Below are positions 1 to 55,553 of a stretch of DNA of 55,553 nt, piece by piece (positions within the stretch are counted from its first letter, which is position 1; each line of letters begins with the position of its first letter). Origin of the DNA: Acidobacteriota bacterium. Lineage in GTDB: Bacteria > Acidobacteriota > Terriglobia > Terriglobales > SCQP01. The position numbers and the translations under genes are program-made. The notes beneath the pieces were generated by a model, which worked only from the letters and a program-made list of their open reading frames with translations, searched no databases and was not told where the DNA came from. The stretch spans positions 1 to 55,553 of the forward strand of contig SCQP01000006.1 of the NCBI GenBank assembly GCA_004299485.1, in the 5' to 3' direction.

Positions 1-130
1 GCCGGGCGACAACGTGGCGCTGGTGGTGGAGCTGATCACCCCGGTGGCCATGGAGAAGGGCCTGCGCTTCGCCATCCGCGAAGGCGGCCGCACCGTCGGC
101 GCCGGAACGATTACCGAGATCATGCAATAG
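1..130 (+). CDS. tuf: Elongation factor Tu, C-terminal end (5' truncated by window)
   Basis: Only the last 42 residues are present; reading begins at base 2 and ends at TAG 128-130. The stretch has the closing EF-Tu beta-barrel (domain 3) signature, with [18 protein letters not shown] followed by [13 protein letters not shown]-Tu is the GTPase that brings aminoacyl-tRNA to the ribosome. It opens the tuf-rpmG-trnW-secE-nusG-rpl-rpo cluster on the same strand. The GTPase domain lies outside the window, so completeness cannot be judged. Confidence 0.95.
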
Positions 131-140
131 GAGGAGAGCG

Positions 141-293
141 ATGCCACGCGAAATCATTACCTTACAGTGCCCAGATTGCAAAAATCGCAACTACTCCACG
201 ACCAAGAATCGCAAGACCACGACCGAACGCCTGGAGCTCAAAAAGTATTGTCCGAAGTGCCGCAAGCACACAGCCCACAAGGAAACGAAATGA
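141..293 (+). CDS. rpmG: 50S ribosomal protein L33
   Basis: A 50-aa basic protein beginning [10 protein letters not shown]. It has two CxxC pairs (CPDC at residues 10-13 and CPKC at 37-40), so this is the zinc-binding form of L33. The usual length is 49-55 aa. A strong Shine-Dalgarno (GGAGGAGAG) sits just before the ATG, 10 nt after the tuf stop, so it is probably co-transcribed with tuf. L33 is a small 50S protein near the E site. The gene-trnW-secE order is a classical arrangement. Confidence 0.95.
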
Positions 294-298
294 AGGTT

Positions 299-401
299 GT
301 CAGTCATCAGTTATCAGTTTTCAGCCAGGCGGTGACGCCCGAGCGCTCGCGCTCCGGCGACGGGCGTGAACTGAGAACTGAAAACTGTGAACTGATGACT
401 T
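299..401 (+). repeat. Composite heptamer element between rpmG and tRNA-Trp
   Basis: Left arm: three 7-bp units CAGTCAT, CAGTTAT, CAGTTTT (301-321). Right arm: the complementary type, GAACTGA twice, AAACTGT, GAACTGA (368-395). Between them is a GC-rich core with the palindrome GAGCGCTCGCGCTC inside GACGCCCG...CGGGCGTG. The arms can pair to form a long imperfect stem. A closely related design lies between rplJ and rplL. No coding capacity is evident. It occupies nearly the whole spacer. Confidence 0.85.
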
Positions 402-403
402 CC

Positions 404-479
404 AGGGGCATAGGTTTAACGGCTAGACCAGCGGTCTCCAAAACCGCGAGTGGGGGTTCGAATCCCTCTGCCCCTGCCA
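404..479 (+). tRNA. trnW: tRNA-Trp (anticodon CCA)
   Basis: Cloverleaf read by eye. Acceptor AGGGGCA (404-410) pairs with TGCCCCT (469-475). D-stem GGTT/GACC. Anticodon stem GCGGT/ACCGC encloses the loop CTCCAAA, giving anticodon CCA. T-stem GGGGG/CCCTC surrounds loop TTCGAAT. Discriminator G476 and an encoded CCA tail at 477-479. tRNA-Trp upstream of secE-nusG is a conserved arrangement in many bacteria. Confidence 0.97.
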
Positions 480-490
480 TTCTCTTCTCA

Positions 491-511
491 CCACTAACCA
501 CTAACCACTAA
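491..511 (+). repeat. CCACTAA heptamer x3 in the secE leader
   Basis: Three perfect 7-bp units CCACTAA (491-497, 498-504, 505-511) followed by the degenerate TCACTGT. They fill the 45-nt spacer between tRNA-Trp and secE and end 13 nt before the secE ATG. The array displaces any obvious Shine-Dalgarno for secE. Confidence 0.85.
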
Positions 512-524
512 TCACTGTTTTTAT

Positions 525-779
525 ATGCCCGTGAGCGCTGCAACCGAACCAAATTCTCCAAGCCGTGGCAAGGTCAAGGACCTGTCCCAGCGGCTGAAGG
601 GTTTTTACGTCGACGTCCGCTCGGAGATGAAAAAAGTCACTGCCCCCGGCTGGAAAGAGGTGCAGTCGACCACCATCGTGGTGCTCATCACCGTAGCCGT
701 CTTCGGCGTTTTCTTCTACCTCTGTGACCTGGGACTGTCCTGGGTGATCAACGGCATCATCAAGCACTTTACGCACTAG
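525..779 (+). CDS. secE: Preprotein translocase subunit SecE
   Basis: An 84-aa single-span protein of the short bacterial SecE type. A polar N-terminus leads into the amphipathic helix LKGFYVDVRSEMKKVTAPGW and then one membrane helix (about residues 50-75). It is the clamp subunit of the SecYEG channel in the inner membrane. It lies 6 nt before nusG, the standard secE-nusG pairing. No Shine-Dalgarno is visible before the ATG because the leader is a CCACTAA heptamer array; a GTG two codons downstream is an equally unsupported alternative start. Confidence 0.95.
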   Translation: MPVSAATEPNSPSRGKVKDLSQRLKGFYVDVRSEMKKVTAPGWKEVQSTTIVVLITVAVFGVFFYLCDLGLSWVINGIIKHFTH

Positions 780-785
780 GACTTC

Positions 786-1337
786 ATGGCGGACAAACGC
801 TGGTTCATCATTCACGCCTATTCGGGCTTCGAGCGCAAGGTCGCCGAGAGCCTGCAGAGCCGTATCGAGGCGTTTGGCCTGGCCGAAAAGATCGGTCAGG
901 TGCTCATCCCCACCGAAGAGGTCATTGAGCACCGCGGCGGCAAGAAGGTCCAGTCCACCCGCCTGTTCTATCCCGGCTACGTGCTGGTCGAGCTGGCGGC
1001 GGATGAGAACGGCAAAATCGAAGACGAGATTTGGCACGTCATCAAGAACACCCCGCGCGTCGCCGGCTTCGTGGGCAGCGGACAGTCGCCCACGCCGCTC
1101 AGCCAGGAGGAGATCGATCAGATCCTGCATCGCGTGGAAACCGGCGGCGCCCAGCCGCGCCTGCAGGTCCAGTTCGACAAGAACGAAACCGTCAAGATCA
1201 CCGACGGCCCGTTTGCCACCTTTACCGGCGTGGTCGACGAGGTCAACGACGACCGCGAAACCCTCAAGGTCATGGTCACCATCTTCGGCCGCCAGACGCC
1301 GGTCGAGCTCGAATTCTCGCAGGTCGAAAAGGTTTAG
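786..1337 (+). CDS. nusG: Transcription termination/antitermination protein NusG
   Basis: 183 aa, normal length. The N-terminal NGN domain starts at KRWFIIHAYSGFERKVAESL and contains the FYPGYVLVE motif. The C-terminal KOW domain (about residues 130-180) includes ETVKITDGPFATFTGVV. NusG binds the RNA polymerase clamp and links it to Rho or ribosomal S10. An AGGA Shine-Dalgarno precedes the ATG. It sits between secE and rplK, as in most bacteria. Confidence 0.97.
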   Translation: MADKRWFIIHAYSGFERKVAESLQSRIEAFGLAEKIGQVLIPTEEVIEHRGGKKVQSTRLFYPGYVLVELAADENGKIEDEIWHVIKNTPRVAGFVGSGQSPTPLSQEEIDQILHRVETGGAQPRLQVQFDKNETVKITDGPFATFTGVVDEVNDDRETLKVMVTIFGRQTPVELEFSQVEKV

Positions 1338-1346
1338 GAATTTTTC

Positions 1347-1775
1347 ATGGCCAAAAAAGTTCAAGCGGAAGTGAAACTGCAAATCCCGGCCGGCAAAGCC
1401 ACGCCCGCGCCGCCGGTGGGCACCGCGCTCGGCCCGCACGGCCTCAATCTGATGGAGTTCTGCAAGGCCTTCAACGCCAAGACCAGCTCCAAGGATCTGG
1501 AAGGCATGAACGTGCCGGTGGTGATCACCATCTTCAACGACCGCTCCTTCACCTTTATTACCAGGACGCCGCCCGCGGCTGATCTGCTCAAGCGCGCCGC
1601 CGGCATCGCCAAGGGTTCGGCCGCGCCCAACAAGGACAAGGTGGGCAAGGTCACCGCGGCGCAGATCGAGGAGATCGCCCGCGCCAAAGCGTCCGACCTC
1701 AACGCCGCCTCGCTGCAGGCGGCTATCGCCAGCATCAGCGGCACGGCCCGCAGCATGGGAATCGAAATAGGTTGA
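1347..1775 (+). CDS. rplK: 50S ribosomal protein L11
   Basis: 142 aa, the usual L11 length. The N-terminal domain has [20 protein letters not shown] and the C-terminal rRNA-binding domain ends with [14 protein letters not shown]11 forms the GTPase-associated centre on 23S rRNA and binds factors such as EF-G and RelA. An AGGAA Shine-Dalgarno lies before the ATG, 9 nt after nusG. The following spacer (137 nt) carries a GC-rich repeat. Confidence 0.97.
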
Positions 1776-1809
1776 AGAAGTTGCCAATGACTGTCCACAA
1801 TTCAGGAAT

Positions 1810-1906
1810 GGCGTGGCGCTGGGGCGCAGGGGCCCCCAGCGGCGCGCCAGCCCAAGAGGGAGAGCGGGCGGCGCGGCGTAGCTGCGCCGGGTGCCCGCGA
1901 TAAAGG
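1810..1906 (+). repeat. GC-rich hairpin repeat (family C, copy a)
   Basis: This roughly 97-bp repeat fills the rplK-rplA spacer. It shares the blocks GGGGCGC...GGGGCCCCC, AGAGCGGGC, GGCGCGGCGTAGCTGCGCC and GGGTGCCCGCGAT with copies at 21471-21556, 21848-21918, 47251-47350 and, inverted, 55445-55550. It is closest to the inverted copy at the window end. It ends directly at the rplA ribosome binding site (AAAGGAAAG). Confidence 0.75.
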
Positions 1907-1912
1907 AAAGCA

Positions 1913-2620
1913 ATGCCTCATACCGGAAAAAAGATTCAGAAAGCCCGCGAACAGGTCGAGACGCGCGCCTACACGCTCGCCGAGGCGGTTCCCCTGCTGC
2001 AGAAAGTCAAGCACACCAAGTTTGACGAAACCGTCGAGCTCAATATCCGCCTGGGCGTGGATCCCAAGCATGCCGATCAGATGGTGCGCGGCACTGTCGT
2101 GCTGCCCCACGGCCTGGGCAAAAGCAAGCGCGTGCTGGTGATCGCCAGCGGTGAAAAAGCCGCCGAGGCGAAAGCCGCCGGCGCGGACTTCGTGGGCGGC
2201 GAAGAACTGGTCGACAAGATCCAGAAAGAGAGCTGGACCGACTACGACGCCGTCGTGGCCACGCCCGACATGATGCGTCTGGTGGGCAAGCTGGGCAAGG
2301 TGCTCGGCCCGCGCGGCCTCATGCCCAACCCCAAGACCGGCACTGTCACCACGGATCTGACCAAAGCGGTCGCGGAGATCAAGGCCGGCAAGGTCGAGTT
2401 CCGCACCGATAAGCAGGGGCTGGTACACACGGCGGTGGGCAAGATTTCGTTTCCGCCCGAGCGGCTGGTGGAAAACGCGGAGACGCTGCTGCACAGCATC
2501 GCCCGCGCCAAGCCGCCCGCGGCCAAGGGCAAATACCTGCGCAGCATCACCCTGAGCTCGACCATGGGCCCGGGCATTGCGCTCGATACCGCCGCCGTCG
2601 AAGCGGTGGCCAAGGCATAA
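1913..2620 (+). CDS. rplA: 50S ribosomal protein L1
   Basis: 235 aa, full length. Contains the L1 signatures [35 protein letters not shown] and the conserved [16 protein letters not shown]1 forms the mobile L1 stalk of the 50S subunit and in many bacteria represses its own operon by binding the mRNA leader. Shine-Dalgarno AAAGGAAA; 13 nt separate it from rplJ. Confidence 0.97.
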
Positions 2621-2633
2621 AGGATTCGGCGAC

Positions 2634-3164
2634 ATGGCACTGACCAAAGCACAGAAACAGACCCGCGTGGATTCGCTGCAAGCGGCGCTCGCCGACGCAT
2701 CCACCCTCATCGTGACCGGCTTCAGCGGCCTCACCGTGGCGCAGGATTTTGAGCTGCGCAAGCGCCTGCGCGCCGCCGGCGGCCACTTCCGCGTCATCAA
2801 GAACACCCTCGCCCGCCGCGCCGCCCAGGGGAGCAGCGCCGCCGGCGTGCTGGAAAAACTCACCGGCGTCAACGCCATCGCCTATACCAGCGGCGACGGC
2901 GTCGCCCTGGCCAAAGTCCTGCGCGATTACTGCAAGGACAATCCCGCCCTGGTGGTCCATGCCGGTGTCGTCGAGGGCGCGGTCGTCGACGCCCGGGGCG
3001 TCGAGCAACTGGCCTCGATTCCGTCCAAACCCGAGCTCTATGCCAAGCTGCTCTGGCTGCTGCAAGCGCCCGCGCAGCGCCTGGTGACGGTCCTTCAGGC
3101 CACCGGCCGCAACACCGCCGTGGTCATCGATCAAGGTGTGAAAGCGAACAAGTTTCATGAGTAA
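2634..3164 (+). CDS. rplJ: 50S ribosomal protein L10
   Basis: 176 aa starting [15 protein letters not shown]. The upstream in-frame ATG at 2577 lies inside rplA and is rejected; the chosen ATG has AAGGA 10 nt upstream. L10 anchors L7/L12 dimers through its C-terminal helix and binds 23S rRNA beside L11. The motif [12 protein letters not shown] is typical. It is separated from rplL by a repeat element rather than the usual short spacer. Confidence 0.96.
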
Positions 3165-3170
3165 AAGTTC

Positions 3171-3267
3171 TCAGTTTTCAGTTCTCAGTCGTCAGTCGGC
3201 GGTTACGCCCGAACGTCCCCGTTCGGGCGCCCGTTCCGTACTGAAAACTGATGACTGAATACTGGCG
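3171..3267 (+). repeat. Composite heptamer element between rplJ and rplL
   Basis: Left array of 7-bp units: TCAGTTT, TCAGTTC, TCAGTCG, TCAGTCG (3171-3198). Core: GGCGGTTACGCCCGAAC, loop GTCCCC, then GTTCGGGC, a perfect 8-bp stem. Right array: ACTGAAA, ACTGATG, ACTGAAT, ACTGGCG (3240-3267). The core begins with the same GGCGGTnACGCCCGA as the element at 299-401, so these are two members of one composite family. Confidence 0.88.
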
Positions 3268-3287
3268 ACCATTTTTGAGGAGAAACA

Positions 3288-3671
3288 ATGGCTGACCTGC
3301 AAACGCTCGTAGATTCGATCAAGAACCTGACCCTGCTTGAGGCCTCGCAGTTGGTGAAACAACTCGAGGAAGAGCTGGGCGTCTCCGCCGCCGCGGCCGC
3401 ACCCGTGGTCGTCGCCGGCGGCGGGCCTGCCGCTGGCGGCGCGGCCCCGGCCGAGGAGAAAACCGAGTTCGCCGTCGTGCTGACCGCCGTCGGCGCCAAC
3501 AAGATCAACGTCATCAAGGTGGTCCGCGAAGTCACCAGCCTGGGCCTGAAAGAAGCCAAGGACCTGGTCGACGGCGCGCCCAAGACCGTCAAGGAAGGCG
3601 TGCCCAAGGAAGAGGCCGAGACCATCAAGAAGAAGTTCACCGACGCTGGCGCCACCGTCGAAGTCAAGTAG
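3288..3671 (+). CDS. rplL: 50S ribosomal protein L7/L12
   Basis: 127 aa with the standard three parts: an N-terminal dimerisation helix binding L10 (residues 1-35), an Ala/Gly/Pro hinge (about 38-60, [21 protein letters not shown]), and the C-terminal factor-binding domain with [21 protein letters not shown] strong GAGGAG Shine-Dalgarno is present. In many bacteria an attenuator between rplL and rpoB lowers rpo expression; here that spacer holds a strong hairpin and a heptamer array. Confidence 0.97.
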
Positions 3672-3695
3672 ATTGCCCTTTTCGGCCGTCCCCGT

Positions 3696-3764
3696 TTCCG
3701 GCGCCCGTACGTGCTCGTGCGGGCGCCCATTGCCGCTACCAGCTACTAGCTACCCGCTACTGGC
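3696..3764 (+). repeat. Hairpin plus TACNNGC heptamer array between rplL and rpoB
   Basis: The hairpin is GGCGCCCGTAC, a short loop, then GTGCGGGCGCC (about 3700-3728). It is followed by four 7-bp units TACCAGC, TACTAGC, TACCCGC, TACTGGC (3737-3764), then CTTTTTGGAG, which supplies the rpoB ribosome binding site. The outer units of the array also form CCAG/CTGG ends followed by a T5 run, so it could act as a weak attenuator, but the main recognisable feature is the repeat. Confidence 0.75.
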
Positions 3765-3778
3765 TTTTTGGAGTTGAT

Positions 3779-8098
<4,320 letters not shown>

Positions 8099-8108
8099 AA
8101 AACGGCTT

Positions 8109-8174
8109 TCAGCGATCAGCCGTCAGCGATCAGCCAGCACAGAACGGCTGAAAGCTGACCGCTGATTGCTGATA
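8109..8174 (+). repeat. Facing heptamer arrays between rpoB and rpoC
   Basis: Left array: TCAGCGA, TCAGCCG, TCAGCGA, TCAGCCA (8109-8136). Right array: GCTGAAA, GCTGACC, GCTGATT, GCTGATA (8147-8174). The arms are roughly complementary and can form a stem-loop. They occupy half of the 133-nt rpoB-rpoC spacer. Same architecture as 299-401 and 3171-3267 but without the GC-rich core. Confidence 0.85.
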
Positions 8175-8231
8175 GCCCCTTGGCCGGAGAGACAAAACCT
8201 CAGGAGCCCCATCCTCCAGGAGATCGCAAAT

Positions 8232-12434
<4,203 letters not shown>

Positions 12435-12443
12435 CCGGACCTC

Positions 12444-12514
12444 TTCCGTAACGGCGAACGACGCTGTGCGTCGTTCGCGGCGACGACGACCTCGAAGACC
12501 TCGGCGCGGAGTAA
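12444..12514 (+). repeat. Degenerate tandem duplicate of the rpoC 3' end
   Basis: The last 51 nt of rpoC (12384-12434) are repeated 10 nt after its stop. The copy begins TTCCGTAACG and ends GATCTCGGCGCCGAGTA-like (GACCTCGGCGCGGAGTAA). It has a few substitutions and about 20 extra nt that form a perfect hairpin. It is not an expressed gene on its own. Confidence 0.8.
12454..12478 (+). other. Perfect 10-bp hairpin in the duplicated rpoC tail
   Basis: GCGAACGACG (12454-12463), loop CTGTG, CGTCGTTCGC (12469-12478). It sits 20 nt after the rpoC stop. No T-run follows, so it is not a canonical intrinsic terminator, but it could stabilise the 3' end of the long rpl-rpo transcript. Confidence 0.55.
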
Positions 12515-12607
12515 TGCGTCAGGGTTTCGATGTTCGCCCGTGTGAGCGCGTGCCACTCCGACACGAGCGCCTCCAGCGCGCCACATCGATCCACTGGCAG
12601 AAACGCG

Positions 12608-12703
12608 CTAGCGTCCGTAAATCTGACCGAGGGCGGCCAGAAGGATTAATCCAATCACGATCAGCGTGATGGTGAGCCACCCGCGGCGCCCTTTTTGCCC
12701 CAT
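12608..12703 (-). CDS. Possible 31-aa single-span membrane protein
   Basis: A short minus-strand frame from ATG 12703 to TAG 12608. It encodes a basic start (MGQKGRRGW), one hydrophobic helix (TITLIVIGLILLAALG), and the short tail QIYGR. The positive-inside pattern and a clean stop suggest a genuine micro-membrane protein, but there is no convincing Shine-Dalgarno and no homologue can be named. The rest of the 365-nt spacer 12435-12799 holds only the rpoC tail duplicate. Confidence 0.35.
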   Translation of the reverse strand: MGQKGRRGWLTITLIVIGLILLAALGQIYGR

Positions 12704-12799
12704 TTAGCTTTCATTTTAGTTGCCTGCGTGGCTCCATGTCCACACCGGCTCAACCTTATGCCCGCGCCGCGCATCTCCAGTCACGTTCGGGAGGTCTTT

Positions 12800-13807
12800 A
12801 TGCGCATGCCATCGTGGTTCGTGCTCGTGCTCTGTCTCTGCGTCCCGGCCGGTCTTCTCGCTCAGGGCGGCAACATTCAGCCCGTGCAAGACCAGATGCA
12901 GAATCAGCAATTGCAGCAGATCCAGCAGCAGGGCTATAACGCCGGTTTCCGCGACGGCGTCACCGACTATCGCTCGCACGCACGTTACAGTTTTCAGAGC
13001 CATCCGGTCTACCAGAGCGCCAGCCTGGGGTACTCGCCCAACAACGGCATCAGCGAGCAGACCTACAAGATAAACTTCCAGACCGGCTTCGAGCACGGCT
13101 ACGATGACGGCTTCTATGGCCGCAGCAGTGACAGCAACGCCCAGCGCCAGCGCGCCTACAGCGGCGAGACCTCCGCTCGTGTGCCCAGCCGTGCCGCCGC
13201 CGCTCCAGCGCAGTCGCAGGCTCCCGGCAACGCCACCATCCCCGCGGGCACCGCGCTGCAGTTGAAGCTGAACAATACCCTCAGCACGCGCAGCAGCACC
13301 CCCGGCAGCACCTTCACGGCTACGGTCACACAACCCGTCACCAGTTCTGACGGACGCACCGTCGTGGTTCCCGTGGGCAGCACGGTCGAAGGCAAGGTAG
13401 AATCCGTGGTGCGCAGCGGCAGCATCTCTGGCACCGCTCGCCTGCAGCTCGCCTTCGATCAACTTCGGCTGCCGGATGGTCAAAGCTTTCCTCTGAGTGC
13501 CCAACTCAGTAATGTAAATGAGAATTCAGGCGTAGGTGGCGCCATCACCGGCACGCCGTCCACCACCAATGAAGGCGGCGTGCAACAGTCGAAAACCCGC
13601 CGCACCGTCGGCACTGCCGCCGCTGGCGGCGCGGTCGGCGCGCTCATCGGCGCCATCGCTGGTGGCGGCAAAGGCGCCGGCATCGGCACCGCCGTCGGTG
13701 CTGGTCTCGGTGTTGTCCTCGCCAGCCGTAACGGCGCGCTCGATCTTCCCGCCGGTACGCCCATCACCGTGACTCTCAACCAACCGATCCAACTCGGCCA
13801 GCGCTAG
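12800..13807 (+). CDS. Secreted glycine-zipper protein of unknown function
   Basis: 335 aa. ATG 12800 is chosen over upstream in-frame ATGs because GGGAGG lies 6 nt before it and it starts a clean signal peptide (MRMPSWFVLVLCLCVPAGLLAQ). After cleavage come a Gln-rich stretch and two GYNAGFRDGV / GFEHGYDDGF-type Gly-aromatic motifs (residues 45-115). A beta-rich domain follows (about 145-240; PAGTALQLKLNNTLSTRSS). A glycine-zipper helix pair (about 271-304; GGAVGALIGAIAGGGKGAG) precedes a final PAGTPITVTLNQPI strand. An envelope role is inferred from the signal and zipper; no enzyme motif is seen. Confidence 0.8.
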   Translation: MRMPSWFVLVLCLCVPAGLLAQGGNIQPVQDQMQNQQLQQIQQQGYNAGFRDGVTDYRSHARYSFQSHPVYQSASLGYSPNNGISEQTYKINFQTGFEHGYDDGFYGRSSDSNAQRQRAYSGETSARVPSRAAAAPAQSQAPGNATIPAGTALQLKLNNTLSTRSSTPGSTFTATVTQPVTSSDGRTVVVPVGSTVEGKVESVVRSGSISGTARLQLAFDQLRLPDGQSFPLSAQLSNVNENSGVGGAITGTPSTTNEGGVQQSKTRRTVGTAAAGGAVGALIGAIAGGGKGAGIGTAVGAGLGVVLASRNGALDLPAGTPITVTLNQPIQLGQR

Positions 13808-13817
13808 GGTGAGTTTG

Positions 13818-13850
13818 TCAGTATTTCAGTAGCTCAGTTTGTCAGTTCAG
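13818..13850 (+). repeat. TCAGTNNN octamer array
   Basis: TCAG recurs at 13818, 13826, 13834 and 13842, an 8-bp period (TCAGTATT, TCAGTAGC, TCAGTTTG, TCAGT). It lies between two convergent genes and runs into the 3' end of the 60-aa gene on the minus strand, supplying its TGA stop inside CTGAACTGACAAACTG. Confidence 0.65.
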
Positions 13851-14024
13851 CGGTGCGACGGCTGACCGCCAGCCATTCCGTGCCCGGACCTGCTCGATGC
13901 CCTCGATTTGCTGTTCCAGAAATTCCAGCCGCTGCGCGGGCGTCAGCGACAGCATCCAGCGGATCAGGCTGCGGTCCACGCCGTGCTCGTCATTGGAGCT
14001 CTGCTGACGCCTGGCGTCCGCCAT
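13842..14024 (-). CDS. Small conserved acidobacterial protein (60 aa), unknown function
   Basis: A soluble 60-aa protein with the core RSLIRWMLSLTPAQRLEFLE followed by a charged helix (QQIEGIEQVRARNG). From memory, proteins with this LSLTPA-RL core are common in Acidobacteriota, often near nucleotidyltransferase-like genes; that partner is not seen here. It begins 3 nt after the stop of the upstream DUF3857 gene on the same strand, so it is probably the last gene of that operon. Its last codons and stop lie in a tandem repeat. Confidence 0.6.
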   Translation of the reverse strand: MADARRQQSSNDEHGVDRSLIRWMLSLTPAQRLEFLEQQIEGIEQVRARNGWRSAVAPLN

Positions 14025-14027
14025 GCG

Positions 14028-17000
14028 CTAGTGGCCTGCGCCATGGATTTTGCCGGTCAGCTGCAGGCGGTCTTGCGCGTCCGCCGCTTCGGCAAACGCG
14101 CGGAAGCTGCCGTAATCGGCCGGCGCGATCCGGTTCGCCTTCAGGAACAGCGTGCGATGGAACGCAAGGGTGCCGCCGGTTTGCACGAAACTGGAATCGA
14201 ACCGCCCGAAACCGTTGCTGATGTTGGCGGCCTTGGGAAGATTCGCCTGGCCGAACCGTGCCGGCAGCGTCAGCGTGACGTTGGTCTGCTCGAAGCTGTC
14301 GCCGTTAATGAGTAGCGGCTCCTTGCGGAAGGGAAGCGGCGCGTACCGTCGTTGCACACCGACGGCACCCGTCAGGTGCTGAATATCCCAGCCCGAACCG
14401 GGCGTATTGCCATCCACGTTGATGAAGTTCGGCACCGTCGCCTCAATGGAAAAAATCAGCGGCTTGTCCTTGGCATTGCGGTTCTCGATGGCGCCGCCGG
14501 TCGCGCTGGCATTCGGATAGCTGGCGAGCAATAGCTGCTGGTAGATCTGCGGCAGGCTGGAGTCCGGCAGACTCGCCAGCTCATGCCGCACCTGTTCGCC
14601 CGCCGGTCCGCGGAACTCCATTTGTAGGTGTATCTTGGCATCGCCGGAATCCGCCACCGCTCCGGTTACGCTAACCACCAATCCATCCAGCGGCGACTCG
14701 AACGCCGGCAAATGCATGAACCCCGCCCTGCCGTTGGCGCTCGCCACAATCGCCATGCCGCCCCGGATGCCCGGCGCAATGTAGTCCAGGTGCGCGAAGC
14801 GTCCCATCAGGTCGTACCACCCCGAGGCCGGATTGCTCGCATCCGCGCCGCTGCCCACGTGCACCAGCGGGTACTGGAACTGAAAAATGCTGGGGATCCT
14901 GATGGAGCTGTCGTCCGTCACCGCCCGTGCCAGCACCAGTTGACAAGGCACCTTAGCCGCCGACAGCAAGCCCAGAAACACCGCCACCCGATTGCCTGAA
15001 CGGTCGGTGAAGAACTGCCGCGCCGGACTCAGAATGCTGCCCGGCCCGGGCTGCACATTCGCCGCCACCCACTGGAAAATCGCGTTCGCCTTGGCGACGT
15101 CGTTTGCCTTGCCCGCGGTCAACTCCGCCGCCTTCTGCCGCATCTCCAGCGTCGTGCGCCGCACCGCGAAGTCATGGTCGGCGTAGTAGCGGCTGATCTG
15201 GCTCCATTCCCGGGGTGTGCTGATCCACACCTTGGGCACCAGATTCTCCTCCGGCGGCATGAGCGGCTCGGTCACCAGAATCCGCGTCTTCTGCACCAGC
15301 CAGGTGTGCGCGGTGTAGCTGTCGGGCATGAGTTGCGTCGTCGGCGCGGCCGGGAACCGCTCCTGATCGACCAGCAGCGGATAATTGGGTGGTGTCAGCA
15401 CCACGTATTCGGAATAGTTGTAAGGCTGCTTCGAAGAGTTGAAAACGAAGAACTGGCTGTCATCGAGGGTGTTGGGAATGATCTGCGAATCGCCCGTGTG
15501 CTGCACGAACTCGATCTCGATGTAATCGCCCGGCGCGAGATCCGGCATGGTCACGTCGGTGAGGTTACGGATGCTCTCCGGCAGTACCCGCCGCCCGTTC
15601 GCCTTGATGGTGCGCAGCCGGATGAGCTCCGCGCCCTGCGGAATCGACGTCACCTCGCCGATTTGCTGCACCCCAGCCGCGTTCAAGACTTTATAGATCT
15701 GGTGAATGTATTGATCCTGCGTCGAATCCGGGTTGATCCGGTTCACCATCTGGTCGAACACCAGCAGGGAACTGGCGCTGGGATATTCCGATGCATCCGG
15801 TGCGTTGGCGATGATGCTGCGCGCCGAATGGTACCAGGGCGTCCAGAAGCGGTTGCCGGCGAGAAAGTCCGCCTGCTGCCGCAGCAGGTTGCGATGGGCG
15901 TCGGTGGCCTGCAGCGCGCTCACGCCCGGCTGCACGCCCTGCCGCAGCGCCACGTCATCGGCCGTCTCCGCCAGCCGCCAGTCGTAAGGGAATTTCTCCA
16001 TCGCCGCCGCCGCCGCGGTGGCGGCCTGCGTGATCTCGCCCGCCGCCAGCAGCGCCTCGATCCGTTCGCGCTGCAAGTTCGCCGACGAGGGATCCTGCCG
16101 GATGGCCGTCGCCAGCGACTGCGCCGCCCCGGCGGCATCGCCATGCCGCAGCTGGTAGGCGCCCAGCGCCGCCGCGGCGCGCGGGTCGGCCTGCAGCACC
16201 CGCATCCATTGCGCTACTTTGGCGGCGTCGCCCAGATTCGAATAGAACTCCAGCCCGCTGGCGATGCCGCCCCAATCCGAGCCCGACTCCGCCAGCGCAT
16301 GTTCCAGCGCCGTGGCTGCCTCGGGCCGCCAGTTCTTGCCCGCGGCCAGATGGAACTGCGACCAATCGCAATCGGCGTAGCCCTTGTCGGTGCAGTGCGC
16401 GAATTGCTCTGCCGCCTGCGTCGTCTTGCCCTCGGACTCGTACACATGTCCCAGCCGGTCGTAGGCGCGCAGTGCTTCGGGTGCGACTTCGAGCGCTTTG
16501 CGCGCCGTCCGCTCCACTTCTGCCGCTGCCCAGCTCTGGCTGGCATCCGTCAGGTTGCCGTTGCTTTGCGCCAAATCCAGCCACACCGGCGCCGCATCCG
16601 GCGCCAGCTTCGACGCCGCCAGCAGCGCGACCCGCGCCCCTTCCGGATCCTCATCCTGCATGCGCCGCAATCCCTGTACCCACAACGCGATCGCATCCCG
16701 GGGATGGCTTTTAAGCCGCTCCTGGCTCCAGCCGGCCAGCGTCACCGGCGCCGGCGCCAGCTTCGGCGCTGCCGCCAGCGCAGCGCCCGCGGGCAGCGTC
16801 GCGGCATTCTGCAACTCCCCTCCCGCCGCCGGCCGCAGCATCAAATCAAAGTCGCGCGAGGCCTCGCCGCCCAGCTTCAGCACTACCCGGTTCCAGCCGG
16901 CCGCGAGCTCCACCGCCGCGGTTGCCGTCGCCGGCACATAGCTTGAGCGCCGGTCGTTGCGCAGCACCGTCACCCCGTTAATGAGGATTTCGCTGGAGGC

Positions 17001-17861
17001 TTGCGAGTACAAACGCAGCAGCACCCGCGTGGGTCGCGGTGCCTGCACGTAGGTCACGGCAAAGTCGATGCCATCCGTGCCCCAGTCCAGCGGGAAATGC
17101 ACGCCGTTCCCGCTGCTGGTGAAGGCCTGCGGCCGCCGCCCGGCTGCGCTTTCCGGACGCATGGCAATCGGAAACGTCTGGTCAAAGCCCAGGTTCTCGT
17201 AATCGCCAAGCGGCCCCCAGAGCTGCCAGTGCGGCAATCGCCCGGCGAGCTGCAGCGCCCGCGTCTCGGTCAGTGCCAGGCCGGGCGCATGGACCGCCGC
17301 CAGTACCGAGCGCCCCAGCATGTAGCTGGTCACCGGATCCGCCAGCGGTTCCTGCAACGTGCGCTCCAGGCTGGGCAGCGCGTCCAGCAACTGCCGTCCC
17401 TGATTCTCAAGCTGTCCGCTCAGCGCCCGCACCGCCAGCTCCGTAGCCACGTCATTGGGTGCCGCCCGCGTCAGCCGCAGCGCCGCCTCCAGCATGGCGC
17501 GATCCGAACCCCGGCTATAGGCGGCCACAAACCGGTCGAACTCCATCTCCGGCGATTCATCCTGCGTCCGCGCCAGCTCCTGGTACGCCTCCGCCTTGGC
17601 CTTGGCATTGCCGTAGAACAGCTCGATCCAGATCGCCTCCGCCCGCCCCCGTTCGCCGCGCGCCTGCGCCGCCGCCAGCGCCTGCTGATAATGTCCCGCC
17701 TCCACCCGCGGCAGCCGGTCCAGCAAACTCGTCCGTTGCGCTGCCGCAGGCAGCGCCAGCAACATGACCAGCAAAGCCGCGGCTATCCCCGCGCCTCTGG
17801 CGCCCCATCCGTTGCCACGCACGACTGATGACTGATGACTGATGGCTGATGGCCTCTTCAC
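14028..17861 (-). CDS. DUF3857/transglutaminase-like TPR protein, catalytic Cys replaced
   Basis: 1277 aa from GTG 17861, which has GGGAGG upstream and overlaps the TGA of the preceding gene (GTGA). A signal peptide (GIAAALLVMLLALPAAAQ) follows an in-frame heptamer repeat that encodes AISHQSS. Then come a long TPR-type helical region, a DUF3857 domain (about 690-840) and a transglutaminase-like fold (about 920-1010). Aligned with its neighbour's GDCKDK, this protein reads DRSGNR, so Ser955 replaces the catalytic Cys, and the FDHAIV His position reads FQYPLV. It is probably a non-catalytic periplasmic paralogue. It is translationally coupled to the active copy upstream. Confidence 0.85.
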   Translation of the reverse strand: MKRPSAISHQSSVVRGNGWGARGAGIAAALLVMLLALPAAAQRTSLLDRLPRVEAGHYQQALAAAQARGERGRAEAIWIELFYGNAKAKAEAYQELARTQDESPEMEFDRFVAAYSRGSDRAMLEAALRLTRAAPNDVATELAVRALSGQLENQGRQLLDALPSLERTLQEPLADPVTSYMLGRSVLAAVHAPGLALTETRALQLAGRLPHWQLWGPLGDYENLGFDQTFPIAMRPESAAGRRPQAFTSSGNGVHFPLDWGTDGIDFAVTYVQAPRPTRVLLRLYSQASSEILINGVTVLRNDRRSSYVPATATAAVELAAGWNRVVLKLGGEASRDFDLMLRPAAGGELQNAATLPAGAALAAAPKLAPAPVTLAGWSQERLKSHPRDAIALWVQGLRRMQDEDPEGARVALLAASKLAPDAAPVWLDLAQSNGNLTDASQSWAAAEVERTARKALEVAPEALRAYDRLGHVYESEGKTTQAAEQFAHCTDKGYADCDWSQFHLAAGKNWRPEAATALEHALAESGSDWGGIASGLEFYSNLGDAAKVAQWMRVLQADPRAAAALGAYQLRHGDAAGAAQSLATAIRQDPSSANLQRERIEALLAAGEITQAATAAAAAMEKFPYDWRLAETADDVALRQGVQPGVSALQATDAHRNLLRQQADFLAGNRFWTPWYHSARSIIANAPDASEYPSASSLLVFDQMVNRINPDSTQDQYIHQIYKVLNAAGVQQIGEVTSIPQGAELIRLRTIKANGRRVLPESIRNLTDVTMPDLAPGDYIEIEFVQHTGDSQIIPNTLDDSQFFVFNSSKQPYNYSEYVVLTPPNYPLLVDQERFPAAPTTQLMPDSYTAHTWLVQKTRILVTEPLMPPEENLVPKVWISTPREWSQISRYYADHDFAVRRTTLEMRQKAAELTAGKANDVAKANAIFQWVAANVQPGPGSILSPARQFFTDRSGNRVAVFLGLLSAAKVPCQLVLARAVTDDSSIRIPSIFQFQYPLVHVGSGADASNPASGWYDLMGRFAHLDYIAPGIRGGMAIVASANGRAGFMHLPAFESPLDGLVVSVTGAVADSGDAKIHLQMEFRGPAGEQVRHELASLPDSSLPQIYQQLLLASYPNASATGGAIENRNAKDKPLIFSIEATVPNFINVDGNTPGSGWDIQHLTGAVGVQRRYAPLPFRKEPLLINGDSFEQTNVTLTLPARFGQANLPKAANISNGFGRFDSSFVQTGGTLAFHRTLFLKANRIAPADYGSFRAFAEAADAQDRLQLTGKIHGAGH
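17824..17851 (-). repeat. Heptamer array translated in a signal-peptide n-region
   Basis: Four 7-bp units on the plus strand: ACTGATG three times, then GCTGATG. Read on the minus strand in the frame of the DUF3857 gene they give SAISHQSSV. The GTG start with its GGGAGG site is upstream of the array, so the array should be translated. Confidence 0.85.
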
Positions 17862-20800
17862 TGCCCACCTCCCGTCGTCAGGCTCACGCTCCGCCCCAGC
17901 GCCCCGTCCACCTGCGCCCAGAAGCTCCGGTAGGCCGGATACTCCGCCGGCGTAATCAGCGACTTCTTGATCTCGATCCGGCTGCGCAGCGTCAGCGTGT
18001 TGCCGTTGACCGAAGCAACGGCCTGAAAATCCGCGAAGGGCTGATTCCGGTTGCTCACCGGCGGCAGCGACCGCGCTGCGAAACCGGCCGGCAGCGCCAG
18101 GTGCATCTGTTCCACCAGAATTTCCGGCGGGCCTGACAGCAGGTCCGACGTCCTCTGGTTCAGCGCTGCCAGCCGCGGCAGCCACGAACGCGGTACGATC
18201 TGCCGCGGCACCAGCAGGGTGTTCCCGTTCACGGTGGCGAAGTTAGGGATGGTGCCCTCAAACTCAATTTCCAGCGGCTTATCCCAGGCGTGCGCGTTGG
18301 TCACCGTCGCCGAGTTTACGCTGATGCCCGGCAGCCGGTCGTGCAGCATCGCCTGCAACGCCCCCGCCTGCCGGTCGGGAATTTCCATCGCTGCCCGGTA
18401 CAGGGGCGCATCGCCGCCGGCGAGCTCCAGGTTCATGGCAAAGTGCAAGTTTCCCTGCGCATCGAGTTGCCCGGTCAGCGATCGCTCCGTCACATTCGTC
18501 GTGGGCGCCAGCTCCGGCGTCACCACCGGCGCCAGCGCCGCCATTTTATTCGCCGGCGCCGGGTCCGCCCCGAGGTCTGCTGCGACCGGAACCCGCAGCA
18601 CGAACGCCCGCTGATCGCCCGCCGGCAGCTCGTGCGTGCCGTTGTATTCCGCCGTGCCGTCCAGATACAAATTCAGGTTAGGCACGTAAACGATGGCGTG
18701 GTCAAAATCCGCCACCGAGGGAATCGTCGCGTCCACCAGCCCCAGATCGCGAATCCGCACCAGCACGAAATCGGCCTCGATACCCGCTTCATGCAGCATG
18801 GCGATCAGCAGCGACGCCTTATCCTTGCAGTCGCCAAACCGCCGGTGAAACACCTGCGTCACCGGATACGGCCGGTAGCCGTGAATGCCGAACTCCAGCG
18901 CCACGTAGTGCGTGTTCTGGATCACCCATTGGTAAATGGCGTCGACCTTCTCCGCCTCCGTCGTCTTGCCCTGGATCAACTCCCGCACCGTCTGCCGGAT
19001 CTGGCTGTCGAGCACGAAGGTGTTGCGGATCAGGTGCCGGTACCAGGCGCCGAACTGATCCCAGGTCTTGAACTCCGAAACCGCGACGTACGGGTCACGC
19101 TCGATATCGGGCGTCGCCAGCGGCTCGCTCACCTGAGCCGGAAGATTGCGCGCGCTCCAGCGATACACCGTCTGGCCGCCGGTGGTCGCGACCGTATGCT
19201 CACCCGCAAACCGCACGGCGTGGAAGTACAGCGGCTTGCTGGCCGGCGAAATCACCACGTACTGCTGGAACAGCGTAGGCGAGCTGCTGCCGAACGAATC
19301 CACGGCGCCGTAGTAATCACCGTAGAGCGATTCCAGCGTAGTCGGCAGCACGCGGTAGGCGATCTCGACAAAATCTCCTGCCCGCAGCGCCGGCATGACG
19401 ACATATTTGTTGCGTACGTTATAGAACGTCTCGTAGCCCACCGACTGGCTGACGGGCTGATCGCCTGCCTGGGGCGCATCCGCCGTGCTCCCATCCGCAT
19501 GCACCACGTGCGCGGAAAGAAAATGCACTTCCTCGTTGTCCGGATCGTAGGTCACTGGGTAGACGCTCAGCGCATTGGCGCCGCTGTCGTTGTTCACGCG
19601 GAAAATCTGCTGCACGTAGCGGCCGGTGTTGCCCGACGGAAAAATATTGGTCACGTTCGTGTCTGCCAGCACCGCCACCGGTCCGCCCTCCAGCGTCTGC
19701 TGCTGGCTCGCCGGCAGTGCCTTATAGGCGGCAATGGTCTTGGTCAAATCCTGCATATAGGGCCGCTCGAAGCTGGCCTCGACCGCGGCTTCGCCGCCGC
19801 GCGCCAACTGCAGCCGGTCGCGCAGGCTGGCGTCCTGCGGGTTCAGGTTCAGCGCCTCCTGCCAGGCGGCCACTGCGGCCGCATGATGCCCGAAATGCCG
19901 CTCGATCTCACCTTGCGCCACGTGAAACTCGGGCGCGTCCGGCGCGAGCTTCACCGCATCGCCAATCCGCGCCAGCGCCGCCGGCCCGCGCCCCAGCCCC
20001 GCCAGCGCGCGCGCCTCCACGTCCAGCAAATGCGGTTGCGGGCCGACCAATCGGCTCAGCCGCTCGACTGTCGCCAGCGCCGCGTCGTTGTCGCCGCTGC
20101 GCTGCAGCAGGTCGGCCAGATCCAGTCCGGTGTGCAAATTCGCCGCATCGGCGTTGAGCCCTGCCTGCAGCCACTTCTCCGCCACGCGGAACGGTCCCGT
20201 GCGCCGCAGCGTGATTCCCACCGGCTGCGCCACCTCAGCCACGGTCATTTCTCCCGCTGCCTCCAGTGCCTGCGCCCAGGCCAGCGCCTGCGGCCGCAGC
20301 CCAACATCGGCGTACACCTGCAGCATCCCCACCGCCGCCATCGGCGCCTTCTGCATCGCCGCCGCTGAGGCAATCGCTCCCTTGTCCGTCGCCATAAGTC
20401 CGTTTGCCGGCACATCAGCCGACTGCGGGTTTAGGGCAAGCCAAAAATCACTGCGCGCCGGCCAGTACGCTCCCCGGTTAAGCTCGATGAATCCCAGGTC
20501 CAGGCGCGCCTGTCCGCGATAATCCGCGCCCAGGCCAGACTGCTCCAGCAGTTGCTCCAAATACTGATAGCGCCGGCTCGTGTCCTGATCGTGCTCCTCA
20601 AAATCAATCACCGCTTGCGCATTGTCAGGAGCTGCGGCAATCGCGTCGAGAAACGCGCTGGTGTCGCTGTGATCGCCGGTATTGAAGTTCTGCTTCTGCG
20701 CCAGCACCCAGGCGTAATCGAGCTTGCCCGCCGGCGTCGCGGCAGCCGCTTTTGCCAGCTCGGTCAAATCCCGCACCTGGACCGCCGCCGGCTGCTGGCT

Positions 20801-21805
20801 GCCGACTGCTGACTGATGACTGATGACTGATGACCTGACTTCGTGCGGCACATCGCTCGTCTCCAGTTCCAGCGGTTTGCCCTCCGGCGTGGTAATGCGC
20901 AGCGCAAAGCTCCAGCCGCCGGTTTCTCCATCGCCGACTTTCGCCAGAATCTCGTTCCAGCCCGCCTGCAATTGCGCGCCGACGGCGTGCTGATCGAAGC
21001 CGAAGCTGGGATGCGCGCCCTGCTCGGTGAACTGCAGTTGTCCGTTCACCCATAGCCGCGTCGCGCCGTCATCCCGCAGCCGCAGCGCCACCGGCTGCGC
21101 CTTGTCGCTCCGCACCCAGCTCACCGCGTATGCCGAGGCGCTCTGCGCGGGACTCAAGAATGCTCCCAGATTCATGGATCCCAGCGTTGCGCTGTAGGGG
21201 AGCACGCGCCAGCTCACCTGCCGCTGCTTGCCCTGATACTTCGCGGTCAGGTCAATCCCTTTTTCTGGGCCCTCCGCGGTCGTAATGGCTCCTGCCGAGG
21301 AATTGTCGAACGGCCCCACCACGCGCCACGCCTCGACCGTGCCTAGCCGCTTCCAGTCCGCTGCGGCCTCTTCCGCCCGTCCCGACCGCAGCGCCACTGC
21401 CGCTTCCCGCGAGGTGATCTCCGCCTGCACCAGCGGATCGAGTTGCGCTTCCGCCGCCACGCGTAGGTCGGGCTGGGGCACCCGGGGCCCCCAACCCGGC
21501 CGAGCGTCAAGCGGGTGGCGTGGCGCAGCCACGCCAGGCCCCGCGCCAGTCAATAGTTTCGTCCAGACGCCCTGCTGCTGCTCCAGCGGCAGCAGCCGCA
21601 TGAGCCGTCCGATGCGGTACACGCAAATCAGTTTGGCCACCGGCCCCTGCGCCGCCGTAAACGCCTGCGCTTCGCTCTGCACCCGCTCGGCCGGCGTTGA
21701 GATGCCAACTTGGGCAAGCGCAGCTCCGCCCAGCAGCAAGGCCAGGCAGGCGATCAGGAGCGGGCGGCGGGGCGCGAAAGAGCGTTTCACCCGGGGTTGA
21801 AGCAT
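17858..21805 (-). CDS. DUF3857 and transglutaminase-like domain TPR protein
   Basis: 1315 aa with a signal peptide (LLIACLALLLGGAALAQ). An N-terminal beta-sandwich and TPR region (about 30-640) is followed by DUF3857 (about 670-860) and a transglutaminase domain with RRFGDCKDKASLLIAMLHEAG (Cys993), FDHAIVYV (His) and LYLDGT (Asp), so the catalytic triad looks intact. Expected to act in the periplasm; the substrate is unknown. Two dispersed repeats are translated inside it: a GC-rich family C copy near residues 84-112 and a heptamer array near residues 325-334 (SSVISHQSAV). It is first in a three-gene minus-strand unit, with TATAAT 9 nt before the ATG. Confidence 0.88.
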   Translation of the reverse strand: MLQPRVKRSFAPRRPLLIACLALLLGGAALAQVGISTPAERVQSEAQAFTAAQGPVAKLICVYRIGRLMRLLPLEQQQGVWTKLLTGAGPGVAAPRHPLDARPGWGPRVPQPDLRVAAEAQLDPLVQAEITSREAAVALRSGRAEEAAADWKRLGTVEAWRVVGPFDNSSAGAITTAEGPEKGIDLTAKYQGKQRQVSWRVLPYSATLGSMNLGAFLSPAQSASAYAVSWVRSDKAQPVALRLRDDGATRLWVNGQLQFTEQGAHPSFGFDQHAVGAQLQAGWNEILAKVGDGETGGWSFALRITTPEGKPLELETSDVPHEVRSSVISHQSAVGSQQPAAVQVRDLTELAKAAAATPAGKLDYAWVLAQKQNFNTGDHSDTSAFLDAIAAAPDNAQAVIDFEEHDQDTSRRYQYLEQLLEQSGLGADYRGQARLDLGFIELNRGAYWPARSDFWLALNPQSADVPANGLMATDKGAIASAAAMQKAPMAAVGMLQVYADVGLRPQALAWAQALEAAGEMTVAEVAQPVGITLRRTGPFRVAEKWLQAGLNADAANLHTGLDLADLLQRSGDNDAALATVERLSRLVGPQPHLLDVEARALAGLGRGPAALARIGDAVKLAPDAPEFHVAQGEIERHFGHHAAAVAAWQEALNLNPQDASLRDRLQLARGGEAAVEASFERPYMQDLTKTIAAYKALPASQQQTLEGGPVAVLADTNVTNIFPSGNTGRYVQQIFRVNNDSGANALSVYPVTYDPDNEEVHFLSAHVVHADGSTADAPQAGDQPVSQSVGYETFYNVRNKYVVMPALRAGDFVEIAYRVLPTTLESLYGDYYGAVDSFGSSSPTLFQQYVVISPASKPLYFHAVRFAGEHTVATTGGQTVYRWSARNLPAQVSEPLATPDIERDPYVAVSEFKTWDQFGAWYRHLIRNTFVLDSQIRQTVRELIQGKTTEAEKVDAIYQWVIQNTHYVALEFGIHGYRPYPVTQVFHRRFGDCKDKASLLIAMLHEAGIEADFVLVRIRDLGLVDATIPSVADFDHAIVYVPNLNLYLDGTAEYNGTHELPAGDQRAFVLRVPVAADLGADPAPANKMAALAPVVTPELAPTTNVTERSLTGQLDAQGNLHFAMNLELAGGDAPLYRAAMEIPDRQAGALQAMLHDRLPGISVNSATVTNAHAWDKPLEIEFEGTIPNFATVNGNTLLVPRQIVPRSWLPRLAALNQRTSDLLSGPPEILVEQMHLALPAGFAARSLPPVSNRNQPFADFQAVASVNGNTLTLRSRIEIKKSLITPAEYPAYRSFWAQVDGALGRSVSLTTGGGQ
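20805..20832 (-). repeat. Heptamer array inside the DUF3857 coding sequence
   Basis: Four 7-bp units ACTGCTG, ACTGATG, ACTGATG, ACTGATG. On the minus strand in the host frame they encode part of SSVISHQSAVGSQQ, a low-complexity linker with no counterpart in the paralogue at that position. The array lies well inside a long uninterrupted ORF, so translation is certain if the gene is expressed. Confidence 0.85.
21471..21556 (-). repeat. GC-rich hairpin repeat (family C, copy b), in frame
   Basis: Shares GGGGCCCCCAACCCGG, AAGCGGG, TGGCGCAGCCACGCC and CCGCGCCAG-CAAT with the smc copy at 47251-47350. It is read from the opposite strand in the DUF3857 host as PGVAAPRHPLDARPGWGPRV, with no stop. The family therefore tolerates translation on either strand. 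Confidence 0.7.
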
Positions 21806-21814
21806 GTTGCCTTA

Positions 21815-21820
21815 ATTATA
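21815..21820 (-). promoter_or_regulatory. -10 box TATAAT for the DUF3857 operon
   Basis: A perfect TATAAT on the minus strand lies 9 nt before the ATG at 21805. A start point 6-7 nt downstream would leave a leader of only a few nucleotides. No good -35 is visible at 16-18 bp. Confidence 0.45.
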
Positions 21821-21847
21821 CGTTTAGCAACTCCGGCCCGTTGCACC

Positions 21848-21918
21848 GGGCCGGGGCCGCGGGTCCCCGGCCTGACGCAACGGTAAGCGGGCCGCGCAGC
21901 GGTCCCGCGCCAATAAAA
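21848..21918 (+). repeat. GC-rich hairpin repeat (family C, copy c)
   Basis: A shorter copy in the divergent spacer between the DUF3857 operon and the TonB receptor gene. Blocks GGGCCGGGGCCGCGGG, TAAGCGGGCCGCGCAGCGG and TCCCGCGCCAATAAAA match the other copies. The rest of this 176-nt spacer shows no other feature beyond the -10 box. Confidence 0.65.
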
Positions 21919-21981
21919 GTTGCGGCCGTAACCGGCGTATCGGCGGGACGTATTAGTGTCCATCCGAACCACGAGGAGCCT

Positions 21982-24900
21982 ATGCGCCCGCCTCTACGGT
22001 TTTATCATGTTGCGTTCCTGGCAGCCGCGCTCGCAACGCTGCCGCTTATTGGGCAGACCGGCAAACCGGTCTTTGCCGCCCAAATCTCGGGCCGCGTCGA
22101 AGCTGACGGTTTGGCCATTCCCGGCGTTACCGTCACCATCACCGATCCCGCCACCGGCCAGCATTACGTCACCACCACGGATGAGGCCGGCCGTTTCACT
22201 GCCCGCGTGGCCCATCCCGGCGTGTTTGCCATCGAGACCGAAATGCTCGCCTTTGCGCCCTTCAAGTCGCAGGTGACCGTCCCATCCTCCGGCGCTGCCC
22301 CAGCGCCATTGCAACTGCAACTGGCGCTGGCAACCGGGCCTACGGCGACTACCGTGGCGCAGATTCAACCGCGCAGCGCGGCAAAGGGGGAGGCCGACCA
22401 ACGGGGCCAGCCTGCCAGTGGCAGGTTGGCGGGGCGAAGCTCCTCTAGTGGTGGCGCGAGCCGCTACAGGCAGCTCGACGTGAGCCAGACGGGCGAAATC
22501 ACCGGCAACGCCGACGCTGGCGCCGTCGACAGCGGCATCGCCGGCATGAGCGACACCGCCGCCACCGATGCCACCGTCGTCGCCGGCGCCGCCAGCGAGG
22601 ACGAGCAACCCATGAATGGCCGGCAAATTCAGGCGATGCTGCACGCCAACGGCGGCATCCCCGGCGCCCCTGCCGGCGGCGGGGGACGCGGCGGCTTTGG
22701 CGGCCGGGGCAGTGGTGGCTTCGGCGGCGGCGGCGGCCGCTTCAACTTTCGCAGCTTCCAAAGCCGCTTCAATCAGCCCCACGGCAGCCTCAGCTACTCG
22801 CTTGCCGATTCTGCCCTCAACGCCCTGCCCGATTCCCTCAACGGCCGCTCCTCGACTGTGCATCCGCCCAACGTCGCCAACCAGTCCTATTCGGCTTCCG
22901 TCAGCACGCCGCTGGTCATTCCCGGCGTCTTCAACGATCACGGCAAGACGCATTTGTTCTTCAGCTACAGCGGCGCCCATGATGCCGAGCTCAGCAACGT
23001 TAGCGCCCTGGTGCCGACGCGGCTCGAGCGCCAGGGCGATTTCCAGGGTTTGACCAGCCGCAGCGGCACGCCTATCACCATCACCAACCCGCAGACCGGC
23101 CAGCCTTTCAACAGCAACACCATTCCCACCGGCGACATCTCGGCCGCAGCGGCGGCGTTGCTGGCCTTCGTGCCACTGCCCACGCCCGGCGCGGTGGGCG
23201 ACTTCAACTACACCAATACCGTCAACTCGCTCACCACCCGCAACCGCATCTCGGTGCGCGTGAACCATAGCTTCGGCTCCTCCTCCGGCGGAGGCCCGGG
23301 CTTTTTCCGCCGTGGCCGCAACCTCAGCTTCAGCCTCAACTACGAAGGCGGGCACGCCAATCAGCCCGGCGTCTTTTTCCCCTACGTCGCCGGCGTGACC
23401 AACACGCGCGGCATCAATACGCGCCTGGGCTATACGCAGCCGCTCGATGGCTGGATCAACAGGTTCAGCCTGAGCTACAACCGCAACCGCAGCGACGCCA
23501 ACAATCTCTACGCCAATGTCCGCAACGTCGCCGCGCAGGCGGGCATTCAGGGCGTTGCGCAGGACTCCAACGCCTGGGGCCTGCCCACGCTCAACTTCAC
23601 CGCTTCCGGCTTCACGCCGCTGCGCGACATCGCGCCCAATTTCGTCCGCTCCCAAACCACCTCCCTCAGCGACGGCATGATCCGCCGCATGGGCCGCCAC
23701 AACATCCGCTTCGGCGGCGACTTCCGCTGGCTGCAGAGCAACCCCGACACCGATCCCGCCCCCAACGGCGTTTTCAGCTTTGACGGTCAGTACAGCGGCT
23801 TCGATTTCGCCGATTTTCTGCTGGGCCTGCCGCAACAGACTTCCGAGCGCTTCGGCGGCGGAGTGTTTTATTTCCGCCAGATCGAGCCCGACCTCTACTT
23901 CAACGACAACTGGCAGGTGCTCGGCAATCTCACCCTCAACTATGGCCTGCGCTGGGAATACATTTCGCCCTACTCCGAACTCGACAACCGGCTCACCAAT
24001 CTCCTCGTCGGTTCCAGCTTCAGCTCGCTTACGCCAGTAGTTGCCGGCGCTGCGGGCGTACCCGCAACCATCGTGCAGCCCGAGTACGGCCACTTCCGCC
24101 CCACGCTCGGTTTCGCCTGGCGTTCCTGGGCGAACATGATCGTCACCGGCGGCTTCGGCATGGCCTACAACACCGGCGCCTACGCCAATATCGCCACCGC
24201 CCTCGCCTATCAGTCGCCCTTCATCGTCAATCAGGCCAACCTCGGCACGGCGGCCACACCGCTGAGCCTGACCAACGGTTTTGCCGGCGCCTCCACCGCG
24301 GTCAACACCTACGGCGTCAATCCCGGCTACCAGATCGGCTACTCCTATCTTTGGGATATCGATCTTCAGCGCACGGTGGCGCAGGTCTGGGTGCTCAATC
24401 TCGACTACAGTGGCGCGCGCGGCATTCATCTCGATCAGTTGCGCGCCCCCAACCGCACCCCCACCGGCCTGCTCTATCCCAACCTGCCGCCCTTCCTCTA
24501 TGACACCACCGGCGGCAACTCGCTCTACAACGGCGGCAGCTTCATCGTCAGCCGCCGCCTCAGCCAGAGCGTGGGCCTACGCGCCACCTACACTTGGTCC
24601 AAAATGATGGACGACGCCTCCCAGATCGGCGGCGGTGGCGGCGAAGGCGGCCTCATCGCCCAAAACGATCTCGACCTCGCCAACGAATGGGCGCTCTCCA
24701 GCGGCAACCAGACGCAGCGCTTGCATCTCGCCTACGAATGGCAGCTTCCCTACGGCCTCAATCATCACTGGGGTGACCGCGCCTCCTTCTGGAGTTCGGT
24801 GCTGGGGGACTGGCAGTTCACCGGCTCGTTCACCGCCGATAGCGGCCAGCCCTTCACCCCGCTGGTGAGCAACGTCTTCTCCAATGCCCAGGGCTTGCAG

Positions 24901-25263
24901 GCGCTGGGCGTCTCCGCGCCCCTGCGCGCCGATGTCACCGGCGCCGCCGTTGCCAAGGCCGATCCCTCGCTCACCGGCTTTTTTAACACCGCCGCCTTCA
25001 CCGCTCCCGCCGCCGGCGCCTACGGCACCGCCGGCCGCAACCTCATCATCGGTCCCGGCCAGATCGATCTCGACACCACCTTGAGCAAAACCTTCCGCAT
25101 GGGCGAATTCCGCTCGCTCGAAGTCCGCTTCGCCGGCACCAACGTGCTCAACCATCCCAACTGGGCCGGTCTGGACACCAACCTCAACTCCCTTACCTTC
25201 GGTGACATCACCGGCTTCGGCGCGCCGCGCCAGATCACCTTCACCGCCCGTTACAGGTTCTAA
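21982..25263 (+). CDS. Oar-like TonB-dependent receptor with carboxypeptidase-regulatory domain
   Basis: 1093 aa. The ATG at 21982 has GAGGAG upstream and starts a signal peptide. A CarboxypepD_reg-like beta-sandwich follows (about 35-115; ISGRVEADGLAIPGVTVTIT). Next are a linker holding an in-frame repeat (about 136-163), a Gly/Arg-rich stretch (about 232-256) and a plug plus large outer-membrane beta-barrel ending in aromatic RYRF. Typical of the acidobacterial Oar-like family, thought to move large oligomeric substrates across the outer membrane. The VWFA gene follows after 4 nt, a frequent pairing in the phylum. Confidence 0.88.
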   Translation: MRPPLRFYHVAFLAAALATLPLIGQTGKPVFAAQISGRVEADGLAIPGVTVTITDPATGQHYVTTTDEAGRFTARVAHPGVFAIETEMLAFAPFKSQVTVPSSGAAPAPLQLQLALATGPTATTVAQIQPRSAAKGEADQRGQPASGRLAGRSSSSGGASRYRQLDVSQTGEITGNADAGAVDSGIAGMSDTAATDATVVAGAASEDEQPMNGRQIQAMLHANGGIPGAPAGGGGRGGFGGRGSGGFGGGGGRFNFRSFQSRFNQPHGSLSYSLADSALNALPDSLNGRSSTVHPPNVANQSYSASVSTPLVIPGVFNDHGKTHLFFSYSGAHDAELSNVSALVPTRLERQGDFQGLTSRSGTPITITNPQTGQPFNSNTIPTGDISAAAAALLAFVPLPTPGAVGDFNYTNTVNSLTTRNRISVRVNHSFGSSSGGGPGFFRRGRNLSFSLNYEGGHANQPGVFFPYVAGVTNTRGINTRLGYTQPLDGWINRFSLSYNRNRSDANNLYANVRNVAAQAGIQGVAQDSNAWGLPTLNFTASGFTPLRDIAPNFVRSQTTSLSDGMIRRMGRHNIRFGGDFRWLQSNPDTDPAPNGVFSFDGQYSGFDFADFLLGLPQQTSERFGGGVFYFRQIEPDLYFNDNWQVLGNLTLNYGLRWEYISPYSELDNRLTNLLVGSSFSSLTPVVAGAAGVPATIVQPEYGHFRPTLGFAWRSWANMIVTGGFGMAYNTGAYANIATALAYQSPFIVNQANLGTAATPLSLTNGFAGASTAVNTYGVNPGYQIGYSYLWDIDLQRTVAQVWVLNLDYSGARGIHLDQLRAPNRTPTGLLYPNLPPFLYDTTGGNSLYNGGSFIVSRRLSQSVGLRATYTWSKMMDDASQIGGGGGEGGLIAQNDLDLANEWALSSGNQTQRLHLAYEWQLPYGLNHHWGDRASFWSSVLGDWQFTGSFTADSGQPFTPLVSNVFSNAQGLQALGVSAPLRADVTGAAVAKADPSLTGFFNTAAFTAPAAGAYGTAGRNLIIGPGQIDLDTTLSKTFRMGEFRSLEVRFAGTNVLNHPNWAGLDTNLNSLTFGDITGFGAPRQITFTARYRF
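22387..22469 (+). repeat. In-frame repeat (family B, copy 1) in the TonB receptor gene
   Basis: Begins GGGGAGGCCGACCAACGGG and ends GGCGCGAGCCGCTACAG, and matches 25550-25615 at both ends. The centre differs and contains the hairpin CTGCCAGTGGCAG. It is translated as GEADQRG...SGGASRY, in the same frame as the copy in the VWFA gene (GEADQRE...GGASRF). Confidence 0.75.
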
Positions 25264-25267
25264 CGCC

Positions 25268-27388
25268 ATGAAACGCGCCTTCCTGTTCGCTGGCCTGCTG
25301 TTGCTCCCGCTCGCGGCGCAAGCGCCGCAATTCAAATTCAAGGCCACCACCAATCTGGTGCTGGTCAACCTGACCGCGCGCGACGCCCATGGCAACCTCA
25401 TCACCAATCTCAAGCCCAGCGACATCACCCTGCTCGAAGACGGCAAGCCGCAGCACATCCTCAGCTTCGATTTCGAAAATGTCGATGCGCGGACGGCCCC
25501 AGCCACTGCCGACGCAGCCAACAACCGCCCCCTTGGCGAGGTCACCAACGGGGAGGCCGACCAGCGGGAGGCCCGGGGCGGAGCCCCGCCTAAAGGCGGC
25601 GCGAGCCGCTTCCAGAACCGCCGCCTGATGGTCCTGTACTTCGACCTCACCACCATGCAGCCTGACGACGTCCAGAACGTCATGCAGCAGGCCGAAGCCT
25701 TCGTCAATAAGCAAATGCAGCCCGCCGATCTGGTTGCCATCGCCACGCTGGGTAATTCGCTCCAGGTCAACCAGGACTTCACCAGCAACAAGACGGCGCT
25801 GCGGAACACGCTGCGCGGCCTCAATCCCGCTACCGCTGCCGGCTACGCCGCTGGTGCCACCGGCACGACCGAGGGCACCGCCGATAACGGCGACAGCTTC
25901 GCCGCCGACGACACCGAGTTCAACATCGCCAACGCCGACCGCAGCCTCGAAGCGGTCGAATCCATCTGCGACATGCTGCGCGGCGTCGACCAGAAAAAAT
26001 CGCTCATCTACTTCTCCAGCGGTATCCAGCGCTCCGGCGTGGATAACGAAATCACGCTGCGCTCGGCGGTCAATTCCTGCGTCAAATCCAACGCTTCCAT
26101 CTACAGCGTCGATGCCCGCGGCCTGCAGGCCAACCCTCCCGGCGGCGCGGCCGACGCCGGCAGCATCCGCGGCCGCTCCGCCTTCAACGGCGGCGCACAG
26201 TCGGCCACGCTCAACGCCCAGTTCGCCCAGCAGGAAACCATCTCCAATCTGGCCACCGATACCGGCGGCCGCGCCTTCCTCGCCTCCAACGATTTCGGCC
26301 GCGTCTACACCCAGGTGCAGCGCGACACTCGCTCCTACTACCTGCTTGGCTACAGCAGCACCAATCACGCCGAGGACGGCAAGTACCGCAAAATCCGCAT
26401 CGTCATCGACCGCCCCGGCGCGCGCGTTACGGCGCGCCCGGGCTACTTCGCACCGCGCGACATCCACCACATGAATACGGCCAGTCGCCGCCAGCAGCTC
26501 GACGAAGAGCTCAACGCCGACGTTGCCGACCACTCCCTCGATCTCTACCTCGCCGACGCCTGGTTCCGGCTCAGCCCCTTCCGTTATTTCGTCCCCGTCG
26601 CCATCACCGTTCCCGGCGATGAAGTTCCGCTGCACGGCATCGACCCCAAGGCGGCGCCGGAAGTCGACGTTGCCGGCGAAGTCATCGACCAAGCGGGGAG
26701 AAAACTCGATCACGTCTACCAGACCATCAGGCTCACGCCCGAGATCGCCGGTCCGGGCCAGCAATTACGCACCAGAAACCTCCAGTACACCACCGGCTTT
26801 GTGCTTTCGCCCGGGCAAAAATATCAAATCCGCTTCGCCGTCCGTGAAAATCAAACCGGCCAGATGGGCGCCTTCGAGACCGTGCTCACCATCCCCAACG
26901 TCGGTGCCGACGAAACCCAGCAGCCGCACGTGCTCGCCATGAGTCCGGTGCTGGTCGGCTCGCAATTCCGTGCGGTCCGCCCCGACGCCGAAGACCCGCT
27001 CACGGCCTCCGGCCGCGCCCTGGTGATGAGCGTCAGCCACGTCTTCTCTTCCAGCCAGCACCTCTACCTGTACTTTGAGGTCTACGATCCCAAGCTCCTC
27101 AAGCGCGACCGCGCGCCAGGCAAGGCCCACTCCGAGGACGCCATCAAGCTGCTGACCAACGTCGCCTTCTACCACGGCCGCGTCAAGGCCTTCACCAGCC
27201 AGGCCACCACCACCGAGCGCCTCACCGACCCGCGCCGCGGCGCCGCGGTCATCGAGCTCGACGTCCCCCTGTCGGAGCTCAAGCCCGGCTACTACCTCTG
27301 CCAGGTCAATGCCGTCGACCCCTCCGCCACCCGCTTCGCCTTCCCCCGCGTCCCCGTGCTCGTCCGCCCCACCAGCGACGGGAAGTAG
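25268..27388 (+). CDS. VWFA-related acidobacterial domain protein
   Basis: 706 aa. ATG 25268 is used because it starts a signal peptide (MKRAFLFAGLLLLPLAAQAP); it lies 4 nt after the upstream stop with no clear Shine-Dalgarno, so coupling is likely. An N-terminal strand region has TTNLVLVNLTARDAHGNLIT. The von Willebrand A fold (about 118-410) starts RRLMVLYFDLTTM, where the DxSxS metal site reads DLTTM. An approximately 300-aa beta-rich C-terminal domain follows. The N-terminal pattern matches the acidobacterial VWFA family (TIGR03436). It carries an in-frame repeat just before the VWA domain. Confidence 0.88.
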   Translation: MKRAFLFAGLLLLPLAAQAPQFKFKATTNLVLVNLTARDAHGNLITNLKPSDITLLEDGKPQHILSFDFENVDARTAPATADAANNRPLGEVTNGEADQREARGGAPPKGGASRFQNRRLMVLYFDLTTMQPDDVQNVMQQAEAFVNKQMQPADLVAIATLGNSLQVNQDFTSNKTALRNTLRGLNPATAAGYAAGATGTTEGTADNGDSFAADDTEFNIANADRSLEAVESICDMLRGVDQKKSLIYFSSGIQRSGVDNEITLRSAVNSCVKSNASIYSVDARGLQANPPGGAADAGSIRGRSAFNGGAQSATLNAQFAQQETISNLATDTGGRAFLASNDFGRVYTQVQRDTRSYYLLGYSSTNHAEDGKYRKIRIVIDRPGARVTARPGYFAPRDIHHMNTASRRQQLDEELNADVADHSLDLYLADAWFRLSPFRYFVPVAITVPGDEVPLHGIDPKAAPEVDVAGEVIDQAGRKLDHVYQTIRLTPEIAGPGQQLRTRNLQYTTGFVLSPGQKYQIRFAVRENQTGQMGAFETVLTIPNVGADETQQPHVLAMSPVLVGSQFRAVRPDAEDPLTASGRALVMSVSHVFSSSQHLYLYFEVYDPKLLKRDRAPGKAHSEDAIKLLTNVAFYHGRVKAFTSQATTTERLTDPRRGAAVIELDVPLSELKPGYYLCQVNAVDPSATRFAFPRVPVLVRPTSDGK
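25550..25615 (+). repeat. In-frame repeat (family B, copy 2) in the VWFA gene
   Basis: A 66-bp segment with ends matching 22387-22469. The internal hairpins are CGGGGCGGAGCCCCG and CCGCCTAAAGGCGG. It is translated as GEADQREARGGAPPKGGASR between the N-terminal strands and the VWA fold. Confidence 0.75.
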
Positions 27389-27651
27389 CCGTACCGGAAT
27401 AGCGGCGCCGCCCAGGCAACTCCGTGAGTTATAAGGTCATCTAACATATATGAATTTTATGATACATATACTCCGCGACGCGGGTTGGGTTCTGGGCTGG
27501 ATCGTGGTGGCGATCGCATCGAGCTGGGTTCAGGACCAGGTCCGCACCACTGTCTACCCCGTATTTGGCTCCCCCTGCCGCCACGTGCGCCGCTCCGGCC
27601 ACCCTGCCGACCGCGACCACCGCCGTCGCCTTCGCCAAGCGAGCGGGAGTT
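27389..27651. other. 263-nt spacer with an AT-rich patch; no confident gene
   Basis: Convergent spacer between the VWFA and methyltransferase genes. An AT-rich stretch at 27443-27472 stands out in a GC-rich region. A plus-strand frame from ATG 27450 begins with a hydrophobic segment (AGWVLGWIVVAIASSW) but then turns into arginine-rich shadow sequence over the methyltransferase gene and has no ribosome binding site. It may be a decayed gene start; I do not call it. Confidence 0.4.
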
Positions 27652-28335
27652 TCAGCTCCGCCCAGTGCCACAGACCCAGAATTGACGACCGTCGGTGGCA
27701 CGGCCGGTAGCGTAGCTGCGAACCTCCGCCAGACCAGCAGCGCGCAACAGGCGCCGCAGGTCCGCGCGGCCATAACAGCGGATACGCAGCTCCGCGCTGC
27801 CGCCCTCCCAATAGATCTGTGTTACCGCGCGGGCGGTTTGCGCATCGTAGCGCGCTGCCAGCACGCAACCATCCGCAGGACGGACGCCGCGCCAGCCATG
27901 GCTGTATGCTTCCTCCGGATAGAGGTCAAAAACGAAGCGCCCGCCTGGCGCCAGTGCCCGTGCCACCATTCGGAACACCGCCTGGAGTTGGCGCGTGCTG
28001 GTGAGATGCGGCAGGCTGTTATAAACGCATACCACGGCAGCGAAGCTCCCCGGCTCCGGACAGAACTCCCGCATATCGGCTTTAAGGAAGCGCGCCCGCG
28101 GCGCCCGCTGCCGCGCGTACGCCAGCATCGCCTGCGAGCGGTCGACGCCGGTTACGCGCAAGCCGGCGCGCAGCAGCCGCGCCGTGATTTCGCCGGTGCC
28201 GCAACACAAATCCAGCACCCGCGCGCGCGGCGATAGGTGAGGCAGCAGCAGCCGCTCCAGCGTGCGCCAGGTGCCCTCGGCCGCTTCCGGCCCGAAGACA
28301 CGCTCGTACACCGGCGCTAGCGCGTCGTAGTCCAC
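27652..28335 (-). CDS. Class I SAM-dependent methyltransferase
   Basis: 227 aa from GTG 28335 with GGGGCGGAA upstream. The Rossmann motif I is ARVLDLCCGTGEITARLL (about residues 38-54), followed by VTGVDRSQAM (motif II), FLKADMREF (motif III) and the post-motif LAPGGRFVFDLY. The start MDYDALAPVYERVF is typical of ubiE/type-11 methyltransferases. The substrate is unknown. It lies 36 nt downstream of the cytochrome gene on the same strand, possibly in the same unit. Confidence 0.88.
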   Translation of the reverse strand: MDYDALAPVYERVFGPEAAEGTWRTLERLLLPHLSPRARVLDLCCGTGEITARLLRAGLRVTGVDRSQAMLAYARQRAPRARFLKADMREFCPEPGSFAAVVCVYNSLPHLTSTRQLQAVFRMVARALAPGGRFVFDLYPEEAYSHGWRGVRPADGCVLAARYDAQTARAVTQIYWEGGSAELRIRCYGRADLRRLLRAAGLAEVRSYATGRATDGRQFWVCGTGRS

Positions 28336-28371
28336 TTCCGCCCCGATGAGGCGGGCGGCAATCGAGGTTGC

Positions 28372-29460
28372 TTATTTCGCTGACGGTGCTGCGAAGCGGG
28401 CCGGATCCACGGATGGATTCAGCTTCACGGACGTTACCTTGCGCTCCCAGTGGAACTCATGGTTGGCGTAGGTGATGGCGAAGGGCAGCTTGATCGCACC
28501 CACCGCGCGGTAGTCGTCGTAGTTCACCTGCAGTGGCAGCATGCCGAGATAGGTCGGCGCGCCCGTGGTGTAGCGCAGCAGCAAACCGGTTTCGGTGTCG
28601 AAATCGTAGCTGGCAAAGCCATGATCGGTGCGCACGGCGACGACATAGGCTTTGTGGCCGTTCACCGTCCGCACGCCAAACACGCGCGCCTTGGCGGCGT
28701 CGAGCCCGGCTGCCGGATACAGCGGCACATCGGTGCGCAACTGCGCGACGGTGCTGCTTTCTGGGTCCAGATCGGTTCCGCGCCGCCCGACTGTCCAGAA
28801 CTGAGCGCCGTCATAGCCGGACTTCGCCGTGCCTGCCACCAGCAGCAGCTTTCCGTCTGCGCGCGTCAGCGTCACCGGCGTGTTCCGGCCAAACCCTGCG
28901 CGCTCGGCTTCGACCGTTTCCGCATGCACCGCGCCCAGGGCGTCGGTGCCGCCAATGGCCGCGAGGTACTTGTTCAGAATGTCCTTTGCGCTCGGCAACT
29001 GAGACCGTGCCGGGGAGGCCTGCGCCTCGCCCTCGCCTGAGACCCGTTCGCCAATGCCGGGCGATGAGGTCGCCACCAGGCTGGCCACGCTCAGCCGCCC
29101 TTCCGGATGCGGACTGCCACGATGGCAGGTGTAGCAGTTCACCTCCTCGCGGCCGTCGAAGGTGGATTTATTGACGGCGTAGACCATCTCCACCATCTGC
29201 CGTGCCCGCCGCTTGGGTGGTTTGGCGTCAGAGCTGAAGTCGGCGGTGTTGTGGCAGAAGCTGCAGTGCACGCCCAGCGAGCTGGCGATGAAGTCCATCG
29301 TCGGCCGCAGCTCATTGGCAGGCTTGCCTTGGAAGACCTGAATATTTTTGAAAACCTGATCGGCGGTCTTCTCCGCTGCCGTTTGTTGACCCGCCGCAAA
29401 ACCCACCATGCCCGCCAAAGCCACACCAAGGACAAGCGAACGTAACCTAAGTAGCCGCAT
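28372..29460 (-). CDS. Dihaem cytochrome c, photosynthetic-reaction-centre cytochrome-like
   Basis: 362 aa with a signal peptide (MRLLRLRSLVLGVALAGMVGFAAG). Two haem c sites, CSFCH (66-70) and CYTCH (109-113), are spaced as in half of the four-haem reaction-centre cytochrome (CytoC_RC type), with Met residues as candidate axial ligands. After about residue 165 the C-terminal part is a beta-rich domain unrelated to haem binding. Expected to be periplasmic. Such non-phototrophic versions are common in Acidobacteriota. AGGGG precedes the ATG. Confidence 0.85.
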   Translation of the reverse strand: MRLLRLRSLVLGVALAGMVGFAAGQQTAAEKTADQVFKNIQVFQGKPANELRPTMDFIASSLGVHCSFCHNTADFSSDAKPPKRRARQMVEMVYAVNKSTFDGREEVNCYTCHRGSPHPEGRLSVASLVATSSPGIGERVSGEGEAQASPARSQLPSAKDILNKYLAAIGGTDALGAVHAETVEAERAGFGRNTPVTLTRADGKLLLVAGTAKSGYDGAQFWTVGRRGTDLDPESSTVAQLRTDVPLYPAAGLDAAKARVFGVRTVNGHKAYVVAVRTDHGFASYDFDTETGLLLRYTTGAPTYLGMLPLQVNYDDYRAVGAIKLPFAITYANHEFHWERKVTSVKLNPSVDPARFAAPSAK

Positions 29461-29501
29461 GCCCCTACACTACACCCGATGCTCTCGTGCCACGGCGGCT
29501 T

Positions 29502-32015
29502 TCAGGGATGGCCCGCCCGCGCGCTTCCCGCGCTGCCCCACAGCCGCTGCAGGCCGTGCTCCATCTGCGCCGCGCTCAGCTTGACAGGATCGGGCAGCGC
29601 CGCCAGCCCCCGGCGGGCGTCGCCCAGTGCCGCCTCCACGCGCCCCAGTTTCCAATTGGCCGCACTCACCGTCGCGCAATCGAAGGCGTTCGTGCAGCCG
29701 CCCCCGTTTGCCGCCTCTTGCAGAAACTCCCGGGCGGCTTCCCGGCTCCGGGCCACCGCCGGCGCGGCCGCTTCGATCCGGGCTGCGCTGAGCAGCAGGT
29801 TGACATCGGCCGCCGGCCGGCGAGCCAGCCGTTCCATGCGCAGCCGCGCCTGCTGCAGCCGCGCTCGCGCGCCGGCCGCATCGCCGGCGGCCAGCAGGCT
29901 GGCCGCCAGATCGGCACCGCTGTCGGCAACACTGGCTGCCGCCAGTGGCCGCAGGGGATCGAGCCGCTCGCTCTGCTGCGCCAACCCCAACGCCCGCCGG
30001 GCCAGCCGGTTGCGCTTCTTTCCCGCCGGCCGGTGCTCCAGATCGATAAGCAGCATCCCGCGCAGGCGCCCGATGTTTTCCACGTCCGCCGGGTCGGCCG
30101 CAGCCAGCTTTTCGCCCAGCGCCTCCGCTTGTTCGAAATCGGCTCGCGCCGCCGCCGGGGCGCGTTGCAGTTCCATCTGGGCGCGCGCGCCATAGGCAAC
30201 CGCCAGATCGAACTCAGCTTCCCGGTTCGCGGGATCGGCCGCCGCCAGCGCCGCGGCGCCGTTGACGCCTTTGCTGGCCGCCGCCAGCGCCGCCGGATAC
30301 GCGCCCGCGGCGGCCAGTGCCGCGGCCAGATCGCAGTCCACGCCCGCATTCCAGCGCTGATACTCCTCCCGCCCCGGCGCCGCTTCCAGCAGCACCACGC
30401 TCAGATCGCGGGCGCGGCGGTAATCGCTCACCGCGCGCCGGTACTGCGGTGCTGCCGCCCCCGGTTGCCCGAATCTCAGCCGCAGGGCCTCCGCCTCGTC
30501 GAACTCCACTCCCGCACGGCGGTAATAGGCCGTGCTCAGGCCGTACAGCGCGTTCACGTCGCTGGGCGCGCGCGCGGCCAGCGCGCGGCTGAGCGCCAGG
30601 GCGCGCGCGTAGAGCCGGCTCGCCTGCCGCAAGTGTTGCTGATACAGCAGCGGATCGCCCAGCGCCAGCGCCGCCGCGGCTACTTGCTGCTGCGCCGCCG
30701 CATCCGCCGGTCTTTGCTGCAGCGCCGCCGCGGCGGCCCGCAGCGCCTCCCGCAGCGTCGACTCGGCCGCGGCATAGCGTTCCAGCCGGGTCTCGATCCG
30801 TCCCACCAGCATCTCCGCCTCGACCGCTTGTTCGGCGTCGAGCGGCCGCAGCATCCTCAGGGCCTGCTCCGCCGAGGCCAGCGCCTGCTGCGTGCGCCCC
30901 AGGTTGGCCTGGTACGGCGCCCCCTGCAATTGCGCCAGCTTCAGATACCCCAGGGCCAGATCGTAGCGCGCCGCTGCATTCGCGCCTGGTTCCCGCGCCA
31001 ACCGCTCGAGGCGCGCCAGGCTGTCGTCCACCATTTGCTCCCGTACCCGCGTGCCGCCCGGCAGGCGCGCAATGGCGCTATCCAGTTGCAGCAGATCGGC
31101 CGCCGCCAACTGTTGTAGCGCCGTCCCGCGCTGTTCCGCCAGCCGCGCTGCCCGCTGCGCGCGCCGCATCTGCCAGAGCGTGCCCGCCAGCAGCAGCGTC
31201 CGCTGGCGCCGGAACAGCAGCCGCGCCCGGTGCGGCCACGGCCCCGCCCGCGCCAGCGGCGGCCGGAAGTTGAGAGAGCGCCGCAAATCCTGCGCCAGCG
31301 CATCCACCGAACTGTAGCGTGCTCCTGCATCCGGTGCCTGCGCTTTGGCCGCAATTGCCTCCAGGTCGGGCGAGCCGGCTGGCCCCAGCACCCGCCGCAG
31401 AATCGCTCCCAGCGCGTACACGTCACTCGCCGTGGTCAGCGGCTCGCCCCGTGTCTGTTCCGGGCTGGCGTAGCCCGGCGTCATGTAGGCCGCCAGCCCG
31501 CCGCCACCCTCGCCTGCGGCATGACTGTCCAGCAGCCGCGCAATGCCAAAATCCAGAAGTTGCGGCTCGCCCGCCGCATCGACCAGAATGTGCGCCGGCT
31601 TCAGATCGCACAGCAGCACCAGTTGCTGATGCGCGTAGCTCACGGCCGCGCACGCCTTCAGGAAGAGCTTCACCCGCTCCGGCGCGCTCAGCCGCTGTTC
31701 CTCGCACCAGGCGTCGATCGGGATGCCGGCGATGTATTGCATCGCCAGATAGCCGCGGCCGTCCTCGGCCGTGCCGGCGTCGAGAAAGCGGGCGATGTGG
31801 GGATGCTCCAGCCGCGCCAGCGCCCGCGCCTCCGCGCTGCGCGCGCCCGACAGCCGCGGCAGCAGCTTGAGCGCCACGGGGCGCTCCAGCGGCGGATCGG
31901 CGCGCAGCGCCAGGTACACCACCCCCATGCCGCCGCGCCCCAGCTCGGCAATCGGCCGGTAGGGTCCAATGCGCGGCGGCAGCGCCGGCTCCAGAAAAAG
32001 CGCCCGCGGCATCAT
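29502..32015 (-). CDS. Ser/Thr protein kinase with TPR region (main ORF of a frameshifted gene)
   Basis: 837 aa as read from ATG 32015. Kinase domain: glycine loop GRGGMG (26-31), VAIK-type Lys50, catalytic loop LCDLKPAHIL (Asp137 kept, HRD changed to LCD), DFG at 155-157, and a GYASPEQ activation end. TPR-like alanine-rich helices fill residues 290-820. The expected transmembrane helix between kinase and TPR is reduced to RRQRTLLLAGTLWQMRR (about 270-286). The true N-terminus probably lies upstream in another frame (ATG 32145) and is broken at a T5 run. It follows the ECF sigma gene directly, a usual partner. Confidence 0.85.
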   Translation of the reverse strand: MMPRALFLEPALPPRIGPYRPIAELGRGGMGVVYLALRADPPLERPVALKLLPRLSGARSAEARALARLEHPHIARFLDAGTAEDGRGYLAMQYIAGIPIDAWCEEQRLSAPERVKLFLKACAAVSYAHQQLVLLCDLKPAHILVDAAGEPQLLDFGIARLLDSHAAGEGGGGLAAYMTPGYASPEQTRGEPLTTASDVYALGAILRRVLGPAGSPDLEAIAAKAQAPDAGARYSSVDALAQDLRRSLNFRPPLARAGPWPHRARLLFRRQRTLLLAGTLWQMRRAQRAARLAEQRGTALQQLAAADLLQLDSAIARLPGGTRVREQMVDDSLARLERLAREPGANAAARYDLALGYLKLAQLQGAPYQANLGRTQQALASAEQALRMLRPLDAEQAVEAEMLVGRIETRLERYAAAESTLREALRAAAAALQQRPADAAAQQQVAAAALALGDPLLYQQHLRQASRLYARALALSRALAARAPSDVNALYGLSTAYYRRAGVEFDEAEALRLRFGQPGAAAPQYRRAVSDYRRARDLSVVLLEAAPGREEYQRWNAGVDCDLAAALAAAGAYPAALAAASKGVNGAAALAAADPANREAEFDLAVAYGARAQMELQRAPAAARADFEQAEALGEKLAAADPADVENIGRLRGMLLIDLEHRPAGKKRNRLARRALGLAQQSERLDPLRPLAAASVADSGADLAASLLAAGDAAGARARLQQARLRMERLARRPAADVNLLLSAARIEAAAPAVARSREAAREFLQEAANGGGCTNAFDCATVSAANWKLGRVEAALGDARRGLAALPDPVKLSAAQMEHGLQRLWGSAGSARAGHP

Positions 32016-32145
32016 GCCACGCCAGCAGCCGCGCTACTTCGCGTGCGATTGCCGCCGGCGCGCTCGCCAGCCCCCGCACCCGTTCCTCCGGCGCCAGCTC
32101 GACCAGCTCAGCCAACAGGACTTCCGCGCTCACCTCATCCGGCAT
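31995..32145 (-). pseudogene. Out-of-frame N-terminal piece of the Ser/Thr kinase
   Basis: From ATG 32145 the frame reads MPDEVSAEVLLAELVELAPE and reaches LLAWHDAAGAF, the standard lead-in of this kinase family. It then leaves the kinase frame at a run of five T (plus strand A5, 31995-31999). Removing one T joins GAF to LEPALPPRIGPYRP and gives an intact protein of about 880 aa. The ATG overlaps the sigma factor stop by 11 nt. Either a real mutation or an assembly error. Confidence 0.75.
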
Positions 32146-32725
32146 CGCCTTCGGCTGCAGCCGCTTTGCAGCCGCCCTCCAGCTCCCCGTACAGCCACGC
32201 CCGCGCCCAGGTCCACTGCCGCGCCACGCTGCGCGACGAAATGCCCAGCACCTCTGCTGCCTCTTCGACCGTCAGGCCGGCAAAGTAGCGCAGCTCCACC
32301 AGCCGGCATTTCTCCGCATCCATGGCCGCCAGTTTTTGCAGGGCAAGGTCCAGCGCCAGCAGATCGGCGCCGCGCGGCGCCACGCTCGATTCGCTCAGCG
32401 TCCAGGCCTCGGGCGCGGTGCGCTTCGCCGCCCGCCGCGCACGCGCATGATCCACCAGAATGCGCCGCATCATGTGCGCCGCCACGCCATAGAGCTGCTG
32501 CCGTTCCTGCCAGTCCACGGCGCTCTGGCGGCTGAGCCGCAGAAAGGCCTCGTGCACCAGCGCCGTCGCCTGCAGCGTCGGCGCCGCGCGCTCGCCCCGC
32601 AGCGCCCGCTGCGCAATGCGCCGCAGGTCCTCGTACACCAGCGGCGCCAGGCGGTCGAACGCGCCCTCCTCGCCTTGCTGCCAGGCGCGCAACAGCAGCG
32701 TGATTTCGCCGGCTTCCGCGCTCAT
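32135..32725 (-). CDS. ECF-type RNA polymerase sigma factor (TIGR02999-like)
   Basis: 196 aa. Region 2: LAPLVYEDLRRIAQRAL, then LVHEAFLRLSRQ and MMRRILVDHARARRA. Region 4: RYFAGLTVEEAAEVLGISSR followed by VARQWTWARAWL. The LVHEA and RRILVDHAR signatures are typical of the ECF group that sits beside TPR Ser/Thr kinases in Acidobacteriota and Planctomycetes. Its stop overlaps the kinase start by 11 nt, implying coupled expression and probably a shared signalling role. A GAGAGG site lies before the ATG. Confidence 0.92.
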   Translation of the reverse strand: MSAEAGEITLLLRAWQQGEEGAFDRLAPLVYEDLRRIAQRALRGERAAPTLQATALVHEAFLRLSRQSAVDWQERQQLYGVAAHMMRRILVDHARARRAAKRTAPEAWTLSESSVAPRGADLLALDLALQKLAAMDAEKCRLVELRYFAGLTVEEAAEVLGISSRSVARQWTWARAWLYGELEGGCKAAAAEGDAG

Positions 32726-32782
32726 TCCGGGGGCCTCTCGCCAGCATTCTACACTGACTGAGGCCCCGGAGTTGTCCCACGG

Positions 32783-35700
32783 CTAATTGACAGTCAGAGT
32801 GAGTTGTTGTGACCGGCTTCCGGTGGTGCCCGTTGCCGTCAGCGTCAGCGTGTAGGTGCCCGCGGGCGTGCCGGAGGGTGAGCTCGTCGGTTGCGTCGGT
32901 CCGAGAATGGGGCTACTGCCGCCGCAGGCTACCATCAGGCTCAGGGCGCCCATGCCCGCCACGGCCGCCAGCCAGCGCCGCGCCCGCGGCCGGCCGGCCA
33001 GCCCGCGCCAGCCCGCGCCCAGTAAGCCCAGGGCGAGTGCCGCCAGCAGCCCATCCAGCTCCGGCCAGCCTGCCGGCGGTGCTGGTGACGCCGGCGGCGC
33101 GATCAGCCCGCCCGAGCGCGCCTGGGTGGTTACATTGACGCTCACCGGTACCGCGGTGCTGCCCAGCCCGAAGCTGTTGGGTACGGGCGCGCAAGTCGCT
33201 CCCTGTGGCGCCCCCGTGCAGGTCAGGTTGAAGGTGCCACTGGCGCCTGCGAGCGGCGTGAACAGCAGGCTATAGCTGGCCGAGTTGCCCGCGGTCACGC
33301 TGGCCGAGGTCGCCGACCCGCTCGCCGCCGCGACCGTCATATCCGTTCCGGTCCCGCTCAGCGCCGCCGTCGCCGGCGAGCCGCTGCCGGTAAAGCTCAC
33401 CGTCAGCGTGCCCGTCCGGCTGCCGGTTGCCGTAGGCGTAAACGTCACCGCAACCGTGCAGGTCTTGCTTGCCGCCACCGAGCTGCCGCAAGTGTTGGTC
33501 TCGGCAAAATCGCCCGAGACGGTGATGCCGGTCACCGGAATCGCCGCGCTGCCCGCGTTGCTGATCGTGATGGTTTGCGCCGCGGCCGTAGAGCCGGCCA
33601 GCTCGCCGCTGAACGTCAGCGACGAGGGCGACAGCGTCAACTGCGAAAGAACGCCGGTGCCGCTGAGCGCAATCGACTGCGGCGAACCGGCGGCGCTGTC
33701 GTTCACCGTGAGCGTGCCCGAGGCCGCACCGGTCGCCGTGGGCGCAAACGTCACCGCGAAGCTGCACGTCTTGCCCGCAGCCACGCTCGAGCCGCAGGTA
33801 TTGGTCTGGGCGAACGGTCCGGTGAGGGCGATCGAGTTGATCGCCAGCGCCACCCCGCCGCTGTTGGTCAGGGTGATACTCTGGGCCGCGCTGGTCGTGC
33901 CTGTCGCCTGTGCGGCGAACGTGAGCGACGTGGCTGAAGGCGTTGCCGTCGCCGGCGCCGCTCCCGTCCCGCTCAGCGCCACGGTCACTGCATTCGTGAC
34001 AATATTGGTCTGCACCGAAAGCGTGCCGGTCCGCGAGCCCGTCGCGGTGGGCTTGAACGTCACCGAAACGGTGCAGCTCGCGCCCGCCGCGAGCGACGCT
34101 CCGCAGGTATTGATTGCGGCAAAATCCCCAGTTGCGGCGACGCTCGTGATTGTCTCCGCCGCCAGCCCAGGGTTGGTCAGCGTCACCGTTTCCGCCGCGC
34201 TCGTACTCGCCGTCGCCTGCGCACTGAAACTCAGGCTTGCCGGTGCCGGTACGGGCAGCCCGGCCGCATTCACAATCTCCAGCACCCGGTCGGAGCTGTT
34301 ATCGACGACAAACAAATTGCCGCTGTTGTCGAGGCGTATGGTTTCCGGATCGCCGAGGTGCGCCTTGCTGGCCGCGCCGCCTTCGCCGCTATAGTCATCC
34401 ACCCCGGTTCCTGCCAGCGTTTCGATATTTCCCGTCGCGGCGATCACCTCCCGCACCCGGCTTGCCCCCGAGTCGGCCACGTAGATATTGCCCGCGCCGT
34501 CGACCGCGATGCCGTCGGTAAACGTCAGCGTCGCCGCCGTGGCCAGACCGCCATCGCCCGCGCCCGCAGTCCCGCAGCCGCAGCCGGCGACGGTGGTGAT
34601 GACCCCGCTCTTGGCGCTCACTTCACGGATGCGTCCTTTCACGTCGGTGGTCATTCCTTCGTCGTCGGTGCCGCCGTCGCTGTCGGCCAAATACAAATTG
34701 CCACTGGCGTCCACCGCGATCGTGTTCGGGCCCAGGAGCTCGGCGCTCGTGGCTGCGCCATCATCCCCGCTGAAGCCATACGTCCCGTTGCCCGCTACCG
34801 TCGTGATCACGCCGCTTTTGGCGTCCACCCGGCGCACTCGGTAGTTGTTCGAGTCGGCAATGTAGAGATTGCCCGCGCTATCGATCGCCAACCCGTAAGC
34901 ACCATGGATTTCCGCGCTGGCTGCTGGCCCGCCGTCACCGCCATAGCCGCAGGTGCCGGTTCCGGCGTACAGGCTTAGGCTGCCCGCGGGCGTAATCTCC
35001 TCGACCGCGCAGCCGCTGCCGTCGCCCACAAACAAATCGCCCGCCGCGTTCTCGACCACGTCTTCCGGATCATTGAGTTTCGCTCCGGTGCCCGTGTCGC
35101 TCGCAATACTGTGGATATTTCCATCCGCTGTCATCTCGTCCACGCCGCCGCCGCTGCCCTCCACCGCCAGCAACAAATTCCCGCTCCCATCCGGCCACAC
35201 CCCGGTGGAGTTGATGGCCGAGTCCAGCGCCGTGTAGGTCGGATCCGATGCCCCTGTGTGAACAAACGAATTGAAAAAATGTCCGTTTCCCGCCAGAATC
35301 GTCGCCGTTCCTCCGGCAGGGATCTGGTACACGTAAGGGCCATCGTTGTCGGTTATATCCAGATTCCCATGGCCATCCACGAATATGCCGCGGATGTTGT
35401 ATAGCGTATGCGTCCCAAGATTGGCCCCCGACGCCGCCGCGGTGAGCGTGTTTCCCCCCGCTTTGATTTCCCAAACTACCTGCCCGCTGCTCGAGTCGGC
35501 GCCGAAGTACAGGTCGCCGGCGGCATCCACGTACAGGGCGCTGATGCCCGTAATCGCCGGCGCGGTCGCCGCCATGCCCGCCGCCGCCGCGCCGCTTCCG
35601 CCGCCGGCAATCACGGTATCGTTGCCGTTGCTGAGATTGATTTCCGTGATATTGCCGTTGATGTAGTCGGCTACATACAGGTTCTTGCCGCTGGGATCCA

Positions 35701-36391
35701 GGGCCAGCGCAGACGGCTCCTTATACGCATACGCCAGCGCCTGCGTACCGCTCCCTCCGCCACCCGCGATAGTCGAAATGTTGCCGGTCGCCGCCGATAC
35801 TTCCCGCACCCGGCCGCCAGCCTCATCGGCCAGGAAGATATCGCCGCTGCTGTCTACGGCCAGGCCTTCCGGATCCTGTAGTTCCGCCTTCAGCGCCAGT
35901 CCGCCGTCGCCTGCCAACCCCACCGTGCCGTCACCGGCTACGGTACTGATGTCGCCAGTCGAGGCATCAATTTTCCGCACCGTTCCATTGCCCCAATCGG
36001 CGACATAAATGTTGCCCGCCGCATCCACCGCCATCCCGAAGATATCGCTCAGCGTTGCCGCCGTCGCTGGACCGCCGTCGCCATTGTCCGGACACGGCTG
36101 GCCATCCCCGTTCGCACCACATTCCAGGGATGCCCCTGTACCCGCGATGATCGTAATGATTCCCTTCGAGTCAATCCGGAACACGTGCTGCTCATCCCGG
36201 AACAGAAAGTTCCCGGACGCATCCGCCGCCCCGTTGCCGGGGCGACTCAGGCTGGCAGCGGTTGCCGGAATATTGTTCGGCCCGCCGCCGGCGACGGTCT
36301 TCACCGTAATCTGCTGCGCGGCTAAGGGCAAGGCAATGGCCAGTGCCACGGCGGGCGCCAGCCAGTTCAGGGGGTGGAAGCTACGGGTCAT
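32783..36391 (-). CDS. Secreted NHL-repeat / choice-of-anchor-D protein
   Basis: 1202 aa. ATG 36391 is chosen: GAGGGAAA upstream and a signal peptide (LAPAVALAIALPLAAQ). About 12 NHL-type beta-propeller blades follow (residues 30-720; repeated NIYVADSGASRVREV and GDGGLATAA patterns). Then come three to four choice-of-anchor-D/HYDIN-type beta-sandwich repeats, each with an NTCGSSVAA-KTC-VTFTPTATG core. A Pro-rich segment, one membrane helix and a short Ig-like end (TYTLTLTATG) close the protein. Surface exposed; the role is unknown, and adhesion or scaffolding is only an inference. Confidence 0.85.
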   Translation of the reverse strand: MTRSFHPLNWLAPAVALAIALPLAAQQITVKTVAGGGPNNIPATAASLSRPGNGAADASGNFLFRDEQHVFRIDSKGIITIIAGTGASLECGANGDGQPCPDNGDGGPATAATLSDIFGMAVDAAGNIYVADWGNGTVRKIDASTGDISTVAGDGTVGLAGDGGLALKAELQDPEGLAVDSSGDIFLADEAGGRVREVSAATGNISTIAGGGGSGTQALAYAYKEPSALALDPSGKNLYVADYINGNITEINLSNGNDTVIAGGGSGAAAAGMAATAPAITGISALYVDAAGDLYFGADSSSGQVVWEIKAGGNTLTAAASGANLGTHTLYNIRGIFVDGHGNLDITDNDGPYVYQIPAGGTATILAGNGHFFNSFVHTGASDPTYTALDSAINSTGVWPDGSGNLLLAVEGSGGGVDEMTADGNIHSIASDTGTGAKLNDPEDVVENAAGDLFVGDGSGCAVEEITPAGSLSLYAGTGTCGYGGDGGPAASAEIHGAYGLAIDSAGNLYIADSNNYRVRRVDAKSGVITTVAGNGTYGFSGDDGAATSAELLGPNTIAVDASGNLYLADSDGGTDDEGMTTDVKGRIREVSAKSGVITTVAGCGCGTAGAGDGGLATAATLTFTDGIAVDGAGNIYVADSGASRVREVIAATGNIETLAGTGVDDYSGEGGAASKAHLGDPETIRLDNSGNLFVVDNSSDRVLEIVNAAGLPVPAPASLSFSAQATASTSAAETVTLTNPGLAAETITSVAATGDFAAINTCGASLAAGASCTVSVTFKPTATGSRTGTLSVQTNIVTNAVTVALSGTGAAPATATPSATSLTFAAQATGTTSAAQSITLTNSGGVALAINSIALTGPFAQTNTCGSSVAAGKTCSFAVTFAPTATGAASGTLTVNDSAAGSPQSIALSGTGVLSQLTLSPSSLTFSGELAGSTAAAQTITISNAGSAAIPVTGITVSGDFAETNTCGSSVAASKTCTVAVTFTPTATGSRTGTLTVSFTGSGSPATAALSGTGTDMTVAAASGSATSASVTAGNSASYSLLFTPLAGASGTFNLTCTGAPQGATCAPVPNSFGLGSTAVPVSVNVTTQARSGGLIAPPASPAPPAGWPELDGLLAALALGLLGAGWRGLAGRPRARRWLAAVAGMGALSLMVACGGSSPILGPTQPTSSPSGTPAGTYTLTLTATGTTGSRSQQLTLTVN

Positions 36392-36414
36392 AAGTTTCCC
36401 TCTCACTCCACTAA

Positions 36415-36450
36415 CGCGGCTTCCGCCGCGAAAGGCTGCCACTGGCAGCC
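36415..36450. other. Two tandem hairpins in a divergent spacer
   Basis: CGCGGC-TTCC-GCCGCG (36415-36430) and GGCTGCC-ACT-GGCAGCC (36434-36450) lie between the divergent NHL and DUF4214-like genes. The second resembles the CTGCCAGTGGCAG hairpin in the TonB receptor repeat. They could be regulatory or a repeat remnant. Confidence 0.5.
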
Positions 36451-36478
36451 TGCGGCGGCCATTTGCGCGTTCTCTAAC

Positions 36479-36997
36479 ATGGGGAAAAGGTGTGTCCTGA
36501 CCCTGCTGGGTCTGGCCTTGGCCGTGGTTCTGCTGGCGGCAGCTTGGAGGAGCCCTGAGCGCCAGCGGGCGGACCCTGCCGGGAATCGAAGCCCGCACTC
36601 CAAGCGACCAACGGGAGCGACCAGGGCAAAAAGTGGCGAGCCACTGGCGCAGCAGCCAGGACGCCGTGCCTTGGTCGAGCAGGCGTTCCAGCAGGTTCTA
36701 GGCCGTTCGCCCGGCCCAGACGAGCTGCGCTATTGGCTTGCCGTGCCGGCGAACGACCCCCGCGTGCAGACCGAGCAGGCGCTGGTGCGCCAGCAGCGAC
36801 TTTTTCTGGAGCGATTTCCCGCAGCCCGCGCCGCCGTCATCCAGCGCGCGTTTGCCGCTGCCCTGCACTGCACGCCGAACGCGGCCGCCCAAGGCGCGTG
36901 GGATTTGCTGATCGAGACCAGCGGCACGACTTACGCCGAACTGGTCACCCAGCTCCAGCATCTCGGTCCCGCCGCGCGCACGCAGTGTGCCCACTGA
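36479..36997 (+). CDS. Small exported DUF4214-like protein carrying an in-frame 111-bp repeat
   Basis: 172 aa from ATG 36479; no clear Shine-Dalgarno. The N-terminal signal or anchor is VLTLLGLALAVVLLAA. It is followed at once by 37 residues (WRSPERQRADPAGNR...AKSGEP) encoded by the dispersed 111-bp element. The C-terminal part (about 65-165) has QAFQQVLGRSPGPDELRYWL, resembling the LGR-PD--GL-YW core of DUF4214. Without the element the protein would be about 135 aa. The element falls right after the hydrophobic segment. Confidence 0.7.
   Translation: MGKRCVLTLLGLALAVVLLAAAWRSPERQRADPAGNRSPHSKRPTGATRAKSGEPLAQQPGRRALVEQAFQQVLGRSPGPDELRYWLAVPANDPRVQTEQALVRQQRLFLERFPAARAAVIQRAFAAALHCTPNAAAQGAWDLLIETSGTTYAELVTQLQHLGPAARTQCAH
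36534..36644 (+). repeat. 111-bp dispersed element (family D, copy 1), in frame
   Basis: 111 bp from TGGCGGCAGCTTGGAGG to GTGGCGAGCCAC. Internal inverted repeat GCTTGGAG (36542-36549) / CTCCAAGC (36598-36605); the end GTGGC-GA-GCCAC is a small palindrome. It differs from copies at 48300 and 52323 by about two to three substitutions and no indels. Length 111 = 37 codons, so it preserves frame. Confidence 0.95.
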
Positions 36998-37024
36998 CTG
37001 CTTCCGGTTCTAAACTGAATAGCC

Positions 37025-39616
37025 ATGGACGTGCCCTCGCTCCCGCTGACGCTCTGCGCTCACGCCCGCCTGGCGCACAGTCTGCGCGCGGCTTACGACG
37101 AGCGTCAGCGCGCCGCCGGCCGCCAAAGCTGGCCCACCGCGCCCATCTTTACGCTGGACGCCTGGCTCGAGCGCCTCTGGGCAACGGGGGGCGACCGCAT
37201 GTTGCTCACCAACCTGCAGGAACAGTTGCTCTGGCACCAGATCATCGCCGCCCACGCTGCCGGTCGCGAGCTGCTCGATCTCGATGCCACCGCAGCCGCG
37301 GCTGCCGACGCCTGGCGCCTGGCGCAGCACTGGAACTTGCCGCTCACCGGCGAGGCGTGCCAGGAAAGGGAAGAGACCGCCGCCTTTTCGGTCTGGGCAG
37401 AGGAGTTTCAGCGTGCCTGCCGGCGGCAGGAATGGATCACCACCGCCGGACTGCCCGCCACCATTGCGGCGCGTTTGCCGGCCGCTGCACTGCCGGCCGC
37501 GATGCAATGGGTCGGCTTCGACGAACTCTCGCCGCAGTTGCACGAACTCGTGAGCGCCCTCCGCACCGCCGGTGTCAGCGTCGATGTCGCAACACCAAGC
37601 GCCGAGCCAGTCTGCCCGGAGGTCACGCAGTTCTCCGATCCCGGTGCCGAGCTGCAAGCCGTAGCCGCCTGGGCGCGCAACCTCGTCGAGCAAAACCCGG
37701 CGGCGCACATCGGCGTCGTCGTTCCCGGCCTCGCCGCCCACCGCTCGACCGTCGAGCGCATCTTTCTTGAGGTTTTCCATCCTCGCCGCCCGCCCTGGGA
37801 TGACGCGCCCCGCGCCTTTCATCTTTCCCTCGGCCCACCCCTCGCCGAGGCTCCCGCCATCGCTGCGGCCTTGCAGTTGGTCGAGCTTTTCTCCACGCGC
37901 GGTCTGGTCGAATCGTCCGCCGCCCTCGCCTGGATCCGCTCGCCGTTTCTTGCCGGGAGCGAGACCGAAACCGCCGCCCGCGCCCGCCTCGAGCAGGAGA
38001 TCCGCGGCCAGCAGCGCGAGCTCTGGCGCTGGTACGATCTCGCGCGTCTCACCGCCCGCCACGGTCCGGCACTCGCTGCGAGTCTTCGCCGCGCCCGTGC
38101 CGTCGTCCGCCGCTGGCCGCAGCGGCAAGCGCATCAACCCTGGGCCGAATCGTGGGCCGCGTTGTGGGAATCGCTCGGCTGGCCGGGCGAGCGCCCGGTC
38201 GAGAGTGCCGGCTGGCAAACCATCGCCGCCTGGCAGCGCCTGCTCGACGACTTCGGCCGCCTCGATCAGGTCGCCCCGGCGCCGGTCGATAGCGCCGCGG
38301 CGCTCACCCGCTTGCGCCGCGCCGCCGCGGCACGCCCCTTACAGCCGCAGGCCGCGCCTGCGCCGGTGCAGATTCTGGGCTGGCTTGAAGCCTCCGGCTT
38401 GGAATTCACGCACCTCTGGATCTGCGGTCTCGACGAGCAAACGTTGCCCGCGCCGCCGCACCCGCATCCCTTCCTGCCCCTCGCCCTGCAGCGCGAGCGC
38501 AACCTGCCGCATGCCAGCGCGGCGCGCGAGGCCGAAGTGGCGCAGCGCCTGTGGCAGCGCTTGCTCTGCAGCAGCCCGGATGTGCAGGCGAGTTTTGCCG
38601 CCTCCGATGGCGAGGGCCGCCCGCAGTTGCCCAGCCCGCTGCTGGCTGGGCTGCCGCTCCGCCACTCCCCCGCAGTCCTCCCTGCCACCCAAACCGCAGA
38701 CCAGGAGACCCTGGACGATCATCTCGCTCCGCCCGCGACGGAGCCCGAGCGCCGCGCCGGTTCGGGACTTTTTCTCGATCAATCCGCCTGCCCTTTCCGC
38801 GCCTTTGCCCACCAGCGTTTGCACGCCCGCGCTGCGCCCGCGCTCGCCGTTGGTCTGCCCGCGACCGTTCGCGGCGCGCTGCTGCATCGCGTCTTGTGCG
38901 ATCTCTGGGCTGGGCCGGATGCGGGCGACTTTTCCGCCGCGCGCATCGAGCGCCTGGCCGCTGCCGCTGTCGCGGCGGAGCGTCGCCTCGCCGGCAGGCC
39001 GGGCCTCGCCGCCACCGAAGGCGCACGGCTGGCTGCCGCCGTGCTCGCATGGTGCGCGATCGAGCGCCAGCGCCGGCCCTTCCACGTCCTGGCCACCGAG
39101 GATTGCCTCACCGCCGCCTTCGCCGGCCTGGAGCTGCATCTGCGCCGTGACCGCATCGATGAGCTGGAAGACGGCAGCGCCATGGGCAGCCTTGTCCTGC
39201 TCGACTACAAATCCGGTGAGTGCTCCACCGGCGCCTGGGCCGGACCCTATCCCGAGCAGCCGCAATTGCCGCTCTATCTGGTAACCGAGCCGCGGCGCGC
39301 GCAGGTGGCTGCGATCACCTTCGCGCAAGTTCGCAGCGGCGACATGGCGCTGGTCGGTGTCGAGCGTTCCCCCGGCACGCTGTTGTCCGAACCGTTCGCG
39401 CATCCGAAATGGATGCTTTCCTGGGAAGACCAGCGCGCACGCTGGGATCGTGAGCTGCACGCGCTGGCGGAGGAATACTTGCGCGGCGAAGCCCGTGTTG
39501 AGCCGCGCCAGCGCACCAGTTGCGAGCATTGTGATCTCCACGCCCTCTGCCGCATCCGCGAGCGCCGGGCGCCGGATCCCGGCGAGGAGGAGGAAGCGGA
39601 TGCCGCAGCCGGCTGA
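37025..39616 (+). CDS. AddB-like PD-(D/E)XK nuclease with Fe-S cysteines
   Basis: 863 aa. The central part keeps UvrD-like remnants (EASGLEFTHLWICGLDEQTLP) without an evident Walker A. The C-terminal RecB-type nuclease has LRRDRIDEL and LLDYKSG (Asp727-Lys729). Cys589 (in CPFRAF), Cys833, Cys836 and Cys842 (CEHCDLHALC) match the one-plus-three cysteine pattern of AddB/Cas4 4Fe-4S nucleases. With the overlapping helicase gene it should form an AddAB-type double-strand-break resection enzyme. It resembles the 'probable DNA repair protein' subfamily (TIGR03623) more than classical AddB. Confidence 0.82.
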   Translation: MDVPSLPLTLCAHARLAHSLRAAYDERQRAAGRQSWPTAPIFTLDAWLERLWATGGDRMLLTNLQEQLLWHQIIAAHAAGRELLDLDATAAAAADAWRLAQHWNLPLTGEACQEREETAAFSVWAEEFQRACRRQEWITTAGLPATIAARLPAAALPAAMQWVGFDELSPQLHELVSALRTAGVSVDVATPSAEPVCPEVTQFSDPGAELQAVAAWARNLVEQNPAAHIGVVVPGLAAHRSTVERIFLEVFHPRRPPWDDAPRAFHLSLGPPLAEAPAIAAALQLVELFSTRGLVESSAALAWIRSPFLAGSETETAARARLEQEIRGQQRELWRWYDLARLTARHGPALAASLRRARAVVRRWPQRQAHQPWAESWAALWESLGWPGERPVESAGWQTIAAWQRLLDDFGRLDQVAPAPVDSAAALTRLRRAAAARPLQPQAAPAPVQILGWLEASGLEFTHLWICGLDEQTLPAPPHPHPFLPLALQRERNLPHASAAREAEVAQRLWQRLLCSSPDVQASFAASDGEGRPQLPSPLLAGLPLRHSPAVLPATQTADQETLDDHLAPPATEPERRAGSGLFLDQSACPFRAFAHQRLHARAAPALAVGLPATVRGALLHRVLCDLWAGPDAGDFSAARIERLAAAAVAAERRLAGRPGLAATEGARLAAAVLAWCAIERQRRPFHVLATEDCLTAAFAGLELHLRRDRIDELEDGSAMGSLVLLDYKSGECSTGAWAGPYPEQPQLPLYLVTEPRRAQVAAITFAQVRSGDMALVGVERSPGTLLSEPFAHPKWMLSWEDQRARWDRELHALAEEYLRGEARVEPRQRTSCEHCDLHALCRIRERRAPDPGEEEEADAAAG

Positions 39617-42600
39617 AGCTCCCACTGCCGCCCTGCCGCCCGACCATCGGGCCCGCGCGGCCGCCCTCGCCGTCGACCGTTCCTTGCTCGTTCGCGCTCC
39701 TGCCGGTTCGGGCAAAACCGAACTGCTCGTCCAGCGCGTGCTGGCGCTGCTCGCCGTCGTGCATGAGCCCGAGGCCATTCTCGCGGTCACCTTTACCCGC
39801 AAAGCGGCCGCCGAGATGCGCGCGCGCGTGCTGGCCGCCCTGGCCGCCGCCAGCGGCCCGGAACCCGCCGCGCCTCACGAGCGCCAAACGTGGCGTTATG
39901 CCGCTGCCGCACAGGCGCAGGCGCGCGCGCGGGGCTGGGATCTCGCCGCCACCCCCGCGCGCCTGCGCGTCATGACGCTTGATTCGCTGGCCCTATCGCT
40001 CGCCGGCCGCATGCCCTGGCTGTCGCGCCTGGGCGCGCCGCCGCAGCCCACCGAAGACGCCGCGCCTCTCTATCGCGCTGCCGCCCGTGCCCTGCTGCAG
40101 CGCCTGGACGAGGAACCGGGCAGCGAGGTCGCCGCCGCGATCCGCTCGCTGCTGCTGCGGCTGGACAACAATCTTGAGCGCGCCGTGCAGTTGCTCGCCG
40201 AACTGCTCGCCAGCCGCGAGCAGTGGCTGCCCCTCACCGCCCATGCCGGAGCGGCCAATGCCCGCCAGCGTCTGGAGCAGGCCTTTCAGGATCAGCTTGA
40301 ACTCGACCTCGCCGACGCTCGCGCCCGCATCGCGGCCGATCCCGGTGCGCCGCCGCAACTTCCCGCGGCTGCGGTGGCCGCGCTGCCCGAGTGGCAGCTC
40401 CTGGCCGAGAGCGTGCTGACCAAAACCGGCACCCTCCGCAAGCGCAATCCCGCCTGCATTCTCAGCGAGCCCGCCTGCAAGGCCTTGCACCGTACGCGCC
40501 GCCTGCAGCCGTTGCCGCTCGATGACGCCGCCTGGGAGCGCCTGCGCGACCTGTTGCAGCTTCTGCCTTTGGCGGCGGCCGAACTCCAGCTCGTCTTCCG
40601 CGACCGTGGCGCCTGCGACTTTACCGAGTGCACACTGGCCGCGCTCGCCGCCCTGGGCGAAGCCGGCAACCCGTCCGTGCTCGCCTTCGCTCTTGACGGA
40701 CGCCTCCAGCATCTGCTCGTCGATGAAGTGCAGGACACCTCCGCCTTGCAGTTCGCCCTGCTGCACAAGCTGGTGAGCGATTGGCAGCCGGACGACGGCC
40801 GCACACTCTTCCTGGTGGGCGACCCGATGCAGTCCATCTACGCCTTCCGCCACGCCCGTCCCGATTTGTTCGAGCATGCGGCGACGCACGGCCTGGGCGC
40901 GATTCGACTCGAAACCCTCGATCTCACTGCCAATTTCCGCTCCCACCAAGGTCTGGTGCAGTGGTTCAATGCGACGTTTGCCACCCACGCCAGTGCCGTC
41001 CACCCCGAGCTCGAGGCCGCCGCAATCCTGCATCCGCTAATCGCCTCCGATCCGCAACTGGAAGCCCAGGAACTCGCCGCCGTCGCCGCCCGCGAGCGTG
41101 CGGCGCATCCGGACGCCTCCATCGCCATTCTCGTCCACAACCGCAACCATGCCGCCGCCCTCCTGCCCGCGCTCGCCGCGCGCGGTCTGCATCCCCAGGG
41201 CGTGCGCCTGGCGCCGCTCGCCGCAAGCCCGGTGGCCACCGATATCCTGGCGCTGGCCCAGGCCGTGCTCGATCCCGCCGATCGTGTCGCCTGGCTGGCC
41301 CTGCTGCGCGCGCCCTGGTGCGGCCTCACCCTCGCCGACCTGCACGACCTCTGTCAGGACGATGCCGCCTCCACCGTCGCCGAACTCTGGCACGCGCGCC
41401 GCGCCCATTTGTCCCCCGACGGCCAGACGCGCGCCGCGCGCGTCTGCGAAATTGTGTCCGCGGCCGCCGCCCAGCGCGGCCGGATCTCGATGCGTGCGCT
41501 GGTCGCCTGGTGCTGGCGGGAACTCGGCGGTCCGGCCTGTGCCGCGCGTGCCAATTCCGCCGATGCCGCTGCGGTGTTCGATCAACTAGAGTTGGCCGGG
41601 CGCACTCCCGGCGGCCTCGAGCCGGCCGCCCTGCAAGCATCGTTGGCGAATCTTTACGCACCGCCCGATCCCCGCGCCGACGCCAGCCTGCAAATCATGA
41701 CCGTACATCAGGCCAAAGGCCTGGAGTTTGACGTCGTTCTCCTGCCCTCGCTGACCCGCTACTCCCGTCCTGACGACCTCCGTCTGCTGGACTGGATCGA
41801 CTGCCCGGCGCCCGCGCATCGCGAGGCCGCCAGCCAATTTCTGCTCGCCGCGCAGGCGGCACGCGGCGGCGACAATCGCCACGTCGAGTTCGTACGCCGC
41901 CGCCGCGTCCGCCAGAAACAGCAGGAGCAGCTCCGCCTTCTGTACGTCGCCGCCACCCGCGCCCGCCAGCGGCTGCACCTGTTCGCGGCCCTGCCACCGC
42001 ACGCCAAGCAAGATCCTCAGCCCGATTCCCGCTCGCCTCTGGCGTGCGTCTGGCACGCGGTGAGAGATCAATTTCTCGCTCCGCACCGTCCCTTCCTCAC
42101 TGATCCGCAAGCTGCCGCTGCCGCACTCGCCGCCGCGCATCAACTTCCCGCCGCCGCGCCCGCGTCCGCTCTGCGCCGCGTGGCCGCCGGCTGGCGCCCA
42201 ACGCTGCCCGCCGACCTGCCTTGGCACGCCGTATCCGGGGCCACGCCGCCGTCCGAAGCGCCGCAAGCCTTGCACGTCGCCGGCGCACTCTCGCGCCGCA
42301 TCGGCGTCGCCGTCCACGCCATGTTGCAAGCCATGGCCGACGTCGAACCCCTCGCCTGGGACCCCGCTCGCCTCGACCTCTGCCTCCGCAACGCCGGTGT
42401 CACCACCGCGGACCTCGCCGCCGCCCACACCGAGGCCGCCGCCGCGCTCGACCGCACTCTGGCCGACGAGCAGGGCCGCTGGATTCTTTCCCCTCACGAA
42501 GACGCACACACCGAATGGACTCTGAGCGGCCTGAGCGGCGGTGCGCTTCAGCACGCCATCCTGGACCGCAGCTTCCTCGCCAACGGTATCCGCTGGATCA

Positions 42601-42785
42601 TCGACTACAAGCTCTCCACCCACCAAGGGACACGTCTCGAGGCATTCCTGTTTCAGGAAAAGTTGCGCTATCAGCCGCAGCTCAATGCCTATGGCGCTTT
42701 TCTATACTCCCTGGACCCCTTGCACTCCGTCCACTGCGCTCTCTACTTCCCCCTCCTCTCCTCTTTTCTCTCCTGGCAGCCATAA
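39600..42785 (+). CDS. AddA-like UvrD/RecB helicase-nuclease
   Basis: 1061 aa. ATG 39600 follows GGAGGAGGAAG and overlaps the previous gene by 17 nt. SF1 motifs: Walker A APAGSGKTELL (about 33-43), motif Ia VTFTRKAAAEM, motif II LLVDEVQDTS (about 372), motif III GDPMQSIYAFRHA (about 407), motif V MTVHQAKGLEFD (about 701) and motif VI LLYVAATRARQRL (about 780). The C-terminal RecB-type nuclease has WIIDYKLS (about 1001). Acts in recombinational repair with the upstream nuclease. Slightly shorter than Bacillus AddA. Confidence 0.87.
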   Translation: MPQPAEAPTAALPPDHRARAAALAVDRSLLVRAPAGSGKTELLVQRVLALLAVVHEPEAILAVTFTRKAAAEMRARVLAALAAASGPEPAAPHERQTWRYAAAAQAQARARGWDLAATPARLRVMTLDSLALSLAGRMPWLSRLGAPPQPTEDAAPLYRAAARALLQRLDEEPGSEVAAAIRSLLLRLDNNLERAVQLLAELLASREQWLPLTAHAGAANARQRLEQAFQDQLELDLADARARIAADPGAPPQLPAAAVAALPEWQLLAESVLTKTGTLRKRNPACILSEPACKALHRTRRLQPLPLDDAAWERLRDLLQLLPLAAAELQLVFRDRGACDFTECTLAALAALGEAGNPSVLAFALDGRLQHLLVDEVQDTSALQFALLHKLVSDWQPDDGRTLFLVGDPMQSIYAFRHARPDLFEHAATHGLGAIRLETLDLTANFRSHQGLVQWFNATFATHASAVHPELEAAAILHPLIASDPQLEAQELAAVAARERAAHPDASIAILVHNRNHAAALLPALAARGLHPQGVRLAPLAASPVATDILALAQAVLDPADRVAWLALLRAPWCGLTLADLHDLCQDDAASTVAELWHARRAHLSPDGQTRAARVCEIVSAAAAQRGRISMRALVAWCWRELGGPACAARANSADAAAVFDQLELAGRTPGGLEPAALQASLANLYAPPDPRADASLQIMTVHQAKGLEFDVVLLPSLTRYSRPDDLRLLDWIDCPAPAHREAASQFLLAAQAARGGDNRHVEFVRRRRVRQKQQEQLRLLYVAATRARQRLHLFAALPPHAKQDPQPDSRSPLACVWHAVRDQFLAPHRPFLTDPQAAAAALAAAHQLPAAAPASALRRVAAGWRPTLPADLPWHAVSGATPPSEAPQALHVAGALSRRIGVAVHAMLQAMADVEPLAWDPARLDLCLRNAGVTTADLAAAHTEAAAALDRTLADEQGRWILSPHEDAHTEWTLSGLSGGALQHAILDRSFLANGIRWIIDYKLSTHQGTRLEAFLFQEKLRYQPQLNAYGAFLYSLDPLHSVHCALYFPLLSSFLSWQP

Positions 42786-42793
42786 CCGCAAAC

Positions 42794-42799
42794 TATAAT
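42794..42799 (+). promoter_or_regulatory. -10 box TATAAT for a leaderless xre-res transcript
   Basis: A perfect TATAAT at -12 to -7 relative to the ATG at 42806, the spacing expected when transcription begins at the start codon. No Shine-Dalgarno is present and no clear -35 is seen. The box lies only 9 nt after the helicase stop. Confidence 0.55.
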
Positions 42800-42805
42800 T
42801 GCCAT

Positions 42806-43267
42806 ATGGCGACACCCGCACGTGCCCTTCTCACTCCCGCCCAGGCCACCGCCGAGGCCTTGGGCGGCGCGAAACTGCTCGGACGCATCGTCCGCACGGG
42901 CGACGATCTCACCGCGCTCATTCGCCAGGGTCTTCCCGCCGCCAGTGTGCGCGGCTTGGCCGGGCGCCTCGCTCTGGATCACCGCGCCGCCGCGCAAGCC
43001 TTCGGCATCGCGCCGCGCACCTTCAGCCGCCGCCTCAGCAGCCGCTCGCGCCTCACGCCCGCCGAATCCGATCGCGCCGCCCGCCTGGCGCGCGTCTTCA
43101 CCATTGCCGTCGCCACCATCGGCGACGAAGCCAAAGCCGTGACCTGGTTGCGCAGCGAAAATCGCGCCTTGCGCGGCGCCCGCCCGCTCGATCAGCTTGA
43201 CACTGATCCCGGCGCCATCGGTGTCGAAGATGTTCTCGGCCGCATCGCGTACGGTGGCTACAGCTAG
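42806..43267 (+). CDS. Xre/MbcA/ParS-type antitoxin (DUF2384)
   Basis: 153 aa. Helical N-terminal part with a putative HTH (about 55-80; AAAQAFGIAPRTFSRRLSSR). The C-terminal DUF2384 toxin-binding part has ARVFTIAVATIGDEAKAVTWL and RPLDQLDTDPGAIGVEDVLG. It is followed with a 1-nt stop/start overlap by a RES-domain toxin, the standard xre-res order. The antitoxin should also repress its own promoter. It has no Shine-Dalgarno; a TATAAT 12 nt upstream points to leaderless expression. Confidence 0.92.
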   Translation: MATPARALLTPAQATAEALGGAKLLGRIVRTGDDLTALIRQGLPAASVRGLAGRLALDHRAAAQAFGIAPRTFSRRLSSRSRLTPAESDRAARLARVFTIAVATIGDEAKAVTWLRSENRALRGARPLDQLDTDPGAIGVEDVLGRIAYGGYS

Positions 43268-43722
43268 TGCGCCTGTTTCGCATCTGTCCGGCGCGCTTCG
43301 CCGCCGACATGTGGACCGGCGAAGGCGCCTGGCGCTTCGGCGCGCGCTGGAACTCGCGCCATGTCCGTATCGTCTACACCAGTACCACGCTCGCGCTCGC
43401 GGCGATGGAGTTTTTCGTGCACCTCGATCCCGTCTCCGCGCCCGACGATTTGCAAGCCTGCTCGGGAGACCTCGATGACGACGTTGCTGTCGCAACGCCG
43501 CTCCTGCCTCCGCGCTGGCTGGAGTCGTCCTCGCAGCATCTGCAAGCGCTCGGCGACGATTGGGTTCGCCGTGCCAGCAGCGTTGCTCTACGCGTCCCGT
43601 CCGCCGCCGTCCTGGGTGAATGGAATGTCTTGCTGAACCCCGCCCACCCCGATTTCCGCCGCTTCCACCCCCACCGCCCGGTTCCGTTCCGCTTCGACCC
43701 CCGCATGTTTGCCCGCTCCTAG
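43267..43722 (+). CDS. RES-domain toxin (NAD+-consuming)
   Basis: 151 aa from GTG 43267, overlapping the antitoxin TAG (TAGTG). The RES signature is complete: RICPARFAADMWTGEGAWRF, ARWNS (Arg27), IVYTSTTLALAAMEFF (Tyr37, Glu48), so the conserved Arg-Tyr-Glu set is present. Characterised RES toxins deplete cellular NAD+ and stop growth until neutralised by the paired Xre antitoxin. The gene looks intact and is followed by a perfect hairpin. Confidence 0.92.
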   Translation: MRLFRICPARFAADMWTGEGAWRFGARWNSRHVRIVYTSTTLALAAMEFFVHLDPVSAPDDLQACSGDLDDDVAVATPLLPPRWLESSSQHLQALGDDWVRRASSVALRVPSAAVLGEWNVLLNPAHPDFRRFHPHRPVPFRFDPRMFARS

Positions 43723-43741
43723 ACCACTAGATGTAGTGGTC
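43722..43741 (+). terminator. Hairpin after the xre-res pair
   Basis: GACCACTA (43722-43729), loop GATG, TAGTGGTC (43734-43741): a perfect 8-bp stem starting at the last base of the RES stop codon. The following CATTTGC is not a strong T-run, so termination would be weak or factor-dependent. Confidence 0.45.
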
Positions 43742-43777
43742 ATTTGCTATCACACACTCCCTGTTTGGTTTATTCTC

Positions 43778-43806
43778 TTGATTCGAGGTCAAGTGCCGGA
43801 TAACAT
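43778..43806 (+). promoter_or_regulatory. Candidate sigma-70 promoter for smc
   Basis: TTGATT (43778-43783), 17-bp spacer, TAACAT (43801-43806): four of six matches at each box with ideal spacing. It would give a leader of about 35 nt before the smc GTG. It lies in the only AT-richer stretch of this spacer. Confidence 0.45.
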
Positions 43807-43847
43807 GCCTCCAAGAGAGTGATCCAACGTAGTTGGAGGGGGTCTGA

Positions 43848-46800
43848 GTGCTCAAATTACGAAAACTGCAACTCCAGGGCTTCAAATCCTTCTACGAACG
43901 CGCGGAGGTCCAGTTTTCCGGCTCCGGTGTGGTGGGTATCGTGGGACCCAACGGCTGCGGCAAATCCAATATTGCCGACGCCATCAGTTGGGTTCTCGGT
44001 GAGCAGTCAGCCAAGTCGCTGCGCGGTGGCCGTATGGAGGACGTCATCTTCGCCGGCACGCGCGACCGCGCCGCGACCGGCATGGCCGAAGTCAGCCTCA
44101 CGCTCGTCGATCCCGCCGAATACGCCCTCGGCGTCGCCGAAGCCGGCGAAGAAGAACCCGAAGCCGAGATCATGACCCCCGGTTGGGGCGACGAACCCTC
44201 CGAGGCCGTCTCCGAACCCGAGTCCGACGACGCCCCCGAGCCCGACCTGACCCCTGGCCCCTCGCCCCTATCCCCTGTCGTTCTCACCTTTCGCAAACGC
44301 CGCAAGTTCCGCGCCCGCAACCGGCGCGGCGAAATCCAGGTCACCCGCCGCCTCTTCCGCGATGGCGCAAGCGAGTACCTCATGAACGGCCGCCCCTGCC
44401 GCTTGCGCGACATCCAGGAGCTGTTTCTCGGCACCGGCCTCGGCCCCGAGTCCTACGCCATCATCGAACAGGGCCGCATCGGCCAAATCTTGAGCTCCAA
44501 GCCCTACGACCGCCGCGCCATCATCGAAGAGGCCGCCGGCATCAGCAAATACAAGGCCAAGCGCCGCCAGGCCGAAGCGCGCCTCGAAGCCGCCCGCCAG
44601 AATCTGGCCCGCATCAACGACATTTTCGAAGAAGTCACCAAACAGGTCGCCTCGCTCAAGCGCCAATCCTCCAAAGCCGAGCGCTACCGCCAGTACAAGC
44701 AGGAATACGACGCGCAGCAGCGCCAGCTCCTGCGCCTGCGCGCCGCTGCGCTCGCCGCCGCCGCCGGCGATCTGGCTGCGCGCCGCGCCGAACTCGACGC
44801 TGCCGTCGCCGCCGCCCAGGCCGAAGTTGACGCGCTCGAGGCCGCCCGCGCCGCCGCGCTCGCCCGCTGCCAGACGCTCGAAGACGAGCTGCGCGCCGCG
44901 GCCGAATCCGCCGCCGGCCTGCGCCGCGAAGCCGACGCCGCACGCCAGCAAGCCGCCTACGATGCGCAGCAGGCCGAAGACCTCGCGACCCGCGCGGTCG
45001 AAAACCAGGCGGCGCAGGCGCAGGCGGGCGAGCAGCGCCGGCAACTCGACGCCGAACACACCCAGGCCGAAGCCGCCCGTGCCTCGGCCGCCCAAGCCCG
45101 CTCCGCAGCGCAGCAAGCGCTTGACGCCCGGCAGCAGGCCTACGCCGCTGCGCAGTCGGACGAATCGGCCGCGGCCGCGGCCAGCGCCACCGCCCGCCGC
45201 CAGGGCCTGGACCTGTTGCAGCGTGCCGCGCAGGCCACGACCACCGCCACCCAGGAGCAGACGCGCCTGGAGGAACTCGACCGCCTGCTCGAGCGCTTCG
45301 GCCGCGACGACGCGGCCGCCCGCGCCGAGCTCGACGCCAGCGGCGCCCGCCGCGGCCAGCTTGCTCTCGAATTTCAGGAGCAGGAATCCGAAGCCGGCCG
45401 CCTGCGCGAAAGCGTCGAGGCGCTCGAGGCGCAATGCGCCCGCCTCGCCGCGGCTCTCACCGCCGAGCGTGACGCCGAACAGCAGGTCCGCACCCACCTC
45501 GCCGGCGCCGAAGCCCGCCGCCGCTCGCTCGATGAAATCGTCGCCGGCCACGGCTACAGCAGTGAAGCCGTGCAGCGCCTGTTCAGCGGCAGCGGCGTCG
45601 CCTCCACCGGCGTGCTGGGCGAATTCATCGAAGCCGAGGCGCCTTACGACCGCCTGGTCGAGCAGTTCCTGCACGACGAGCTGAACTACGTCGTCGTCGG
45701 CGACTGGGACGCTGCTGCAGCCGGTGTCGCTCTCCTCCGCCAGGAGCAGCGCGGCCGCGCCACCTTCCTCGTGCACGAGAAGGCTGACGAAGTCGCTGCC
45801 GTGCCCGCGTCCATCGCCGTCCAGGAAAGCGGCGCCACGCCGCTGCTCGACCACATGAAAGCCCTCAACGGCTTTCACTCCGGTCTGGGCGCGCTGCTGC
45901 CGCGCTTGCGCGACGCCTACGCCGTGGCCGATGCCGCACAAGCCCGCGCGCTTGCCGAGCGCCATCCCCACGCCTATTTCCTCACTCCCGACGGAGCCTG
46001 CTACCACCGCGGCACCCTCACCGGCGGCGCCGGACGCGGTGCCGGCCCCCTCAGCCTCAAGCGCGAGTTGCGCGAGTTGCGTCAGCAGGAGCAGGATGAT
46101 GCCGCTGCCCTGAGCCGGCATCAGCAGCAAACCGCCCTGCTCACCCGCGAATCGGAAACCGCGCAGCGCGACCGCGAGCGCCAGCGCCAGCTTTTGCACG
46201 AGCTCGACACCCGCCGCCTCACCAGCGCCCAGGCCGTGCGCCAGCTTGAAGACGAGCAAGCCCGCGCCCAGGCCCGCCTCGCCCAGGCGCAGCTTGAGGC
46301 CGAACGCGCCCGCGCCACCCAGGCCTCGACCCGCGACCGCCTCGCTGCGGCGCAGGCCGAAGCTGAAACCCTGCGCCGGCAGCAGACCGATTCTGCCGCC
46401 GCGCAGCAGCAGGCCGAGCAGGCGGCCGCCGCCGCGCAAGCCGCCCGCACCGCCGCCGCCGAAGCCCTGGGCGCCGCCCAAGCCGAGCAGGCCCGCGTCG
46501 ATGAGCGCGCTCGCGCCGCCTCCGCCACCGCCGAGCGCCTGGAGCAGCTTCTCGGAGACTTGCACGCCCGCCTGCAGCAGTTGCAGCGTGAAGGCGAAGA
46601 CCTTGCCGCCCGCCGCCAGCAGCGCCTTGCCGCCCATGAGGCCGGCCTCGCCCGCACCACCGGGCTCGAAGCTTCGCTCACCGCCGCCCAGCAAACCCAG
46701 GCCGCGCAAGCCGAAGCGCTCGCCACCGCGCGCGCCGCCACGCAATCCGGCGATGCCGCCCTGCACGCGCAACGCGCCTCGCTCGACGCCCGCCGCGCCG

Positions 46801-47708
46801 AACTTGCCGAAAATCAAGTCGCCAACGCCCGCCTCGAAACCGAAGCCGAGCACCTCCGCCAGACCTGCCGCGACGACCTGAGCTGCGAGCTCGAAGCCCT
46901 GCTCGCCGAACCCGAACCCGCGGCCGAAGCACCGACAGACCTTTCTTCCCTCGAAGAATCCGTCCGCGCCCTGCGCCAGCGCATCGAAAATCTCGGCCCC
47001 ATCAACATGATGGCGCTCGAAGAGTACGAAGAGGCCCGCCAGCGCCACGAGTTCATGGAAACCCAGCGCCGCGACCTGCTCGACTCCATCGCCGACACCC
47101 AAAAAGCCATCCAGGAGATGGACACCATCTCGCGCCAGAAATTCGCCGAAGCCTTCGAGCGCATCAACGAGAATTTCCAGGAAAGCTTCCGCCTCCTCTT
47201 CGGCGGTGGCCAGGGCTTCCTGCGCATGAGCGAGTACGACTCCGGCGAGGGGCGGCGCAGCGCCGGGTTGGGGCAAGAGGGCCCCCAACCCGGCGCGAGC
47301 ACAAGCGGGACGCGCGGCGCAGCCGCGCTGGGGCCCGCGCCAAGCAATGAACCGGGTGTCGATATCGTCGCCCAGCCCCCGGGCAAAAAATTGCAGAACG
47401 CCCTGCTGCTCTCCGGCGGCGAAAAAGCCATGACCGCGATGGCGCTTCTCCTGGCGATCTTCCGCTACCAGCCCAGCCCCTTCTGCCTGCTCGACGAAGT
47501 CGATGCCCCCATGGACGAAGCCAACGTCGCCCGCTTCGCCGACATGGTGCGCGGCCTCAGCGCCGAGACCCAGTTCATCGTCATCACCCACAACAAGCGC
47601 ACCATGGAAGCCGCTGGAACCCTCTACGGCGTCACCATGCCCCAGCCCGGCTGCTCCCGCCTGGTCTCGGTGATGATGGAAGAACAAGCCGAAGCCGCCG
47701 CCAGCTAA
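43848..47708 (+). CDS. smc: Chromosome segregation protein SMC
   Basis: 1286 aa from GTG 43848 (TTGGAGGGGG upstream). Walker A GPNGCGKSNI (33-42), coiled coils, hinge (about 550-690; GYSSEAVQRLFSGSGV, then LNYVVVGDWDAA), ABC signature LLSGGEKAMTAMALLLA (about 1186) and Walker B FCLLDEVDAPMDEANV (about 1212). It compacts and segregates chromosomes with ScpAB. Two unusual inserts: an acidic, Pro-rich stretch of about 60 residues in the N-terminal head (about 90-150) containing a translated heptamer array, and a repeat-encoded stretch of about 33 residues (1135-1167) just before PGVDIVAQPPGKK. Confidence 0.95.
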   Translation: MLKLRKLQLQGFKSFYERAEVQFSGSGVVGIVGPNGCGKSNIADAISWVLGEQSAKSLRGGRMEDVIFAGTRDRAATGMAEVSLTLVDPAEYALGVAEAGEEEPEAEIMTPGWGDEPSEAVSEPESDDAPEPDLTPGPSPLSPVVLTFRKRRKFRARNRRGEIQVTRRLFRDGASEYLMNGRPCRLRDIQELFLGTGLGPESYAIIEQGRIGQILSSKPYDRRAIIEEAAGISKYKAKRRQAEARLEAARQNLARINDIFEEVTKQVASLKRQSSKAERYRQYKQEYDAQQRQLLRLRAAALAAAAGDLAARRAELDAAVAAAQAEVDALEAARAAALARCQTLEDELRAAAESAAGLRREADAARQQAAYDAQQAEDLATRAVENQAAQAQAGEQRRQLDAEHTQAEAARASAAQARSAAQQALDARQQAYAAAQSDESAAAAASATARRQGLDLLQRAAQATTTATQEQTRLEELDRLLERFGRDDAAARAELDASGARRGQLALEFQEQESEAGRLRESVEALEAQCARLAAALTAERDAEQQVRTHLAGAEARRRSLDEIVAGHGYSSEAVQRLFSGSGVASTGVLGEFIEAEAPYDRLVEQFLHDELNYVVVGDWDAAAAGVALLRQEQRGRATFLVHEKADEVAAVPASIAVQESGATPLLDHMKALNGFHSGLGALLPRLRDAYAVADAAQARALAERHPHAYFLTPDGACYHRGTLTGGAGRGAGPLSLKRELRELRQQEQDDAAALSRHQQQTALLTRESETAQRDRERQRQLLHELDTRRLTSAQAVRQLEDEQARAQARLAQAQLEAERARATQASTRDRLAAAQAEAETLRRQQTDSAAAQQQAEQAAAAAQAARTAAAEALGAAQAEQARVDERARAASATAERLEQLLGDLHARLQQLQREGEDLAARRQQRLAAHEAGLARTTGLEASLTAAQQTQAAQAEALATARAATQSGDAALHAQRASLDARRAELAENQVANARLETEAEHLRQTCRDDLSCELEALLAEPEPAAEAPTDLSSLEESVRALRQRIENLGPINMMALEEYEEARQRHEFMETQRRDLLDSIADTQKAIQEMDTISRQKFAEAFERINENFQESFRLLFGGGQGFLRMSEYDSGEGRRSAGLGQEGPQPGASTSGTRGAAALGPAPSNEPGVDIVAQPPGKKLQNALLLSGGEKAMTAMALLLAIFRYQPSPFCLLDEVDAPMDEANVARFADMVRGLSAETQFIVITHNKRTMEAAGTLYGVTMPQPGCSRLVSVMMEEQAEAAAS
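44248..44275 (+). repeat. TNNCCCC heptamer x4 inside smc
   Basis: Units TGACCCC, TGGCCCC, TCGCCCC, TATCCCC in perfect 7-bp phase. They are translated in frame as LTPGPSPLSP within an acidic insertion of the SMC N-terminal head. Same unit length as the other arrays, different sequence. Confidence 0.85.
47251..47350 (+). repeat. GC-rich hairpin repeat (family C, copy d), in frame in smc
   Basis: Contains GGGCCCCCAACCCGG, ACAAGCGGGA, GCGCGGCGCAGCCGCGC and GGGGCCCGCGCCAAGCAAT, matching the copies at 1810, 21471, 21848 and (inverted) 55445. It is translated as roughly 33 Gly/Ala/Pro-rich residues (SAGLGQEGPQPGASTSGTRG and onward) with no stop, in a loop between the last coiled-coil strand and the ABC signature. 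Confidence 0.75.
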
Positions 47709-47740
47709 GCGACGCACGGCGGCCGCGCTACGGAGGCCCC

Positions 47741-48295
47741 ATGCGGAAGGTAATCTACGCCATCAACATCACCTTGGATGGCTGCTGCGACCACACCAAA
47801 GGGATTGCCGACGACGAGCTGCTTGCCTACTATACGCAGCTTGTGCGCGGCGCCAGCCTGCTCGCCTACGGGCGTAAAACCTATGAATTGATGGTTCCTT
47901 ATTGGCCCGATATCGCCCGAACCCATTCTGAATCCCAGGCGGAGAACGACTTTGCCGACGCGTTTGACGCCGCCCGCAAAGCGGTCTTCTCCCGGTCCCT
48001 AAGCGCCATCAAAGACAAAAACACGCGCCTCCTCCGCGGAAATCTCCGCGACGAAATGGCGGCCCTGAAGCAAGAACCAGGCTCCGGCATTCTGGTCGGC
48101 GGCGTAAGCCTTCCGTCCCAACTCATCGAGCTGGGCCTGGTGGATGAGTTCCGCTTTGTGGTAGCACCCGTCCTGGCCGGAGGCGGCAGACGCCTGCTGG
48201 ACGGCGCCAGTCTGCCGCAGACGATGAAGCTGCGGCTGGTTGAATCGAAGCCCTTACGATCCGGTTGTGTTGCGCTCCATTACGTGCGCCCCTAA
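47741..48295 (+). CDS. Dihydrofolate-reductase-fold protein (RibD C-terminal-like)
   Basis: 184 aa. Starts MRKVIYAINITLDGCCDH and contains ASLLAYGRKTYELM and the NADPH-site-like GSGILVGGVSLPSQLIELGLVDEF, ending with VVAPVLAGGGRRL. This is the stand-alone RibD_C/YwjB-type reductase family; the substrate is unknown. GGAGG precedes the ATG 32 nt after smc. It faces the ADOP permease gene, with a 111-bp element filling the convergent spacer. Confidence 0.88.
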   Translation: MRKVIYAINITLDGCCDHTKGIADDELLAYYTQLVRGASLLAYGRKTYELMVPYWPDIARTHSESQAENDFADAFDAARKAVFSRSLSAIKDKNTRLLRGNLRDEMAALKQEPGSGILVGGVSLPSQLIELGLVDEFRFVVAPVLAGGGRRLLDGASLPQTMKLRLVESKPLRSGCVALHYVRP

Positions 48296-48299
48296 CGCC

Positions 48300-48410
48300 T
48301 GGCGGCAGCTTGGAGGAGCCCTGAGCGTCAGCGGGCGGACCCTGCCGGCAATCGAAGCCCGCACTCCAAGCGACCAACGGGAGCGACCAGGGCAAAAAGT
48401 GGCGAGCCAC
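48300..48410 (+). repeat. 111-bp dispersed element (family D, copy 2), intergenic
   Basis: Same 111-bp sequence as 36534-36644 and 52323-52433, with GCGTCAGC instead of GCGCCAGC as a private change. It starts 4 nt after the DHFR-like stop and ends 9 nt before the ADOP permease stop, so it makes up nearly the whole convergent spacer. Confidence 0.95.
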
Positions 48411-48419
48411 TCTTGACGG

Positions 48420-51134
48420 CTACTCCTCGCGCAGCGTGCGCACCGGGTCGGCCGCGGCGGCCCGCCGCGCGGGCACCAGCGCTGCCAGTGTCCCGGCGAT
48501 TGCCAGCGTCGCGACCGCTGCCGCCAGCGTGCGCGGGTCGCTGGCCGTGACCCCAAACAGCAGCGCCCGCGCCGCCCGTCCCGCTACCAGCGCCAGCCCC
48601 AGCCCGGCCGCCAGGCCAATCGCCAGCAGCAGCCAGGCCTCGCGCAAGATCAGCCCTACGACACTGCCTGCGGGCGCGCCCAGCGCCAGCCGGATGCCCA
48701 TCTCGCGCCGCCGCTGCACCGCCATGTAGGCAATCACCCCGTAGAGGCCGATCAGCGCCAGCAGTACCGCCAGGCCGGCAAAGCATTCCGCCAGCACCGA
48801 CATCAGCCGCTCCCGCAGCAAGCCCTCGCGGATGCCCGCGCCCAGCCCCTGCAGCGTCAGCGATATGCTGGGGTCGATTTTTTCCGCCGCCGTGCGGGCC
48901 GCCGCGGCCACCGCGCCGGGGGGCAGGAGACTGCGCAGCACCAGCCCCGGTGGGCCGCCTGCGGCATCCTGCGCCACACATTGATAGATGATCGGCACGA
49001 ACGGTTCCCGCAACGTGAAGTATTTGGTGTCACCCACTACACCCACGATGGTGAACGGCGGCCCCAGCACCCCGCGGCCGCCGGCAATCTGGAGGGTGTG
49101 GCCGATCGGACTTGCGCCCTGCAAATACTTGCGCGCGAAGGCCCGGTTCACAATCGCCACGCCCGGCGCGGTCTTCGCGTCGGCGGTAGTGAAATCGCGC
49201 CCGGCGACCAGCGGAATCCCGAGCGTGCCGAAATACCCCGGGCTCACCGCATTGAGATCCACCACGTGTTGATGCTTTGCCGCCCCGTCGATCGCCACCC
49301 AATTGTTCCACCCCATGCCCGACAGTGGCAGAATGGACGCGCTTGCCGCCGCCCGCACCCCTGGCAACTGGCGCATGGCCGCGAGCATCGCCCGTTGCTC
49401 CTGCGCCAGGCGCGCGGACGCGACCTGGGAATAGTCCGGGTAGCCCACGGTCACACCGGTCGCGTCGAAGCCGGGGTCGACGCCCAGCAAATTTCCGAGC
49501 GTTCCGGCAAACAGCAGCGCGCTCACCAGCAGCAGCAGCGCCAGTGCCACCTGCGCGATCATCAGCCCCCGCCGCAGCGGCGAACGCCCGCCCGCCGCGA
49601 GGCCGCGCCCGCTCGCCCCCAGCGCTTCCGCGGGCGCGGCGCCGCTGGCCTTCAGCGCCGGCGCCAGGCCGAACAGAATGCAAGCGGCCATCGCCAGCCC
49701 GGCCAAAAGCGCCACCACGCGCCAGTCGAGTGCGATGTGCAAAACCACGCGCGCATCCGCGGTGCTCATGAAGGCCGTGAGCGCGCGGCTGGCGCCCCAG
49801 CCCAGGGCGGCGCCGGTCAACGCTCCCGCGATCGCCAGCAACACGCTTTCGGCCAGCAGTTGCCGCACCAGTCGCGCGCGCGAGGCGCCCAGCGCCAGCC
49901 GCACCGCCATCTCCCGCCGCCGCGTCCCCGCCCGTGCCAGCATCAGGTTCGCCAGGTTGGCGCAGGCGATCAGCAGCACCACTCCCGCCAGCGCCATCAG
50001 CAGCCACAACGGCTCCTCGTATTGCCGCCGCAATTGCGACACTCCCGTAGCCGCCGGCGTGGCGGCCAATTTGTCCTGCAGGTAGGTCGCCCGGTCGCGC
50101 GCGCTGTACATCGCAGGAAGGGTCGCGGCAAAAATCGCCGGCCCTATCGCCGCCAGTTGCGCCGAAGCCTGCTGCCGCGTCCAGTCCGGCTTGAGCCGCC
50201 CTACCGCCGCCAGCCACCAGCCCTCCGCGTTCGTCAGCAGCGGCGGCGGCCCGTCCACCAGGGGCTCGGCGCACAGCGGCAGCGCCACGTCAAAACTCCG
50301 CCCCACGTTCAGCCCCGTGAACCCCGCCGCGCTCACGCCCAGAATCGGCAGTGCACGGCCCTCGACCGCTAGCGTCCTTCCCAGCACCGGCGTGCCGCCG
50401 TACTCGCTCTGCCAGAAGGCGTAGCTCAGCACCACGCCCGCCAGATGAAAGCCGCGGCACCCGGCCGGATCGTCCTGGGGCCCGAGCAGCCGCCCGCGTG
50501 CCGCCCCCACGCCCAGCGTCGAGAAAAATCCGCCGCTCACCAGCAGCGCCCGCACGTTGCGCCGCCCCGCCCCCTCGCCCGCGTGCGCATTGTCGGCATA
50601 CCAGGCGCCGAGGTCAGAAAATCCCTTCTGCTGCGCTGCCACCTGCTGCCAGAGCGCGTAGGTGAGCTGCGCCGGGTAGCCGACGCTGTCCCCGGTGCGC
50701 GAGCGTGCCACCACCTGCACCTCCGCGAGTCGTCCGGGGTCTTTCACCGGCAGCGTCTGCAAGGCGACGGCGTCGAGCAGTTGAAAAATCGCGGCGTTGG
50801 CGCCAATCCCCAGCGCCAGCGACAAGATAGCCGCGACCGCAAATCCCGGACTCCGCCGCAGCCGCCGCAGCGCGTAGCGCAGGTCGCGTCCCACGCCCGC
50901 CCACCCGCGGCGCGGCAACTCCTCCTCCATGCGCTCCCGCGCCCCGCGCCACAACTCGTCCCAGCGCCCGCCGTTCAGCTCCGCCAGCGTCGCCGTCCGC
51001 GCCGCCGCAGCCGTCATCCCCTCCGCCCGCAGCTCCTCATAGTGCGCCTCCAAATGCTGCGCCATTTCTTCGGCAACGTCCGCGGCAACATCATTTCCCG
51101 CGCGCGCCTGCACCTCCGCACGCCAGTCAAGCAT
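48420..51134 (-). CDS. ADOP-type ABC transporter permease (acidobacterial duplicated orphan permease)
   Basis: 904 aa. A soluble N-terminal module has EEMAQHLEAHYEELRAEGMT. Then DLRYALRRLRRSPGFAVAAI and GIGANAAIFQLLDAV lead the first MacB-like half; a periplasmic region and an FtsX segment (LLIACANLANLMLARAGTRR) follow. A second MacB/FtsX half ends with GLYGVIAYMAVQRRREMGIR and the closing PVRTLREE. No ATPase gene is adjacent, as the family name implies. Its ATG overlaps the PadR stop by 8 nt, so regulator and permease are one unit. Confidence 0.92.
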   Translation of the reverse strand: MLDWRAEVQARAGNDVAADVAEEMAQHLEAHYEELRAEGMTAAAARTATLAELNGGRWDELWRGARERMEEELPRRGWAGVGRDLRYALRRLRRSPGFAVAAILSLALGIGANAAIFQLLDAVALQTLPVKDPGRLAEVQVVARSRTGDSVGYPAQLTYALWQQVAAQQKGFSDLGAWYADNAHAGEGAGRRNVRALLVSGGFFSTLGVGAARGRLLGPQDDPAGCRGFHLAGVVLSYAFWQSEYGGTPVLGRTLAVEGRALPILGVSAAGFTGLNVGRSFDVALPLCAEPLVDGPPPLLTNAEGWWLAAVGRLKPDWTRQQASAQLAAIGPAIFAATLPAMYSARDRATYLQDKLAATPAATGVSQLRRQYEEPLWLLMALAGVVLLIACANLANLMLARAGTRRREMAVRLALGASRARLVRQLLAESVLLAIAGALTGAALGWGASRALTAFMSTADARVVLHIALDWRVVALLAGLAMAACILFGLAPALKASGAAPAEALGASGRGLAAGGRSPLRRGLMIAQVALALLLLVSALLFAGTLGNLLGVDPGFDATGVTVGYPDYSQVASARLAQEQRAMLAAMRQLPGVRAAASASILPLSGMGWNNWVAIDGAAKHQHVVDLNAVSPGYFGTLGIPLVAGRDFTTADAKTAPGVAIVNRAFARKYLQGASPIGHTLQIAGGRGVLGPPFTIVGVVGDTKYFTLREPFVPIIYQCVAQDAAGGPPGLVLRSLLPPGAVAAAARTAAEKIDPSISLTLQGLGAGIREGLLRERLMSVLAECFAGLAVLLALIGLYGVIAYMAVQRRREMGIRLALGAPAGSVVGLILREAWLLLAIGLAAGLGLALVAGRAARALLFGVTASDPRTLAAAVATLAIAGTLAALVPARRAAAADPVRTLREE

Positions 51135-51465
51135 GTTCGGTCACCTGCCGCATGGCGGCGACGAAATTCACCCACGCACTGCGCTGCTCCGCAAGTGTTT
51201 TCCGCCCCTCGTGCGTCAGCTTGTAGTACCGCCGCCGCCGCTCGCCGGCGCGTTCCACCCAGCGGCCGGCGATCCAGCCCCGCCGTTCCAGCCGGTAGAG
51301 CAGCGGATAGAGCGATGCCACGTTGAACCGCAGCGCCCCGCGCGAGCGCGTCTCGATCAGCTTGCCGATCTCGTACCCATGCCGCGCCCGCTGCTCCACC
51401 AGTGACAGCAGCAGCAGTTCCGCGCTGCCCTTCTTCAGTTCCCGCTCAAACCCTGACGTAGTCAT
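51127..51465 (-). CDS. PadR family transcriptional regulator
   Basis: 112 aa: ELKKGSAELLLLSLVEQRAR, then HGYEIGKLIETRS, then ASLYPLLYRLERRGWIAGRW and RRRRYYKLTHEGRKTL, the classic PadR winged helix with its dimerisation helix. It is immediately upstream of, and overlaps, the ADOP permease, a standard acidobacterial pair. A perfect 9-bp palindrome overlaps its -10 box and start codon, indicating autorepression. No Shine-Dalgarno; the leader is about 5-7 nt. Confidence 0.93.
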   Translation of the reverse strand: MTTSGFERELKKGSAELLLLSLVEQRARHGYEIGKLIETRSRGALRFNVASLYPLLYRLERRGWIAGRWVERAGERRRRYYKLTHEGRKTLAEQRSAWVNFVAAMRQVTEHA

Positions 51466-51485
51466 ATATTGCTAGACAATATATG
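51463..51485. promoter_or_regulatory. Likely PadR operator (palindrome)
   Basis: CATATATTG-CTAGA-CAATATATG: 9-bp perfect inverted repeat with a 5-bp spacer. It covers the -10 box of the padR promoter and ends on the padR start codon (CAT on the plus strand). AT-rich ATAT-type palindromes are typical PadR sites. Binding would block transcription of padR and the permease. Confidence 0.7.
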
Positions 51486-51506
51486 TCATGGCTCCGGCGC
51501 TGTCAA
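51478..51506 (-). promoter_or_regulatory. Strong sigma-70-type promoter of padR-permease
   Basis: On the minus strand: TTGACA (51506-51501), 17-bp spacer, TATATT (51483-51478). The -35 is a perfect match and the -10 matches five of six. Transcription would start near 51471, leaving about 5-7 nt before the ATG at 51465. Confidence 0.75.
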
Positions 51507-51513
51507 ATCTAAG

Positions 51514-51534
51514 TGGCTGATGGCTGATGGCTCA
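51514..51534 (+). repeat. TGGCTGA heptamer x3
   Basis: TGGCTGA, TGGCTGA, TGGCTCA in 7-bp phase, between the padR promoter and the NIPSNAP gene stop. Part of the window-wide heptamer set. Confidence 0.75.
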
Positions 51535-51540
51535 CCACCC

Positions 51541-51999
51541 TCAAGCCTCCGGCAGGCACAGCGTCCCCGCGACGCCCTCCACAAAGTTTCGCTCCTCGCG
51601 CAGAATGAATCGCTTCTGTTGGGCAAACGCGAAGTTCGCGCGCGCCTCGGCATCCTGCCGCAGCCGCGCCTGGTACTGTTCGTACGCCGCCAGCGAGGGC
51701 AGCGCGATCAGCCCCCAGCCAATGTCGTTGGTGCCTTGGTAGGGAAGAAAATAGCCGATCAGCCGTCCGCCACAGCGCGGAATAATCGGCCCCCACGCCG
51801 CGGCATACTGGCGGAAGGCCTCTTTCTGGTACGGGTCAATCTGGTAGCGGATGATGCAGGTGATGGTCCAGGCCTCGCGCCGGAGGGGTTCGGGGTCGGC
51901 GGGCAGTGCCGACGCGGCGGCGAGCGTGCCCAGCGTGGCGAGGGCGGTGCGGCGGTTCATAGCAGCAGTGTCGTGAGCCATGCGCTCCAGCATCGCCAT
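51541..51999 (-). CDS. NIPSNAP-family protein with possible Tat signal
   Basis: 152 aa from ATG 51999, preceded by AGGTGA 6 nt upstream; ATG 51960 ([11 protein letters not shown]) is an alternative. The [20 protein letters not shown] stretch looks like a twin-arginine signal. The mature part has [20 protein letters not shown] and later [10 protein letters not shown], the ferredoxin-like alpha/beta barrel of the NIPSNAP family. Biochemical role unknown. Divergent from the ArsR-type regulator with 34 nt between them. Confidence 0.8.
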
Positions 52000-52021
52000 C
52001 CCGCTTCACCTACGCTTCGAT

Positions 52022-52027
52022 TATCAT
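52022..52027 (+). promoter_or_regulatory. -10 box TATCAT for a leaderless arsR-type transcript
   Basis: TATCAT lies exactly at -12 to -7 from the ATG at 52034, the leaderless arrangement. No Shine-Dalgarno precedes the ATG. No clear -35. Confidence 0.45.
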
Positions 52028-52033
52028 CAAACT

Positions 52034-52813
52034 ATGCCTACCGCGTGGAGTTACGCCGTGGCTGCCACCGCGCAGGCGATCGCCGAGCCGGCGCGCGTGC
52101 GCATGCTGGACCTGCTCCTCGATGGCTCCGCCCGCACCGCAACTGAGCTGGCGCTGGCTGGCGGCGTCACGCCCTCCACTGCCAGCACCCACCTGCATCG
52201 CCTCGAATCGGCCGGTCTGGTCACGCGCGCCGTGCAGGGCAAGCACCGGTATTTTCGCCTCGCCGGCGCCGGTGCCGCCCGCGCACTGGAAGCGCTCGGC
52301 GTGCTTGCCGGCGCTCCGCAGCTGGCGGCAGCTTGGAGGAGCCCTGAGCGCCAGCGGTCGGACCCTGCCGGCAATCGAAGCCCGCACTCCAAGCGACCAA
52401 CGGGAGCGACCAGGGCAAAAAGTGGCGAGCCACCTCCGGCGGCGCGCGTTCCCGATTCCTTGCGCCTGGCCCGCACCTGCTACGACCACATCGCCGGCCG
52501 TCTCGGCGTCGCGCTGCACGACCGCCTCCTCGCCCGCGGCTGGCTTGCCGCCTACCAGCTCACCCCCGCGGGCCGCGCCGGACTGCACTCGTGGGGCGTG
52601 GATATCGCGATCACGTCCCCGTCTCGCCGCCGCTTCGCCTTTGCCTGTCTGGACTGGAGCGAACGCCGTCCGCATCTGGCCGGAGCCCTGGGCTCGGCCT
52701 TACTCGCCGCCTGTCTCCGGCAGCGCTGGCTGCGGCGCGAGCTCGATTCCCGTGCTCTCGAAATCACCCCTGCGGGCCGCCGCCGTTTCGCCCAATTCGG
52801 AATCTCGCTTTAG
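52034..52813 (+). CDS. ArsR-type winged-helix regulator with in-frame 111-bp repeat
   Basis: 259 aa starting MPTAWSYAVAATAQAIAEPA. The N-terminal winged helix (residues 5-95) has RVRMLDLLLDGSARTATELA and TPSTASTHLHRLESAGLVTR, with wing GKHRYFRLAG. Residues about 97-134 are encoded by the 111-bp element (WRSPERQRSDPAGNR...). The C-terminal domain (about 138-259) has DSLRLARTCYDHIAGRLGVA and CLDWSERRPHLAGALGSALL. The two native domains match long ArsR-family regulators of about 220 aa, so the element sits in the interdomain linker. Convergent with rpiB (2-nt gap). Confidence 0.85.
   Translation: MPTAWSYAVAATAQAIAEPARVRMLDLLLDGSARTATELALAGGVTPSTASTHLHRLESAGLVTRAVQGKHRYFRLAGAGAARALEALGVLAGAPQLAAAWRSPERQRSDPAGNRSPHSKRPTGATRAKSGEPPPAARVPDSLRLARTCYDHIAGRLGVALHDRLLARGWLAAYQLTPAGRAGLHSWGVDIAITSPSRRRFAFACLDWSERRPHLAGALGSALLAACLRQRWLRRELDSRALEITPAGRRRFAQFGISL
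52323..52433 (+). repeat. 111-bp dispersed element (family D, copy 3), in frame
   Basis: Same 111-bp unit as 36534-36644 and 48300-48410; the private change is CAGCGGTCGG for CAGCGGGCGG. It is read in the same frame as copy 1, giving an identical peptide apart from one residue in this stretch (RQRSDPAG versus RQRADPAG). Confidence 0.95.
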
Positions 52814-52815
52814 GC

Positions 52816-53268
52816 TTACTTCCAACTCCGCGTTTCCAGCCCGTGAATCTTTTCCAGCCGCCGCCGGTGCCGGTCGGCGCCGGAAAATTTCGCGTCTAGA
52901 AAAATGCGCACCAAATCCGCGGCCAGCTCCGGCCCAATCACGCGCGCGCCCAGGCAAAGCACGTTGCAGTCGTCGTCGCCCACGCCCTGCCGCGCCGAAA
53001 AACTGTCGTGGCACAGCCCGCCGCGGATGCCCGGAATCTTGTTCACCGCCACGCACGCCCCCACGCCGCTGCCGCACACCAGCACTCCGCGCTCGGCCTG
53101 CCCTTCGCGCACGGCCAGCCCCAGCTTCAGCGCATAGTCGGGATAGTCGACCGGCGCGGTCGAATCCGTCCCCAGATCGAGCACCGTATGCCCCGCCGCT
53201 TCAATCTCTTTCCGAATCCTCGCCGTCAGCGGAAACCCCGCGTGGTCACAAGCCAAAGCTATAATCAT
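52816..53268 (-). CDS. rpiB: Ribose-5-phosphate isomerase B
   Basis: 150 aa from ATG 53268, which has GGAGG at the right distance; upstream in-frame ATGs would translate the heptamer array and are rejected. Motifs: MIIALACDHAGFPLT, DLGTDSTAPVDYPDYA, the catalytic-Cys loop VLVCGSGVGACVAVNKIPGI and LCHDSFSA. It interconverts ribose 5-phosphate and ribulose 5-phosphate in the pentose phosphate pathway. It lies 50 nt after the M28 peptidase gene on the same strand. Confidence 0.93.
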   Translation of the reverse strand: MIIALACDHAGFPLTARIRKEIEAAGHTVLDLGTDSTAPVDYPDYALKLGLAVREGQAERGVLVCGSGVGACVAVNKIPGIRGGLCHDSFSARQGVGDDDCNVLCLGARVIGPELAADLVRIFLDAKFSGADRHRRRLEKIHGLETRSWK

Positions 53269-53296
53269 GCGCCTCCGAAAATTCCGCGTCTGTGAA

Positions 53297-53317
53297 ACTG
53301 ACAACTGACAACTGACA
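53297..53317 (+). repeat. ACTGACA heptamer x3
   Basis: Three perfect units ACTGACA (53297-53317) followed by ACTAC. They fill the spacer between the peptidase stop (on the minus strand) and rpiB; the trailing partial unit contains the peptidase stop codon. Confidence 0.85.
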
Positions 53318-53318
53318 A

Positions 53319-54815
53319 CTACTCCCCGAATTTCCACAGCCCGAACGCCTTCAGTTCCGCCTCCAGCCCCTGCCCTTTCAGTTTCGCCTCCACCTGCGCC
53401 GGCGTCCAGGGCGCATCGAGCCGCTCCGGCAGATCGGCAATGTAGTACGCCATCACCGCCATCTCGGCGGCATTGCGCACCAGCACATCCTGCCGCACGT
53501 GATCGAAGGTGTCGACCGGCGAGTGGTGCGTGTAGCGATAGTTGGGCGAGTTCTGCGACAGGTTGATGCCCGGCACGCCGTCCAGGATGAACGGCCCGGT
53601 GTCGGTATCGAAGCTGCTCGTGTCCTCGAGCCTGGGGGCAGGGAAGGCCTCGAGCGCTTGCGCCAGCGGCTCCAGCTTCGGCAGCGCGGCATCGTGCCCG
53701 CCCACCTGCAGGGTGGCGATCGGCCCCTGGCCTTCATCCAGGATCAGCGCGGCAATCGTGTTGGCCATCTCGGCTTTATGTTGTTCGCAATACGCCAGCG
53801 AGCCCAGCAGCCCTTCTTCTTCGCCGGTGAACAGCACCACCCGCACCGTCCGCCGCGGCCGGTAGCCGCTTTGCATGATAGCCCGTGCCGCTGCCAGCGA
53901 TGCCACGGCGCCGGTGCCGTTGTCGGTCGCCCCTTGCGCCAAATCCCAGCTATCCAGGTGCCCGCCCACGATCACCATCTGTTTCGGGAATTCTGTTCCC
54001 GGAATGTCACCCACCGCGTTGCTTGCCGTCACCGGGCCGGTCGCCTGGTTTTCCACATCCACATGCAGCCGCACCGGCGTGCCGTACTCATGATCGAGCA
54101 GCCGCTCCAGCAGCAGTTGGTCCTCGCGCGTCAGGTTAATTACCGGAACCTGGAACAGCACGTTGAACCCCAGCACGCCCGTATGCGTCAGGTTCATGCC
54201 TTGCGATGCGCCTGCGCCCTGTCCGGCAATCACGGCCACAGCTCCGGCTTGGTGCGCCGCCCGCAAAAACGGCGTCAGCTCCAGGAACGAATCCAGCGGG
54301 TTGTAGTGCGCCGGCGGCGCTCCTTGCGTCCGCACCAGCAACACCTTGCCCCGCCAGGCGCCCGGATTCGCCTCGGCCTGAGCCGCTGCCCCCTTGAGGT
54401 CATACGCGTTCACAGAAATGACATCGGCGTTCACCCCGCCTTTAGGGGTGGACCCCGTCCAGCCCATGGCCGCCGCCTCGAGGTGCTCATGCCCGTGGCC
54501 GATGACGTCTACAGCAATCGGCCCGCGCGTCCAGCCATGCGCCATCGTCCAGTCCTCTTTATGGACATTGCGCAACCCCATCCCGCGCATGTCCGTGAGC
54601 GCCCAGGCGATAGCCCGCTGCGCCGCCGCCGTGCCCGTCAGCCGCTCGCCGATCTGGTCAGTCAGGTATTCCAGCTTTTGGTTGGCCTGGGAATGCAGCA
54701 GCCCCTCGCCCATCACCGTCGCTAGTGCCTGGCGGTTTCCCTGCGCCCGCTGTGCCACTACACACAAGCCGAGTGCCAGCGCCCAGCCCGAAATCCACAA
54801 TCCCCGCATTTGCAT
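53319..54815 (-). CDS. M28-family zinc metallopeptidase with PA insert
   Basis: 498 aa from ATG 54815 (start among neighbouring ATGs uncertain); signal peptide WISGWALALGLCVVAQRAQG. A PA-type insert spans about 130-230. Zinc ligands of the M28 fold: VGGHLDSWD (His286), GATDNGTG (Asp298), TGEEEGLLG (Glu332/333), ILDEGQG (Asp360) and a late His in YTHHSPVDT. Expected to be an exported aminopeptidase or carboxypeptidase. It is followed by rpiB on the same strand across a heptamer-array spacer. Confidence 0.9.
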   Translation of the reverse strand: MQMRGLWISGWALALGLCVVAQRAQGNRQALATVMGEGLLHSQANQKLEYLTDQIGERLTGTAAAQRAIAWALTDMRGMGLRNVHKEDWTMAHGWTRGPIAVDVIGHGHEHLEAAAMGWTGSTPKGGVNADVISVNAYDLKGAAAQAEANPGAWRGKVLLVRTQGAPPAHYNPLDSFLELTPFLRAAHQAGAVAVIAGQGAGASQGMNLTHTGVLGFNVLFQVPVINLTREDQLLLERLLDHEYGTPVRLHVDVENQATGPVTASNAVGDIPGTEFPKQMVIVGGHLDSWDLAQGATDNGTGAVASLAAARAIMQSGYRPRRTVRVVLFTGEEEGLLGSLAYCEQHKAEMANTIAALILDEGQGPIATLQVGGHDAALPKLEPLAQALEAFPAPRLEDTSSFDTDTGPFILDGVPGINLSQNSPNYRYTHHSPVDTFDHVRQDVLVRNAAEMAVMAYYIADLPERLDAPWTPAQVEAKLKGQGLEAELKAFGLWKFGE

Positions 54816-54905
54816 GGGCTTAGGATAGCCGATGATTTGGCCTGCCAATTGCAACAGACATAGCAGTGAGTCCCGCAGAGGAACACATTATTCAGGGAGC
54901 GAGAC

Positions 54906-55442
54906 ATGGAAAGCGCAACATTTACGTCTTTACGGAAGGATTTTCCGGACTTTGACGCGATCGTGAGCCACTACCACAGCCGTTTGTACCGTATCGCGCT
55001 GCGGCAGTTGGGTAACCCCGAAGATGCCCAGGACGCCTTGCAGGAAGCCCTCCTGCTCGCCTACCGCCATCGCGATCAATTCCAGGGCCGCTCCGAATTG
55101 GTCACTTGGCTGACCCGAATTGTCATCAACGCTGCCCGCGGCCAGCAGCGCCGCCGCCGCGCCCGTCCGGCCTCCTCGCTCGAAGAAGTCACCGACGCCG
55201 GCTTACAGTTCGCCGATCATCACCCCAGCCCCGAGGCCCACTGCCTCGACCGCGAGCGTCACGAGCGCCTGCGCCGTCTTCTCGGCCGCCTGTCGGAGCC
55301 GCTGCGCCAGGCGGTGGTGCTGTGCGAGCTCCGCGGCCTGAGCTGCGCCCAGGCCGCCGCCCGTCTGGGCTGCAAACCCTCCACCCTCAAGTGCCGCCTC
55401 TTCCGTGCCCGCCAGCGCCTCACCCAGTTGGCCTGCAGCTAA
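54906..55442 (+). CDS. ECF-family RNA polymerase sigma factor
   Basis: 178 aa. Region 2: DAIVSHYHSRLYRIALRQLG, then NPEDAQDALQEALLLAYRH and WLTRIVINAARGQQRRRRAR. Region 4: LSEPLRQAVVLCELRGLSCA and AARLGCKPSTLKCRLFRARQ. A GGGAG Shine-Dalgarno lies before ATG 54906. Of the RpoE/SigW-like general type, different from the TIGR02999-like factor at 32135. An anti-sigma gene could follow but the window ends; the next 100 bp are repeat. Confidence 0.93.
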   Translation: MESATFTSLRKDFPDFDAIVSHYHSRLYRIALRQLGNPEDAQDALQEALLLAYRHRDQFQGRSELVTWLTRIVINAARGQQRRRRARPASSLEEVTDAGLQFADHHPSPEAHCLDRERHERLRRLLGRLSEPLRQAVVLCELRGLSCAQAAARLGCKPSTLKCRLFRARQRLTQLACS

Positions 55443-55444
55443 TG

Positions 55445-55550
55445 ATTAATCGCGGGCACCCAGCGCGGCTACGCCGCGCGGCCCGCTCTCCAAGCCCGCA
55501 AAGCCGCTGCGCCGGGGGCCCCACGCCCCGGCTCCGCTAGCCGCGCTCAG
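55445..55550 (-). repeat. GC-rich hairpin repeat (family C, copy e, inverted)
   Basis: Read on the minus strand it gives GGGGCGTGGGGCCCCCGG, GAGAGCGGGC, GCGCGGCGTAGCCGCGC and GGGTGCCCGCGATTAAT, closest to the copy at 1810-1906. It starts 2 nt after the sigma factor stop and runs to the window end, so its far boundary is uncertain. Confidence 0.7.
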
Positions 55551-55553
55551 CGA

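Follow-up and report, generated by a model that had tools for sequence, protein, structure and literature searches.

A dispersed palindromic repeat lies in frame in two adjacent genes of an Acidobacteriota bacterium

The window analyzed in this study is a stretch of 55,553 nucleotides from contig SCQP01000006.1 of an Acidobacteriota bacterium (assembly GCA_004299485.1). Two adjacent genes of its forward strand each harbor a copy of the same short repeat. The features of the locus are listed below; bit scores refer to a covariance model, R1, built from 15 copies of the repeat, and H1, H2 and H3 are its hairpins.

21979..25263, + strand: host gene 1, an outer-membrane barrel protein (CarboxypepD_reg and OMP_b-brl_4), TonB-dependent receptor-like (Pfam)
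22386..22466, + strand: long-form copy, 81 nt, in frame in the TonB-dependent-receptor-like gene, encoding GEADQRGQPASGRLAGRSSSSGGASRY (R1 match, 41.9 bits)
22392..22404, + strand: long-form copy, 5' part of H1 (GGCCGACCAACGG), with the 3' arm replaced (alignment of long and short forms)
22406..22430, + strand: long-form copy, extra hairpin GCCAGCCTGCC-AGT-GGCAGGTTGGC, of a kind shared with copy G000:C7:141603 (fold; alignment of long and short forms)
22431..22443, + strand: long-form copy, H2, GGGGC-GAA-GCTCC (alignment, consensus fold)
22451..22464, + strand: long-form copy, H3, GTGGC-GCGA-GCCGC (fold, alignment)
25268..27388, + strand: host gene 2, a VWA-domain protein, TIGR03436 acidobact_VWFA (NCBIfam)
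25549..25611, + strand: short-form copy, 63 nt, in frame in the VWFA gene, encoding GEADQREARGGAPPKGGASRF (R1 match, 80.5 bits)
25555..25573, + strand: short-form copy, H1, GGCC-GA-CC-AGC-GG-GA-GGCC (consensus fold, paired changes)
25574..25588, + strand: short-form copy, H2, C-GGGGC-GGA-GCCCC-G (consensus fold)
25596..25609, + strand: short-form copy, H3, GCGGC-GCGA-GCCGC (consensus fold, paired changes)

The two segments share the ends GGGGAGGCCGACCA(A/G)CGGG and GG(T/C)GGCGCGAGCCGCT, and both are read in one frame as GEADQR...GGASR. The copy in the TonB-dependent-receptor-like protein occupies residues 135-162, between CarboxypepD_reg (35-113) and OMP_b-brl_4 (265-1086). The copy in the VWFA protein occupies residues 94-115, within the span of TIGR03436 acidobact_VWFA and immediately ahead of RRLMVLYFDL. 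Common ends, a common frame, a length difference of 18 nt (81 versus 63 nt) and a linker position had all been described in the initial annotation of this DNA, and all are as described.

The same annotation had proposed that the segments belong to one repeat family, to be sought in the genome by means of the end sequences. Within the window, each end motif is found without mismatches at the two segment sites only, and matches with 1-2 mismatches occur at chance level. When the genome was scanned with the two-ended pattern, 9 exact matches were obtained, and none with a control pattern read backwards. The R1 model detects 34 copies at E ≤ 0.001, dispersed over the 3.3-Mb genome, and the family is therefore borne out; these genome-level counts rule out a chance similarity of two linkers. 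The repeat unit is about 60 bases long and made of three hairpins, and copies inside genes are predicted to add about 20 amino acids. The observation that had been named as fatal to the proposal was a lack of further copies together with orthologues carrying both segments; the 34 copies and the absence of the segments in orthologues are the reverse on both counts.

The three hairpins have the consensus GGCC-GA-CC-ARC-GG-GA-GGCC (H1), GGGGC-GNA-GCCCC (H2) and GCGGC-GNRA-GCCGC (H3). Four base pairs are altered on both sides, a result found in none of 500 shuffles. Among the matches listed for a pattern scan, the outermost pair of H1 is complementary at 115 of 150 sites, compared with 62 expected (0 of 20000 shuffles), and the position next to it, used as a control, is at chance (11 versus 10.9 expected). 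The folding energies of the two window copies are unexceptional relative to dinucleotide shuffles (z of -1.87 and -0.67). Hence, the predicted hairpins are supported by conservation and paired changes, and the folding energy of single copies lends them no support.

The second window copy is the common short form, and the first carries one additional hairpin. The view that the ends are conserved and the core exchangeable fits this pair, as the extra hairpin replaces part of H1, but in most copies the core is nearly constant. Likewise, modules do vary, as proposed, but from genus to genus the H1-H2 core persists, and the exchanged parts are H3, at the 3' side, and the 5' portion. The alignments thus show hairpin modules that differ, and are swapped, among copies as well as among genera, with the core in common. 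At the sensitivity used, phage and plasmid records yielded no matches to the element. Three stretches in IMG/VR match the H1-H2 pattern; two of them share flanking sequence, and one looks attC-like by eye. Among the matches listed for the wide pattern scan, at least 120 with 80 of them assigned a name, single matches with long gaps were also found in Geodermatophilus, Glycomyces and an Actinobacteria bin, and these look like chance matches in G+C-rich DNA.

Genic copies were counted with a codon-usage gene-calling script of our own, which differs from a standard gene finder. By this count 13 of the 34 copies lie wholly inside genes; the element is thus depleted in genes, given that about 91% of the fetched loci are called coding. 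The hosts include the single-copy genes for PheT, NuoM and NuoG, an ABC ATPase and others, so that conserved housekeeping proteins are interrupted by the element. In-frame insertion in two adjacent genes, as originally described, is correct for both, but the family is limited neither to these genes nor to linkers. All 13 wholly genic copies have lengths divisible by three, compared with 8 of the 21 others (Fisher p=0.0002). The copies in sense orientation within genes, ten in number, are all read in one frame, giving the peptide GEADQREARG.AP.KGGASR; in 8 of them a second sense frame is also open. Of the sense frames, the one used yields the peptide with the lowest net charge and is also the poorest in hydrophobic residues. 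In three further genes the antisense strand of the element is read.

Comparison with relatives revealed empty sites. The PheT insert is absent in 6 of 6 relatives and the NuoM insert in 3 of 3 (G004, G001 and G005), and alignments to the solved NuoM and PheT structures show the same gap at the insert. At the DNA level, the 63-nt element in nuoM replaces 6 nt; at this site, the single clean empty site, no target-site duplication is found. As judged by eye from the alignment, the two ends of the element do not form an inverted repeat. For each of the two window genes the peptide is absent from 5 of 5 orthologues within the alignment coverage, other linkers being present there, and two of the TonB orthologues begin within the insert place. 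The relatives of both window genes and of NuoG have linkers of different sequence and often similar length, so that the inserts there may not be pure additions; at the NuoG and ABC ATPase sites, the comparison gave no clean empty site. At the Edaphobacter-type loci compared, elements are missing at the orthologous places and unrelated sequence is found instead, so that no precise target site can be read there.

The element is thus present in many dispersed copies, has sharp edges and is absent at orthologous sites. Genic copies are kept only where their length is divisible by three and the frame gives a stop-free, hydrophilic peptide of mixed charge. We consider it likely, with a probability of roughly 0.8, that the two segments represent a mobile DNA element that is short, palindromic and non-autonomous and consists of three hairpins. 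Such an element would spread when some enzyme copies its single-stranded hairpin form. Insertion itself would be blind to the reading frame, and purifying selection would eliminate insertions that break the frame or are poorly tolerated. The surviving genic inserts would be neutral, each forming a loop or linker some 20 residues long, and copies that adjoin gene ends might also act as transcript-end hairpins.

The shared ends might instead be an ordinary conserved motif of two neighboring proteins or the trace of a recent linker duplication, as the genes lie side by side and each has a low-complexity linker at this position. However, the same segment occurs in unrelated proteins, the same DNA is found outside called genes, antisense copies exist, and orthologues lack the peptide. 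Copies outside the two genes refute this explanation, and the orthologues of the window genes, PheT and NuoM rule out a conserved protein motif in particular; almost no weight is left to either version. That the element is in the first place a structured RNA, such as a transcript-end or regulatory hairpin with genic copies as by-products, is a decidedly improbable reading. It would accommodate the paired changes, the many copies that adjoin gene ends and the presence on one strand only of a GNRA-type loop in H3 and a GNA loop in H2. Loops of these kinds are, however, also very stable in single-stranded DNA. Moreover, the orientation relative to neighboring genes varies, and, tRNAs apart, no Rfam family was detected at gathering score, the first copy giving only a sub-threshold chance match. 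Uniformity of frame could also mean that insertion favors one codon phase, and not that the peptide is under selection, since the 10 sense copies agree in phase, the GGG GAG that opens the unit being read as whole codons, and a second stop-free frame goes unused in 8 of them. The used frame is, however, the one that selection alone would favor for its low charge and few hydrophobic residues, and copies are few; we regard such a preference as rather doubtful.

Unlikely too, in our opinion, is that the segments are classical REP/REPIN elements moved by a REP-associated tyrosine (Y1) transposase. In the part of the REP literature available to us, REPs are reported to resemble the element in size, in their hairpins, in a bias toward intergenic sites, and in having some copies within genes and others that abut stop codons, and the phylum is described as having Y1 transposases with terminal repeats (PMC3733652). 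Nevertheless, the Y1 transposase family PF01797 has no match in this genome, which is 98.8% complete, nor in two other element-bearing genomes (G037 and G022). Around 8 Y1 loci of relatives, the H1 motif is absent in all cases within about 1.5 kb on each side, and an R1 search gave nothing convincing. A GTAG or CGTC tag is also absent, by eye, at the ends of the 15 aligned copies. Movement by a RAYT therefore seems a weakened proposition on these sequence comparisons.

The closest known kind is that of protein-coding palindromic repeats, namely the RPE of Rickettsia and intragenic REPs. As in RPE, the element is palindromic and multi-copy, lies in frame in unrelated genes with a peptide recurring in one frame, and is absent in orthologues. 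According to the sections available to us, RPE and the palindromic elements of Wolbachia lie in frame in many unrelated, functioning genes and between genes, and encode a recurring peptide (PMC10969869, PMC3767692); in the present genome, too, one set of palindromic repeats is found in both settings. By description, the element departs from RPE in its length (about 60 versus 100-150 nt), its G+C richness, its host, an Acidobacteriota genus, and its three hairpins, which differ between copies and genera. The portion of the survey at hand reports that intragenic REPs (GTAG, CGTC) of Opitutus terrae, Thioalkalivibrio and others add 20-30 residues, with an intergenic bias and stop codons at their edges (PMC3733652). 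In-gene hairpin repeats that add residues, an intergenic bias and edge stop codons are likewise seen here, but the element has no tag tetranucleotide by eye, the genome has no Y1 transposase, and the unit is made of three hairpins, not of one hairpin or a dimer. Terminal-inverted-repeat (TIR) families of Acidobacteria (the Koribacter ORF1552 family; TIRtrons) are described there at moderate copy number (PMC3733652). They share phylum and copy range with the element, and may be related to its Edaphobacter-type relatives, but the motif given for them in that portion, GGGGWSAS, differs from the start found here. In the literature searched, no description of the family in Acidobacteria, nor of the core sequence, was found. 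BIMEs of enterobacteria combine palindromic units with other short motifs in a mosaic. The element resembles them in its mosaic build and probably differs in sequence, host and in-frame insertion in genes.

A bolder proposal, which we hold to be quite improbable, is that H1, a short stem with two GA/GA steps, serves as a portable recognition signal central to otherwise different modular repeat families. Its carriers would be two of the families in this genome, long mosaics in Edaphobacter, Granulicella and Terriglobus, and a repeat of one haloarchaeon. Any combination of hairpin modules in single-stranded form would be copied by some machinery as long as H1 is part of it, and in this lineage the module set would have been adjusted to make one frame of the translated strand harmless. 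If so, the element would be mobile and would supply proteins with new loops.

In the part of the literature available to us, protein-coding palindromic repeats are best known in intracellular Rickettsiales, with reports from Opitutus and a few others. Relatives with empty sites make it possible to test directly how well insertions are tolerated, which frame is preferred and what the missing mobilizer is. A modular family in an Acidobacteriota genus, inserted cleanly into a single-copy tRNA synthetase and into a subunit of complex I, suggests that new protein segments arise repeatedly from short hairpin DNA.

The repeat family examined here is dispersed and sharp-edged, is missing at orthologous sites, and preserves the reading frame where it survives in genes. 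The initial annotation held that two segments of the window share both ends and reading frame, and sequence inspection together with translation bears this out; within the window, the exact end motifs occur at these two places only. When the end sequences were used to search the genome containing the window (G000; 3,303,212 bases in 22 contigs, 98.8% complete), the two-ended pattern gave nine exact matches, against none for a reversed control. A covariance model (R1) trained on 15 short copies gave 34 matches in G000 at E<=0.001 and 40 at E<=1. Two degenerate copies in the same orientation, with about 55 bases between them, are found on contig 10 (G000:C10:8187-8250 and 8305-8363).

About 60 nt long, the short unit consists of two hairpins (H1 and H2), a short TAAA-like linker and a third hairpin (H3).

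Hairpins of the short unit, 5' to 3', from the alignment of copies
H1 with the 5' start: GGGG(A/G)AGCC-GA-CC-ARC-GG-GA-GGC
H2: GGGGC-GNA-GCCCC
H3, after the TAAA-like linker: GCGGC-GNRA-GCCGC

In at least five of the copies (window 22386, C7:141603, C16:12387, C18:95678 and C7:33764), the 3' arm of H1 is replaced by a further long hairpin, which comes in two kinds. The 18-nt difference between the window copies arises because the first is such a long form. Hairpin modules differ around a common core. In an alignment of the 34 copies that was fitted to R1 and hence leans towards it, standard pairs make up 97.4% of pair cells, and both-side changes occur at four pairs, a figure matched by 0 of 500 shuffles. 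For an independent test of H1, loci were fetched with a pattern that left its outermost pair free. This pair was complementary in 115 of 150 sites, mostly as GC, TA and CG (62 sites expected), the loci being mutually related, so that the shuffle count is not a probability; the next position, used as control, was at chance level. The folding energies of the two single window copies were not exceptional.

Gene calls came from our own codon-usage script, which was run over the window and, for the other copies, over surrounding stretches of about 8 kb. Thirteen of the 34 copies lie wholly inside genes, 12 straddle a gene boundary and the other 9 are outside genes; just 13 are fully genic, though the same calls give a coding share of about 91% for these loci. 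The length of the model match is divisible by three in 13/13 genic copies versus 8/21 others (Fisher p=0.00024). All ten sense copies use the frame GEADQREARG.AP.KGGASR (one of them, C16:204911, is also overlapped by an antisense gene call), and the three antisense-only copies share one frame. A second sense frame lacks stops in 8 of the 10 sense copies, yet it is unused; among the sense frames, the one in use is lowest in net charge and in number of hydrophobic residues. Some genic copies (fetched loci L264, L266 and L283, and antisense L256 and L268) lie close to the C-terminal end of the host, where called gene ends are least certain.

NCBIfam and PDB matches identify as hosts NuoM, NuoG, PheT, an ABC ATPase, a sigma-54 regulator, a histidine kinase, a HAD hydrolase and the VWA protein of the window; one additional host has only weak, protein-kinase-like matches. 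The NuoM and NuoG copies share one contig, about 6 kb apart (nuo region G000:C7:213832-221655), and parallel the two window copies in neighbouring genes. PheT has a single match in G000, while NuoM has a second homologue, 44% identical, elsewhere in the genome. The insert is a gap in alignments to E. coli NuoM and T. thermophilus PheT, and is absent from NuoM in 3/3 relatives (G004, G001, G005) and from PheT in 6/6 (G002, G003, G004, G005, G007, G009). At the DNA level, the 63-nt element of NuoM occupies the place of six bases in G004. The comparison of the NuoG site with relatives was not clean, and for the ABC ATPase the alignment is no more than suggestive.

The alternative that orthologues of the window genes carry the segments as conserved protein was checked: the peptide is found in 0/5 VWFA and 0/5 TonB-like orthologues. 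At that place, the linkers of four VWFA orthologues are similar in length but different in sequence, and that of the fifth is shorter, while two of the five TonB-like orthologues begin within it. Therefore, the event in both window genes may have been replacement rather than addition.

Across 41 genomes, G000 included, R1 had matches in 8 genomes belonging to 3 of 16 genera. In G003 and G004, of the same genus, H1-H2 is kept and the 3' hairpin is different in 6 of 7 copies inspected (L101, L107, L108, L113, L118, L119; the usual one in L100). A core pattern was found in 11 of 396 Acidobacteriota genomes (G000 included), which fall into 2 of 211 genera; its control matched nowhere. Matches listed from a scan of all genomes in the collection belong mostly to Edaphobacter, Granulicella, Terriglobus and unnamed Acidobacteriales; one Halobacteriales archaeon is represented by several contigs, which carry a structured repeat. 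The listed matches comprise at least 122 distinct cores, after which the hairpin modules vary (type A in 51, type B in 38, type D in 86, type E in 60), and 78 of the listed 122 have an inverted partner upstream. The listed Edaphobacter, Granulicella and Terriglobus elements (L133-L252) are long hairpin-module mosaics, and many of their loops start with G and finish with A (GAA, GCGA, GCGCA, GGCA). In L182/L252 and L335/L219, the element of one strain is missing from the orthologous place of the other, near stop codons.

The repeat of the Halobacteriales archaeon QS_9_67_17 is multi-copy and structured, with the exact H1 core GCCCGACCAACGGGAGGGC (loci so titled: L148, L173, L176, L177, L193; L229 looks similar); the L177 copy has an AGC-loop form of the core. 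This resemblance involves a single family and may be a coincidence. An IMG/VR contig (L254:4686-4718) has the H1-H2 pattern within a hairpin that, judged by eye, resembles the integron attC type.

A second repeat family of G000, about 114 nt long and with sharp ends, also contains H1 (GCCCGACCANCGGGAGGGC). The H1 pattern retrieves 12 copies (L367, L368, L369, L372, L373, L377, L378, L381, L383, L385, L388, L389), of which ten show 89-97% identity to the consensus across about 115 nt, while the other two match its 3' part alone. Rfam models gave no match to this family. Two copies keep an open frame in apparent conserved enzymes, which from their motifs we take to be EgtD-like and protoporphyrinogen-oxidase-like.

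Rickettsia palindromic elements (RPEs), Wolbachia elements and intragenic REPs that add 20-30 residues are described in the review PMC10969869 and in PMC3733652 and PMC3767692, and PMC2996958 also mentions Methanocaldococcus. The G000 family behaves like such protein-coding palindromic repeats, its likeness to RPEs being one of behavior. Unlike REPs, it shows no REP tag by eye in 15 aligned copies, and a search of G000 for the REP-associated tyrosine transposase (Y1, Pfam PF01797) gave no match; nor was the H1 motif found within about 1.5 kb on either side of eight Y1 loci in relatives. A relative may already be among the Koribacter repeats of PMC3733652, whose sequences are given in figures. 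The family probably spreads through some enzyme acting on a hairpin strand, with selection acting against copies that break the frame.

Follow-up and report, generated by a model that had tools for sequence, protein, structure and literature searches.

A young, probably mobile 111-nt repeat of an Acidobacteriales genome that lies almost always in the translatable direction when inside genes

Among bacteria, Rickettsia and Wolbachia, organisms with reduced intracellular genomes, are the best-known carriers of mobile repeats that lie in frame in conserved proteins. The Rickettsia palindromic elements (RPE; Ogata et al. 2000) are selfish in-frame repeats of alphaproteobacteria, reported to form long stem-loops and carry terminal inverted repeats of ~12 bp (PMC2229807; PMC3767692). 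Our search of open-access papers found no such repeat reported from Acidobacteria. Here we analyse a 111-nt repeat in a 55,553-nt stretch of DNA (the window), which is contig C6 of a 3.3-Mb Acidobacteriales genome. As a sequence-only reading of the window had noted, the repeat is present at 36534-36644, where it forms an exact unit. It recurs in the window in two more copies at 97-98% identity. The features of the window are listed below.

36534-36644, plus strand: copy 1 of the element, within ORF 36479-36997; sense, phase 1 (frame s2)
36479-36997, plus strand: host ORF of copy 1, a hydrophobic N-terminus followed by a DUF4214-like domain that starts directly after the element
36530-36533, plus strand: target motif C-NNN of copy 1, immediately 5' of the element, C at -4
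36538-36542, plus strand: 5' arm of stem P1 (GGCAG), pairing with 36576-36580; A-U/G-C compensatory change between subfamilies
36576-36580, plus strand: 3' arm of stem P1 (CTGCC), pairing with 36538-36542
36633-36644, plus strand: terminal 3' hairpin GTGGCGAGCCAC, last four bases CCAC; TTTTT comes next on the minus strand
48300-48410, plus strand: copy 2, in what is otherwise a 13-nt gap between the convergent genes RibD_C (end 48295) and MacB/FtsX (end 48420, minus strand)
52323-52433, plus strand: copy 3, within ArsR-type regulator 52034-52813; sense, phase 1
52034-52813, plus strand: host ORF of copy 3, an ArsR/HTH_5 regulator; insert absent in relatives
48296-48299 and 52319-52322: target motifs of copies 2 and 3, the same motif as for copy 1
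404-476, plus strand: tRNA gene
368-401, 3238-3271, 8145-8178, 17822-17855 and 20789-20836: degenerate short tandem-like repeats of type CTGATGACTGATGACTGATG

Copies 1 and 3 are indeed read in the same sense frame, and their peptides, LAAAWRSPERQRADPAGNRSPHSKRPTGATRAKSGEP and LAAAWRSPERQRSDPAGNRSPHSKRPTGATRAKSGEP, are one residue apart. The first copy had been placed behind the hydrophobic N-terminus of a DUF4214-like protein. The position is right; the DUF4214 likeness is weak in Pfam (E 0.1-0.2), yet the part of this 172-residue ORF that follows the element has homologues among tandem domains in other parts of the genome and in one relative.

A 39-nt piece of the element matched the genome 121 times at three or fewer mismatches (44 forward, 77 reverse; the reversed control gave none), which sets a lower bound of at least 121 near-identical copies. 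The genome counts below are based on 113 near-full copies gathered from the sequence stretches around the copies. The element inserts as an exact unit, which begins with TGGCGGCAGC, ends with GCGAGCCAC and measures 111 nt in 108 of the 113, on the 3' side of a C-NNN motif: a C stands at -4 in 89% of the 108 own-genome copies, followed by three free bases and then the element (C-NNN^), and a pyrimidine (C or T) is favoured directly after it. The element's own last four bases, CCAC, obey the same rule. No target duplication is detectable, a search over many offsets having returned weak deviations only, and there are no terminal inverted repeats beyond a terminal match of ~4 bp; on both counts we rejected a MITE moved by a DDE transposase. 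A short form of ~41 nt (GCGACCAACGGGAGCGACCAGGGCAAAAAGTGGCGAGCCAC) also occurs alone, with the 5' boundary of the full element and mostly with C at -4 (L138:4478-4525; L113:2495-2545; L149:2768-2818; L146:2467-2510; L148:2503-2552; L148:8934-8979; L093:2433-2477).

Empty sites are found in relatives. For five proteins (AMP-ligase, M24 peptidase, VPS10-like protein, the GT2 glycosyltransferase and the ArsR regulator) the orthologs can be aligned to the left and right of the junction and have no insert, and in the first four the alignment with the closest ortholog shows a 37-residue gap; insertion was therefore precise. Alignments at the ThiE and disulphide-reductase sites are less clean because orthologs vary there. 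The sequence-only reading had placed insertions in permissive linkers or behind signal segments, which is partly right. Glycos_transf_2, Pyr_redox_dim, AMP-binding, Peptidase_M24 and TMP-TENI domains span junctions, so that insertion is not limited to linkers. One long VPS10-like gene holds two copies (C12:34264 and C12:36362) in different sense frames.

The element was found in 9 of 200 genomes sampled from the order, all in the same family, and in none of the viral contigs searched. Related subfamilies in the genus and family were amplified separately, each genome having a main one of its own. These main subfamilies measure 111 nt here, 108 nt in relative G004 (this type is carried by Acidobacteriales bacterium CRAIB_MAG75) and 114 nt in relative G003. 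Sharp ends and the C at -4 recur in both relatives, in 86% and 95% of copies respectively. All three lengths are multiples of three, although single indels between subfamilies span one or two bases and reach multiples of three in sum. Full-length model matches of other sizes (81, 144 and 153 nt) are likewise divisible by three, which degenerate copies are not in every case. This whole-codon pattern is suggestive and no proof, since independent subfamilies are so few. An older subfamily, of G003 type, shares its genome with the young one (L109:1855-1965, L113:5515-5631, G000:C14:204815-204928).

How do the copies lie with respect to genes? Because the repeat itself could bias gene calls, all copies were excised before a self-trained Markov-model caller was run (87% coding; not a curated annotation), and the junction positions were scored. 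Copies in coding sequence are much scarcer than under random landing, with 26 of 113 junctions (23%) in genes against 86% for random C-anchored sites, and almost all are sense and open. The sense to antisense ratio is 24:2, where the random sites give ~51% sense (p 1e-5). One of the two antisense sites has a doubtful score of 1.7, and the other lies 24 nt from the gene end. Two genic sites fall in a doubtful ORF at C1:522 kb; with this ORF left out and high-scoring genes only, the ratio is 19:1. Counts of 6:1 in G004 and 3:1 in G003 bring the three species to 33:4 (33/37 sense). Judged from these gene models, a copy within a gene is almost always in the translatable direction and would lengthen the protein by 37 residues, conserved enzymes included.

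The frame is another matter. The two coding copies of the window had suggested confinement to one of six frames, and genome-wide the sense phases 0, 1 and 2 are used 8, 10 and 6 times. As frames s0 and s2 occur about equally, the frame shared by copies 1 and 3 amounts to a coin toss and is largely coincidence. The data support selection for an open reading direction and do not support a bias toward a single frame. Phase 2 reads frame s1, in which most copies carry a TGA. Three phase-2 copies have no TGA, and the three that retain it lie 43-133 nt from the gene end, where it cuts off the last 14-44 residues. A check of the other frames for stop codons, proposed in the sequence-only reading, finds the TGA of sense frame s1 and antisense frames that are mostly stop-free. 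Stop codons thus do not explain the rarity of antisense genic copies. The peptides read in antisense are more hydrophobic, the sense peptide being hydrophilic, and the minus strand of the element in this genome begins with a hairpin followed by TTTTT, resembling a terminator; both features are plausible reasons against antisense copies in genes.

In most copies, the element strand also coincides with the G-poor strand. GC skew, measured in the stretches around the copies, is negative on the element strand in 84 of 113 (p 2e-7), and in 32 of 39 where gene orientation is mixed; within contig C16 the element orientation switches at ~198 to 222 kb. The lagging strand is usually the G-poor one. RNAalifold on 30 sequences returned P1, a second stem (P2) and the 3' hairpin; three pairs show compensatory changes. 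The structure rests solely on this covariation between subfamilies, because single-sequence folding was no better than for shuffles, and the changes follow subfamilies and so count as few events. The stems are short (4-5 bp), no long stem-loop was seen, and the element has no match in Rfam.

What kind of entity would behave in this way? Probably it is a mobile DNA repeat of Acidobacteriales, non-autonomous and amplified not long ago, with selection acting as a filter on the copies in genes. Landing would be mostly frame-blind, and antisense or frame-breaking copies would be removed by selection. Sense copies would be tolerated because 37 codons keep the frame and the peptide is hydrophilic; antisense copies may be disfavoured through their more hydrophobic peptides and through the hairpin-T5, which could terminate transcription. 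The strand bias, the lack of duplication and the C-NNN^ rule together suggest single-strand transposition. With less certainty, we infer that the element may move at the replication fork in the form of a structured single strand, like IS200/IS605 and REP sequences, with an enzyme supplied in trans.

One observation goes beyond a simple account by selection alone. Among 50 cases of an antisense gene that ends on the 3' side of the element, there are 17 in which the element end falls at -1 to 2 nt relative to the stop codon, ~12x the null of 2.8%; own-genome examples are C2:44824, C2:122335, C14:212193, C1:373525 and C1:192518, with 12 others, and two relatives show the same adjacency in ~5 of 18. 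Truncation of these genes by insertion was dropped as a candidate, as several of the C-termini look natural when judged from their sequences. We entertain, as a tentative reading, a single-strand-mobilised repeat lineage that would be moved by an enzyme class not yet recognised and would be adapted to coding DNA, with whole-codon main subfamilies, two or more sense frames that are open and hydrophilic, and antisense copies with a precise tendency to lie at stop codons.

A doubtful candidate is a repeat derived from REP/RAYT or IS200/IS605 sequences and moved by a Y1 (HUH) transposase. Missing target duplication, strand bias, structured ends and a short 5' target would all suit it, as would a terminal hairpin whose final CCAC obeys the C-NNN rule, and some relatives, G002 and G003 included, do have Y1 proteins. 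However, a search for the Y1 transposase domain (PF01797), with positive controls, gave no match in the own, 98.8%-complete genome, nor in G001 or G004; the 5' end has no REP-type hairpin tagged by GTAG or GTGG; and the frequent location in genes is unlike REP. IS110 was likewise not found in the own genome.

Insertion directed by transcription or translation, for instance via mRNA, is unlikely. It would yield the sense orientation of genic copies without selection, even though antisense frames are open, and could explain a peak at antisense stop codons too sharp for tolerance alone. However, no sense preference is seen in intergenic copies that lie between co-directional genes (22 in sense, 25 in antisense), orientation tracks GC skew even amid mixed gene orientation, and no reverse transcriptase (PF00078) was found in the own genome or the genus, a result on which we also rejected a derivative of a group II intron or retroelement. 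Very improbable is a domesticated coding module, in which a functional 37-residue peptide would have had its copies spread by selection in one frame: nearly all genic copies are sense and open and the subfamilies of 108, 111 and 114 nt divide by three, but two sense frames with unrelated peptides are used about equally, 87 of 113 copies lie outside genes, the peptides have no Pfam match and the host proteins are unrelated enzymes. Least probable of all is that the element is spliced from mRNA like an intron or skipped by the ribosome, leaving host proteins without the peptide, since for all its conserved stems and its location inside conserved catalytic domains, gene-internal copies shun the TGA frame unless the TGA is lost or the gene end is near, and splicing does not require main subfamily lengths in multiples of three.

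The mobile repeat that we favour resembles several known systems. Non-autonomous repeats of ~100-150 bp, some of them in frame within ORFs, are known as the Neisseria Correia/NEMIS, ERIC and RUP MITEs, but these end in inverted repeats and duplicate their target (PMC2229807), neither of which was found for the element. With IS200/IS605 and TnpA-REP (RAYT) systems it shares the lack of target duplication, a short 5' target and structured ends, and its GC-skew bias is of a kind that lagging-strand insertion would produce (PMC6006769); in contrast, this genome has no Y1 transposase, the target is one base at -4, and the element often lies in genes. RPE are 105-146 bp long and occur in many copies, both in frame within conserved protein genes and between genes (PMC2229807; PMC3767692). 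Insertion in frame into unrelated conserved protein genes, by which RPE are recognised, is seen for the element as well. It differs in having no long palindrome or terminal inverted repeats and in its host, which belongs to Acidobacteriales and not Rickettsiales. We found no report for RPE of a C-NNN^ target, a GC-skew strand bias or frame-neutral main subfamilies (PMC2229807; PMC3767692). As the palindrome with its terminal inverted repeats is absent and the two were compared by description only, we do not file the element as an RPE; RPE may serve as the closest working analogy. For annotation, caution is advisable, since unrelated proteins here have a peptide in common because of the repeat alone. 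Beside the Rickettsia elements, the repeat adds a further, independent case in GC-rich Acidobacteriota, and its more than 100 young copies, target rule, empty sites and three related subfamilies turn peptide tolerance and repeat movement into testable questions.
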